The translations under genes and the position numbers were made by a program. 64,000 bases of DNA from Daucus carota subsp. sativus (Eukaryota; Streptophyta; Magnoliopsida; Apiales; Apiaceae): positions 30,715,598-30,779,597 of the forward strand of contig NC_030385.2 in assembly GCF_001625215.2 (NCBI RefSeq), given 5' to 3'. Of the stretch, positions 1 to 64,000 are shown piece by piece; the first letter of the stretch is position 1, and the number at the start of each line of letters is the position of its first letter. The notes under the pieces are model-generated. The model made no database searches and was not told the DNA's origin. It saw only the letters and a list, made by a program, of their open reading frames with translations.

Positions 1-1682
1 CTAAGCTTGATTTGTTATACATATAGTTCTGGTGTTTTTTTTTTTCGCCACGATATATAGTTCTGGTGTTAATATATTATGATACTAAGTTTTTGTAAAT
101 AAATGACAATCATGATCTGTTGATCTGTAGTAAATATGTTCTTAGGAAGACAAAATTGTCACATGCGATATGTACTCCCTCCGTCCCAGGGAGTAGTATA
201 CGCATGGTGTTGTGTGGAACGGAAGTTAGGAAGAAGTGTAATTGGTAAAGTTAAGTAGGAGAAGTGGGTAAAATGATGGGACCAACTAATATTTAATGTA
301 TAAAATGGGTATGGTGTGAGTAAAGTGGTGCGACCGCTAATATTTAAGGTATAAAGGAGGTGTAGTGGAAGGAAACAGTGGGTGTAAAGTTTTATATTAT
401 AAAATTTTATTGCTTTATGAATCTATACAATTGAATTAGATGTCCTAAAAAAGGAACCGTATAAAAAAATGAATGAGATGGGGGTATTGTTTGAGTGGTT
501 TATTTATTTGTATAAGTTGCATATGCTTTCGGACTTATTTTATTTTTAATAGTTTCCCTGTGCTGCGAGATATTAGTCCAATGTACTGTAATTGCTTTGT
601 TTAGATCTTCTAAATGAATTTTCAGTGTTGATATCAATGTTGCAGGTCTTAATTAGTTGTTTTCCGTGTTTAAAACGTTGAGAATAGATGTTTTGGTGAA
701 CATTTGATCATTTGAGATCGTGTGTTGCAATTATTTAAAATATATTTGAGACCTCTAATATATACATCTGGTTCACAGCTAAAACTGGCCCCTAGTATCA
801 TAGAAAAACCCTGGAAGATGCGAGTTTTATATATACCAAGTTTATGTATGTTCTGTTCATATATATTTTTGTATATTTTGGTTGGATTTATTTGTGTACA
901 GTTGTGTTTGTCTCAGTACACTCTTGCTGTTCTGTTTTTTGTAAATTTTTTGCAGTAATGCGTCTCTAAGTTTATATATTTTTAGCTCTATTTTCATCAT
1001 GTTTTGGTGACCTTGATTTCTTGTAACATATACACTCATTTGTGGCATTCATATATTGAGTTTATATGGACCTGTAAGATGTAGAATGAGTATCATCATC
1101 TGCAGTATATACTGCTAAAAATGGTCATAAATTTAATATCTACATAAATATTCTTATCCTGGTTTGTTTCTTTGACAGCATTATATGGATGTTTTCAGTT
1201 TAGTATTCATGTATAGGGGTGATATTTGATTTTAATATGACTCATGAACTGCAGTAATGAATGGTGACAGTAAATCCATAAGATTCTGCCTAATTTTTTG
1301 TTATAGTGGTTCTATTCCATTTCTCATAGCTTTGAAGTTCCCTTCCCGATTTTGTACAAGATGATTAGTGTGCGTTTGATGTGAGAAGGGCATTGATCGA
1401 GCTATGATTTTTAAGGGCCTGGTGTAAATTGTACAGGTCTAATGGGGTTTTGTATATGTTGTCAAATGCACTCAATAGAGTACATGTTGAAAAGCATGCA
1501 TAAGTAAAGTTCAATTATATTTTGCTTGCAAATTATATTCTTTTTGTGTGTTACAAACTTGGCAAATAAGAAACTTCTATTGGTTTGGGAAGGAACTAAT
1601 GATGACCTGTTAGATTGTTTACAACATTCTCTCTGCGATATCTATCTGATAAATCTCATAGTTATGCTTTTGGTGGACTCAG
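1..1682 (+). other. 5'-UTR intron of tandem gene copy 1 (left end cut off)
   Basis: The stretch aligns by eye along its whole length with the 5'-UTR intron of copy 2 (from about 3713 to 5417). Shared landmarks include the AAGCTTGATTT block near the start, the segment around 550-600 (matching 4140-4200) and the segment around 1340-1480 (matching 5060-5170). The acceptor is the AG at 1681-1682, eight bases before the start codon. The first exon and promoter of this copy lie left of the window. ORFs here are short and begin at non-ATG codons, so I call none. Confidence 0.75.
175..484. mobile_element. Stowaway-like MITE in intron of copy 1
   Basis: It begins CTCCCTCCGTCCC after a TA and ends in an imperfect inverted copy (GAGATGGGGG) before another TA. 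The interior (GGGACCAACTAATATTTAA and similar) resembles, in reverse orientation, the element at 10729-11031. About 310 bp. The right terminal repeat is degraded, so the exact end is uncertain. Confidence 0.6.
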
Positions 1683-1690
1683 AGTATCAA

Positions 1691-2170
1691 ATGGCAGGAG
1701 AGTATTCAGATTATGATGATGATTATTCAGGTGAACAACACTATGCTCTTGTTGACTATGGTACCACTGACCCAGAGACCAACTCGAAAAGTGAAGGATA
1801 TTCAGGTGAACAGCACCATGCTCTTGGTAACTATGGTACCAGTTACTCAAAGTCCTTGACTCAAAGTGGTGGAAAGGGGGTGAATGTGTATCAACAGACA
1901 TACCGTGCTAAGAATGAGGACAAACAGACTGGGAGCTATAAACGCTTCACTGCTAAGGACAAGGCGGTGGCAGGTGAACCCTTTGTGGATAGGTGTGGGA
2001 ATCGTGGTCACAAGGATGAGCACACCACATCTGCTACTTACAAAGTTGGTGACAAAAGAGGGTATACTGAGTACTACCGCGAGGAGAGGGTTAAGCATGT
2101 CGACTTTGACAAAAGAAGCAGGAGCAACAACAAAGCTGTTGGGTCCTACCGAAAATACCAAAAGTATTAG
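1691..2170 (+). CDS. Tandem Tyr-rich repeat protein, copy 1 (unknown function)
   Basis: A 159-residue protein of a family I do not recognise. The start at ATG 1691 is chosen because it is the codon conserved in all three copies and lies just after an intron acceptor; the open frame continues upstream only through intron sequence. The N-terminus has two related units of about 25 residues built on (Y/H)AL-x-x-YGT. A conserved core follows, from VNVYQQTYRAKNEDKQTGSY to the RVKHVDFDK block, and the tail is YRKYQKY. It has no signal peptide or membrane segment and is rich in Tyr, Lys, Asp, Gly and Ser, so it is probably disordered and soluble. Against copies 2 and 3, this copy has extra basic changes near the end (KRGYTE, DKRSRSN) and Cys in DRCGN. 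No catalytic motif is visible. Confidence 0.75.
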   Translation: MAGEYSDYDDDYSGEQHYALVDYGTTDPETNSKSEGYSGEQHHALGNYGTSYSKSLTQSGGKGVNVYQQTYRAKNEDKQTGSYKRFTAKDKAVAGEPFVDRCGNRGHKDEHTTSATYKVGDKRGYTEYYREERVKHVDFDKRSRSNNKAVGSYRKYQKY

Positions 2171-2834
2171 GTTTTACGAATCACCCTCCATTGGCATGCA
2201 GCCTGGGGGCTATCTATGTTTCCATCTTGACTTTTAGCTTCAGTCCACTACTGGGAACTACTTAATTAGCTTCTTAGTATCTGTGCTTTCGTTGGTTAAC
2301 TTGTGTGATGCAGATTTAGTTTGGGATATTACTAAGGATTTGGTTTCAGAACTGGCTTTGAAATCATTTTCTATCTGTTCTTAAACTGCTTTTGCTCTTG
2401 ATTAATTATCCTTGGTTGTAATTAGTTCGGGATCTTACATTAATCACTGCTGGGCCTCATACCTGATCATGTCAAACTTCCTCGCTTTCTACTTCATTAG
2501 CTTATTGCATGCACAATAGCTAAGCTAGAGTGCAAACTAGTGCATGCTTGGTGATCACTATATTTTAAGCCCGAACACAGCCCTAACAATTCACGGACAC
2601 AAGACATGCATGTGATATATTTTGATTGTATTAGTTACTGTACAATCTGATTGCCATTAATAAATCCAATCACAGAACTCTTAAGTAGAAAATATGGTTG
2701 GAACTGAGATAAGGAGGCGACGGCTAGTGGCAAGTTCTTGGCCTGCTCTGTGAACCTGTCCAGGGTTGGATAGTTTACAAGTAAATTCTGTGATATATAG
2801 GATCTCAATATCTTGCAAGATAAATTGTTTAGGT
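2171..2834. repeat. 3' flank of copy 1, duplicated after copy 2
   Basis: 3'-UTR and downstream sequence repeated, with small indels, at 5966-6673. Shared blocks include the ATTAGTTCGGGATCTTACAT segment, the GTGATCACTATATTTTAA segment, and the run from AAGGAGGCGACGGC to GGATCTCAATATCTTG. Homology stops at about 2834 and 6673, which marks the right edge of the duplicated unit. No gene seen. Confidence 0.75.
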
Positions 2835-3417
2835 TTTTTTCTTATTTTTTTATTTTAAAATTATTTTTTAATCATTTATAAAGTTATACTCCCTCCATCC
2901 CTCCCTCCTATTTTTTATTGAATGATTGGACACGGAGATAAAAATATATATATAAATTAGTGGAAAAGAGGAAGAAAAGGAGGTGAAGTGGTGGGATCGT
3001 TGATTTTAATATATAAAAAAAAGATATTGGAGTGGAAATAGTGTGAAAAAGAAATAAAAGTGAAGAAATTGTGGAAATATTATCTTTTGTAAGTTATAAA
3101 ATATAAAAAACGAGAAAAAAGGTTTTAAAAAAAAAAACTAGAAAGAAAATCTCAAAAAAAAAGTGTAAAAAAATAATGGTGACAAAAGGAATGATTTTAA
3201 AATTTTTATGCCAACATATACTCTATAGTAATTTTGTAGCGTACGACCAACATATCTTTGGCAAAATTTTGGGTTGAATATTTGCCGGCAAAAGGCTAAG
3301 ATTTTTAATCAATCAATCAAATATTCAACTTTCTGTCAAATAAAAATAAAAAAAATCAATCATTCAACTTCCCATTACAACACGAGCACAGTAACTAGTA
3401 CTGTAGTAACTTTCGTT
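2835..3417. other. AT-rich spacer with a degraded MITE
   Basis: From 2889 the sequence starts like a Stowaway end (CTCCCTCCATCC). The following A-rich stretch to about 3115 has the GTGGTGGGATCGTTGATTTTAATAT signature seen in the MITE at 175-484, but I could not place a right terminus. No supported ORF. Confidence 0.4.
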
Positions 3418-3554
3418 CAATCCAACGGTTAGAATCGGCTCATCTCACTCACTGTTAATTCTATAGTTACTTTACATTACAAATAACCTCAAAACTCCAC
3501 TACCCCTTCATTTTCACAGCAAAAGCCCTAGCATTTCCTCTTGTTTGTTCATCT
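3418..3554 (+). promoter_or_regulatory. Proximal promoter and leader exon of copy 2
   Basis: The block ATCCAACGGTTAGAATCGG at 3419-3437 is shared in altered form with copy 3 (8471-8496). The leader contains GCAAAAGCCCTAGCAT, also shared with copy 3 and resembling the telo-box type elements common in housekeeping-gene leaders. The exon ends at the donor ATCT|GTGAGT (3554/3555). The transcription start is not visible; about 3490-3510 is a guess. Confidence 0.6.
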
Positions 3555-3861
3555 GTGAGTTCTATTAACATAACTATTGCATATTCATCTTATCTTTACT
3601 CATATTCTCGTTTTATGTTAGTTCTATTTGTCTCGCTGTTATGTTGTTAATCATGTATTCAACTGTTTTTATGGTTTGTTATTTTGACCGTACAGTAGTA
3701 GATCATGTTCTGTTAAGCTTGATTTCTTATGCGTATAGTTATGGTGTTAATATACTGTGATAATAATTTTTTGTATATAACATGACAGTCATGATATGTT
3801 GATCTGTAAAATATGTTCATAGAAATACAAAATTGTCATATGCTTAATATGTACTGTTCTA

Positions 3862-4085
3862 CTCCCTCCGTCTGGCAAGTTCTTTACGGTCGGTGTTTGC
3901 ATATATTTAGAGACTCCTATGAAGTATAGTTCATAATGTTTTTTTAATTTTCTTTTTTTAATAAAAGTTTAAACGGCAAACAGTTTTATTTAAAATTAAA
4001 AAATTTAAAAATATTATGGAATTATACTTTATAGGACTCTCAAAAATCGTGCAAAAAGTAACGTAACGATCGACAGAGGAGGGAG
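3862..4085. mobile_element. Stowaway-like MITE in intron of copy 2
   Basis: Starts CTCCCTCCGTC and ends GAGGAGGGAG, flanked by TA on both sides; about 224 bp. The interior differs from the MITE in copy 1, so this is a different subfamily inserted independently. Confidence 0.75.
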
Positions 4086-4410
4086 TAGTGTATTTACCTG
4101 TATAAGTTGCAGATGCTTTCCGACTTATTTTATTTTTGATAGTTTCCCTGTGTTGCGAGATATTAGTCCAATGTACTGTAATCGTCTAGTTTAGATCTTC
4201 TTACTGAATTTTCAGCGTCGATATCTATGTTACAGGTCTTAATTTGTTGTTTTCCGTGTTAAAACTTGAAGAATAGATGTTTTGGTGAACATTTGAGATC
4301 GTGTGCTGCCAATTAATTAAAATATATTTGAGACCTCTATTTTATATATACATCTGGTTCACAGCTAAAACTGGCTCCTCGTATCATAGAAAAACCCTGG
4401 AAGATGCGAG

Positions 4411-4552
4411 TTTTGTGCACACAAGTTTATGTATATTCTGTTTATATGTGTTTGTATATTTTGGTTGGATTTATTTGTAGTTTTATGTACACAAGTTTAT
4501 GTATATTCTGTTTATATGTGTTTGTGTATATTTTGGTTGGATTTATTTATAC
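4411..4552. repeat. 70-bp tandem duplication in intron of copy 2
   Basis: The segment containing ACAAGTTTATGTATATTCTG occurs at 4421 and again at 4491, a period of 70. The copy 1 intron has only one unit (about 825-895), so the duplication arose after the genes separated. Confidence 0.85.
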
Positions 4553-5425
4553 ATAGTTCTGTTTGTCTCAGTACACTCCTGCTGTTCTGCTTTTGCAAAT
4601 TTTGTTGCTGTAATGCGTCTCTAGTTTATAAATTTTTGGCTCTATTTTCAGATCATGTTATGTTAACCTTGATCTCTTGTACATATACGGATATACCCTT
4701 GTTTGTGGCGTTCACATATTGAGTTAATATTGACCTGTAAATTTGTAATGTGACTAGTATCATCTGCAGTATATATACTGCTAAAAATGGTCATAAATTT
4801 AATATCTACATAAATATTCATATTCTGGTTTCTTTGACATCATTATGTTGACGTTTTCAGTTTAGTATCCATATATAGAGATGATATTGGATATTACTAT
4901 GAGACTGTCATGAAGTGTAGCAATTGTAGTACAAAATGGTGACACTAAATCCATAAGATTCTGCCTATTTTTTTATTTATTATTATTTTTTTGCCAACAG
5001 ATTCTGCCTATTTTTAGTTATAGTGTTCTATTCCATTTCTGGTAGCTTTGATGTTCACTTCCCTATTTTGTACAAGATGATTAGTGTGCGTTTGATGTTT
5101 GAAGTGCATTGAGCTATGATTTTCAAGGACCTGATGTATATCGTACAGGTCTGATGGGATTGTATTTGTTGTTAAATGCACTCAGTAGAGTACATGTTGA
5201 AAAGCTTGCATAATCAAAGTTCATCTACATTTTGCATTCAATTACATTTTGGTTGCAAATTACCTATTCTTTTTGTGTGTGATGAATTTGGCAAATAAGG
5301 AGTAACTTTTATTGGTTTGGGGAGGAACTAATTCTGACCTGTTAGATAGATTGTCTACACGTTCTCTCTGCGATATCTATCTGATAAATCTCATAGTTAT
5401 GCTTTAGGTGGACACAGAGTATCAA

Positions 5426-5965
5426 ATGGCAGGAGTGTATTCAGATTCTGATGATGAATATTATGTTCTTGATGATTATGAGACCGCTTACCCTGAGTCC
5501 ATGACGGGAAACGAAGACTGTTCAGATAATGAAGATTATGCTCTTGGTGACTATGGTACCACTGACTCAGAGACCAACTCGAAAAGTGAAGGATATTCAG
5601 GTGAACAGCACCGTGCTCTTGGTACCTATGGTACCACTTACTCAAAGCCCTTGACTCAAAGCGATGGAAAGGGGGTGAATGTGTATCAACAGACATACCG
5701 TGCTAAGAATGAGGACAAACAGACCGGGAGCTATGAGCGATTCACTGCTAAAGACAAGACGGTGGCAGGTGAACCCTTTGTGGATAGGTCTGGGAATCGC
5801 GGTTACAAGGATGAGCACACCACATCTGCTACTTACAAAGTTGGTGACAAAAGTGGCTATACTGAGCACTACCGCGAGGACAGGGTGAAGCATGTCCACT
5901 TTGACAAAAGCAGCAGCAGCAGCAACAAAGCTGTTGCGTCCTACCCAAAATACAAAAAGTATTAG
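5426..5965 (+). CDS. Tandem Tyr-rich repeat protein, copy 2 (unknown function)
   Basis: A 179-residue paralogue of the proteins at 1691 and 9813. The start at ATG 5426 (MAGVYS) follows the intron acceptor by eight bases. It is the longest copy, with three N-terminal units of 21-26 residues: YYVLDDYETAYPES..., YALGDYGTTDSETN... and RALGTYGTTYSKPL.... The conserved core follows (VNVYQQTYRAKNEDKQTGSY, FTAKDKTVAGEPFVDRSGN, TTSATYKVGDKSGYTE, RVKHVHFDK), then a short poly-Ser stretch and the tail YPKYKKY. The first unit is acidic. There is no signal peptide, membrane helix or enzyme motif. Neighbouring copies on the same strand show it arose by tandem duplication with copy 1. Confidence 0.8.
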   Translation: MAGVYSDSDDEYYVLDDYETAYPESMTGNEDCSDNEDYALGDYGTTDSETNSKSEGYSGEQHRALGTYGTTYSKPLTQSDGKGVNVYQQTYRAKNEDKQTGSYERFTAKDKTVAGEPFVDRSGNRGYKDEHTTSATYKVGDKSGYTEHYREDRVKHVHFDKSSSSSNKAVASYPKYKKY

Positions 5966-6673
5966 GTTTTACCAATCATCCTCCATTGGCTTGCAGCCTG
6001 GGGGCTATCTATGTTTTCATCTTGAATTTCACTACTTGGAACAACTTATCTAGCTTCTATCCGTACTTCTGTTGGTTAATATTGTGTGTTGCAGATTTAG
6101 TTTGGGATATTACTAAGGTTTGGTTTAAAAACTGGCTTCGAAATCATTTGTTTCCTTAGTTTCTCCATATTTGTTCTCTTTTGCTCTTGATGTTAAAATT
6201 CTTCGTTGTAATTAGTTCGGGATCTTACATTAATCACTGTTGGGTCTCATAGCCGATCATGTCATACTCCCTAGCGTCTACAGTACTACTTCATTAACTA
6301 ATTGCATGCACAACAGATAAGCTAGAGTGCAAACAAGTGGATGGATGCTTGCTTGCTTAGTGATCACTATATTTTAACCCCGAACACAGGCATCACAATT
6401 CACGGACATAAGCCATGCATATGATATAATTTGACTGTATTAGTAACTGTGCAATCTGATTGCAATTGATGAATCCAAATTCCAAACACGGAACTAAAAA
6501 AGAAGAAAACATGTCTGTCACTGAGATAAGGAGGCGACGGCCAGTGTAGCAAGTTCTTGTCCTGCTGTGTGACCTTGTCCAGGGTTGGATAGTATACAAG
6601 TAAATACTGTGATAGGATCTCAATATCTTGGGAGATAAGTTTTCTTTTTGGAAAACATAAATTGTTTAGGTTT
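5966..6673. repeat. 3' flank of copy 2, duplicated after copy 1
   Basis: Counterpart of 2171-2834. It carries a small insertion near 6636-6655 (TTTTCTTTTTGGAAAACAT) that copy 1 lacks. No gene seen; an ORF on the minus strand at 6393-6623 is not conserved in the copy 1 flank. Confidence 0.75.
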
Positions 6674-7005
6674 ACTTATTATCATTTTTAGCAAGTCACT
6701 TGTTTTAAAATAAAATATGTAAATAAATCACTTACTCCGTACTTTTTAAATATACGTGTGTGTGTATAAAAATAAAAACTTATTTTTATAAATAAAAAAT
6801 TATCAAACTCTCAAAATATTTAAATAATTAAATCACAGAAATAATATATAATCATAAAAATATAAGTTATTATTTTGATCAACAAGTTTATCAAAAGCTC
6901 TCCTATAAACTTTCACCAACGTTTATCAAAATACCGGCAAAGTTTATTATCACATACGGGGAGATTTTTTTTTTTTTTCATTTTTTTTAATACTAAATAT
7001 ACCGA

Positions 7006-7935
7006 GATCTTATACTTTAAAAGAGCTATTAACCAAAAAACCCAATCAACTTTTCATATTTTTGCTAAAAAAACTTTTAAACTTTTCTTTTCCTCAACAA
7101 CCCCAATAAATTTTACTAAATTTATGAAAAATTTAATCGAGTTACTTATCGCTGATATAGACTAATCATGATTAACACATCTTATGTGGCAACATGATTA
7201 AAATTAATCAAAAAACTAAAAAAATTTATTTTTGTGAAGTTTTACTACAAGATCTAAAATAAAATATAACTTACGATTTTGATACATACTTTCGTGTCTG
7301 TGAATTTTAACAAGTAATCATGATGATTAAATAGCTTACTTGACAAATTATAACATATCAAATTAATATAATAGAAGAGAAAACGATGGGAAAAAAAAAA
7401 TCAAACCTGGACAAGCACATCTTCACTTATTTTCATATTATTTTCCAAATCAAAATTATAAAATATGATACTATAAAATAACAATCCCCCAATTATCCTC
7501 AAGTAGAATATATATATATACATATGACTCGTAGAAGTTAGACGCTTAAGTAGAATAATTAATATAAATTAAGTTTAAATAAATTATAAAACGGTCAAAA
7601 TAATATATTCTTCGGTACAAATGATGAAAACACTTAGATCTTCCCTGTAGCGTGGCCTTATGAAATTATAATATTATGAAATATTAAAGGAAAAAATTAT
7701 ATTTATTAATGAATAGACAATATGTGGCACATACGTGTATAAAGAAATGCAAATAAGATAAAGATATTTAACAATTCAGATTGATAAATTTAACCGTGGT
7801 TTATTTTATATAATTTTATATAATTTAGTAAAATTTACTGGGGTTGTTAGTGAAATAAAAAATTTAAAAATCTTTTGGCAAAAAAGTAATAAGTTGATTG
7901 AGTTTTTTGGTTAATAACTTGCTTTAAAATTACCA
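7006..7935. mobile_element. Long inverted-repeat element
   Basis: The stretch around 7006-7117 (TTAACCAAAAAACCCAATCAAC, then CAACCCCAATAAATTTTACT) recurs inverted at about 7825-7935 (AGTAAAATTTACTGGGGTTG, then TTGATTGAGTTTTTTGGTTAA). The arms are roughly 110 bp with mismatches and enclose about 700 bp of AT-rich sequence without a supported ORF. Long arms suggest a non-autonomous Mutator-like or foldback element; I could not define termini or a target-site duplication. Confidence 0.65.
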
Positions 7936-8470
7936 TCTTTTAAGGGTAATCTTTTGGAACCATGTCGAAATCAAAAACAAGATAAATGATTATGGACCAT
8001 CATGCAGCAGCTCATCACCGCATACATGTACATATATTCACAGTTTTTCTTTACCATTTTGTTTACCTGCAGCATCTTTTATAAAATCGAGGCAACAAGG
8101 TAAGATGTCTAGCGTACAAGAGACTCCGAGTCTGGTTTGTTACTGTACCGCGATAAATTTATTGGCCGAAAATCACGTGAATTATTTTTTCACTCAGATT
8201 TTAATTTATAAATACGTACAGTTTTTATAAAAAAAAAAATCGATTATACAGTAACGTTTTCCTTTTCACTGGAGACACAGTATGACAGATTGACAGTATC
8301 ACATAGAGTACGTACGATTCACTTTCAAAATTTACTGTTACCGTATCTTCTGCTTTTCAAAAAATCTTATATTTACCGTGAAAATAGCTAGTTACCTTGC
8401 TTTGGATAAGGTAAAAATGTAAATACACCCGTCAAATCATTTTACAAATAAAGTAAATCAAAATATCTTT

Positions 8471-8630
8471 GATCCAACGGTTGATATCGAATCATCTAAC
8501 GAAACGCTTATCCCATTAACCACTCCCCTTGATAAATAACAACCCCCTTCTCCACAACTCTCTCGTTTACCACTGAGCTTCATTTTTACAGCAAAAGCCC
8601 TAGCATCCCCTCTCATCTCTTCATCAAACT
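8471..8630 (+). promoter_or_regulatory. Proximal promoter and leader exon of copy 3
   Basis: GATCCAACGGTTGATATCG at 8471-8489 matches the copy 2 promoter block. A TATA-like GATAAATAA lies near 8530. The leader shares ACAGCAAAAGCCCTAGCAT with copy 2. The exon ends at 8630 before GTGAGTTC, the same donor as copy 2. Confidence 0.6.
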
Positions 8631-9812
8631 GTGAGTTCATTTCTCCAAATCTTTTCATATTCTGCTTATACATATGCTTGTTGCGTTTATTTTTCTCTAT
8701 ATTTTATTCTATTTTTCTCATTTTGATGTGTTGATCATGTTTTTAACTGTTTGTTTTTTGTGAAATTATTCTTTCCGTACAGTTGTTGATCATGTTATGT
8801 TATGCTTGATTTTGTATGTGTTTACACACGAATCAGTTATGGTGATTTTACATGCTACTGGCTATTATTATTCATGATCTGCAAAATACATGTATTGAGA
8901 GGCACCGCGTGGTCATATTGATATTCGTAATATATGTGTATTTGTTTTTAGTACAGATGTAGATCATTCCTGCCTGGTTTGATATGTTTGATGAGTTTTG
9001 AGTTTTGATAAATTAGCTTTACAATATTTATTCTGGAATTCGAGAAAGCCATAATTGCGATGTATCGTGGACTGGTAGTTTAAGATTGTGTCGTTTAAAT
9101 GAATTTTATGCACCAGATCTGAATTTCTGAATGGCTTCAGTGCTGAGATCTGTTACTGCTAATTTTTTTGTCTCATTTGCTTGTTTACGGTGTATAAAAT
9201 ACAACGGAGAGTAGAGGTTTGGTTGAATGCTTGAAGTATCACTATGTTGTTTATCTTACGGCAGTTTGATATAGATACGTCCTCTGTATTTGGCAGGATC
9301 GTGATTTGTTACGTTTGATACCTTCTTTTTTGGTTATAGACTCGTAGTTTCTAACATTGTTTTTATATTTGCATTTAATATGACAATTACGATCTGCGAT
9401 ATAGTAATAAAAAGTGGTGATGATATATAGATGTACCTGATATGATTTCTTGATAGTGTATATGTGTAGCTTTGAGTTAGCATTATGAGCATTTTTACGT
9501 GTCTGATGTCTTTTCTTTAGGTATGAAATCATTGTGGAGTGTATATGTTTAGGTTAAAGCCTAACTATTCAGGACAAGTTAGGAAAAGATATAGTTGAAG
9601 CTTAATACATTTGCTCAAGTACGATCTGCTACTTTTCTGCTTGCACTCGGAAACTATTAGTTTTGTATATTATGCTTAAGTAGCTTTTATTGTTCAAAGC
9701 AACGGCTTAATAAACGTCTGTTGACCATATTAAACGTTAGATTGTATTCAATTATTCAAACACTCTGTGTTCTTCATATAAAACGTCTGACCTATGCTCA
9801 TGGTGGATGTAG
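8631..9812 (+). other. 5'-UTR intron of copy 3
   Basis: Donor GTGAGTTC at 8631; acceptor GATGTAG ends at 9812 directly against the start codon. It is 1182 bp, shorter and more diverged than the other two introns, though the 5' end (GATCATGTT, GCTTGATTT near 8780-8815) still matches. No MITE was seen in it. Confidence 0.65.
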
Positions 9813-10178
9813 ATGGCAGAAGAATATGCTCTCGGTGCCTATGGTACCAGTTACTCAAAGTCCATGACTAAAAGCAGTGGAAATCAGGTGAATGTGTATC
9901 AACAGACATACCGTGCTAAGAATGAGGACAAACAGACTGGAAGCTATGAGCGCTTCACTGCTAAGGATAAGACTGTGTGCGGTGAACCGTTTGTGGACAG
10001 GTCTGGGAATCATGGTTACAAGAGCGAGAACACCACATCTGCTACCTACAAAGTTGGTGACAAAAGCGGCTATACTGAGTACTACCGCGAGGACAGGGTG
10101 AAGCATGTTGACTTTGATAAGAGCAGCAACAGCAACAACAAAAGTGTTGGGTACTACTCCAAATACAACAAGTATTAG
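9813..10178 (+). CDS. Tandem Tyr-rich repeat protein, copy 3 (unknown function)
   Basis: A 121-residue paralogue, the shortest of the three and probably closest to the unexpanded form. It has a single N-terminal unit (YALGAYGTSYSKSMTKSSGN). The core is the same as in the others (VNVYQQTYRAKNEDKQTGSY, FTAKDKTVCGEPFVDRSGN, TTSATYKVGDKSGYTEYY, RVKHVDFDK), and the tail is YYSKYNKY. The initiator ATG follows the intron acceptor with no gap. The Tyr-x-Lys-Tyr-x-Lys-Tyr tail is kept in all three. Function unknown; the composition suggests a flexible, soluble protein. Confidence 0.8.
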   Translation: MAEEYALGAYGTSYSKSMTKSSGNQVNVYQQTYRAKNEDKQTGSYERFTAKDKTVCGEPFVDRSGNHGYKSENTTSATYKVGDKSGYTEYYREDRVKHVDFDKSSNSNNKSVGYYSKYNKY

Positions 10179-10728
10179 GTGTTGGCATCATCCCCCTTTG
10201 GCATGTATCCTGGGGGTTATGAAATGTTTTCTATCTGGATTTCTAGCCTAATGAATCTACTGCTAGCAACTACTTATCTAGCTTTTTGTTGATGGTACTC
10301 TTGTTGGTTTAAATTTGTGGAGCAGAGATTTTAACTGTGATCTTACTATTGTTTCAGTTTGAATTTGGCTAAATCATTTCTTGGTATCTTGGTATCTCTA
10401 TAATTGTCTTTATTCTGCTGTTGATGTTAACGTCAACAGATCTCTTCTTTTTTTTTTTTTGGTTAGGATTGTTTTGAAGTCTGTGTTTCTTGGAAACATA
10501 TTCTTATTAGCTTTCTGTTTTATATATAAATCCTGCTCCTATGTCTTCAGTTCTGCTAGATTTGTTAGACTTTTAACCATACACTACTACCAGTATCTAA
10601 TTTATTTGTTCTCAATCTGTTTGATGTTGAATATGTTCTGTGGTCATTGGTTGGAACTAGGTGATGTACGTGTTGCCTCCCACCATTTGTTTGCTACATC
10701 TCTGTGTGATAAAGTAGTTTAGGGACTA

Positions 10729-11031
10729 CTCCCTCTGTCCCTTTCATTTCTTTACGGCTACTATTTTGGGATGTCCCTCTCATTTCTTTACGTTACTATA
10801 AATAGTAAGTTTTTTCCATCATTACACCCACTATCTTCCCCCACTATCTCATATTTAACAATAAAAACTACTATTACACCCACAACTTTCCTCCACAATC
10901 TCAAATCTATTATTAAATATTGATAGGTCCCACCACTTTAACCACTTTTCATCTAACTTTACTCATTTTTCATATATTGTCTTGGTCTCCGTGTCCCCCT
11001 CCAATGTAAACAATTGAGGGGGACGGAGGAG
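10729..11031. mobile_element. Stowaway-like MITE downstream of copy 3
   Basis: Starts CTCCCTCTGTCC and ends GGGGGACGGAGGAG, flanked by TA at both ends; about 303 bp. The interior has the Stowaway-family phrases GTCCCACCAC and CACTATCTC. It lies about 550 bp after the copy 3 stop codon. Confidence 0.8.
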
Positions 11032-12433
11032 TAATACTTATGCTTGTAGTTCTTTGATGATTGGACTTGAGTTTAATGATTTTTGTATTAGCCATATTTT
11101 TTGTGAAGCCTTAGAGAAGCAGCAGAAAGTTCTAATCAAAAGCTAGTGCCATATTTGCCGATGGTCATGTAACCTTTGTGGATTGTAGTTGTGTATTGTG
11201 CATGTCCATCAATAATGGTTAATGAAACATGTCAACTGTACGATCAAAGATAACAGTGAGGACCTTAATAATTTATAGTGTTATGATATTCGTCGGGATG
11301 TTATATTTGGAGTTTAACATCTTTGTATAATCCTTAATCTCGTATATTTATAAATGTTATGCTGGCAGGGGTTGTCTATATGTATTACAAGTCCTATTCT
11401 GGGATGGAGTGATGCAGTTAGCATATGTAGCCAGTTGAATACATTTTCAGCTCTTCATATATCACGTAAGGTAAATGGTTGATATATATTGATTTCATGT
11501 AAGGGTACATTGTGGGTATTTCATAATCACTTATTTTAAAAAAGCTCTACTTTTTGTAAAAAAAAATTGTATGTTTTTATATATATTTTTTGATGTAAAT
11601 GTTAAAGAGTTATTTTATATTCCTTATTTGATAAAAATAAGGGATTATTTCAGAAAAATAAATTTACTCAAACTCATTTTCACTCGACTCGATTATTTTG
11701 ACTTTCCATTCATACAGGTTACGAATATATTGACTTGCTTGTTGCTTATACTCCTATCAGTGATTATGGCCAGCTCACTCCAAGAAACATGATCTTAGTT
11801 GACCGTCGCTAATACTGGAGTTAAGCCTAATGCGGGTTGATTGCATTTATCGGTCGTTCGTGATTTATTTCATTCAAGCTAAGTGATTTTGAGTTGAGTT
11901 TGGTAATGTTCAGTCTGAAATGGTTAAACGAAGCGGTCGAACAAAATCTTGTGTATATAAATCCAAAGCTTGTACTCCAAACATCTTCGAATTGAATCAT
12001 GCATCCTATAAACACGAGTTGGAATTCAACACATCATAGTCGTAACTATTCAAATTCTCAAACGAAAATTCAAATAAATTAAGATATAATGAAAAGATTT
12101 CTGTGGAGTCCAGCTGCTTGCGAGCAAGTCGACTCGAATCGCATGCCTAACTCGCTCTTTACAAATTTCCAGCAAGTTTATTTGTTAGGATGATCTCTGT
12201 TAACCATACACATGAAATGATCAAATTACTTGAAGCCAGCGGCCATCTCCTATCTAAACATCTAGCAATTAATACAGCAATACAATGAGGGTAAAAACAG
12301 CATATATTATTCAAATAAATTTACAAAACTCGATTCTAATCGGAGTCTATAACATTTTAAGCATATACTTTCTCCTTATGACATTCAAATAAACATATAC
12401 GGATCCTTCTTAAGTTAACTAATTATTCAGTCG
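11032..12433. other. Spacer between tandem family and MYB gene
   Basis: AT-rich sequence without a supported gene. The part nearest 12434 is the 3'-UTR side of the minus-strand MYB gene. Two ORFs of 62-73 codons (11571-11792 and 11827-12015) show no recognisable protein features. Confidence 0.5.
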
Positions 12434-13765
12434 CTAGTAAACATTGTATCTCAAAGCAAAGTCTTGGTATACTTGATCAGACTGATGAGGAGTTGATGCA
12501 GAATCCCAAGAATTGGAGGATGCAGAATTGGTGTCAAACTGATCATTAGGCCACCACATCATGCTATCTCTAGAACCTTCTATTTCCTTGAAACAATCAA
12601 ACTCGCCCATTCCCACTGCATTGTTGTTATTCATAAATTCATCAAGCTCCGGTTGGAATGTCGACGCTGATTGAACTCCCAAGTTCGATTGTTGTCCATC
12701 TGATTTCTGGACGACATACGAGTCCTGAACCTCGAAGCCTGTTGAAATGATCTGATCTAATTTCGGTTCATAGAGTTGATCATATTGGCCTTGGCCAGGC
12801 TGGGGAATCGTCATAGGCTGAAACAAAGGGTTTGAGTTGTCATTAAAAGATTGAAGGGTCTGCATCATCTTTTCTTGAAGAGGGTTCAGTTTAGGCCAAA
12901 CCGCAGGATTACTGAACACCGAAAAAGGGTTCTGGAGGTTCTGAAGCTGCATGTGGAGCTGAAGCCTTTCCATCGCGGAGTTGCTCAAGGAATTATCATC
13001 TGCGGGATCTGCAAGTTTCGTGTCCTGACTCGAAGAGGCGGATGGGGAATTCATGTTAAAGTTTTTGCGCTTTCCGAGCAACTTTTTCTTCAGTTTGGTG
13101 TTCCAGTAGTTTTTAATATCATTGTCAGTTCTTCCAGGCAATTGAGCAGCAATAATAGACCACCTAATAAAGTACCAAACAATCCGGCATCAGCAAGGCA
13201 CACAAAGATTAAAATGAAACGAGATCACAGAGTTATCATATTGGACCAATTACAACAGATTTAGTGTTAAAAATCCGTCAGTAAATAGGCTTATTTGTTG
13301 TAGTGCTACTTATGTGCGTATATTCTCAAAACAAAAGCTTCATGGACAACAACAAAGGACAAATAAAGGCATTAGTCAGGAATTAAAACCTGCTTCCAAT
13401 ACTGATATAGAGGCTGCATATGATGTTGTCTTCTTCCTCGGAGAATCCTCCGTGCTTGATATTAGGCCTCAAGTAATTCAACCATCTCAATCTGCAACTT
13501 TTCCCACACCTCTTCAACCCTGCCAATTAAAAAGAATTGTTAGCTAGGGTTTTCTACATTTTTTCTCTCAGTCACATGCATAACTCCAAATAGAAGAACA
13601 AATATAAGGAGACAAGGGCAGGTAGTTACCAATTTTCTGGGGAAGAGCGATCCAGTTATTGCCAGTGCCGAATGCTTCAATATAATCCTTGAGCTTCGCG
13701 TCTTCTTCAGGTGACCAGGGACCTCTCTTCACGTTCTCTTTGTCACAGCATGGAGCTCGGCCCAT
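12434..13765 (-). CDS. R2R3-MYB transcription factor, RAX/MYB36/MYB68 type
   Basis: Nuclear DNA-binding protein of 331 residues in three exons (minus strand): 13630-13765, 13390-13519 and 12434-13163. The joins fall at the two conserved R2R3-MYB positions. It opens [21 protein letters not shown]2 covers about residues 13-64 with Trp17, Trp38 and Trp58; R3 covers about 65-117, with Phe71 in place of the first Trp as usual, and ends near [38 protein letters not shown] and [18 protein letters not shown] are typical of subgroup 14 (RAX1-3, MYB36, MYB68, MYB84, MYB87), whose members control axillary meristems, Casparian strip formation and root development. The C-terminal part is Gln/Asn/Ser-rich, as expected of an activation region. 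The exact orthologue cannot be settled here. Confidence 0.93.
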
Positions 13766-13899
13766 CTCGAGAATATCGATATGTGTTTGTATTTCTAATC
13801 TTCTGCTTAATTCTCCTTCTTAGTAGCAGACTAGCCAAATGCAGAACAAGTTGAAGTTGTTGTTGATTGTTGGGGGAATGAGCAAGCGGAGACCAAGCA

Positions 13900-13905
13900 T
13901 TTATA
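13900..13905 (-). promoter_or_regulatory. TATA box of MYB gene
   Basis: TATAAA on the minus strand in the context CTTCTATAAATGC, 135 bp upstream of the start codon, giving a predicted leader of about 100 nt. Confidence 0.6.
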
Positions 13906-16900
13906 GAAGGATTTAATCAAATTTAAACAGAAAAGTCAATATAGATTAATATATTATAGGGGAATAGTCTCTTCTTAATCTTCTAGGGTTTGTGCATAAC
14001 TTTATGTATCGCATTCTTTGGATTAGTTCAGCAATCCGCTCCCTTACTTTTGGATTAATTATTATTAAACATGCAAGAGGGCAGATAAGTACAGAAATGT
14101 GTCTGATATCTTGGGATTAAACATTGAAATGCTTTTTGGTTTTCAATAATCTACAACGATACAAGTAAACTGGAGCAAGAAACCTCCATGCTTTACGTTA
14201 ATTTGTTGCCTCACACTAAATGGTTCTATTATTGAGTTAGCTGCTCCTTTTAATTATTGGCTACCTCTGGCTCTTGAGAGACTATGAGAGATTAATGGTA
14301 AAATTAATGTCATCCGTTTGAATTTATAAACTATACAATCTGGATGAACTGTGCATCCGATCGAGTTGGATACGGGAAACAATAGAGTTAGGTTTGGGGG
14401 AGTACACATTTAAATAGAAGTGGTTATCTTTAATCATAAAATAATATATTTTTTTGAAATTATAAATAATATTTTTAATTATCAACATTTATAATTTGTG
14501 TATAAGTAATCTCAAACACAAGTATCAATTAATCATTAATATATTTCAATTTTAATATTATTAAGATAATTATTTTGTTTATTCTTATATTATAAAATAT
14601 AGAATCCTGCAATTTATAAAATTAATTGTTATGAATGTTGATTAAATTGTAGAAGATATTTAAAAATATTGTAGAAAAAATTGGAACAATTAGATCAAAT
14701 TTTATCGGATTATGAAAAATGTAGATTTTAACTATTAAAATATATTCGTGAATCACACAAGTCATAGATTAGTAAGTTTAAACAATAAAAATAAAAATAT
14801 AAAAGAAAGAAAAATTAAATATATAATTTTTAAATTTTTCTTTCTTTTATATTTTTATTCAGTTCGACTCCGATCTTCTTTCTCGTCAGAATTCAGGATG
14901 GTGATTTTTTGGTTTTATTTTAAAATCGGTAACATCTTTCCTTTAATATTATTTATAATCAAATTCTCTCATCTTTAAAAGGTATATCTTTTCTTGATGT
15001 TTGTAGTGTGTTTCTCGCTTATTTTGTTGGTTTTTTTCTTGATCAAATTCATTTGTAACTTTGTTGGAATTTATTCGGATTAGGTAGTGAATTTTGTTGA
15101 GTTTAGTGGCCTATATTTTTCAAACATGTTTTGTCTTGGTCGGATTTGTTGTGGTCGATCATAGTATTGATCGAAAATGGGGTTCGTTTTAATTTTCTAT
15201 ATGTGTTGTATACGTGTTCTTTGTTCTTGGTAGTTGTTGATCGATGGATGTGTTTAGTGAGTGTTTGATCTTCTACATTAAAAATTTTAGTTTTTTAAAT
15301 TGTTTTTAGTTGCATGTACGAATAGATTATTGATTTGTTATTATTTGAATATCGACTGATTTTAATTATGACATAATTTTATATATTATACATATATATG
15401 TGTTTAGTGTGTAATAATTTTGGATAGGATGGAATTAAATTCTTCGGTTATACCTTAGATAGAATTAAATATTTATGTAATTGCGAAATTATATTTAAAT
15501 GTATACACATTAGGGGTTTATTTGATCGTATTCATGTTTTTGAAATGTGTGTTTGCCTGTTTGGTAAGTGTTTTCATGTGCATTTACTCGGCTTAATGGA
15601 CATATTAAATTTGTTGATTTATTAATTATTAATGAAAATTAATTGTGTGCCATTGTTCAAGAAGATTGTACCATTATTTGGTGGCCATAATTGGTGCCAT
15701 ATATTTTGGATCATTACGGGATGATATAATTTTTGTCTTTGAAATATTTGTGCGGAAAATTTTGTTCTTGGAGTAATAGTTAGAATCTATTAATCCTTTA
15801 CCTTTGTGATGCTATGATTACTCTTTGTTTAATTATTGGATTATTTGATTATTAAAAAAAACTAATGTTGATTTTGATATAAATATTATTAAATATTTTA
15901 ATAAAAAATTCTTAAAGAGAAGGATTATTCTTTTCCTTATTTTCCTAACAAAAAATTTTTAAATTTTTTTGTTTATGTATTTTTGTTTTCATAGGAAAAG
16001 ATAGTATGTGTTATGATTTTTTTAGTATTGTGTGTCTAACCAAAGTTCTTGCGTTGGTTAAACATTATAACTTTACATATTTGTGTCTTATTTTTTATAA
16101 GTTCTAATATTTTTATTATTGAATAAGATGTTATATTATTATATTTTTGTCAGGAATTATATTTCATTTTTGGTTTTAGTTTCCCCTCATATACTTTTTC
16201 TACTTAATTTATCATTCTTATATTTCTTTTTGCTTGTTTTGATTTTCAGGATCATGGAAAGATACCTTACGGGTTTTTTTTATCAGACTTTAAAGTCTTA
16301 TTATCTAAACGTCCGGAGATTTCCTTGCGAATCTTTCAATTAGATGATAAACTTTATCGGATGAAAATAATATTCTTATTGTATCTATGATACAACTCAT
16401 CTACGAGTATGTAGATCCTGACAAAAAAAAATAAAAAATATATATAATTTTTTATGATCTTTCAATAATAAAATTTCAAAGATTAGCAATATCCATGCAT
16501 AGAGATACTCTAGATACTCAAACTGCTTTACAGAAACTAGCTACGGATACTCCTAATTCTTTAAGAAATATATACGCAGCTCAGTTGTCGTTGGTCATAA
16601 GATTAATCATCGATTTCGTCGATTATATTTAATCATGATAATCTTTAAACTTGCTTGAATCTAATTGGCTACGGTATAAAAAAATCAGAAAGGGGATGAA
16701 AACACAAAAGAAAGGGCCTTAAAAACTCAAAACCTTTTAAGTTAAATAAGCCAGCTTAACACCCACTAGCGATTGACTTTATTAATTTTCTATCTTAATT
16801 AACACTTATGCGGTTGAATATTGAGAGAAACATAGACGAATAGGGTCCGGAACCGCACTTACAAAGAAATACCCAAAGAGAAAGGTCTAAAATTTTCAAA

Positions 16901-17970
16901 AGCTGCTCGCCCCCATGCAAAATACTAGTATATTCCTAATCATCTCATCTTTAGGGATAGAAGAAGCATGCTTCTGTTTGTCCTTTCTAAACCCTAGAAT
17001 CTCTCTTTTCCTCACATACATATTAAACCCATTGACACTGTCTTAGATATAAAATATTGGTGAATACATCATCAAGAAGACCAAATACGAGACTTTTGAA
17101 GAGAGCTGTTGAGAGGTTTTCTTGTCAAGAAGATAAGCTTGGACATTCTTAATAGGTTGGCTGGGTAATTATGTACGTACAATTATATGGAAATTGCTTG
17201 CTAGCTAGCTATAGGTGCTAACCTAATCTCTCGGTATCTTGCAGTTGCAGATGCATATAAATAAGAGTTTGTTATATATAATGTCGTGTATATATAAATA
17301 GTAGTTGACTTGGTGCTGATTGTGAAGAATAGCAGATCGATCCGGGGAAACATATTAAGTTTTCTCATGATCCAGAGGACGGGATTGGCACGGGTTAACT
17401 AAGAGTAAAACGTACTCTGCTGTGGTGGAACACTAAATGATTTTATTTTATTTTTAGCATTGCTAGCTAGGCAGAACTCCAATTTTAGACACCCCATCTG
17501 CAGTGAACATAAGCAGAATATATACTTATTAATAATTTGGCCCTAAATTATTTTGAATTCTCATTCCGTTATGAACATGCATAAGTTATCTACGATGGAA
17601 TTGGCTAAATTATACATGTAATACATCGTGTAAAGTTTGTTAAATTTGTGTGATATTGTGCTTCGATTGTAATAATTATATTGATTGATTATATTTTTGA
17701 AAAATAATATGTTAAATATATTGATTATGATAAATAAAAATATCACTTCAATATGATTATACATGATATGAAATCTTATTACAGACAAGGAAAATATACT
17801 ATTAGAGTTGGTTTTTTACATAATTTTTATATTTTTTCTATAGTATGTATTAATAATTTTTAGTTAAGTTTATTACATGATGGGAGATTCCCCAACACTT
17901 ATTTGATGACCAATTATTATTTTTCTCAATTTTTTAATAAAATCTAGTTTTTTGTCGAGAGTTCTATACA
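13906..17970. other. 4-kb AT-rich intergenic region with repeat remnants
   Basis: No supported gene. It holds a 27-bp-arm palindrome (14790-14859), a segment at about 16240-16390 that resembles 38945-39080 (TTTTCAGG...TGGAAAGA, later GATAATAAGCTT-like), and an AT-rich stretch at about 17576-17870 resembling the GAGCATCTCCAAC family at 28724. ORFs of 74-76 codons here are Phe/Leu/Ile-rich AT artefacts. Confidence 0.5.
14790..14859. repeat. Near-perfect palindrome, 27-bp arms
   Basis: Arms 14790-14816 and 14833-14859 are exact inverted copies of a purine-rich stretch (AATAAAAATATAAAAGAAAG and onward), separated by a 16-nt AT-only loop. Confidence 0.9.
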
Positions 17971-18215
17971 CTACAATAAAATAGGACATAACCGACCAAT
18001 AAAACCGACCGACAGCGGTGGTCAGAAATAAAGCGCACATTTCCGACCGACGTACCGCCCAACTCGACTCCGGTCGGAAAAGTGAGGTCATTTACGACCG
18101 ACGTTACCGACCGCTCTAAATCGGTCGGTTATAAGGTGCGTGGGCTCCTTTCACTTTTTCTCAGCTGACATGGACGTCGCGTCGGCGGTCAGAAATGCCC
18201 GCTTTTCTTGTAGTG
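17971..18215. mobile_element. Small CACTA-like element (about 245 bp)
   Basis: The termini are CACTACAATAAAA and TTTTCTTGTAGTG, the terminal inverted repeats of plant CACTA (En/Spm) transposons with one mismatch. The interior has many short GACCGAC/GTCGG repeats in both orientations, like CACTA subterminal repeats, and is much more GC-rich than its surroundings. The 3-bp flanks (ATA and GTA) match imperfectly. It is too short to encode transposase, so it is non-autonomous. Confidence 0.8.
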
Positions 18216-21200
18216 GTATAATAGTATCCCTTTTTCGAATCCGCTACTAGGAGTCTAGGACAGCATATGTCTACCCATATATTGGATTTTGTGATGATCT
18301 ATTCTTCGTTTTCTTTCTGTATATAGGATAGTAGATCGTACTAAATTTTGTTATTCTAGTTCATTGATTAATTAGATCATGTTAAATCGCAGTAATAATT
18401 GATTGTTCGAAATCAGGTACATATATTTTATAACTACGTGTCATTAGATTTTCTCCGACTAGACTGTTAATTTCAGTTATCACAATTAAATCGTCTATAT
18501 TGTAGCTTTGATGATGGAACCTGATTTAATTACTTTTATAATGAATTTGTTGGTGTCGATCAAGTTACTGAGGAGTATATATACTGGATTAATAAGTACT
18601 GATACATCATACATTGCATAGCATTCTCATGTTACTGACCTGAGAGGGGGACACTGCTGGTCAATAGGATTGACAAATGATGCCAAAAAGTTAAAACTGG
18701 GACTTCCGACACCCAAGTTTATACGCAATTGCTCTAATGGGCGTTTGGAAATTTTGATTTGGATTTTATTTGAAATTTATACATTTAAATATCAGTATAA
18801 ATATGAGAATTTAAAATGATAACTTAAATCTTATCATAATATGAAATTTATCATTTGAAATGAAATGTATTTTTCTAAACGGCCTCTATAAATATTTGGA
18901 TAGAGATAATGAGGACCGAGGAGTATTATATTTTATGTTACGTAAACACGGTTTTGTGATTCCTTGATGCAGACAGTAATGACTTGTGTTTTCCTTACGC
19001 GCATATACATTGTATACTAGTACAAGAAAATCTCATTGGACCTGATTTCTCATGCACTTTATGTAAATTAGTGATGGAGTAGTAATAATTAACTAAGTGA
19101 TGCTGCAAAGGGACGCAGTGCTGGACACTCAACCATTTTAGTCAACTCGTTCTTCTAACAAACCCATCTCCTCTTTATACTCCGTTATTGACTTGTGCCT
19201 CCCCTCTGCATTTTCGTTGAACAAGCAACAGACTCAACACATTTGTAGAGCTTACGTTTTCTTCTAACAATTATTGCAACAAAAGAAAAACATGGAAGAA
19301 AATCATTTACATTGTTATTTTAGACATGCAAAGAGCCAAATCGGAAGAGAGAAAGAAATGGAGAATAGATGAAGGTGTAGAAGTTGTAGAATAAGTTATT
19401 GACCCCGCAAGAGAAAAGTCAATACTAGGTGCATTAGGTGTCGAGAGTTTGTACTGTTTCTAGAGAACACTGTAGCTAGAGGAAGTCATTTGATGGTATC
19501 ATCATATTTGACCTTGCAATTTTGCTGTATTAATTGTATCCAAATTACCAAAGTTGGTGACGACGCGCATGTCTTTCTGTTGCATCAAATTATTTATCAA
19601 CTTGCTTAAACTCATGAAATGGCATGATCTTTTAGGCCTCTAGAGCATCCAGGTGGATTTTTTTAAATTTATAATAAAAATATATATTTTAATAAATTGA
19701 GACATTATGAATCGCAAGTTTAATAATAATTTTTAATCTATTTTTTACTATTATACTAAATTAAAATCATTAAAAAGGACAATATGAAAAAGGAGATAAA
19801 TAATGTGAAAGAAAATTAAAATAAAATGAGAAATGATTATTTAGTGTCTCAAAGAATAATGAATAGAATAAGTATTCTAAAATTTTAGAGTATTATTGAA
19901 GTAATTTTTTTATATCGTATATATTGAAACTTGAAATGGCTAATTTCTTGAAAATAGTTCTGCTCTCTGATTAGATTATTTGCAGCCTACTTCTTGATTC
20001 TAAGCAAGGAGCAAATTGTGAATGGAAGAAGAAAGAAAGTAAGGTCAAAATCCCTGACAGAAAAAAAAGTAAGGTCAAAATCATGTCAAAAGATTGCGAA
20101 GTAATGTGTCCCGTTTGAAACATTTAAATTTCTGTGTTAAAATTTGCTTTTTATTCATTTGTCTTCAACAATAAAAGATATATATTATTTTTTATAATTA
20201 TTTCCATGATTTTAAACATAGAAGACAATCACACTAATATTCCATGGTAGCCACTAGACAACTAGCTAGCCTGAAAGCCCACTTGCAGAAGTATAAATCA
20301 AGAAATATGTTTGAAAAGATAAAGAAGTATCCAACAAACCGAAGAACGGAAGAATTATCTAGGCCCAAATCTTAATCCTGCCGATTTACGAAAATGCATC
20401 AATTGTCTATTTAGCACACGGTAAAGTCCTTAAGCAACGGCGCCGCTGTGGGCCGGCCCAATACCTGTCTAATCTTATTAAAGAAAATGGACTCATTCAA
20501 TATTTTTTCTCAAGAGAAACTCATCGTGTTCAAAACTTTTGTTGCTTCTCTTTCAAAAGTTGTCAAATAAAATCAATGTCTTGGCAACCTTCCACGTTCC
20601 ACATCATAATATCTATTTATAATTATATTTATTTAAATATATTAACACTTGTGAGTGCATTGCTGTATCAATATGTTAGCTTATTGGTCAAGGTCGTTGT
20701 GGCATGCGAGCACCAAATATAATCAGACCGAAATTTAGCAAAGGCAGTAGCTTTGAGCTATATCTTGTTACAATTTCTTTGTAATGACGATTTTACATTG
20801 TTGACGCCAAACTTATTATGACCAACAGATCAACATTGTGAGAAAGTGATAGCATGACAAAAAGAGTTTATCAACGAAAATCTCACAGCCTCAGGAAGAG
20901 GTGAACAAAAACAGTTAAAGCAGCAAAAGACATTTAAAATTTTACAAAAGTCTCAGAAATAAATTTGACAAATTTGTCAACTTCTTTGAAAATGTGACAC
21001 TTTATTTAAGATTATTGAGAAAAAAAATCCTCCTTTTAAGTAATGAAGGTGTATATAGATGCATTTCTCATAATAATATGACAAAGGTCATAAGTTTGAA
21101 TTTTCACTCGCCCTCTCGCCCTTTAGAAATATATTACTGACTGTTAGAAAACAACATGGCCATGCATCTTCATTTCCTACGAATCCAATAATCTCAATTG

Positions 21201-21607
21201 CTTGAAGGTTGGACCGGGGTTGCCGAGACGCCAGTCAGTCGGAGATGTCATCAATCATCATACATTACCTGAGTGTTAGGACTCTCTGAGTTCTGTATCA
21301 GACACCAGAGTTCTATAATTTGTGAAGTAAAACCAGTGCTAATAGAAATAATAACTGTCATATCGCTATACAAAATAAATTCTAGTACTTCGTACCAAAA
21401 TTAAATCTCATGAACGAAACTGAAATTGTAGGTAGCTCGTTGAACCAAGATAGACAAACTAAGTACTGCATCTTTTATTAGGCATGTAAAAAGTACAAAT
21501 AAAGAATTTTTATCACCAAAAAATTACACAAGAAACACAAAGAAGTAATCTTGCTATGCACGTATATGTAGAAACACTGAAGAAATGCTTTTTCTATGTC
21601 GAGCCGA
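18216..21607. other. 3.4-kb intergenic region
   Basis: AT-rich DNA with no ORF of note, no RNA gene and no clear transposon ends that I could see. The part next to 21608 is the 3'-UTR side of the minus-strand XTH gene. Confidence 0.5.
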
Positions 21608-22740
21608 CTACGCGTTGAGAGCACATTCCTTAGGGAAGCCTTGTGGGAAACGCTTCGAATCGGCGCAGTAATTGTAAATCATATAGTTCTTCTGCGCCCA
21701 TTTCAGCCTCTCTTGTCTGGTGGCGTCTAGTTCTTCTGTTAGCCATGCATTATCCCCTTGGGAAGTCGAACTACAAGGCGATGATGAGGGGGAGGACGAC
21801 GATGAAATGCAAGCGTTCGCGTTAAAATTCCGATACGAGGCAGTGAAAGGAGCTTTGGTCCAGTCGGTCTTGACCAGCCCTCCCCTTGTTGCCCAATCGT
21901 CGGCATTCCACAGGCTAGAGTAAATCCTCATGGGTTGGTTCTTTGGGTATGCTACACCAACCGACTCAGCGTTCTTGAATTCTCTGATGGGCGTTCCGTC
22001 AACTGAAAATCTGAAACACAAATAATACGAATAATAAGTTTTAGTTATGTTGAATTACGTGTTGCCAATTTTCAAATTCTATTATTAGTCTGTTTTTTAA
22101 ATACAAACCAATTTAACCTACAAAACAGTAACTGTGACGACTTACATGATACGCTGGGGGTTCCAGAGGATCGAATAAGTATGGAAATCAGCAGTTGGAT
22201 CAAACCAGAGGTAGAATTGTTGCTCTCTGTTTCCTTTGCCTTGGCTGAACACGTTGGTGTGGAGGATGTACGGATCACCACTCAAGTTTCCAAGGAATTC
22301 GAAGTCTATTTCGTCGTGGGTAGTTCCTTGCGACGACAACTGCAATAACATATACGCAGAATTAATTTAAACGTCAAAATATCATAATATTGATTCTAAA
22401 TAACAACAAATGTTACATAATTAGTAAGAAATGAATCGTTAGTAGTGTTACATAAACTTACATAGTAAGCTGTGACTGTGCCAGCTGAGTTACCCTGAAC
22501 AAGCTTCAGCTGCATATCAATCTTGCCGAATAAGTACTCATTTTTGGACTGAAACCCCGAACCAGAGGTCTGATCGAGAGAGAGCGTGAGAAGCTCGCCA
22601 TTATTAAGAATTTTTCCACGTCCATCTCCCCATGTCACGTCCACCTCTTGGTTCAAATTACTCGCAGCTAAGGCAGCTGCCGAAAATACCACTAAACAAC
22701 AAAAAATAACACAGAAAAAATTATTCATACCCGCTGCCAT
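21608..22740 (-). CDS. XTH: Xyloglucan endotransglucosylase/hydrolase (GH16)
   Basis: Secreted cell-wall enzyme that cuts xyloglucan and rejoins it to another chain, loosening or strengthening the wall. It has 291 residues in three exons (minus): 22462-22740, 22146-22339 and 21608-22010. A signal peptide covers roughly residues 1-26 (hydrophobic core [15 protein letters not shown]). The catalytic motif [10 protein letters not shown] is intact, with the nucleophile and acid/base Glu, and is followed at once by the conserved N-glycosylation site [21 protein letters not shown]-type sequence (here [18 protein letters not shown]) is present. The C-terminal XET part ends in Cys-containing motifs ([19 protein letters not shown]) as usual. 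A Ser/Pro-rich insert ([10 protein letters not shown]) sits before the C-terminal part. Three exons and overall form fit the large group I/II XTHs; which member is unclear. Confidence 0.95.
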
Positions 22741-22863
22741 TATATCTATCGATAAAAATAAATTGTCACTCAGACTATACGTGTTTTCGTGTTGGCTATA
22801 TATGTCGAATACTCGAAGATAGAAGATTTGTTTTGATGAGTTCAGTAGAAGGATTACTCGGGG

Positions 22864-22871
22864 TATATATA
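22864..22871 (-). promoter_or_regulatory. TATA box of XTH gene
   Basis: TATATATA on the minus strand in the context CCCTATATATACCC, about 125 bp upstream of the start codon. Confidence 0.65.
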
Positions 22872-23288
22872 GGGGGGGAGGGGATGAGGTAATGGTTTAA
22901 ATTTGAGGAGGGAAGGTTCAACGCAAGCAGGCAAAACCAAAAGAAACAACTAGTTAAGGAACTTTAGTGGAAGTGGTTCAAAGTATGGTGCTAGCTGGAC
23001 ACAGTCACGATTCAGACATGGTCATGAGTAAGTTGTAGTATTAAAAGTTGAATTTACTGCAGTCTGCAGATGTTAATTAGGAGCATTGTTTTGTAGGAGT
23101 ATGTGGGTAAGAAAATTGAGGTGGCTGAGAAAGATTAAAAGTGGAAGCCACCCGAGTGCCAGCACATAATTTGAGTGAGATGCTAAAAACTTTGTATTAA
23201 TTTAAGTGTCACGCGGTTTTGTTGATGAAAGAGTTGGTGGTCACGACTGATGCCGACAGTATCCAGGCCCTTCAATTTTAAACGCAAA

Positions 23289-23533
23289 CACACCCGGGCT
23301 CTTAAGCCCGGCTTCTGGATTTATAAATTAGAAACTTTTATTTGTACCGTTTATATAAAAAGTCAATAAACACTTATAAGAAGTTAGAAATGCTAGCTTT
23401 TGTTTCACGACTACTTCTACTTCTTTCTAAAATACTTTAATCACTTATAAGTCTTAACTTAATTCTCACTTCTACTTCACTTCTTTACTTTAAGCAAGAA
23501 GCACTTATTTTAAACTCAGCCAAACGGACCCAT
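23289..23533. repeat. Dispersed repeat related to 39180-39420 and 53510-53690
   Basis: All three places share phrases such as AGAAATGCTAGCTT or GAGAATGCTAGCTTCT, TTCTCACTTCTACTT and runs of ACTTATAAG/AAGAAG, with a similar CAAACGG edge. This suggests a low-copy MITE-like family with internal inverted structure. Borders are approximate. Confidence 0.45.
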
Positions 23534-23988
23534 ATACAACGTCAAACTGGAACTGGTTTTAACAGGAGTTTACAGAGCTCTGTACTGACATTTTGATTAC
23601 TGAAGCAATTAACTATTTAGTTTTTGGAACTAAAAAAATTGTCGTTTTTCTCAATTTAGTGCTTGTTAGTTTGAACTAAAATGACCAATTATGTTATGTC
23701 ATATATGTCTCAACTCTGAATCATACAAATTGCAAGATAATTATCTTAACTTTATATCATTCCTGAACAGATATCGTCATATATCAATATTGGAGAACTC
23801 AGACACGCTCCTGTGCTGGCCAAAGAGTTCAGTACTCGTCTTGCCTTCTTAACTTCCACCTTCATAAAGTCCCAATTATTAATTATTTAAGTGTCTATAA
23901 TAATTAATATATTATTTGCTGCTGAAACCAGTAAGCTTGAAGCTCAGCAAAACCGCCTGCATGCCAAACAAATGGGAAGGCGTGTGCA

Positions 23989-24174
23989 CAGAGGCGGATC
24001 TTAGAAGGGGCAAGAGGGGGCAACTGACCCCCTTAATTTTTTTGTTTGTTAATATTATACATATTTTTAGGTTGTAAAATTGAAATTGACCCCCCTTAAT
24101 TTTTTTGTGACCCCTTTTAATTTTTTTTACAAAAAAATTGACCCCCCTTAACTTCATAGTCAGATCCGCCACTG
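23989..24174. mobile_element. hAT-like MITE with 8-bp target duplication
   Basis: Inverted termini CAGAGGCGGATC and GATCCGCCACTG, flanked on both sides by CGTGTGCA (23981-23988 and 24175-24182), an exact 8-bp duplication as made by hAT transposases. The 186-bp interior repeats GACCCCCTTAATTTTTTT. A minus-strand ORF across it is a by-product. Confidence 0.9.
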
Positions 24175-24182
24175 CGTGTGCA

Positions 24183-24879
24183 ATGTTAATTCACCCACTT
24201 CTCTCAGCCATCATTTGCCAGCTTGAACATTCTAGATGCTTGGCCCCATATTCATCTTTATCCAATACATGGTGATCCACCAGAAACTACCTAGACCTCT
24301 CACAATGTTTTGTTTTTTTACTTTCAGCTACCAATATGCACCGACCCATAGTATTTGGTATCAACACCCTCCACCGGTTCAAACTTCAAACCAATAATAT
24401 AGTTCCAGATATGTCTAGCCTTAGTTGTTTTCTACGTAGCACAACAATAATGAGTTCGAACACTTAACTCTTACTCGAATTTATCTTTTTGTTTATGTAC
24501 ATAGAATCACGAGAATACGAAATTATATATCTAGATAATAATTGCACATATTTTTGAACAATCAGGAATATTATTACGGGCATAACTACCTTCAACTCTA
24601 CGAATGTGTCCAATTCTTACTATATATTTATATTTTATTATTAAAGATTTCTTTCATCATTAAAGAAAATATAAAAAAGGAAGAGAATAAGAGTGTATAT
24701 ATAAATATTTATTATAAAATATAAGATATAATAAGAAAAGAAGTGACTTAAAAATAAGGCCCGATAAGTTGCCTAGTTAATCACTAAATATTATTGAATC
24801 AATTTTTTCCCATCAAATATCCAAAATTATAACTTATAATATCATATATAAAAATATATCTTGGACTTGCTCTAAAGTT
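24183..24879. other. Intergenic AT-rich stretch
   Basis: Nothing recognisable; an ORF at 24542-24724 is Ile/Tyr/Lys-rich AT sequence without features. Confidence 0.5.
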
Positions 24880-25175
24880 TCACAAAAACTATAGCAAGGC
24901 CAAGGATCAACGAATAACAAATAACTAGATATGTATCACAGAGCAAGTCAATAAGAATTGTATAATTAGATGCAAATATTGGGGATGATCTGGTTGGTGA
25001 TATGGATGGCAAGTTGAAGACGGAAATGGTCTAGCTAGTCATCACTGGTAGCAGTTGTTATTCCCCTTGCTGCAATATTTTTGGGATGTTTATTTCATTG
25101 TTAAAACTTAAAAGCATGAACTTCGTTGGAACTTGGAAGCACCCATAATGACATAGTCACCGAGAATTCTTAGAC
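24880..25175 (-). pseudogene. Broken copy of the 3' end of the NAC gene
   Basis: Compared by eye, 24880-25175 matches about 25480-25780, which is the NAC 3' UTR, stop region and last codons. Shared stretches include GGATCAAC, CTAGATATGTA, TTGGGGATGATCTGG (TTGGGATGATCTGG in the gene), GATATGGATGG, AAGTTGAAGA, GGTCTAG and, deeper in, GACATAG...GAGAATTCTT, which is part of the 69-nt coding repeat. It is in the same orientation as the gene, about 600 bp downstream. Indels break any reading frame and no NAC domain remains, so this is a partial tandem-duplication remnant. Confidence 0.8.
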
Positions 25176-25570
25176 TACTGATCATAAATTAAGTTACACT
25201 CGTCGTTATTTTTCTGATACTCAGAATGTAACAAGTTAGTACTGATCATATTTCTCTATGCATAATGATTTTGGACATAAAAGGTTTACAAGTCATAACC
25301 TGCAGGGTAAATATCAAAAATTGAAACTATACCTAAAATAATTTTAGACGGACGAAACCGCAAACCAGCTTCCATTCCATACACAAAGACAATAAACTAC
25401 AAAGAACATGTTATCTTGCTAAAGAATGTACTAGTACTAATTATAGTCTATATAAAGTGAAGCAATGTTTTCCGAGTTCCAAAATAATATAGCAAAGTAG
25501 AGGATCAACCATATATCTAGATATGTACCGCAATCAAAGTCACTACGAGTTAAATATATAGATGTAGACA

Positions 25571-28277
25571 CTAATTATTGGGATGATCTGGGTGATGATA
25601 TGGATGGTAAGTTGAAGATGTAGATGGTCTAGTCATTACCGGTCGCTGATGGTACTGCCCCTCCTGCATTTGAGGGATGTTCAATTCATTTTTAACAACC
25701 CGGACAACGTCAGGAGCATCTACCGGTGGCATAGCTGCGGAGAATTCTTGAGAGATATTCGATAGAGGCTGAACATTGTTGGGAGCATCTGCTGGTGACA
25801 TAGCTGCGGAGAATTCTCGAGAGATATTCGATAGAGGCTGAACATCGTCGGAAGCATCTACTGGTGACATAGCTGCGGAGAATTCTTTAGAGACATTGGA
25901 TAGAGCCTGAACATTGTTGGAAGCATCTACTGGTGACATAGCTGCCGAGAATTCTGTAGAGATATTCGGTAGAGCCTGAACATTGTTGGAAGCATCTACT
26001 GGCGACATAGCTGCGCAGAATTCTTGAGGGATATTCAATACATTATTTAGAGTCAGAACATTGTTGGAAGCATCAACCGGTAGCATTGTCTCGGGAGGGG
26101 TATAATCACGTGCCATATGTTGTTGATTGTATAGAGTCTCATGCAGCATTAATTCTCGGTTTTGGTCATAAAAGCCGTTTCCATGCATTTGAGGGATGAC
26201 CATCGACACGTGGTTCGGAATCATATAGCTGTTATAACCCAAATAGTTTGGATATGGAACTGGCCAAAGTTGCTGCTGCTGCTGATTAGCACTATAATCA
26301 ATCTCATGAGTATTATCCACATGAGTTACCTGATTAAAATGGCCGTCTCCAGAAACCATATATTCATCTACTCCGTGATCTTGATGAATATTTTCTTGCT
26401 GAGCAACACCATCATGAAAGTATTCAAAGGGCTCCTGAAATTGATCATTAGCTTCACCTTCCTCGAGATCATTAGCCTCATCTTCCTCAAGATTATTAGC
26501 CTCACCATCAAATGTAGCATTTTTTGATCTATGTGATTTATTCTTGTAAATCTTATATAAAACGTAGTCATCCAGCTAGGCAAGAAAAGACAGAAACGAA
26601 TGATCAGATATATTAAAGGAAATCATGAATAGCTTCGGTAATTTTATCTACTGTAGTATTACAATGTACATAGTCGCGTACCTTCATGCACGTTTTAGAA
26701 GATTTAGCTGGCGCGGACCGGATTTTTCCAGCAGAATTTACCGGTTTTTCTTGTAGTGTGGAGGGAGGAAATTCATTAGCTCTATATTCTTTCATAATCC
26801 ACTCTGTTTTAAATGATGTCTTATGAGTTCCTTGAAAGTATACCAAGGTCTTTACAACCCCAACACCCCCCTGAGGAGATGGGATGGGTTTATCGGCACC
26901 AGTTGCCTTCCAATAGCCGTTCCCTGCCATGCGGTTCGGTCGCTTTCCCATCTCATACTTCTTCTGCCTCGGGGAGAGAAAGTACCACTCGCTATCATTA
27001 GCTGCTGCATACTTTGCTGTGTAATATCACACTAAATTAGTACGACTAATTAGCGAAATTATCCCCACTCAATTTTTAGAATCCAAATAAACTTCGACAG
27101 TCTCAAGAAATTCTTAACATGACTATGTACTCTCGGGTAGTCAAGTGTCCTGCGTAAACTTACCTGCTTCATTACAGGGTTAACAGGTGTCTCATGTCTG
27201 CAAAACTGCAAGCAGAAAATATTGAAGTAACATGCATATATAACAGCCAGCCTAATGATACAATCTTCTATCGATATGAGACTTTTGAGGTTCGATATGA
27301 TGATTAGGGCCGGCCCTGAAGTTGACCAGATCTCACGCAAATTTAGTTTTTGGGAACCTAATTAACGCATATATACATCACATATTTCATGATTTATATA
27401 TCAAAAGATATCGATATTAAAATTTTAGTCATCGATCTAAGTTCGGGGAGTCCGGATCCTCTGTCTCCTTTTTGTGTCCCCTTATATGTCTCCTCTTTTT
27501 ATTGGTCAGTTACTTAACCTGCACGTGAATTATAGTTTCTCTTTATTCTTTCTCTAATAGTTTATCACTCGCACGATGTGCCTCACAAGCACATACAAAT
27601 ACTCTGTCTAAAATTTCTCCCGAACAGCTCTTATGCATTTTACTCTTCCGTGTACCAAATCCAGCCTTTTCAACATATGTTTTGTAAAACATGTAAGCAT
27701 CTATTGCCAATGCCATTCTTGCAATTATTAATTATGTGCATGTTGATTAATACTTTGTAAGTTGACCGTTACCAAAATTAATGCATGGTTTAAGAAGAGA
27801 TGATCACCGTAACATATACATATGTCAGCTTAGGCAGATAGCATGCATAATAATACAAGAAACAGAAAACAAAGCAGTACCTAAAGAAAATAATAAAATT
27901 AACAGGAAACTCGGTGATCACAGACCTGATAGGTAAAAGGGGCTTTCTCTGTAGATATCAACATCGTGAATTCGGCTAGGATGGGGTGGTTTGTTCTGTA
28001 TTTTCCTCATCAGATACTCCACAATAAGTTCTTCATCAGTTGGCTTAAACCGAAAACCTGGTGGAAAACTTTGAAGATATGCATCAATTTCTGAAGCGTA
28101 ATCATTAGAGTACTTCTGGAGCACCAAGGCTGTCGAATTCTGGTTTTCGGGTATTGGCATGGCGGCCGAATTCCGATTGTCGCTCATTGCTGGTTGATTC
28201 TGGTTTTCAGTATTACAGAAATTTGCTGCGGAAGTGGTTTCGAAAGTGGTTTTAGTTTCCATCTTCATCTTCTCCAT
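25571..28277 (-). CDS. NAC transcription factor with repeat-rich C-terminus
   Basis: Plant-specific nuclear DNA-binding protein, 463 residues in three exons (minus): 27926-28277, 26682-27016 and 25571-26575. The splice positions fit the usual three-exon NAC gene. Subdomain A (FPPGFRFKPTDEELIVEYL) starts only at about residue 71, after an unusual Asn/Thr/Ser-rich N-terminal extension. Subdomains C and D follow as EWYFLSPRQKKYEMGKRPNR, MAGNGYWKATGADKPI and TEWIMKEYR; E is LDDYVLYKIYKNK. A Lys/Ser/Pro-rich insert of about 30 residues separates D from E. The tail has an acidic EAN(D/N)-LEE repeat, a Gln run and five to six copies of a 23-residue repeat (about residues 393-517). No membrane helix is seen at the end. 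Target genes cannot be told from sequence. Confidence 0.93.
25712..26086 (-). repeat. 69-nt coding tandem repeat in NAC tail
   Basis: Encodes successive units of about 23 residues of the form SPVDASNNVQALSNVSKEF plus SAAM. Four are full length and close to identical; a degenerate one with a 4-residue insertion precedes them and a partial one follows. All keep the frame. Confidence 0.92.
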
Positions 28278-28372
28278 GAAATTTACGAGAGAACTCAGTT
28301 TAACCCTACTTTATAACTTAATTTTGAATGTACGGAAGGTGAATAACATGTACGTACAATGATCTTCTCCGG

Positions 28373-28380
28373 CTTATATA
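28373..28380 (-). promoter_or_regulatory. TATA box of NAC gene
   Basis: TATATAAG on the minus strand, about 96 bp upstream of the start codon. Confidence 0.6.
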
Positions 28381-28723
28381 TGTAATGATGATTATTAATA
28401 TTAAGATAATCAATTAAGATAATAAAGATAATATACAGAAAAAAGAAATAGATGATATACATCTGGAATACAGAGTCCTTTTAGAATAAAAATTGTAGCT
28501 ATCTTCAACTTCTTAAATCATAATTATACTCCGTTTGAAAGATGAACGATAATTAATCAAATAAATTATGTAAAAATCGAATACATGATATTACTAATAA
28601 TAACTGCTTTTGGACATAGGATCGCAATACACTTATTTGTTTTACATTCTATATAATTATTATTTTTATTTAAATATATATTAATATTATTTTTTTATTC
28701 TTAGTTCTATATTCATTATATAA

Positions 28724-29117
28724 GAGCATCTCCAACGGCGTTGGTTATAATCGTTGGCTAAATTGAACCCGTAAGATATTATGTAAAATTTGTTGAACCT
28801 GTAAGACATTGTACTTCAATGGTATTGATTATATTGGTTGGCTATAATTTAAAAATAAATATTATTAATATTTTAGTTTTTTAAAATAGAATATATCAGT
28901 TTAATATGGTAATAAATGATGTGCAATCATCCTGCAGAGTTCTTACAGACCTGTAGAGGTTCGGACAAATATAGTCATCCATAGGAGGTTGGCTAAAATT
29001 ATAGACAACAGGTTCACGTGGTTGGAGCATAATTATTTCAACAAGTTGGCTAAATTTTTTATATTTGAAATGCCAACTCACTTTTTAACTAAGGGGTTTG
29101 TATGGTTGAAGATGCCT
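28724..29117. mobile_element. Harbinger-like MITE (GAGCATCTCCAAC family)
   Basis: Left end GAGCATCTCCAACG after TAA; right end GGTTGAAGATGCC before TTAA. The ends are imperfect inverted repeats, and the interior contains TTGGCTAAATT phrases in both orientations. Related stretches appear at about 17576-17870 and 53278-53540. Right border approximate. Confidence 0.65.
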
Positions 29118-29174
29118 TAATCATTATATAAGAGTGTCCGTAAAGCTTTCTTATAGAGGAATTAATTTTTAAAA

Positions 29175-30337
29175 GGGAACATAGATTTTTTTGCCACTCA
29201 ACTTATAATGTTTTTAGAAACTTACCACCCAACTATTTTTTTTATTCTTTTCGTGACTAATGTTAGGTTTGGTTTTATTTTTAGCCACCAACTTAGGTTT
29301 GGATTTGATTACCAGCATTATGATAATTTATTTGTCACTAAACTTATTGCGTTTTTAGAAACTAACCACTGAACTATAATTTTTTTATTTTACTCACTAG
29401 TGTTAGATTTAGCTTTTTTTTTTGTCACTAAAGTTAGGTTCAGATTTGATTATTAGCATTACATTTTATGTGTATCATTATTAAAATATAGTTGTAGTCG
29501 GTAATATTTTGATGATTTGATATATGTTTGTATTTTTATATGTAGTATTTTTATGTCTTCAAGGTCGCTTACCTTGGATGATAAGAATTTTACACGCATT
29601 AGCCTTTAAAAGATGTAGTTTCATATATAACTTTATTTTTTTTCTTCCGAATGAAAATTCAGCGTTTGAATTTTTACACACAAAAATAAGTTATGAAACT
29701 ATGTTTTATAAGAATCTTAAATACATGCTAAGCACTCGAGAAAATTTGTAAACTAATGAGAGGGACGGAGGGAGTAATAATAATATAAAATGATGCATTA
29801 TATATAGAGGACAATCATCGAAAATTAAGTTTTCCTCTCTATATATCTATCTCGAAAATTGTAATAAGATAAAGTTATTAAATTTTTGAAGATAAATTTA
29901 AGAGAGATCTTAGACTGAGCTAGTCCATTGAAAGTTTAATAGCGAAAGATGATGCGTCATATTACTCAATTACACTTTATCTTATGAGAGAGGGTGAATT
30001 GTTTGAAATCATTGATTTCATATTCATGATTTATTGAATTTTTAGAATCTAATTACTCTTTTTCCTGATTTTAATTTTTCATCGGCTCATTTTATATTAT
30101 TATTGCTATATATAAGGATATAAATATACGACACATCATCAAAATATTAGATACTATCACTATGTATAAATAATGCTACAAAAAATTATCATAATGCTAG
30201 TAATCAAATTCAAATCTAAGTTAGTGGATAAAAACAAAACCAAACCTAACATTAGTGATTAAAAGAATAAAAAAATTAGTTGGGTGGTAAGTTTCTAAAA
30301 ACACTATAAGTTGAGTGGCAAAAAAGTCTATTTTCCC
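29175..30337. mobile_element. Mutator-like non-autonomous element, 1163 bp
   Basis: Long terminal inverted repeats of about 160 bp: 29175-29335 (GGGAACATAG, then TTTGCCACTCAACTTATA and AGAAACTTACCACCCAACTA) and the inverted match at about 30180-30337. Both sides are flanked by TTTTTAAAA (29166-29174 and 30338-30346), a 9-bp duplication typical of Mutator-like transposons. The left arm is followed by a second, diverged copy of itself (about 29336-29455). The AT-rich interior carries no transposase; near 29760 it has a stray Stowaway-type end (GGGACGGAGGGAGTA). Confidence 0.88.
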
Positions 30338-30629
30338 TTTTTAAAATGAATGTATAAAAAGACACAACCCGGAAATACACTTATTTGCCTTCAAATCTAA
30401 TCGCAAACACATACGACAAACTTTTTTTGGATATAATACAAAATCATTTGTAAATAACAAAATTTGTAAATAAAGGTTTTCCTTTCGTCACCAAGTATAC
30501 GGTGAAAGCAAGTTATATTAGCTGGGTCCCGTTTCTTTTCAAGGCAGTTGGACTTGGATCTAAAATTTTAAAATTTTGTGAAATTTTGGATCCATACTGG
30601 GCGACATAACCCGGACCAAAACTGCAAAA

Positions 30630-31021
30630 ATATAAGTTGGGCCCAAACAGCTCCGAGTCACTCCCGTAAACAACTCGCTCTCCTCGTGTCCAAACTCATT
30701 GTCAAGAACAACCACCGGAGCATCCACCAAGGAGTAAGTAGATCCTATGCTATACTTACAAGTACAATTTTTATATATATAGTTGCATTATATCTTAGTT
30801 CGAATTTTCAATTTTTTTATATCATTTCAATATAATTTCACAACTTTGTTAGAATCTCATTTCAATTGTGATACATGATCCCAATAATCCCCAATTGCGC
30901 AAACCCTATATTAAAGTTAAATAGGTTCAGAATTATGTTCAGGATTATTAAGATCTGATACAGGTTTATTCATATTGGTATAATTTAGATTTGGATCCGA
31001 AACTACACGCTAGGGTTGACA
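30630..31021 (+). promoter_or_regulatory. Promoter, leader exon and 5'-UTR intron of TML gene
   Basis: A TTGGGCCCAAAC motif near 30636 resembles the TGGGC(C/T) site II elements of plant housekeeping promoters. The GC-richer leader to 30731 ends in a good donor, AAGGA|GTAAGT. The acceptor is probably GATACAG near 30962, leaving a short second leader segment before ATG 31022. The intron is predicted from splice signals only. Confidence 0.5.
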
Positions 31022-32899
31022 ATGTCGTGTTTAGCTCTGTCGTTGCAACCGACTAATGGATCCGATATCTTGCTCCAAACCCGAGAGTGGTTCCCGCCTG
31101 CGCGAGCTCTCGTTGCGTTGTCTGCGTTTAGACAGACTCGATTTGCGTTTGCAGCTGGGAAACATAATTCAGCTGAGGATGGGGACACGTCGCTTGGGGA
31201 TGATCCCCTTGCGGCTTCTAGTGGTCAGGTTATTGTCGGTGTCGAAAGTCGGTATAGGGTTATTTACCGGTTGGTGAATTCTATTTACGTGTTGGGGATC
31301 ACGACGGTTGATGATGATTGTGTGAACAATGTGTTTGAGTGTATTAGTATTGTGAATCAGGCTGTGAGTGTCGTGGTGACTGCGTGTCGGGGTGTTGATG
31401 TTACGCCGGAGAAGTTGAGTAGGAAGTATGCGGAGGTTTATATGGCGCTGGATATTGTTTTAAGGGGTGTGAGTAATATAAGGCTGGCGGCGATGTTGGC
31501 GTCGCTTCATGGGGATAATCTTTCGAAAATGGTGCATTCGGCTGTGAATACGGAGAGTAGGATTAGAGGGGCTGATAGTTGGGGTAATGTTGAGATATAT
31601 TCGATTGAGCATGAGGCGAGTGTGCAGTCTTTTTCGAATGCTAGTTTTGAATTGCCTGCGGAGACGTTGGAGGCGGGGGATGAGGTTGCTGCAACACTTG
31701 TTATAACTGGGCAGGCTGAGACAGATCAGAAGGAGAAAGTTGAAGAGGTAGAAGAGGAGAAGGATCCGTTTGCAGCGAGTGAAAAGCTTAATAAGCCTGA
31801 GGAACTTGTCGGCGGGTTTAAAAAGGATAAGGAACAGAGTTCTGACTTGTCAAAAGCATTGGCGGGTCTTGATGTTACCACATTACCTCCAGCTGCGGCC
31901 ACACAATCAACACACATTGGGGTTGAAGGATTTGAAGGGGAGTACGGTGGTATAGAGTTTAGTCACGATAATTCCACATTACCAGAAGATTTTGAAGGTC
32001 TCAATCAAGCTTGGGGTGGTGGTTTGGATGCATCAGAGTTTGTTGGTCCAAAGAAAGTCCCCAAGTCCCAGGGTCTGGGTGGCCTTGAATTGTTGCACAC
32101 TAGTGAAGCACCAAAAGCTGCTGCTGATGGTGCTGCTGCTCCACTTGAAGATGTTTTGGTCACAAAAAGTGAAATGAAGGGTCCTGAAATGTATATATTG
32201 GAGGAGATAAATGCTGAATTTAGGGAATCTCTACTTGCGAGAGTTGGATTGATGGGCACGGTTTACCTTAAAACTGTTCCTCCAAAGCCATCTGATGATA
32301 AGGAAACTGAGTTCTCCTTCAGGGTTGATGGCACAAGTGGTGTGAAGAGATTTGTTATGCAAAACTCTCGTATTAGTAGCCTTGGAAATGGGCTGTTCCA
32401 TGTGAGGACTTCACCTTCCACCGATCCTATACCTATTTTGAAGTATAGTCTTCTACCTCGATCAACTCCACTGCCTTTGCGGGTTCGCTTAATCATGCGT
32501 CACAGCGGGACCCTACTTTCTATGATGATTCAGTATGTATCCAATCCAGATCTGCCAGCCCCACTTAAAGATGTGACATTTACTCTGAAACTACCAATAG
32601 ACCCTAGACTGTTAAAGGTTACACCAAAAGCCATGTTGAATAGATCAGAGAAAGAACTGAAATGGCACATTCCGGAGATTCCTTTAAAGGGTGAGCCTGG
32701 AAGATTGAGAGCTAGGATGCCTGTGGATTCTAGTTCAGAAGATGAACTGGAAGAACTTGAGGTAGTCGGATATGTTAGATTTTCTTACCAAGGCACTAGA
32801 TCATTGTCTGGAATTTCTCTGCAGCCTGCATCCGAGGGTAGCAAAGATTTCTATGAGGTTGACCACAGGTATGAAAGTGGGGAATATATATGCAACTAA
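31022..32899 (+). CDS. TML: TML, muniscin-like subunit of the TPLATE complex
   Basis: Clathrin-mediated endocytosis adaptor of plants: TML is a core subunit of the eight-member TPLATE complex at the plasma membrane. A single exon gives 625 residues, starting at ATG 31022 (MSCLALSLQPTNGSDILLQT); the frame opens upstream only from a TTG. ADPLAASSGQ-like sequence (DDPLAASSGQVIVGVESRY) and the N-terminal third are as I know this family. A low-complexity acidic linker (about residues 240-300) includes DPFAAS, a DPF-type motif often used for contacts with endocytic partners. The C-terminal mu-homology domain runs from about residue 386 to the end (HRYESGEYICN). It appears complete, with no frame break; function is assigned by family recognition. 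Confidence 0.93.
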   Translation: MSCLALSLQPTNGSDILLQTREWFPPARALVALSAFRQTRFAFAAGKHNSAEDGDTSLGDDPLAASSGQVIVGVESRYRVIYRLVNSIYVLGITTVDDDCVNNVFECISIVNQAVSVVVTACRGVDVTPEKLSRKYAEVYMALDIVLRGVSNIRLAAMLASLHGDNLSKMVHSAVNTESRIRGADSWGNVEIYSIEHEASVQSFSNASFELPAETLEAGDEVAATLVITGQAETDQKEKVEEVEEEKDPFAASEKLNKPEELVGGFKKDKEQSSDLSKALAGLDVTTLPPAAATQSTHIGVEGFEGEYGGIEFSHDNSTLPEDFEGLNQAWGGGLDASEFVGPKKVPKSQGLGGLELLHTSEAPKAAADGAAAPLEDVLVTKSEMKGPEMYILEEINAEFRESLLARVGLMGTVYLKTVPPKPSDDKETEFSFRVDGTSGVKRFVMQNSRISSLGNGLFHVRTSPSTDPIPILKYSLLPRSTPLPLRVRLIMRHSGTLLSMMIQYVSNPDLPAPLKDVTFTLKLPIDPRLLKVTPKAMLNRSEKELKWHIPEIPLKGEPGRLRARMPVDSSSEDELEELEVVGYVRFSYQGTRSLSGISLQPASEGSKDFYEVDHRYESGEYICN

Positions 32900-33948
32900 T
32901 TAATGATGTCTTTTCTTGGTTTACATTTGTGTCAATTTGCTCTTATTCAATTGGAATTGGATGTGCATGAAGCATCCAAATTGTATTGTAGTCTGTAATT
33001 TTGATCATAAAATCACTGTGAGTTGCATTCCTTTGTTATAAGCCAGTATTTTTCCTTTTAAATATTGTTTGGTTGTGAATTTTTCCTGCTGTCTCATGAT
33101 AATTTTTTCCTTGACTTTTTGTAGTGTCTCTCTTTAAATCCCCAGTTCCATTTGGCATATTAATAAATTTTAGTTATGCTTATATTCTTTTTACATATCT
33201 TAGAGAGAAATACATTTTTAAGGTTTTGATAGTTATCATCGTCCACTTGATATAAGCTAATCTATTTTCAGTTTCATTTAGTAGTACTAGATATCATTTG
33301 GCTCTAAATATGTTGTTGGAAATTTCTCAGATTTACCTTACAATTCAACATCAGAAGTCATGCATTTCAGAAAGTTCTAAAAGTAGTCAATGATGCTTAT
33401 ATTTGAATAGTTCTGTATATATCTGAGGTGTAACACTGGTTTGTTAAATAGTGTTGGTAGTTTGTTGTGTGTGGATGCAGGAAATATGGTATCTATAATG
33501 TACTAGTCCATTACTTGAGTTGGATGAGTTTGGGTAAAAGTTTAATTTTATATCAACCATGCAAAGGAACAGAGGAATGTAGTATTTCAAAACAAGGAGT
33601 AAAGGTTTACTCTAGCTTATTTGATTAACAGAAATAGTCAAACTTGCTTAGCATCATATTCGTGATTATATGCTATTTTATTGTCTAGATAGTTAGGTGT
33701 CTCCTTGTTATTTGCTCAGTCACAAGTTGAGTTCTTTGAAACAGCCTCTTGATGAGGATGAGGGTAAAGTTGCGTACATCTAGATTTTGATCCAGACTCA
33801 ACGAGGGAGACTTGTGCATTTAAGTTCTTTGATCTCATTGTAAACGCTCAAGCTGAGTTGGAGCTCTTATCAGTGTTCTTCTCCCTTCAATTTAACACTT
33901 AAGGGCAGTATTTAAATAAATTTTCTGGTGTTCAAGTTACATTGGTTC
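32900..33948. other. TML 3' side and spacer
   Basis: 3'-UTR of TML followed by AT-rich spacer; no supported gene. Confidence 0.5.
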
Positions 33949-33951
33949 TTA

Positions 33952-34337
33952 GAGCATCTCCAGCAGTGTCCTAAAGAGGTTCCCTATATATATAATAAAC
34001 AATTCAAATTCTAAATAATAGGGATCCTATATTGATTGACAACTCCAACAATGATCCCTATTTGTCTTCTCTATTATTATTATAATATTAAATTCAAATT
34101 CTTTTAACAAAAAGATAACAAAAAATATGTGGGAAAGAGTGTGCAAAAGGTGAGAGTTGAATATTTAATCATTAAAAATGAAAAGAGGAATGGGTTAGGG
34201 ATTCCCTACTTATGAGGAATGAAAATTGGATCCTAACATTTAGGGAATGAGTAGGGACTCTGCTGGAGTGAATTTCTATGCATATTCCTTAAAATAATAG
34301 TTTAAGATCTCATATAGCTAATCTGCTGGAGATGCTC
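33952..34337. mobile_element. Harbinger/Tourist-like MITE, 386 bp
   Basis: Exact inverted termini GAGCATCTCCAGCAG and CTGCTGGAGATGCTC, flanked by TTA on both sides (33949-33951 and 34338-34340). The interior has GGGATCC/TAGGGA phrases and no ORF. Confidence 0.9.
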
Positions 34338-34791
34338 TTAAGGACACCATAACTGTATCTAGAGGAAGATTGACATTACTGATATTAAGGAATAATCAAA
34401 AGTTTAAAGTGAATTTATGTCGTAAACTTTAGTCTTTGTCTAGTGGAGTACAAAAAATAAAAAATTGAATCTTAATATATAAAAATATGTAATCTATATG
34501 AATGCGACGAGGGCCTCAACTTTGTGCTTGTCCCGGTCCATATAACTGGAAAAGATAAACGCAAGTCTACTAACATTATTTTATTTGATCCAATGCCTAT
34601 TAACATTATAGTACTACGCGGACCTCAACTAATTCGAACACCCCATCAGCCTATGTGATTTCATCTTTTTGTCGGGAGCCTCGTGATTATCATTGATTAC
34701 TCTCATGGCCCCACCATTATATGCGAGCACTGAGGAGCATCACAATTCACAAAACGTGCTCTGCTGTTCTACGTATCTTCATCTTCAATCA

Positions 34792-35523
34792 TCAAGCTTG
34801 TGGCATGCAAGCAAGCGGAGCTGTAACACTAAGACTAGCATCACCCCTGCAGCTGAGGACCTTGAGGACTCCCCACGAGCTTTTTTTGTTAGCAGGAGGT
34901 TTTTTCACAACCTCGATGCTCGGAAAAAGAGACTTGGATGGGGTACGATGAACCTGACGGTTTTTGATATCCTGGAGATCCATCTCTGTAGGAAACTTTA
35001 CTATCCCGAACATTAGAATATACCACCTAGGTTTTGGAATCCTTGTGCTATTACCATCAAATCTTGATAACCCGGGACTGTTGTTTCGATGAGAATCCGG
35101 TGAACCAGAGCTCGTGCTCGAGTCTCTGCTTAGTTTCTGATAATCAAGAGACCTGCTGTTTCTCATCTTCATATTGGTGGTGTTGGATTGACGACCACTA
35201 ATCTTGAACTCGGGCAACGGCTCTGACCGGCAGCGCCGGCCATATAAGTTTTGTGATTTATGATCTTGCTCTTTGAAAGGTATGAGCTTACCGCAGTTGA
35301 TGATATCTTCTGCATGAGACATGGTGGAACTAGGGTAGCTCGAAAACTCGAAAACCTCATTTGTCTCTGCTTGTGACGGAAGATCTTGACGTTTGCAGAA
35401 CTGATCCTCTGTTTCGTGCAAATTGTTTTCGTCGGAAATCAATTGGAAGTCACTAAGAGATATCGTTTCTTCATCTTCTGGTTGATATTCTTGATCTTGG
35501 TAACAGGAGTTGTAGGAGTCCAT
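34792..35523 (-). CDS. Plant-specific protein of unknown function with RWY-FPxEM motif
   Basis: Intronless, 243 residues from ATG 35523 (MDSYNSCYQ). An in-frame ATG at 35622 would add 33 residues, but a TATA box lies only about 20 bp upstream of it, so transcription probably starts at or below that ATG. The N-terminal half is acidic and Ser/Gln-rich, with a SLSDFQLI block; the middle has basic and Ser-rich stretches (RRCRSEPLPEF, NSRSLDYQKL). The most conserved-looking part is RWYILMFGIVKFPTEMDLQD followed by IKNRQ, which I recall from a family of small uncharacterised plant proteins. No signal peptide or enzyme motif. Probably nuclear or cytosolic; function unknown. Confidence 0.75.
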   Translation of the reverse strand: MDSYNSCYQDQEYQPEDEETISLSDFQLISDENNLHETEDQFCKRQDLPSQAETNEVFEFSSYPSSTMSHAEDIINCGKLIPFKEQDHKSQNLYGRRCRSEPLPEFKISGRQSNTTNMKMRNSRSLDYQKLSRDSSTSSGSPDSHRNNSPGLSRFDGNSTRIPKPRWYILMFGIVKFPTEMDLQDIKNRQVHRTPSKSLFPSIEVVKKPPANKKSSWGVLKVLSCRGDASLSVTAPLACMPQA

Positions 35524-35640
35524 TACTACGGATGAAGATGAGTTGGGGAATTGATGGAGAGGATGAATATATGAGATATATGTCTCTGAGTTTCTGAATG
35601 CCACATGTGGATCGCTATACATATGCAGACGGCACAGCGA

Positions 35641-35647
35641 TTATATA
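35641..35647 (-). promoter_or_regulatory. TATA box of the unknown-function gene at 34792-35523
   Basis: TATATAA on the minus strand in the context ACTATATAATCGC. Expected transcription start about 25-32 bp downstream, near 35612-35620. Confidence 0.6.
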
Positions 35648-36903
35648 GTAATACTCTGACTGTAACAACGGAAAGAGATAGGTACAGAGGAGAATTGTGA
35701 CAATTGGTGGACCGCTGTCCTGTTTATTTACCCATTAAGGAGAATCAAAATCTGATACTCCCTTGTAATTTATAATCAATGCATTTGTATTTTCTAAAGT
35801 AAATTGAGAATTTTACCAACTGTTATTGCTTGCTATTGAGAATCTTATCTTCCAGGTCTTTCGTATACCTAGTTTTAACTTTTCACGTTTTTCCACGATT
35901 TTTGACTTGATAGTAAAAAATTATATTTTTTTTATTTTTTTCTCTTAAATAAAATATATATTTATTCAGAAATGAATTTAAAAAATAGTAATTATAACTT
36001 TCTAGTCAAAACTCACCTCAGAAAAGTTAAATGACTTGCAAAACAAAAATGCATAAAAATACGTTAGAAAAGTTAGAAATGTTAAAACAGTTTTATAAAA
36101 TAAAATGGACAGGAGGATCAGATAAAAAAGATATATGTGTGTGATATGGCTGAAATACTGCAATTTGATTCAGTATACTTTAAAAAACTAGAGTATGTGA
36201 AGGTGTATTCTAACTCACAACATTTTCTCATTCGATATAATTAAGCTTTAAATATGTTAAGAAGAAGTATTTGTGTTAAGGTTGGCCGATGGAATCTTGT
36301 CCGTAAATACCATCTGTAACACCTTAATTTATTTTAAAACAAAGAAGAACATTATTTCAACTTTGTGAAAAACACTTAAAAACTCAAAATTGAGGGGATG
36401 GAGGGAGTATATTTTATCCTAATTAACTTCTTCAAAAAAAAAAAAGAAAATCTCCATTACAATTCAATAAAATTGCATGCTCTTCCTTTTTCTAAATTTA
36501 CAAAAAGAATCTCTGGCATCGCAGCAAGAATAAAAACATAGAGGACTTATGATTGCAGAGAACGGACAAATACCACGGAAGAGTAGAACAATGGTATGAC
36601 GACAGACGAAGATAAATCTCCGTAACAAAATCACATTTAAATCAAATAGTAACTAATCGGTATAGGTGCGAAAATAACAACTGTACAGGCATGAACATTT
36701 GATCCTCGAACACATGAAATTAAGTAACACTGCTACTATAAGGTGGTTTAATAATAGAACGAATGTAGAGCTGGGTAGAGTAATTATACAGTTAAAATGA
36801 AAGAGATGCTTTGTTGTTGGTATTGTTGGAGACAGAAATGAATATTTATTTAAAGTTCTTGTTGTATTTCATTGTCCCTGGCTTCAAGGTGAAGAGAGAA
36901 ACA
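35648..36903. other. Intergenic region with degraded MITE ends
   Basis: AT-rich. Stowaway-type ends occur near 35758 (ACTCCCTTGTAATTTATAA) and 36395-36409 (GGATGGAGGGAGTA), but I could not pair them with confidence. No gene seen. Confidence 0.4.
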
Positions 36904-36916
36904 AGAAACACAAAGC

Positions 36917-37560
36917 GATATCTTTCAAAAATTGATATTTTAACATCCTTTTTGCATCTCTTTTCTCTCTAGCCTCTCTATTTTCATCTCCGGCGGGGCT
37001 TCCATCGGTTTTCCGGTGGAAAGCCCCAAATCTTTCCGTTTGATTGCTAGTTTTTTATTGTTCTTACTTTTTCATTGATTTCCTCAATAAATCTCCCTTT
37101 TCGGGAAAGGTTTTTTAGATCTACATCACCGAAACTTTCGATTTTCGTTCTTATTCGTTTCCAGAGGCTTTTTTGGATTTGTGAGTGGATCGATTATCTC
37201 TTAAGCGTCGTGTGCAGATCTAATTGTTTTAGTTTGTTTTGGTTATAGTTTGATTTCTCTCCCTAGTGAGAGTGTGTGTTTTTCTCTCCTTCTTTTGTGA
37301 GAGTGGTTTGGATTCATCGATAAAAGCCTTTTGGGAATTGCATTTGTGGTCGATAGCTCAAACGGAGTTTTTGAAAAAGATGGTGAACACAGAGCAAGGA
37401 TCTATACATGAACCATCGTCAATTTCAACATCGCTTATTTGTCTCATCTTGGGTATGAAGACAGGCATGTTAATTTTTTCTATGTTTGTTCGACTCGATC
37501 TTTCTTGTAGATGCCGTATGGCTATTATTTATTGAATTCTCTCATTTTCTTAAAAAAAAA
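36917..37560 (+). mobile_element. Poly(A)-tailed retroposon with 13-bp target duplication
   Basis: The 644-bp segment ends in a run of nine A and is flanked by AGAAACACAAAGC on both sides (36904-36916 and 37561-37573). A tail next to a direct duplication is the mark of insertion by LINE-type reverse transcription. The interior is pyrimidine-rich and leader-like at its start (CTCCGGCGGGGCTTCCATCG) and has an 89-codon ORF at 37266-37535 without recognised domains. It could be a SINE-like or 5'-truncated LINE element, or a retrocopy of an untranslated transcript. Confidence 0.85.
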
Positions 37561-37994
37561 AGAAACACAAAGCACATGTCCATTAATACACAAATATGTA
37601 GCTAGCTTCTAGAAGAATTTAAGGCCGAAAATTTGGTAGTCACTGGGTAATATAGTTGTCACAAATTTAAATTAGGTAATTCTTGTTAGATTTTTCAGGT
37701 TATGGAAGTACGTTGTGTACCCGTGCAAGGAACAATTTCATTTCGTCATACGGAGCTTAAAATTGATACCTAAAATAAGATAAATGAGTATTAACTTGAA
37801 ATTTTAGAACACCTTAGTGCTTAATGATTATATAATGATGGGTGCAACTGTGCAAGTGCGAACTTGTGAAAACCGTGAGAGAATTGACTAATCTAGTTGA
37901 GTGAAGAAATTATTTATAAATTTATGAATAGAGTAAACTTCAAATTTGTGGTCAAAATTTATACCGATTTTTAAAAAGTTGGCTAGAGTTTTAT

Positions 37995-38205
37995 CTTCTC
38001 AGAAAGGTGGTCAAACTTTGGCTCCGCTTTTCAAAAGTATGGCTCCCATTAAATATCACTAATGAGGGTAACGGACAAAGTGGTAGAAATGAGTTCCAAA
38101 TTCTTAGAAAGGTGGCCAAACTTTAGCTCCGCTGTCTGAAAGTGTGGCTCCCGTTAAATGTCATTAACGGAGCGGAGTGAAAGTTTGACCACCTTTTTGA
38201 GAGTT
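37995..38205. repeat. Direct and inverted repeat block
   Basis: The phrase AGAAAGGTGG(T/C)CAAACTTT followed by GCTCCGCT and GTGGCTCCC(A/G)TTAAAT occurs at 37995 and again at 38101, and an inverted fragment (AAAGTTTGACCACCTTT) lies at about 38180-38196. Probably a transposon remnant. Confidence 0.7.
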
Positions 38206-38217
38206 ACTGTAAGTGTT

Positions 38218-38445
38218 CCCGATGCTTATCGGGAATAATATGTGGTTTACTTATCGCAGCTTCTAGAGTTCTGGGTGATCTGATTGCTGGCTATCAGGAC
38301 AGTGGGTTGATATTCGCTGATGGTTTGTCCAACAATGCTCAAGATTTCTTGAGAAAGTGCATGACGAGATAGCGTAACGGTGGTGGTCGAGGGTTGCGAC
38401 GGCCGGGGCAGTTCTGGATCAATATGAGATCTGGTTTTAAAAAGA
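38218..38445. other. Unassigned spacer segment
   Basis: Less AT-rich than its surroundings. A plus-strand frame reads briefly as protein-like (GDLIAGYQDSGLIFADGL) before a stop at about 38371. I do not recognise it; perhaps a transposon coding fragment. Confidence 0.25.
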
Positions 38446-38447
38446 AA

Positions 38448-38800
38448 TGCATTAATTGTGCCTTAATTGAGGGCGTTAATTGGGCCTCCTAATTGAGGGA
38501 GTTAATTATACCTTTTTTGAGGGCGTTAATTGTGTCTTAATTGAGAACGTTAATATTTTATGGGTGCTGATTTATGCACGCCCTAAATATTGATTTATGT
38601 ACACCCTTCCATTTTGTTTGTACTAAATTACCCCTTTGAATTAATAAAATATTTGGTTGAAATGTTAAAAGACAAGGATAATTTAATACAAAAAAGGATA
38701 CCCGGTGTGCATAAATAAATTTAGGGTGTGCATATATTAGCATCCTATTTTATTAATTGTGCCTTAATTAAGAATTTAATTGTCTCAATTATGAGTTATC
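38448..38800. repeat. 24-bp minisatellite split by a MITE
   Basis: Units of the type TTAATTGTGCCTTAATTGAG plus GGCG, about 24-26 bp, occur four times at 38452-38550, and one to two further units follow at about 38754-38795. The array is interrupted by the element at 38562-38745. Confidence 0.8.
38562..38745. mobile_element. 184-bp MITE with 8-bp target duplication
   Basis: Inverted ends GGGTGCTGATTTATGCACGC and the imperfect counterpart TTTAGGGTGTGCATATATTAGCATCC. Flanked on both sides by TATTTTAT (38554-38561 and 38746-38753). An 8-bp duplication points to a hAT-type mobiliser, though the ends lack the common CA(G/A) start. Confidence 0.82.
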
Positions 38801-39179
38801 ATAATTGTGTGAATAATTTGATCAGCACATGTATATACACGTGATTTTATTAATAATTAATTATTGGATATATTTTTTATTTTTATAATATATATAATCT
38901 GTTATATATATCGACTTATATTTTTCTTGTTTACTTTGTTATATTTTCAGGGTTCTTGAAAGAAGATGGTTTTTTTTTTCAGATATTAAAATTTTATTGT
39001 TTAAATTTCCGTGGTCATCTTGCATGTCCGACGGTTAGATAATAAGCTTTTTTGAATGAAAGAACTATCACAGTGAATTGCCAATTCATATTTGTGAGAT
39101 TCATTCTTATATTAAAAAAAATGATATGTGATCTTCGTACAAATTTCTTACAAGCTTATAAAGATTCGACAAATATAGA

Positions 39180-39420
39180 GGTTGTGAGTGTTTGATAGAA
39201 GCAAAAGCTGCTTCTGGCTTCCGCTTCTCTTGACCCGTTTGTGTAAATAAGTAGAAGTACTTTTAAGAAGGTGAGAATGCTAGCTTCTAGTTTTTTTCCA
39301 AACATTTTATTAACTTATTTCCTTCTCACTTTTACTTTACTCTTTTAGTTTAAGAAAGAAGTGACTCCTTTAGTTTAAGAAAGAAGTCACTTCTTTTACG
39401 CTATAAGAAGTTGATTAAAA
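39180..39420. repeat. Dispersed repeat related to 23289-23533
   Basis: Contains GAGAATGCTAGCTTCTAG and a local direct repeat of about 24 bp (TTTAGTTTAAGAAAGAAGT twice at about 39347-39390). Confidence 0.45.
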
Positions 39421-39929
39421 TTATAGAGAAGGGATTAAGATGGTTGAGGTGTGAGTTTTTGAGGATATTGACTATATTTCCTACTTTTATATGCCAACTT
39501 AGCTTTTAGTTAAAGATTTTTCATGTATGAAGTTGTTGTAATTTTGATCTGACTCTTAATTCTATTAGCATCCATGCAAGAAATTCGTCGTTATTTATTC
39601 TTTTCATATTTGAAGAATATGCCGCTAGTTATTGAGTAAACCTCCTTTGACCGATAAAAATAAAACTTTGCCAATCATCTAAAATCCATGACATAAGTCA
39701 GTTACAACTTTATGAACATCGAGTAATTTTTATCTTACGTTATCTCGAAAGTTAAACTTTTTAGAAATGTAACGTTTCAGTTTCAAAAAAGAAAAAAAGA
39801 AGAAGCATATAACGTTTCCCTTTCGAAAAGAAATATTTATCCCCAAAAATAGTAGTACAAGCAAGTATATTCAATAAATCTGTGATTATAAAAAAGATAT
39901 GAATCTCCATCATAAAATGGACTTTTTAA

Positions 39930-40099
39930 CTTTAAGGCCCAATGAGTAATAAAAAATGATCACATCATAAATAAGCCCACAAAAAGTCTTCGCCGGACAG
40001 TTGAGTAGCTACGACTACAAATCTCAGCTTTGCTTCTTTTTGCCTGTCTTTCTCTTCTCTTCGCCTCTTCCAATTAAAACAAATTAATTAATAAATAAA
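39930..40099 (+). promoter_or_regulatory. Promoter and leader of CPR gene
   Basis: Contains AAGGCCCAATG (39934) and ATAAGCCCAC (39972), which resemble site II/GCCCA elements, and a long C/T-rich stretch (about 40028-40072) of the Y-patch type. No clear TATA box. The last bases before the ATG are AAT-rich, usual for plant leaders. Confidence 0.5.
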
Positions 40100-43000
40100 A
40101 TGGCTGGTGAGAGCTTTGCCACGTCACTACCGGCGACGCTCCTCGAGAATCGTGACCTGTTAATGCTTCTCACCACCTCAATCGCCGTTTTGATTGGATG
40201 CGCAGTCGTTTTGGTGTGGCGCAGATCGAGCCTGCGATCGGTTAAATCAGTTGAGCCGCCCAAGCTGATTGTGCCGAAAGTTGAAATTGAAGATGAAGTT
40301 GATGACGGTAAAAAGAAAGTTACCGTCTTTTTCGGCACTCAAACCGGTACTGCCGAAGGTTTCGCCAAGGTATATATCTGTAATTATACATACATGTGTT
40401 TGTATTTATAGGTTAAGTATTGTTTTTTATGTTCAATTCGATATGATTTGACTAATTATTATCGTTCGATTACACGATTATATTGAATTGTGTGTGTGTA
40501 GATGTGAAGGTCAACTGTTTGTTTATTGGATTGAGTGAATGATATGATTGGATTGATTGTTGATTGTGTTTAGGCTTTTGCGGAGGAAGCCAAGGCGAGA
40601 TATGACAAGGCGAAATTCAGAGTCATTGATTTAGTGAGTTGGCGTTTTCATCTTGCGTTTAATTTGTGCATTTTGGATTGAGTTTTTCTGTTTTTAAATG
40701 AATGAATGAAATGTATTGGTAGGATGACTATGCAGCTGAGGATGAGGAGTATGAGTCAAAGTTTAAGAAGGAATCGTTTGCGTTTTTCTTCTTAGCAACG
40801 TAAGTTTAATTGCTCTTGCATTTTGATGTATTAGTACAATGTGCGGCGAGTGTGGTGTTAAGTGTAAATAGATGTTGAGTATTTTGTGTTGACGTTGTAG
40901 TTATGGTGATGGTGAGCCAACCGACAATGCAGCTAGATTCTACAAGTGGTTTTCGGAGGTATGTTATGTTATGAATGACCAAGTAGTTACAGGAAATGAG
41001 TGCGCTGCTAAGTGCATTCCGGACTCGTTTAGTAATCATTGTTTTCACAACAGGGAGAAGAGAGAGGAAATTGGTTGAGTAATCTTCAATATGGAGTCTT
41101 TGGCTTAGGCAATAGGCAGTATGAACATTTTAACAAGGTCTGGTTGTGTCCCTTCTTATATTTTTTAAAGATTGACATACTATAGTAATTTGTTTGTTTT
41201 TACTGATACTTTGCTAAATTCTATTCTGATCTTTTTCCTTGCACATATAGATTGCGAAAGTTGTTGACGATGGTCTTGAAGAGCAGGGTATGTATATTTC
41301 CATCTGTACCTCACATTTGCGTAATTGCATTTTTTGGTTTGATATCAGTTTTGCTACATTAGTGTGATACCAATCAGCATATTGTCAATTATTTTACAAA
41401 GGAAGAATTATGTAGCTCCAATACTTGTTAATGATGGTTATATTCAGAAGTACAGATGATTTTCAAAGTATATGTCAAGCAGTTGCTCTATCTTGTGAGG
41501 TTGTGTTTATTTCCAGCTGCATTATTTCGGGAGTTCTACTTTAATAGGTGTTTTTAAGATTTTGGTCATATTTTTTACATTCTCTGTTCTGTCAAGAAAG
41601 AAGCAATGCTTGAAATTCACATTGTTTGGTGAGTTTGCTATTTATTATAATAGTGCACTTGACATGTGTTAATTTACCAGCTCTTCTAAATTTGCTTTTT
41701 ATATTTTGCACTCCCCCTCAGTGCCCTCACTGAAAACTCATTTTTAGGCCAAGAGTGGATCGCCAAGAGCCCACCTTTAGAGAAATATCGGCATTAGTGT
41801 CTGAAATAAATTTCTAAGAATATATTTGAAATGTCACTGATTTTTACCATTATCTGCAGGAGCCAAGCGTATCGTTCAAGTGGGTATGGGAGATGATGAT
41901 CAATGTATTGAAGATGATTTTACGGCATGGTATGACCAAACACGGAACTTGATTCTTAACTTATTCTAAACAATCTTGTTTTAATTGTAAACTAATGGAG
42001 GAGACCTTTGTAACCTTGGTAAAGCTCTGGAAGGATTGAACCCTTGAATCTTGGTATGCGGTCAGAGCTATCCTTGTTTGCAAAATGAAATGGTTGAACT
42101 CAAGAGTGCTTCTGACTATGTTTTCTAACTGGTGATGAAAATGTTTTTATTGGGCCAGTATTTAGGTCAAATGAGGAGTTAGTTTATATTAAATTATTTG
42201 AGGTATAATTGTGTCTGCTTTTTAATTAAAATTATTGGTTTGCAGTAGTATGTTTTAAAAATCGTTTTAATTTTGGCAAGTGTTTTTACTGTCTTATAGT
42301 AAAAATTACATGAACTGTATATAGTCTATATTTAGTGACACATAATAAATAATGCATATCTAAAGTTATTACCTCATACGTCACACTTCTGTTTTAAATT
42401 GTTCAAAATCATTTATATTATTATCAAACAACGTTGACATTCAGTAACAAGTTCAGCCACTTCACGATATTGTGTTCTAAAACATTCTGCACCATATGAT
42501 TTAGTTTTATGAATGACCCCAAATATTATCTACTTACAATATTTAGCTTGTGTAATATAGGCGGGAATTGGTCTGGCCTGAATTGGATAAATTGCTTTTG
42601 GATGAGGATGACACATCTGCTGCAACTCCTTACAAGGCTGCTGTTTTAGAGTACCGGGTTGTGGTTTATGACCAACTTGATAAGCCTCCAGTGGATCACA
42701 GTTTAAATGGCCAAAATGGTCATGCAGTCTTTGATGCTCAACATCCGTGCAGGTATTGTGTATCAGATTTGAATTTTATTCTTTTGTGTTATGTGCATAT
42801 CTCTGGACATTGTTGCTTCTGCTTGAAGGTCTAGCGTAGCTGCAAAGAAAGAGCTTCATAAACCTGCATCTGATCGTTCTTGCATTCACTTGGAGTTTGA
42901 CATCGGACATACTGGACTTGCGTAAGTAGCAAAACTGATCTTTTTGATTGTTCTGGTGTCTCTGTAAAGTATATTGGGTGATTACATTATACCTTGTTCT

Positions 43001-43861
43001 TGGTAATCATTTTTGAGAGTATTAGACAACAATGCCTAGAGGCAGATTCAATGTCATTTTGGTGTTGGTTATTAAACATTGTATATACTGGTCGCTCCTC
43101 AGATATGAAACTGGTGACCACGTAGGGGTCTATTGTGAGAATCTCGTTGAAATTGTTGAGGAGGCTGAAAAGCTATTAGGCATATCACCAAACACCTACT
43201 TCTCTGTCCACACTGACAATGAAGATGGAACACCACTTACTGGAGGCTCTCTGCCACCTCCCTTTCCACCATGCACTTTAAGAAGTGCACTGGCGAAATA
43301 TGCAGATCTTTTGAGCTCTCCAAAGAAGGTAGGTTATCTATTTCTGAAACAATTTATTGCTGATCTAGCTCACTATGTGATAATTAAAATCAATTTATTG
43401 ATTAATGGCATATTTTTACAGTCTGCCTTGCTTGCTCTGGCGGCGCATGCTTCTGATCCTAGCGAGGCTGACCGTTTAAGATTCCTAGCATCTCCTGCTG
43501 GAAAGGTTTGAGTTACTTTGTTAATATCTCTGGAGATGATTGTGTTCCCATGATTTTTTTTATGCACATTTAATATTTTGTTTTGCAGGATGAATATGCA
43601 CAATGGGTAGTTGCTAGCCACAGAAGCCTTCTTGAAGTCTTGGCTGAATTTCCATCAGCCAAGCCCCCACTTGGGGTATTCTTTGCATCAGTTGCACCAC
43701 GCCTGCAGCCTAGATACTATTCTATCTCTTCTTCACCAAGGTAGATGATTGGATGAAGTATATCACATGCCTCATATTTCTCATCTTGTTCTTTTCCTAG
43801 ATAATATATAATTTGTGTGGGTGTGTAGGAGCGAGGTGAGAATTTGAGCCTATGACCTTTG

Positions 43862-43899
<38 letters not shown>

Positions 43900-45879
43900 G
43901 ATTGTATTAGCAAGTATTAGAGATCTCAAAAATCTTCGACAAGTTAATCTTAATATGGGATCGATATGCTTGGGGTTCCCAGTATTTTGTATTGTATGTG
44001 CATTGCATAATTGTTTTTAAGCCTGCATATCTCTAGATTTATTAAAAATGACACATCTACGTCTATGTTATATGCTAGGTCTAGTTTATAAGTGGATGTG
44101 CAATGTAAATATTCATTTTTTTTATACTAATTAACTTTTAATTTTCATATTTTCTTTTTGGTTATATAGGATGGTACCGTCGAGGATTCATGTTACCTGT
44201 GCTTTAGTTTATGAAAAAACACCTACAGGACGAATTCACAAAGGAGTTTGTTCAACTTGGATGAAGGTATTATTTCTTCAATCATTTTTTTTACATGTAA
44301 AAAGTGTGTTGTAATAATATCTAGAAACATGATTTTGGAACTTGGGCTGTGACAAATAACATGAAAGTTGCTATAGATCCTCACACAGTTAGTTTACTAA
44401 TAGGACTTGGTAAGATAGCATCCTACTTTTCAGTGTATTGATGTTGATAGTGATACACTACTGGAGTGCTGCCTCTTTAAAGTGGCTATAGTGTTTTTTT
44501 TAACTGAAGTGGTTTTCCTGAATAATGCTTTAAATCTTTATAAGAATCAACTATTAATGCACTGGGGTCAGGAGTTGGTTGTTTTGATTTAGAATTGTGC
44601 AAATTTTGGTATTCGCCGAAATAAATACTCCTTTTTACATGTGTGATAGTATTTGTTATGACTTATGACTAGGTTTTGTGATATATCATGTATGTACAGG
44701 CCGTTGCAACTTGCAACCTTTCTCATGTAAATTCTAAATTCTATCCTGTAATTTTCCAGAATGCAGTTTCATTGGAGGAAAGCCATGATTGCAGCTGGGC
44801 ACCCATTTTTGTTAGGCAATCCAACTTCAAGCTTCCCTCTGATCCCAAAGTCCCTGTTATTATGATTGGCCCTGGTACTGGACTAGCTCCTTTCAGGGGT
44901 TTCCTGCAGGTCTGGTCTGAAAAAGAAATTTTTATCTGTCATCCTTTAATTTTCTTATTGTTAACCAGATTCGTATGGGTCAAATTTTGTTCATTCAGGA
45001 AAGACTAGCTCTCAAAGAATCTGGAGCAGAACTGGGGACTGCTGTATTATACTTTGGTTGCAGAAATAGAAATTTGGCAAGTGAAAAATTAATATCAGAG
45101 CCCTATTGGGTTATTTTGTCAACTGACTACAATTTTGGAAAAATGGAAATCTTAAAAGATGTTTCCTGTTATTGTAGGATTTTATTTACGAGGATGAGCT
45201 AAACAATTTTGTTGAAAGTGGTGCAATCTCTGAGTTAATTGTGGCTTTCTCACGTGAGGGGCCCACCAAGGAGTATGTGCAACATAAGATGTTACAGAAG
45301 GTACCAAGTTTGCCCTTTTACAGTTTGTTTAACATCCGTGTAAGTACTTCTAGATTTTGAGCTTCTCCTCTTTTGTTTTATTGATCTAGGCATCAGAGAT
45401 TTGGAACCTGATTTCCGAGGGAGCATATATCTATGTCTGTGGTGATGCTAAAGGCATGGCTAGGGATGTCCACCGAATGCTTCACACAATTGCACAGGAG
45501 CAGGTATATATATACAGAAAATAATATTTAAAGCACTCAATAGAGAAGTTTTCTGTTTATTAAGACCATTGTTCTAAAAGTCGGTGATTAATATACTGCG
45601 CATGTGCTTTTGTTATATGATGAAAACACACTTCATATTTGCAAGCCTATTAGTATTGTGGTATTGCTGGACTTGGAGAAAACTTTTAGAGAAAATTTGA
45701 ATAAGTTAAAGATAGCATGTTGATGATCTATTTCCAAATAGTTATGTAGAATATACTATATAGAATTAACTAATAAGATGCACAACCTTGATTTTCAGGG
45801 AGCTCTAGACAGCAGCAAGGCTGAGAGCTGGGTTAAGAATCTTCAAATGACTGGGAGGTATCTTCGGGATGTATGGTAA
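40100..45879 (+). CDS. CPR: NADPH-cytochrome P450 reductase
   Basis: ER-membrane flavoprotein that passes electrons from NADPH through FAD and FMN to cytochrome P450s. It has 681 residues in 18 exons: 40100-40369, 40574-40633, 40723-40799, 40901-40958, 41054-41137, 41251-41287, 41860-41929, 42561-42752, 42829-42921, 43103-43328, 43422-43505, 43589-43740, 44170-44266, 44760-44909, 44999-45076, 45178-45300, 45390-45503 and 45799-45879; frame holds at each join. A membrane anchor covers about residues 21-41. FMN motifs: [14 protein letters not shown] (77-90), [13 protein letters not shown] and [15 protein letters not shown] motifs: RYYSISSSP and [14 protein letters not shown] motifs: [24 protein letters not shown] and [14 protein letters not shown]. 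The C-terminus is RYLRDVW, with the FAD-stacking Trp. Intron 15 is GC-AG. The N-terminus is short, without a long Ser-rich extension. Complete, likely active. Confidence 0.97.
43863..43896. repeat. (TA)n microsatellite in CPR intron 12
   Basis: About 17 uninterrupted TA units, likely length-variable between individuals. Confidence 0.95.
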
Positions 45880-46590
45880 TTGTTCTTGCGGTGCAGCCAA
45901 CTTTGTTTATTCAGGGGAGAATATAGTAAATAAATATGTGATGCTATACTTTCCTGGCCCGGCATATGGAGGGATGAAAGATATGGGATATACAAGTTTA
46001 TTGTGCTTTTCCTGCTGGCAAGCTCGAGGGAGGGGGTGCATATGGTGGTCCCAAATCCCAATATATATTTTTCTTTTTATTTGTGTGATACAAACTTTAA
46101 TATTAGGAAGAGACCAAGCTACTCATATTTGTACTATTAGATGATTGTAGAATTTTTGACGAAATAGAGTATATGAAACAAAAGTTATCTGCATATGGTG
46201 TTTGTTTTTCTGTACTTTCAGTGTTCCTTGAAAGAATCAGACACTGTTTAGCAACCGTTCTAATGGTCAATTGGTCATATCTGCTTTTTAGCAGCTGTTC
46301 CTTGTTTGCTCTCTGGCTTTATGAGAGAAAACTGGCCGGAAAAGGCCCAGGTTCCGTAGCATTGTTTCTGGAGTAAGATGTTTTCCTGAGCATTGTTTAC
46401 CTACGGTGAATAGTCTAGCTCAGTCTCCCATTTACCTTTCACATGCTCTTTATTGGATAAGGTCCCTCGTCTCATTTTCAAAGTGTGTGGGGTTGTATTT
46501 TTACATTTAAAGCACTTTAAACGAAACTGAATGTCTTTTTTTGTTTAAATTTATATATACACATAAATCAAGAGGAAAAACTACTCTCTA
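45880..46590 (+). other. CPR 3' UTR and spacer
   Basis: Begins right after the CPR stop codon. Short ORFs at 45869-46144 and 46173-46376 are not supported by any recognisable motif. Confidence 0.5.
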
Positions 46591-46895
46591 CTCTCTCCGT
46601 CTCTAGATACTTTTCCTGTTTATCTATTATATCAAGAGAAAAAATTACTCTCTCCGTCTCTAGATACTTTTCCTATTTATCTATATCACGTTTACCGATA
46701 CACTTTTGATTATTAATTTTATATTAGTATTAAATATAAAAATTTCACCGTATTAAAACACTCATAAATACGAATCCAATAAGATCACACATGATTATAT
46801 TTTATCTTATAGATTAGACGTAAATTAGTAATTTGTCTCGTGTTATGAACTATGCCGACATTTCAAACGGAAAATGTTTCTAGAGACGGAGGGAG
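46591..46895. mobile_element. Stowaway-like MITE with duplicated left end
   Basis: Starts CTCTCTCCGTCTCTAGA after TA and ends TCTAGAGACGGAGGGAG before TA. The left terminus is repeated: the same start occurs at 46591 and 46648, so about 57 bp of the end is duplicated in tandem. Confidence 0.8.
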
Positions 46896-46966
46896 TACTA
46901 CAATAAACGGTCGGCACAGATAAATGAAAGGTAGTCGTATCACGTTGAAAATAAAGAGTAGTGCTA

Positions 46967-47124
46967 GGTGCACATAATTGTGTACAGAATTTTTGTACAT
47001 AATGATGTGGCAAGTGATTTGATAGATTTTAATTGGGTTATTGATGTAAATGCAAGAGGTCCATTCCAATTAAAACTCACCACATGTCATTATGTACATA
47101 TTTTTGTATATAATTATATGCACC
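46967..47124. mobile_element. Foldback MITE
   Basis: Arms of about 45 bp: GGTGCACATAATTGTGTAC...GTACATAATGATGTGG and the inverted CCACATGTCATTATGTAC...ATATAATTATATGCACC. The element is close to a full hairpin, about 158 bp. Target duplication not identified. Confidence 0.75.
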
Positions 47125-48507
47125 CACCGCTTTCCAAAAATAAAAGGCCCCACGACACAGAAGTATCCATCACGGACCATGTCCCCGTACAAAACAACGT
47201 TCTGTACCAGAGTAACTAAAAATACACACTCGAAGAGACCATTCTCTACTCGGGACGATATAAATTCAAGACGATAAATCCACTAGAAGATGAATTGCAT
47301 ACAATATATAATTCGAAGATAAATATAAAATTTATATTATCAAATATTATATGGAGTCTACTTTAAACTGTGAATATCTTCCAAAAAAAAAGAAAGTTAT
47401 AAGAGAATAAATATTAATTTATATTATGATTGATTTGACCAATAAAAGTCAATATGTCAATTAATTTGATTATATTTGATAGGGTTAGTCGGTTAGACAT
47501 CAATATTGAACCGAACTGATTTGATCAAAAATCAAATTGACAATGTTTTTATAATAGAACGTGAGCAAAATTTTATAATACATCGAACTAATCTAAAGAA
47601 TTTACTTCCATTTAGTTCTTAGAAATTGAAAATTTTAATAAAACTTAGAAATGTCAAGTATGGTGAATTTTTGAGAAAACATGAATACAAAATAAAATAG
47701 TTACAACAGTATCTTTCTTAGAAAACATATAGAGTAACTATTTTTATGATGAATGGTTTATAGTTACTCTATACAAAATAAAATAGTTACAATAGTATCT
47801 TTCTAAGAAAAATTTACTCCAACTTCTCTTTTTAGTACAAAAATCTAAAAAAAAAATGAAAAAGGAAAAGTTTTCTTAATCAGTAAATAAGTAACTTAAA
47901 GAAAACCCTGGTAAATTGGCAGTGAGCACAGCTAAGCTAAGATAGAAAACCAGCAAAAGCAACATTATACAAAAGTATTCCTTGTGCCTAGTAAAAAGCT
48001 TCAGTTTGGCGTAAAACTAACATAATAATAATTAATAAATTTAGCCATGTAGATCATTAAGTTGTCATTACATACTATTTTTACCTATCAGCCATCGCAA
48101 AGATCTAGTATAAATTATGATCTACTACGAGTGTAACAAATGAAAATTTTACATGCAAGTCTGCTGATACTTGATCATGCCACAACATAGATTCAGTTCA
48201 TGTCAATCTCGATTGGCAATGTATTTGGCATCCAATACGTTATCCCGCCTGATTAGTTCATACCCTATGCGATGAGCACTAAGGTTATGAAATGCAGCAG
48301 GGCAAATAGTAATAATCATGTGACACACTCATACTTAATTAGTTAATTCAATGCTACATATAACATAGCTTGATGAAATTCAATAGTACTATTTGCCCGA
48401 TACTTAGATGTATATCAGACTTTTTCAGCAAGTACACAATGAAACATGAAACAGGAAAGAAGAAACAACGGTAAGTGTCCAAGTGAAGCTGCATGAGAAT
48501 CTGTCAA
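47125..48507. other. Spacer between CPR and ADIP-type gene
   Basis: AT-rich. A direct repeat of about 40 bp (ACAAAATAAAATAGTTACAA...) occurs at about 47686 and 47770, with an inverted ATAGAGTAACTA/TAGTTACTCTAT pair between. The part next to 48508 is the 3'-UTR side of the minus-strand gene. Confidence 0.5.
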
Positions 48508-51500
48508 CTATACCTCAGTAGGTGATGAAATGATTGGATCCCTTTCAGATTCAAGAAGCCCACTTAGTCTCCTGCATACAGCATACATATAAATAACTTA
48601 TTTTCAGATTTTTACTTGGCTAAAAAGAGTGCAGTTGATAGGTATACAGATATACCTTGGCCTCTCAGACTTGGCAACATGTTTAGACATAATGGATGCC
48701 TGCATTTAAATCCAATATAGTTGTCAACATAGAACCGATTATTACAGAGAGAAAAAGCCTGGAATACAAAGGTCAATATTCTCAGATCTCGTCGCACTTG
48801 AAGAATACAAGGTTGCCAGGGTAAATATAGACTATAGTTCAGTAAATGTGTTTAATCCACTGAGAGACAGTACCGATTACAAACGTACTTGGCACTATAA
48901 AGAAACCAAAATGCATATTTTACTTCTAAGAGCTGCATATACTTGCAGGAAAGCCAAAACTTCTCTACTATAATTGGACAAGAAACAGACTTCTAAAGAA
49001 AGAAAGAGACTTTCCCTGGAGCCGAAAATAATTTTGCACACAATTCTCAGTAGTAATACATGAACAGCAACAGCATAAAAAAAAACACACTACAGACATT
49101 GCATTTAGTGAAATACTCAGAAGTCAAGGCCATATCTATTCCAGTGTACCTATGGAACTAATAAGGAAAGATGAGACTGTGCTGATATGCAAATTCCATC
49201 ATGTCCAAAGCTAAAATTCTATAGACAAATCAATAAAAATCTACTTTAGCATCCAATGAAAAGTGTAGTAAGCAATTAGTGTTTACCTGTTCTTGAATAA
49301 TGCTCCTGGCCTCAACAAGTTGCGCCTCCAGCTCAAGCTCTCTCTCAGTGGCTTCAGAGGTGACATCAGCTTCTTTTTGTGCATCTTGTAGTTCAACCAT
49401 GCGCTCCTAAATGCAGCACACATATAAGCTTTCCCCCTTCAACATGACCATGCACCAAAAGAAGATGCATCGAAAACAAATCAAACCTTTATGAAGGCAA
49501 TCTTGGCACGCAGACTTTCTTCAATTTGATCTCTTCCCATGTGAAAAGGCAGGTCAAAAACATCCTGCATAGTGTAAATTACTATATTCAACTTCTTTTC
49601 ATAACAACTGGGTAAAAACAGATCCAGTTGCAATCTTGTTAAAATGTATTATACCGTTTTCCCACCCAATGGTGAATGTGAAGAATCTGACTCTAGCCTC
49701 TCATTGACAGGCAAAGATTGTTTGGAGGACCCATTTGGAGCATTTAAGAAGTCACGCATGTCCCCCTGTAAAACAAACAAGTAGATGTTCATACAAATTT
49801 CCAGACAATAAGAGGTTTGCAAAGCATCAATTGCATTAAAGCGTGAATGTAAGAAACAAGTAAAATTACAATTACAACATGTTAAAGCATGAATGGCATA
49901 TACCAAGTCGAATTTGGCTCACATACTTATGCCTTATCTTCTATCTTATACTCTACCCCTCTACTATATAAAGTAAGGAATGTTCCTTTTTTAATGTCTA
50001 AAAGTTTTTAGCAAGTACAAAAGCTGTAACATATGAGAAAAACCCATTAGTCTCTTGATACATATGGGATTGTCAATAGAACTTATGGCTTTATCACTTG
50101 AAAATTCTAGTGTAATGAAAGATGATGGAAAATTAATCTTCCCAAATCTATGACAACTTTGAGCATAAAAAAATTGTTCCCAAAGGTATAACAACTACCG
50201 TTGGTGCATTCAATTTTTTTATATATACTCCTATATATCATATTGCGAAAACTACTATGAATCTAAATAGTAATGTCAAAATGACTAACACACTGGTTCA
50301 TTATTGATAAGAATAAGACCAGATCGCTTCCATCATATTTATTTATGGCATTGTCATCAAAAAGCAGAACCATCAGTTCATCAGTGATTATAAAATAATT
50401 TAAACAATAAAACATTAAGAATCTTGTGGGACATATTACCTGCATTGACCGTAATAATGCCCTCAAATCAGCATTTTCGGCAACTAATTCTTGATTTTTT
50501 GACTCATAAGCATCCACCTATAGCAGTCAGTTATGAATGGTCACAAAAAGATTATCAAGTCATCATTAATGAACCACAAAATTCCAATTAACTCCATACA
50601 ATTTTCTTATAAAAGTCATTGTCAGCCTTCTTTCCATTCCAAGTCCCACGTTGCCGCCCTTCTTTCTGTTCAAAAATACATAAAGACATTTCTTAATAAA
50701 CTATGTTTTAAATAAAGATTGTTAAATAGCAACCATTACCTGAAGTAGATTCATTATTTCCATGCCTGATCTAGATTCCTTCTTTTTCTCCATCACTACT
50801 TGGTTCAACCTTTCCTACAATGAGACACATTTCATATCATATACTAGTTTAGCTATCAGCCAATATAATGTAGGACCTATGTTACACACATAAGTAAAGG
50901 AATCGTACCTGCAGCTTCACATATTCTTTCTCTTTTTTCTTCATTTCATGAATTTGTTGAGTTCTCGCTTGCTTTTATAACATGTATACTTCATGAGTGT
51001 GTAATAGAATTAAAACTGGTAATCAGTAAACAACCAACACACAGACTAACCTGATTGCCAATAACCATCCTCTGAAATTCGTCTCTCTCCTGTTGTAACT
51101 TATCAATTTGAGCCTTAAAAGCAGCTGCAGCTTTAGCTTCCTGGTCAGCGTAATTGATACGTTATCACACAGCCACTACAAGCTTTCCGTTAATACCAAT
51201 AAATATCTCAAATCAGTAAAACAAAGTGTATCTAACCGTTCTAGTGATAGTTGCTATTTCCCTATCTTTAGCAGATAACTGTGCTTCCAGCCTCTCGATT
51301 TTAGCCTCAAATCTTGATATGTCTGACATAAGTCTGAAATATAGCACATGGACTAACGGTCAGAAATTAGGTTGCAGAATATACATACAATGACTTAATG
51401 ATACAATGCTGAGCCTATTTTGTGAAAAAGCGTTCGTTTGAATTTTTCTCAAATGCTTTACTAAACATCGTTCTTCCTGACATATATAGTTACTAACTCC

Positions 51501-52623
51501 ATTAAGAGGCTTTTTCCAAGTAATTCGTTACCTGTACTCTCTACATTATTTCTAGCCACAAAAAATTCAAAAATATAATCCTAAACTATAAACATAACTT
51601 CTAAAACAAATCAAACAAAAAATGTATTAACATTCTTAGTTTCGTTAATATCAACACATCCGTCCGTACACAATCCTACTGGGGGTGTATTCAATTGATA
51701 TTTTAAAGGTTTTTTTTCATTCATGAAATTCAAGGGTATTCAACTAGGAATTTAAAAAATTTATCAAAATCTTGGGGGTATTCAATTAGAATTTTAAATT
51801 ATTCTATAAAATCTAGTGGCATTCAATCAGGATTTTAAATTATGCTTAGAAATCCAATTGTATTCATTTGGGATTATTTGAAATCCATTAAAATATGATT
51901 ATATTCAAATGCTGATGTATTTTTCGGACTTCATAAAATGATGGATTTTGTGGGATTGTTCAATGTATTTTATGCTTTTTGAAATCCCACCATAATCCAT
52001 GAGATTTTGAAACATTGTGCTTAAATCCTAAAGACTCTGCAGCGACATTTTATTAAGAATCCGCATAAAATCATAATCAAATACAATCCATTAAAATTTA
52101 TGAATTATTGTTAATCCATTAAAATATCAGTTAAATACATCCCCTGTCAACCAGATAAACATTAAATCCTTCAATTACACCAAGTAGATCAAAATGTAGT
52201 CACCAGACCCAAACAACATTACCGTTGCCTCTGCTCATTAGCAGACTCTCGAAATTCAATATCACGCTGCCTCTGCTGCAGCAATGAGTACATACAGTTA
52301 CAGGTACGCGCAATCGAAACCTATCCAAAACAAAATTCAATTCAATTATCGCAATGCCACTAAATACACACACATACTAGTCGAATTTTTCGATGAAAAT
52401 AAACAAAAGATAAACACACGGCACCGGATCAGTAGCGAAAAGATCGAGAGAAGCGGGGAATCCGAAATTCACGAGTGTTTGATTCAAGTACTTGGTGCAG
52501 TGATCCAAGTTTCCAACATTTGCAAATGATTGGTCACTGCATAATAACAACACAAATTAAGAAAAAAAAAATAAAAATAATAATTAGAAATGAATTAAAA
52601 AGTGGAAGAGAGTGTTACCTCAT
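48508..52623 (-). CDS. ADIP-type (afadin/alpha-actinin-binding-like) coiled-coil protein
   Basis: 366 residues in 14 exons (minus): 52619-52623, 52425-52536, 52223-52320, 51237-51333, 51051-51140, 50909-50971, 50740-50814, 50600-50665, 50440-50517, 49655-49765, 49487-49564, 49287-49406, 48656-48699 and 48508-48571. The frame is kept across all joins. The first exon holds only ATGAG. The N-terminus (NLDHCTKYLNQTLVNFGFPA, then VSIARTCNCMYSLLQQRQRD) fits the ADIP/SSX2IP-like domain; from about residue 60 to 250 it is mostly charged coiled coil (RFEAKIERLEAQL, EMKKKEKEYVKLQERLNQ). Later: SPLGGKTDVFDLPFHMGRDQ and a final coiled coil (ERELELEAQLVEARSIIQEQ). In animals ADIP acts at cell junctions and centrosomes; the plant role is not known to me. 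The stop (PTEV, TAG) follows a possible donor GAG|GTATAG, so another 3' exon cannot be excluded. Confidence 0.88.
51681..52144. mobile_element. MITE-like insertion in intron 3 of ADIP-type gene
   Basis: Inverted ends GGGGGTGTATTCAATTGATA...TTTTAA and TTAAAATATCAGTTAAATAC...ATCCCC. The left half has three tandem variants of GGTATTCAA(C/T)TAG-AATTTTAAA, about 60 bp apart. About 464 bp; target duplication unclear. Confidence 0.75.
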
Positions 52624-52789
52624 TGTGGAATTGGATGAAATTGAAAAGAGAAGTGAGTGAGAGTGTGTTTGTGAAAGGGAATGGGGGAGAATCTAGTGGG
52701 GGAACAGATCTGGGGGTAATTTCAAAATTGAAAGTTATACGGGGGATTAAAAGAATGAATTGCCGGCTAATTGGGTGTCATCTCTGATG

Positions 52790-52870
52790 AGTCGTTTCAA
52801 GTCTAAATTTTGGGCTTTCTGAGTCACTGCTACTTCTAAGCCCATTCTCTATTGTTAATGGGCTATTCTT
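52790..52870 (-). promoter_or_regulatory. Promoter elements of ADIP-type gene
   Basis: GGGCTT at about 52811, AAGCCCAT at about 52837 and ATGGGCTAT at about 52858 are clustered GCCCA-type elements about 190-240 bp upstream of the start codon. No TATA box seen. The leader next to the ATG is C/T-rich on the minus strand. Confidence 0.5.
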
Positions 52871-54497
52871 TTTTAATATAGGATCTGGTGGGTGTTTGTC
52901 TGTTTGATGTTTTATGTTGACGAAGATTTGTTCTCTCTCAAGTCCAAACTCCTAAGCTTAATTATACGTAATTCTCTACGAGTAAAGCTAGCTGATATCA
53001 GTTTCTGTTCTAAAAGTCGGTGATTAATCACGATTAATCTCTATACCATAACTCTAATCATCCGATTAATCTCCGATCAGTTTAATTAATTTTTGATTAA
53101 TTTTTTGTTATGTAATTTCATCAATTAAGTTCGATATCATTTTTTACAACGCTGATATGAGGTTATAATAAGCTTAATAATTAAAAATATATTTAGAGCA
53201 GCATTGTTACGTGTTAATTATCATTTTTTCTAGACGCTTCTACACACTTATTTGCTTAAAATTGGTTAAGTTACAAGAGCATCTCGAAGTTTTGACTGAA
53301 ATTACTTCGCTAAATTAGATACGGAGAAATGGTGTAAAATTTTGTGAAGACGTAATGTATTTTGCTTCGAAGACACTGGTCATATTGATTGTCATATTTG
53401 AAAAATGATAAGCTATTTTTATTTATGTAATTGTAAGTAAAATATATCACTTTAATAATTTGTAATCTTTCGACATGTGTTGGTCAAATATAGGGAGAGA
53501 CCTATTATTTGAAGTTATTTGGTCAAAATAAAATGTTTGAAAAAGAAGTAAAATTTTGAAATAGAAGTTAGGCATCTAAACTTTTTAAAAATGTTCTACT
53601 TATTTACACAAACGGAGGAAGAAGAGCAGAAACCAGAATCAAATTCTGCCTCCTCTAAACAAACGGACGTTATAAATAGAATATATCATTTAAGACGATA
53701 ATAGATTATATAAAATCTTATTATATGTACCGGACAAATATAACAACATGTGCTGGCGATTTTTAGATAATGTTTTTATTAAATTTTAGCTATGATTTTG
53801 AATGATAGAAAGTGTTTTTACCAGTGAAAGCATTCAGTAATTTAAAACTTAATCAAATAATTATAGATATGTCCAGATATTGAAAAAAATGTGAAACAAT
53901 ATATCACCGATTTTGATAAACAAACTTAATTTTGTCACAATTTTGCTGTCATTTGTCAACTACTATATGTATTGAATCTAGGTATTACTCCTGAGTCCTG
54001 TAGCGTAAAGAAGCTCGATCACTTGGAAGGTAACAAGTCATCCTTGCTTTACATTCACAGAAAGAGCTAGTTTTAAGTGACCCGAAAGAAAGGTTACAAT
54101 AATATCCAAGTAAAGCTAGCTACAAACCAATTTATTTATTCTATTTAAAAAAAATCAAAATACTAGCAAAGCCACTACAGAAACAGATACAACCTAGTCT
54201 TTATAAATTATCAGGCAATGCACTAGATTTCTATTAAGTATTAGCAGGTGCTGCAATATTTTACAATATCCAAGTCAAAACATCCTCCCTCGCCGTCCAA
54301 ACAAAAACAAGATCAAGCTAAGTCTACCCTAATCACCGGTCCTTTGGCGTTAATGATGGTGCTTTTATTAATCGTTTCGTCTATATAATTACTTATATTT
54401 CTTTCCTCATTTTCTAACCAGAAATTTTTGTACGTGCTTGCCACTAGCTAATCGCATTTGTATAAGGCCATCATTTTGCATGCAAGTTAAGTTGCTT
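52871..54497. other. Spacer with MITE-like remnants
   Basis: A stretch at about 53278-53540 begins GAGCATCTCGAAG and contains TCGCTAAATTAGAT, like the family at 28724. The next stretch, 53510-53690, resembles the 23289/39180 repeats in inverted orientation. No supported gene. Confidence 0.45.
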
Positions 54498-54503
54498 TAT
54501 ATA
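54498..54503 (+). promoter_or_regulatory. TATA box of DUF688-like gene
   Basis: TATATA in the context CTTTATATACATGC, 45 bp before the ATG at 54543, giving a very short leader of about 15 nt. Confidence 0.55.
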
Positions 54504-54542
54504 CATGCATTACACAATAGATCTTTATAGCTTTGTTTTGTC

Positions 54543-55172
54543 ATGAATATGTTCCCCAACGAAGGAGATGCAGGGAGAATATTAAGAGTCGATGAAATTA
54601 AAATACATTCGAGCAGAATCTTGCGTCGAGATTCATCAACCGGAGAATCTTCACGTATTTATCACCGGAGTGCAGAAGGAGTGCCGTTCAATTGGGAAAC
54701 ACAACCGGGGACTCCAAAGCATCCTCGCCGCGAAGAAGCTATTCCTCCGCCAACGCCTCCGCCAGGGGCTCGGAGCTTCTTCCCACCAATAAAACCGTTT
54801 GCAGATCATTCGTCTAAAGATGATAACAGTCATGCAATGCACAAATCATGGTTTTGGCGAAAACACTGGAAAAAGCAACAAACACACAGGGACTACTTTG
54901 GAAGGAAATGTCAAGTAGTAAGTTCTAATGTTAAGTCCAAGAACTCTGATGATCTGTTTGGTAATTATTTCGATGGGGAATCCGCTGGTTGTGTTGGTGA
55001 TTCGTCCAGTTCGGAATCAAAATCATCGTGTGAATATTCGTCTAATGGCTCCTCGCGTGAATTAAAAGATGATGGTGAACATTGTAATAATGATCATGAG
55101 GTACATAAGCCTTTTGGTTGTAGTCCTTGGAACATGACAGGAATCATGGTTCGTGTTGTGAAACGGGTTTGA
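54543..55172 (+). CDS. DUF688-like protein of unknown function
   Basis: Intronless, 209 residues. Residues about 47-60 (VPFNWETQPGTPKHP) match the VPF-x-WE-x-xPG-x-P hallmark of the DUF688 family of plant proteins. A Pro-rich run follows (EEAIPPPTPPPGARSFFPP), then a Trp/His/Lys-rich patch (KSWFWRKHWKKQQ), a Ser-rich segment with many SS pairs, and a C-terminus SPWNMTGIMVRVVKRV. The start at 54543 (MNMFPN) is the first ATG after a TATA box. There is no signal peptide. The function of the family is not established. The Ser-rich part could be phosphorylated (inference). Confidence 0.78.
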   Translation: MNMFPNEGDAGRILRVDEIKIHSSRILRRDSSTGESSRIYHRSAEGVPFNWETQPGTPKHPRREEAIPPPTPPPGARSFFPPIKPFADHSSKDDNSHAMHKSWFWRKHWKKQQTHRDYFGRKCQVVSSNVKSKNSDDLFGNYFDGESAGCVGDSSSSESKSSCEYSSNGSSRELKDDGEHCNNDHEVHKPFGCSPWNMTGIMVRVVKRV

Positions 55173-56228
55173 TTTTTTAGGGGCAATTGCTGACTGTATG
55201 TATATTACCGCACTAAAATTAATTCAGTTGGCCTATTTACAAGAACCTGTAATTATATTTTTGATTTTGAAATTAAACATTATATTATTTTATATGATAT
55301 TCCAACCCTAGCTCCCACTTAATAATATACTCCATCCATCCAATTTATTACATTCCAAAATTTATCAAAAATAGTCAATGCACGTATCCCACCGCTTTCT
55401 CACGTTTTCCTCTTTTTTCACATCACTTTTACTCCATTGTCTCCCTCTTATGTATCCCTCTTATATATTAAAAACCAATGCGTTCCACCACTTCACCCAC
55501 TTTACATATTTATTAATCTCGCAGCCAAATTTACTATAAGAAAATTCATTTTTAATGATAGAAATTCCGTTGGCAGAATTCATTCCGAACGGAACGTCTC
55601 GTTGGTATATAAACGTAGGTATTTGATTGCGAATTGGTTGGCAGAGTATTGATTAGTTAACTCGTTACAAATCTATTGAGAACTCAACGGACTAATTTTC
55701 CTTAGCAATTTGTCGTTGGTAAATCTAATATAAAAAATTGGCTGAGACGTAGGGAAGTAATACATTATATGCAATTATATATTATAAGGAATATAATAAA
55801 TATATTATCGTCAAGAACTTTAATAAAATGGCTATGTAATTTTCTCACATTTTGGGCAAATTATTATCATGTGATGATTTTTCATTTATTATATCAAGAT
55901 ACAAATTTCATCCCGGAAAATTTAATCAGGCCGGTTAACTATCTCTAATTATTTTTAAAAAAAAATAATCCAGATTTGAATTAGATCAAAAGAAAAGGGA
56001 AGAAAAGTTATTTTTCTGTGTAAATTCCTAAATACATAAAATTTATATTTAAAGAAAAGGAAATGAAAAGGATAAACAAAAAAAAAAAAAAAAGCTTCTA
56101 AGTTAAGCGGGCAGTTAACACGTGTCGCAGTGATAGCTGAAACTAAACAAAATTGTGCCACCTATTGCATGCAGCAGTCAAGTTAAGCACACCGCTCCCT
56201 CTCCCGATCTTCATCACACACACAGTAT
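55173..56228. other. Spacer between DUF688-like gene and malic enzyme
   Basis: A degraded Stowaway-type end is at about 55330 (ACTCCATCCATCCAATTTATTACATTCC). The C/T-rich stretch at 56190-56228 is the malic enzyme leader. No other gene seen; minus-strand ORF 55955-56161 is a poly-A/T artefact. Confidence 0.45.
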
Positions 56229-56315
56229 ATGCAGCAAGCATTAAAGAAGATAGTAAGCTTTAGTGAGCAAATAACAAGACGAAGAAACAGAGGTTTGTGT
56301 TGCAGGTTTATAAGT
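56229..56315 (+). promoter_or_regulatory. In-frame upstream start and possible targeting extension of malic enzyme
   Basis: An ATG at 56229 is in frame with the malic enzyme start at 56316, with no stop between, and would add 29 residues (MQQALKKIVSFSEQITRRRN, then RGLCCRFIS). The extension has two Lys, five Arg, one Glu and several Ser/Thr, like an organelle transit peptide. The upstream ATG has a poor context (T at -3, C at +4), while the downstream one has A at -3 and G at +4, so ribosomes could use both. Confidence 0.45.
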
Positions 56316-61346
<5,031 letters not shown>

Positions 61347-62849
61347 ACCAGTATTAATTTTGAATTTTAGTTTGTGATGATAAATATCTTGTTTGAATAA
61401 GCTTCAACAGTTGCTTGTTTCTCTTACTTCGTCAAGAATCAGTTGAATGTTTGTGTCAGTTTTATGTTCAGTGTTATTTTACATTTCTATTTAAGATAGT
61501 GTTTGTAGAATTTGTTGTAGCACTTATTAAGTTTTTTATGGGGAGACTTCGTATTTAATTGCTTCTTTAGTGAAACTAGCTTTATAGACCGGAGGCACTG
61601 GACTGTTTCTTTAGCATGATATGCATCACATTTTGTTATACAGCTGATTCTGGACTCTTATGAATTGTTATGTGTTAAGCTGTTCCATGAGCAATGCTAG
61701 GGACCCCAAAATTTGTCCCCAAATTATTTTCCCAAATGACGTGGCAAACACATGGCGGAATTTGGTTGGGTGGTTTATTTGTCCATGGGAGGGTCAGATT
61801 GTAGAATCTTAAATGTTTTCGCAAAGAATACTAAAGGAATACTATTGCAAAATGATTTGAATCTTACTGCTAGTCTCATCCATCACAGGGCAACAGTTGA
61901 GGTATTAGAGATGACACAGCATTGTAACTTAAAGGCAGTAGAGAGGAAGCTGGAGTTCATACAACTCCATGCATCTTATCAAGTCACTGGCCAAAGTATT
62001 GTATAAATATGAAAGTTCTAAGTAATTAAATTCAGAAGGGAGAATTATGAAATGTTGATCAACAAGCCTGTTTCACTTGATAACTCACTGCTTAATTGGG
62101 CCGAAGTACAGTGTACGACAGTATGAGATGTCATTAGAACAAAGAATTTGGAATAAAATTCTTAAGGGTAAAATTATCATAATAAAAAAATTTCATGGAA
62201 AAAAATGCATTTTAAAATTATTAGAAATCATGAAATATAAGACATTTGGCATAAATTTAGTACTTCAATGATGTTCCGGTGATTCCTTGAAATACTGTCT
62301 TATTTTTATGGCATGCTAAATCATTTTTATCATTTTTATTAGTTTCTCTTCATTTCAACACATCTCTCCTCTTATATTTCTACCCTCCAATAATAATTTG
62401 ATTTATTGACATTTTTATTTTTATAATAAGATATTATTTGTCATTGTTATTATAGACAGCAGAAAATCAGATGAAAAAAGTTCGGTTGATTTAAAAACAG
62501 TTTTTTTTAACAACAGATTTTGGCTTAAAAAGCTTTTTTTTAGAAAAATTAGGCTCTTTCATACTTTTGCAAAAAACTGCTTTTCAACTTTTGTTAAAAA
62601 CAATTACTAGAATTTACTATGAAACTTTATCAAAAATTCGGTTAACCAAAACTGGATTTTTTTCTAGTTAACCGAAACCGAAATTTGTAAAAAAAGACCT
62701 ACCGAATACCGAATCGAACTTTATTCGGTTAAAATCGAAACCAAATTTTTTTCCCGGTTAATATTGAAAATCGAAATTTCATTAAACATGTTTAAAATTT
62801 TAATATTACATATTCAAGTTGTTTTATACAATTAAATGCTTAATAGGTA
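61347..62849. other. Malic enzyme 3' UTR and spacer
   Basis: 3'-UTR followed by AT-rich DNA. An ATG ORF of 84 codons lies at 61752-62006 without recognised features; just before it, GCTAGGGACCCCAAAATTTG looks like a transposon edge. 62490-62800 is low-complexity sequence rich in ACCGAAA/CGGTTAA phrases. Confidence 0.45.
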
Positions 62850-63099
62850 CTCCCTCTGTCCCATTTAATTCTATACGTTTCTTTTTAACTGCTCGACACG
62901 CATTTCAATGCTCTTATAAATTATAGTTCTGTAACTTATTTTTGAATTTTTTTTTTCTGTATAAAAATATAACATCCAAACTTTAATTCAGAAAAAAAAA
63001 AAATTTAAAAATAGATTGCACAACTACACTTACAGGAGCATTAAAGTCCGTGCCGCGTCCCCGTCCCCCAATGTATACTACTCAGGGGGACGGAGGGAG
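62850..63099. mobile_element. Stowaway-like MITE, about 250 bp
   Basis: Starts CTCCCTCTGTCCC and ends GGGGGACGGAGGGAG, flanked by TA on both sides. Confidence 0.85.
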
Positions 63100-63410
63100 T
63101 AACACTTAATAATCTTTATAGTCCGTCTAATTATTACCATCAGTAAAATTAGTTAAGTTTACATTCGAAATCATTGAAAGGCCGGTAGATTTGTGACTCT
63201 GCAATCTCACCTTGGGTCCTAAGGCCATCTCTAGCAGTTGTGATCCAAAAATTTAAATTTGGATCATCAATTGATCTAAATTTTGATCCAAATTTCTGAC
63301 CAACTCAGCATTGTGATCCAAATTCTGATCCAAATTAATCTTTGTATATTATATTGCATAAATTTTAGGGCTTTTTTTATTCATAACCACGTTTTCAATC
63401 TTATTTTCAA

Positions 63411-64000
63411 AACTACTACCTTTTCCAATCTTATTTTCAAAAATACTACTTTCTCTAAAATATTTTCAAAAATACTGTGGTTGCATATGCAACCATATAT
63501 GCAACTACAAATCCTGATTTCAAGTTTCAGATTTCAAATGCATGCAACCTCATATGCAACGGAAAATTGTAAGTTGCAACTGATGTATGGGTGCCCCTGG
63601 CGGGGCCATTAGATTGCAATAAAATCAATTGAATGCAACTGAAACTGTAAGTTACAACTGATGTATGGGTGCCCCTGGCGGGGCCATTAGATTGCAATAG
63701 AATCAACTGAATGCAACCTCATATACAACTAAATGCAACCTCATATGCAACTGAAAACTGTAAGTTACAACGGATGTGCCCCTCGCGAAGTAGATTACAA
63801 TAGAATCAACTGAATGCAACCATATGCAACTGAATACAACCATATCGACTCCAAAGATGAGGTCGAAAATGACATTTGAAAACTGGAACTTGAAATCAGG
63901 AATTCAGTTGCATATATGGTTGCATATGCAACCACTGTATTTTTGGAATATATTTTCAAAAAGATAGTATTTTTGAAAATATTTTAGAGAAGGTAGTACT
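63411..64000. mobile_element. Long inverted-repeat element at window end
   Basis: About 63411-63530 and 63884-64000 are inverted copies of each other: TCTCTAAAATATTTTCAAAA, then GTGGTTGCATATGCAACCAT, then ATGCAACT and CCTGATTTCAAGTT in the left arm all recur inverted in the right arm. The arms are at least 110 bp. The right end may continue past the window. Inside are tandem repeats. No transposase; probably a foldback or Mutator-like non-autonomous element. Confidence 0.82.
63570..63850. repeat. 78-bp tandem repeat inside the terminal element
   Basis: Units starting TAAGTT(G/A)CAACTGATG and containing GGGTGCCCCTGGCGGGGCCA start at 63570 and 63648; a shortened, diverged third unit starts at about 63761. 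CAACTGAATGCAACC phrases recur between and after them. Confidence 0.88.

Follow-up and report, generated by a model that had tools for sequence, protein, structure and literature searches.

Five intact genes form a tandem cluster on carrot (Daucus carota subsp. sativus) C5, three of them (g1, g2 and g3) inside the window, the 64,000-nt stretch of DNA analyzed here, and two (gA and gB) upstream of it. By sequence comparison the cluster is a sound orphan family among the libraries searched (Pfam, NCBIfam, PHROGs and PDB), and the sequences support a core that is conserved and a modular head that varies.

Members of the cluster

The genes in the window have the following coding sequences, given from ATG to stop and identified from the open reading frame list and pairwise tblastn:

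1691..2170, + strand: coding sequence of g1, 159 aa with two head units
5426..5965, + strand: coding sequence of g2, 179 aa with three head units
9813..10178, + strand: coding sequence of g3, 121 aa with one head unit

The first-pass annotation had described a tandem family of three same-strand paralogues with single-exon coding sequences. The three genes are real and intact, each with an ATG and a stop, and their mutual similarity (pairwise tblastn E 6e-78 to 3e-58) is far past chance level; the single-exon structure is also supported. The count was incomplete, however, as it missed gA (C5:30710121-30710543, no head unit) and gB (C5:30711768-30712325, four head units; units in both counted by eye). 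Sequence comparison indicates that g1 and g2 are recent duplicates and the two youngest copies, whose non-coding flanks match at 79-88% in blocks of 124-962 nt; since the flanks are alike too, the similarity of g1 and g2 by itself says little.

Searches for known families

The same annotation could not place these proteins in a family, and neither could the library searches. In Pfam, g1-g3 had no match up to E 10; up to E 1, gB had none and gA just a sub-threshold RRP7 match (E 0.023; 15.2 bits where the cut-off is 23.3), which we regard as chance. No family was found in NCBIfam and PHROGs with g1-g3 as queries, or among PDB sequences with g3 and a five-gene profile. Other chance matches were a terpene-related NCBIfam family for g1 (E 0.06) and FldB for g3 (E 0.05), both far short of cut-off, a PHROG kinase (E 0.098) and an unknown PHROG (E 1.5) for g2, and a PII protein in PDB for the five-gene profile (E 1.4). 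A C3 locus matching gA (E 0.37, three stops) was likewise discarded. With the three-gene profile or g2, none of 59 pattern matches in viral_contigs and none of 237 in genome_contigs was confirmed, and plasmids yielded no relatives; because these collections hold viruses, prokaryotes and plasmids, this search outside plants is a negative control only. A literature search on tyrosine-rich disordered plant families and core peptides, with supplements and most subscription papers outside its scope, found nothing on the family. The first pass also put the cluster forward as the window's best candidate for an undescribed system, but nothing indicates more than a gene family.

Head, core and tail

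The three proteins in the window divide into a head, a core and a tail:

1736..1885, + strand: head of g1, two units spaced 75 nt apart (repeat family D2, starts 1736 and 1811)
1898..2113, + strand: g1 conserved core, 72 codons, under purifying selection
5456..5680, + strand: head of g2, three units spaced 75 nt apart (repeat family D2, starts 5456, 5531 and 5606)
5693..5908, + strand: g2 conserved core, 72 codons, under purifying selection
9819..9893, + strand: g3 head, one unit (repeat family D2, start 9819)
9906..10121, + strand: g3 conserved core, 72 codons (dN/dS), with a low-confidence beta-strand prediction (AF2)

As first described, a core running from QQTYRAKNEDKQTGSY to RVKHV-FDK and a Y-x-K-Y-x-K-Y tail are present in g1, g2 and g3 alike. 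This Tyr/Lys-rich tail occurs in four of the five paralogues; the tail of gA is longer and different. The two, three and one N-terminal units reported for g1, g2 and g3 are borne out by repeat family D2, which has six members at 75-nt spacing, namely a 50-nt reference and five further copies 62-72% like it. Across the cluster the number of units is 0 in gA, 1 in g3, 2 in g1, 3 in g2 and 4 in gB. The lengths of g1 and g2 differ by 60 nt net, so the difference is not exactly one 75-nt unit. Head units are rich in Tyr and Ser and mostly acidic: net charge of the head is -18, -15, -8 and 0 at four, three, two and one units, and -1 in gA, while the core and the tail carry net positive charge in all five paralogues. 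An internal repeat of the core (TYRAK.. vs TYKVG..) that seemed likely by eye was rejected by half-vs-half alignment against 2000 shuffles (p 0.34 for gA, 0.13 for gB and 0.72 for g3, the three genes tried).

Selection on the core

In all ten pairs of paralogues, dN/dS of the 72-codon core is 0.07-0.33 (NG86) or 0.11-0.39 (ML) and the bootstrap upper bound of core pN/pS is below 1; outside the core, the pN/pS interval takes in 1 in nine of ten pairs. Core and noncore differ at Fisher p < 0.05 in seven of the ten pairs, which are not independent, and the contrast is weak for gA paired with g1-g3 (p 0.098, 0.065 and 0.032). In every pair, third codon positions have more of the core differences than either other position, and therefore the sense frame is the frame under constraint. 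The core was first marked for its conserved look in g1-g3, a choice that itself lowers dN there, so only the seven pairs involving the later-found gA or gB test its dN/dS afresh; these fall within 0.07-0.39. Comparison of the three original cores, the check proposed at first pass, gave values well below 1 in the same range. Constraint is confined to the core, because whole-CDS dN/dS of the g1-g2 pair is 0.83-1.11, and the sequences make relaxed constraint in one of these two copies possible. The earlier notion of a functional core with an evolving modular head is partly supported, by low core dN/dS and variable unit number; the near-neutral g1-g2 comparison runs against it.

Composition and predicted structure

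All five proteins are very hydrophilic (GRAVY -1.34 to -1.63) and Tyr-rich (11.2-14.1%), fall on the disordered side of a charge-hydropathy plot, and have longest hydrophobic runs of 2-3 residues. The hydrophilicity threshold for hydrophilins is an average above 1. PMC4190154 describes hydrophilins as a class by glycine above 6% and high hydrophilicity. The carrot proteins resemble them in hydrophilicity, predicted disorder and, in four of five, glycine content (7.6-10.7% in gB, g1, g2 and g3; 5.7% in gA, below the limit). We tentatively favor, at somewhat less than an even chance, the reading that these are hydrophilin-like, mostly disordered intracellular proteins in which the core binds a partner and the head tunes charge.

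It is also possible, if somewhat less probable, that five short strands make up a small, stable beta domain in the core and that the head and tail alone are disordered, which would make this a family of folded binding domains and not hydrophilins. The AF2 model of whole g3 has a mean pLDDT of 37.7, in keeping with disorder. AF2 of the core plus tail gives strands at 17-22, 30-33, 39-42, 49-56 and 59-65, with block means up to pLDDT 75 and 22 of 93 residues at pLDDT 70-90, which counts against a wholly disordered core. Residues invariant among the five paralogues make up 20/29 positions in the predicted strands vs 20/43 outside, a comparison made without a significance test. Three similar sequences underlie both models, and low pLDDT is therefore weak evidence as well. 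The core-plus-tail model hints, with low confidence, at a small beta fold for the core.

Predicted 5' leaders and putative promoter elements

Predicted leader and upstream features are as follows:

1..1682, + strand: g1 predicted 5'-UTR intron, in-window part (common donor and acceptor)
3420..3437, + strand: g2 upstream AACGG (MSA-like) element, 18-nt footprint
3516..3554, + strand: g2 5'-leader exon, from motif ACAGCAAAAGCCCTAGC (pattern ACAGCAAAA[AG]CCCT) to splice donor
~3555..5417, + strand: g2 predicted 5'-UTR intron (common splice signals)
8472..8489, + strand: g3 upstream AACGG (MSA-like) element, 18-nt footprint as in g2
8588..8630, + strand: g3 5'-leader exon, from the common motif ACAGCAAAA[AG]CCCT to the donor
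8631..9812, + strand: g3 predicted 5'-UTR intron (common splice signals)

The start of the g2 leader exon is set at the motif and need not be the true transcription start. The whole g1 intron is predicted at ~1.85 kb, its donor falling ~160 nt before the window begins. The leader motif with a GTGAGT donor occurs in all five genes, as does an AG 0-12 nt ahead of the ATG (acceptors picked by eye); these common splice signals support the long 5'-UTR introns proposed at first pass. The intron-enhancement motif TTNGATYTG matches exactly just once across the five introns (in gA), vs 12 matches in the window on both strands, and no enrichment is claimed.

In four of five genes, all but gA, a sense AACGG precedes the leader motif by 92-112 nt; g1 and g2 have the full MSA consensus, g3 and gB the AACGG core alone. 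MSA-like elements are described in PMC10905365 as sense-strand AACGG just upstream of the start. These elements could point to a cell-proliferation family with a G2/M transcription peak driven via MYB3R, which we consider unlikely. The 18-nt footprint occurs at three places in the genome, all in the cluster, but the pattern was written from those three sequences; it does not rise above shuffle level in gA or gB, and in g1 it no more than ties the best shuffle. Since g1 and g2 are recent duplicates, the footprint amounts to little more than two observations. AACGG has 60 occurrences in the window, both strands counted. A shade less likely again is a new plant family that would combine a new small beta fold or fold-on-binding core, a repeat-variable acidic head and a cluster-specific MSA-like cell-cycle promoter.

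Comparison with known disordered proteins

Hydrophilicity, glycine above 6% in four of five and predicted disorder would also suit a classical dehydration-type LEA/dehydrin cluster, induced by ABA or drought. We regard this as improbable: LEA or dehydrin Pfam models match none of the five proteins (E up to 10 for g1-g3, up to 1 for gA and gB). The carrot family also differs from hydrophilins and LEA proteins in its strongly constrained core. Dehydrins are not known to be as rich in tyrosine, and their Lys-rich K-segment has the core KIKEKLPG. That exact pattern is missing in all five proteins, a simple pattern finds no Y-segment, and a run of at least four Ser occurs only in g2. ABRE (ACGTGKC) and DRE (RCCGAC) are absent from -600 to +80 nt around the leader motif in all five genes; a bare ACGTG core lies upstream of gA and g3.

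Wholly disordered Arabidopsis proteins, as described in PMC11817481, comprise 27 categories and 56 proteins, commonly of 100-200 aa; few are assignable to known families and the others are grouped by mutual similarity. By description, the carrot family resembles them in shortness and scarcity of family assignments, and differs in that its core is perhaps partly folded, as modeled.

Repeated units and a Tyr-rich tail could suggest a secreted cell-wall protein or a precursor of short cyclic or signalling peptides, but this is very improbable, as no protein has a hydrophobic N-terminal segment (best 10-residue mean hydropathy over the first 40 residues <=0.36 in all five). Least credible, and largely refuted, are non-functional tandem ORFs or young pseudogenes alike through recent duplication alone, an idea consistent with the g1/g2 flanks and whole-CDS dN/dS but at odds with core dS of ~0.7 to 2 between old copies, open frames, low core dN/dS, and retained leaders, splice signals and 3'UTR blocks.

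Proposed function and significance

Under the hydrophilin-like reading, the five proteins would act inside the cell. Their core would bind a partner, either folding as it does so or having a small marginal beta fold, and may contact protein or RNA. Head units and tail would shift net charge and multivalency, and each paralogue could thus tune how strong its weak interactions, of condensate or protective type, are. The variants probably arose by tandem duplication with in-frame gain or loss of head units, and the leader introns may support steady expression.

Plant genomes hold numerous nameless families of small disordered proteins. This cluster offers a natural series in one genome, with one constrained core and 0, 1, 2, 3 or 4 Tyr/Ser-rich head units, and would make it possible to test cleanly how the behavior of a disordered protein depends on repeat number and charge. 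Should other plant orders prove to lack relatives, the cluster would also serve as a good example of a gene family that is restricted to one lineage and under selection.

A tandem family of five genes

The three paralogous coding sequences that the first-pass annotation had placed on one strand are all present, and the tandem family it correctly noticed is real, comprising five genes. With g3 as query, the carrot genome yielded five matches at E <= 10, all inside 16 kb of one contig (seven first-look candidates, every one scored; copy counts for large families are lower bounds in this search), and a search with gA returned the same five genes and one chance match. L006 is a local stretch outside the window and C5 the chromosome.

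gA, L006:4122-4544 (C5:30710121-30710543), upstream of the window, 140 aa
gB, L006:5769-6326 (C5:30711768-30712325), upstream of the window, 185 aa
g1, window 1691-2170, + strand, single open frame from ATG to TAG, 159 aa
g2, window 5426-5965, + strand, single open frame from ATG to TAG, 179 aa
g3, window 9813-10178, + strand, single open frame from ATG to TAG, 121 aa

Pairwise identity among g1, g2 and g3 is 73-82% across aligned parts. The two, three and one N-terminal head units reported for these genes are matched by a six-copy repeat family with 75-nt spacing; g2 exceeds g1 by 20 aa, a net gap slightly under one unit. By eye, the translated gB head holds four EYSDD[ED]SY-type units, the first being QYSDDESY, and no unit was seen in gA, so that the counts in chromosome order (gA, gB, g1, g2, g3) are 0, 4, 2, 3 and 1. 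The common Y-x-K-Y-x-K-Y tail was read in 3/3 translations of g1-g3 and likewise in gB; the gA tail is longer and unlike that of the other four. Antisense ORFs of 79-99 aa on the - strand overlap each gene in the window (1662-1901, 5397-5696 and 9855-10106). Third-position bias favours the sense frame, which suggests that these ORFs are by-products.

The cluster is flanked by two CAP/PR-1-like genes on one side and an R2R3-MYB-like gene on the other. In Arabidopsis, a CAP gene presumably adjoins MYB36 with no such cluster between.

L007 (a local stretch outside the window):6664-7260, - strand, CAP/PR-1-like (Pfam CAP)
L007:8487-8987, - strand, CAP/PR-1-like (Pfam CAP)
window 12434-13141, - strand, R2R3-MYB-like (sub-threshold Pfam Myb match)

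Repeat ends of the CTCCCTCCGTC type, which we take to be those of a Stowaway-like MITE, were seen by eye in the g1 and g2 leader introns and after g3 (window ~175-490, 3862-4088 and 10728-11034), and two related copies lie upstream of gA, one near its promoter (L006 ~2143-2455 and 3395-3700). A 69-nt (23-aa) tandem repeat of 4.7 copies (window 25715-26040) lies inside ORF 25571-26359 (- strand), seemingly the C-terminal part of what we assume to be a NAC-type gene.

Selection on the core and the remaining sequence

Purifying selection is evident in the 72-codon core: dN/dS was 0.07-0.33 by NG86 and 0.11-0.39 by ML in 10/10 pairs, the upper bootstrap bound of pN/pS was below 1 in 10/10 pairs, and in every pair differences are commoner at third codon positions than at first or second ones. 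Conservation in g1-g3 was the reason for choosing the core in the first place, a bias that, alignment aside, does not touch the seven pairs involving gA or gB. Outside the core, NG86 dN/dS was 0.47-2.86 (noncore ML values with gA are left out as unstable, dS 6 to 43), and the pN/pS interval includes 1 in 9/10 pairs, the exception being gA-gB (0.40-0.94). Core and noncore differed at Fisher p < 0.05 in 7/10 pairs, which are not independent. The low dN/dS that the first-pass annotation named as support for its reading holds for the core (0.07-0.39 over both methods) but not for the whole g1-g2 coding sequence (0.83-1.11); whole-CDS values were 0.44-0.48 for g1-g3 and 0.26-0.65 for g2-g3.

Sixteen codons, VNVYQQTYRAKNEDKQ, are the same in g1, g2 and g3, synonymous sites included (window 1880-1927, 5675-5722 and 9888-9935), and core codons downstream often differ. 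Gene conversion or nucleotide-level constraint are possible causes of this identity. Synonymous divergence between g1 and g2 (window 1691-2170 versus 5426-5965) is ~0.04 outside the core versus 0.16-0.18 within it, from only 2 and 7 changes.

Age of the copies

g1 and g2 are recent duplicates: their flanks and introns are 79-88% alike across blocks of 124-962 nt, and their core dS is 0.16-0.18. The g2 leader intron carries a 70-nt tandem duplication (window 4409-4548) present as a single copy in g1. The g3 intron shares with that of g2 a 127-nt block near the intron start (76%) and a 23-nt piece; no alignment was found to the compared g1 intron stretch, which began after the intron start. Judged by sequence, g3 is older (core dS to g1 and g2 0.37-0.58) and gA and gB older still (about 0.7 to 2). 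An unrooted core tree separated g1+g2 with support of 0.55 and gA+gB with 0.81.

Protein character

All five proteins are hydrophilic (GRAVY -1.34 to -1.63; Tyr 11.2-14.1%; Gly 5.7-10.7%), with hydrophobic runs of at most 2-3 residues, and the charge-hydropathy boundary classes 5/5 as disordered. No signal-peptide-like segment was found in them, and g1-g3 contain neither Ile nor Trp. Net head charge is 0, -8, -15 and -18 at one to four units, and -1 in gA. AF2 gave a mean pLDDT of 37.7 for whole g3 (three sequences) and 55.1 for core plus tail only, with five short strands and 22/93 residues at 70-90; core-plus-tail models ranged from 29.5 to 55.1. The core could form a small beta fold, with weak evidence either way, and no fold match was found.

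Leader introns and upstream elements

The leader of 5/5 genes contains ACAGCAAAA[AG]CCCT. A GTGAGT donor starts 35-43 nt past the start of this motif in all five (gA has an additional GTGACT immediately ahead), and AG lies 0-12 nt ahead of the ATG, acceptors being chosen by eye. The predicted introns would span about 0.2 (gA), 0.42 (gB), 1.85 (g1), 1.86 (g2) and 1.18 kb (g3), and they contain 6-51 ATG triplets; splicing would therefore be required for normal translation.

In g1, g2, g3 and gB, AACGG is found in sense orientation 92-112 nt ahead of the leader motif. The full MSA consensus is matched by g1 and g2, and g3 is one base off. An 18-nt footprint, ATCYAACGGTTRRWATCG, a pattern derived from g1, g2 and g3 themselves, occurs three times genome-wide, always in the cluster (reversed control, none). 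Compared with the g3 footprint, g2 agrees at 15/18 positions and clearly exceeds the best of simple shuffles (13); g1 is borderline, its 14 only equalling the shuffle maximum of 14, and gA and gB show no match beyond the shuffles. ABRE or DRE was found in 0/5 genes within 600 nt upstream; bare ACGTG is present upstream of gA and g3. Taken together, these upstream features speak somewhat against LEA genes of the classical dehydration type and point weakly to proliferating cells.

Placement and possible role

Pfam gave no accepted match for the five proteins (gA has only a sub-threshold RRP7), NCBIfam and PHROGs gave only chance-level matches for g1-g3, and PDB sequences gave none accepted for g3 or a five-gene profile. 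In keeping with the first-pass annotation, which could place the genes in no known family, the family has no described relatives in these four collections; other databases may well carry it under the label 'uncharacterized protein'. Its further suggestion of an undescribed system found no evidence: the cluster is an orphan plant family of known general kind.

Anatomy and selection are read directly from the sequences; expression, location in the cell, and the partner with its binding are inferences. Our best guess is an intracellular, hydrophilin-like protein whose constrained core would bind a partner, and whose Tyr/Ser-rich head and Tyr/Lys tail may tune charge and multivalency.
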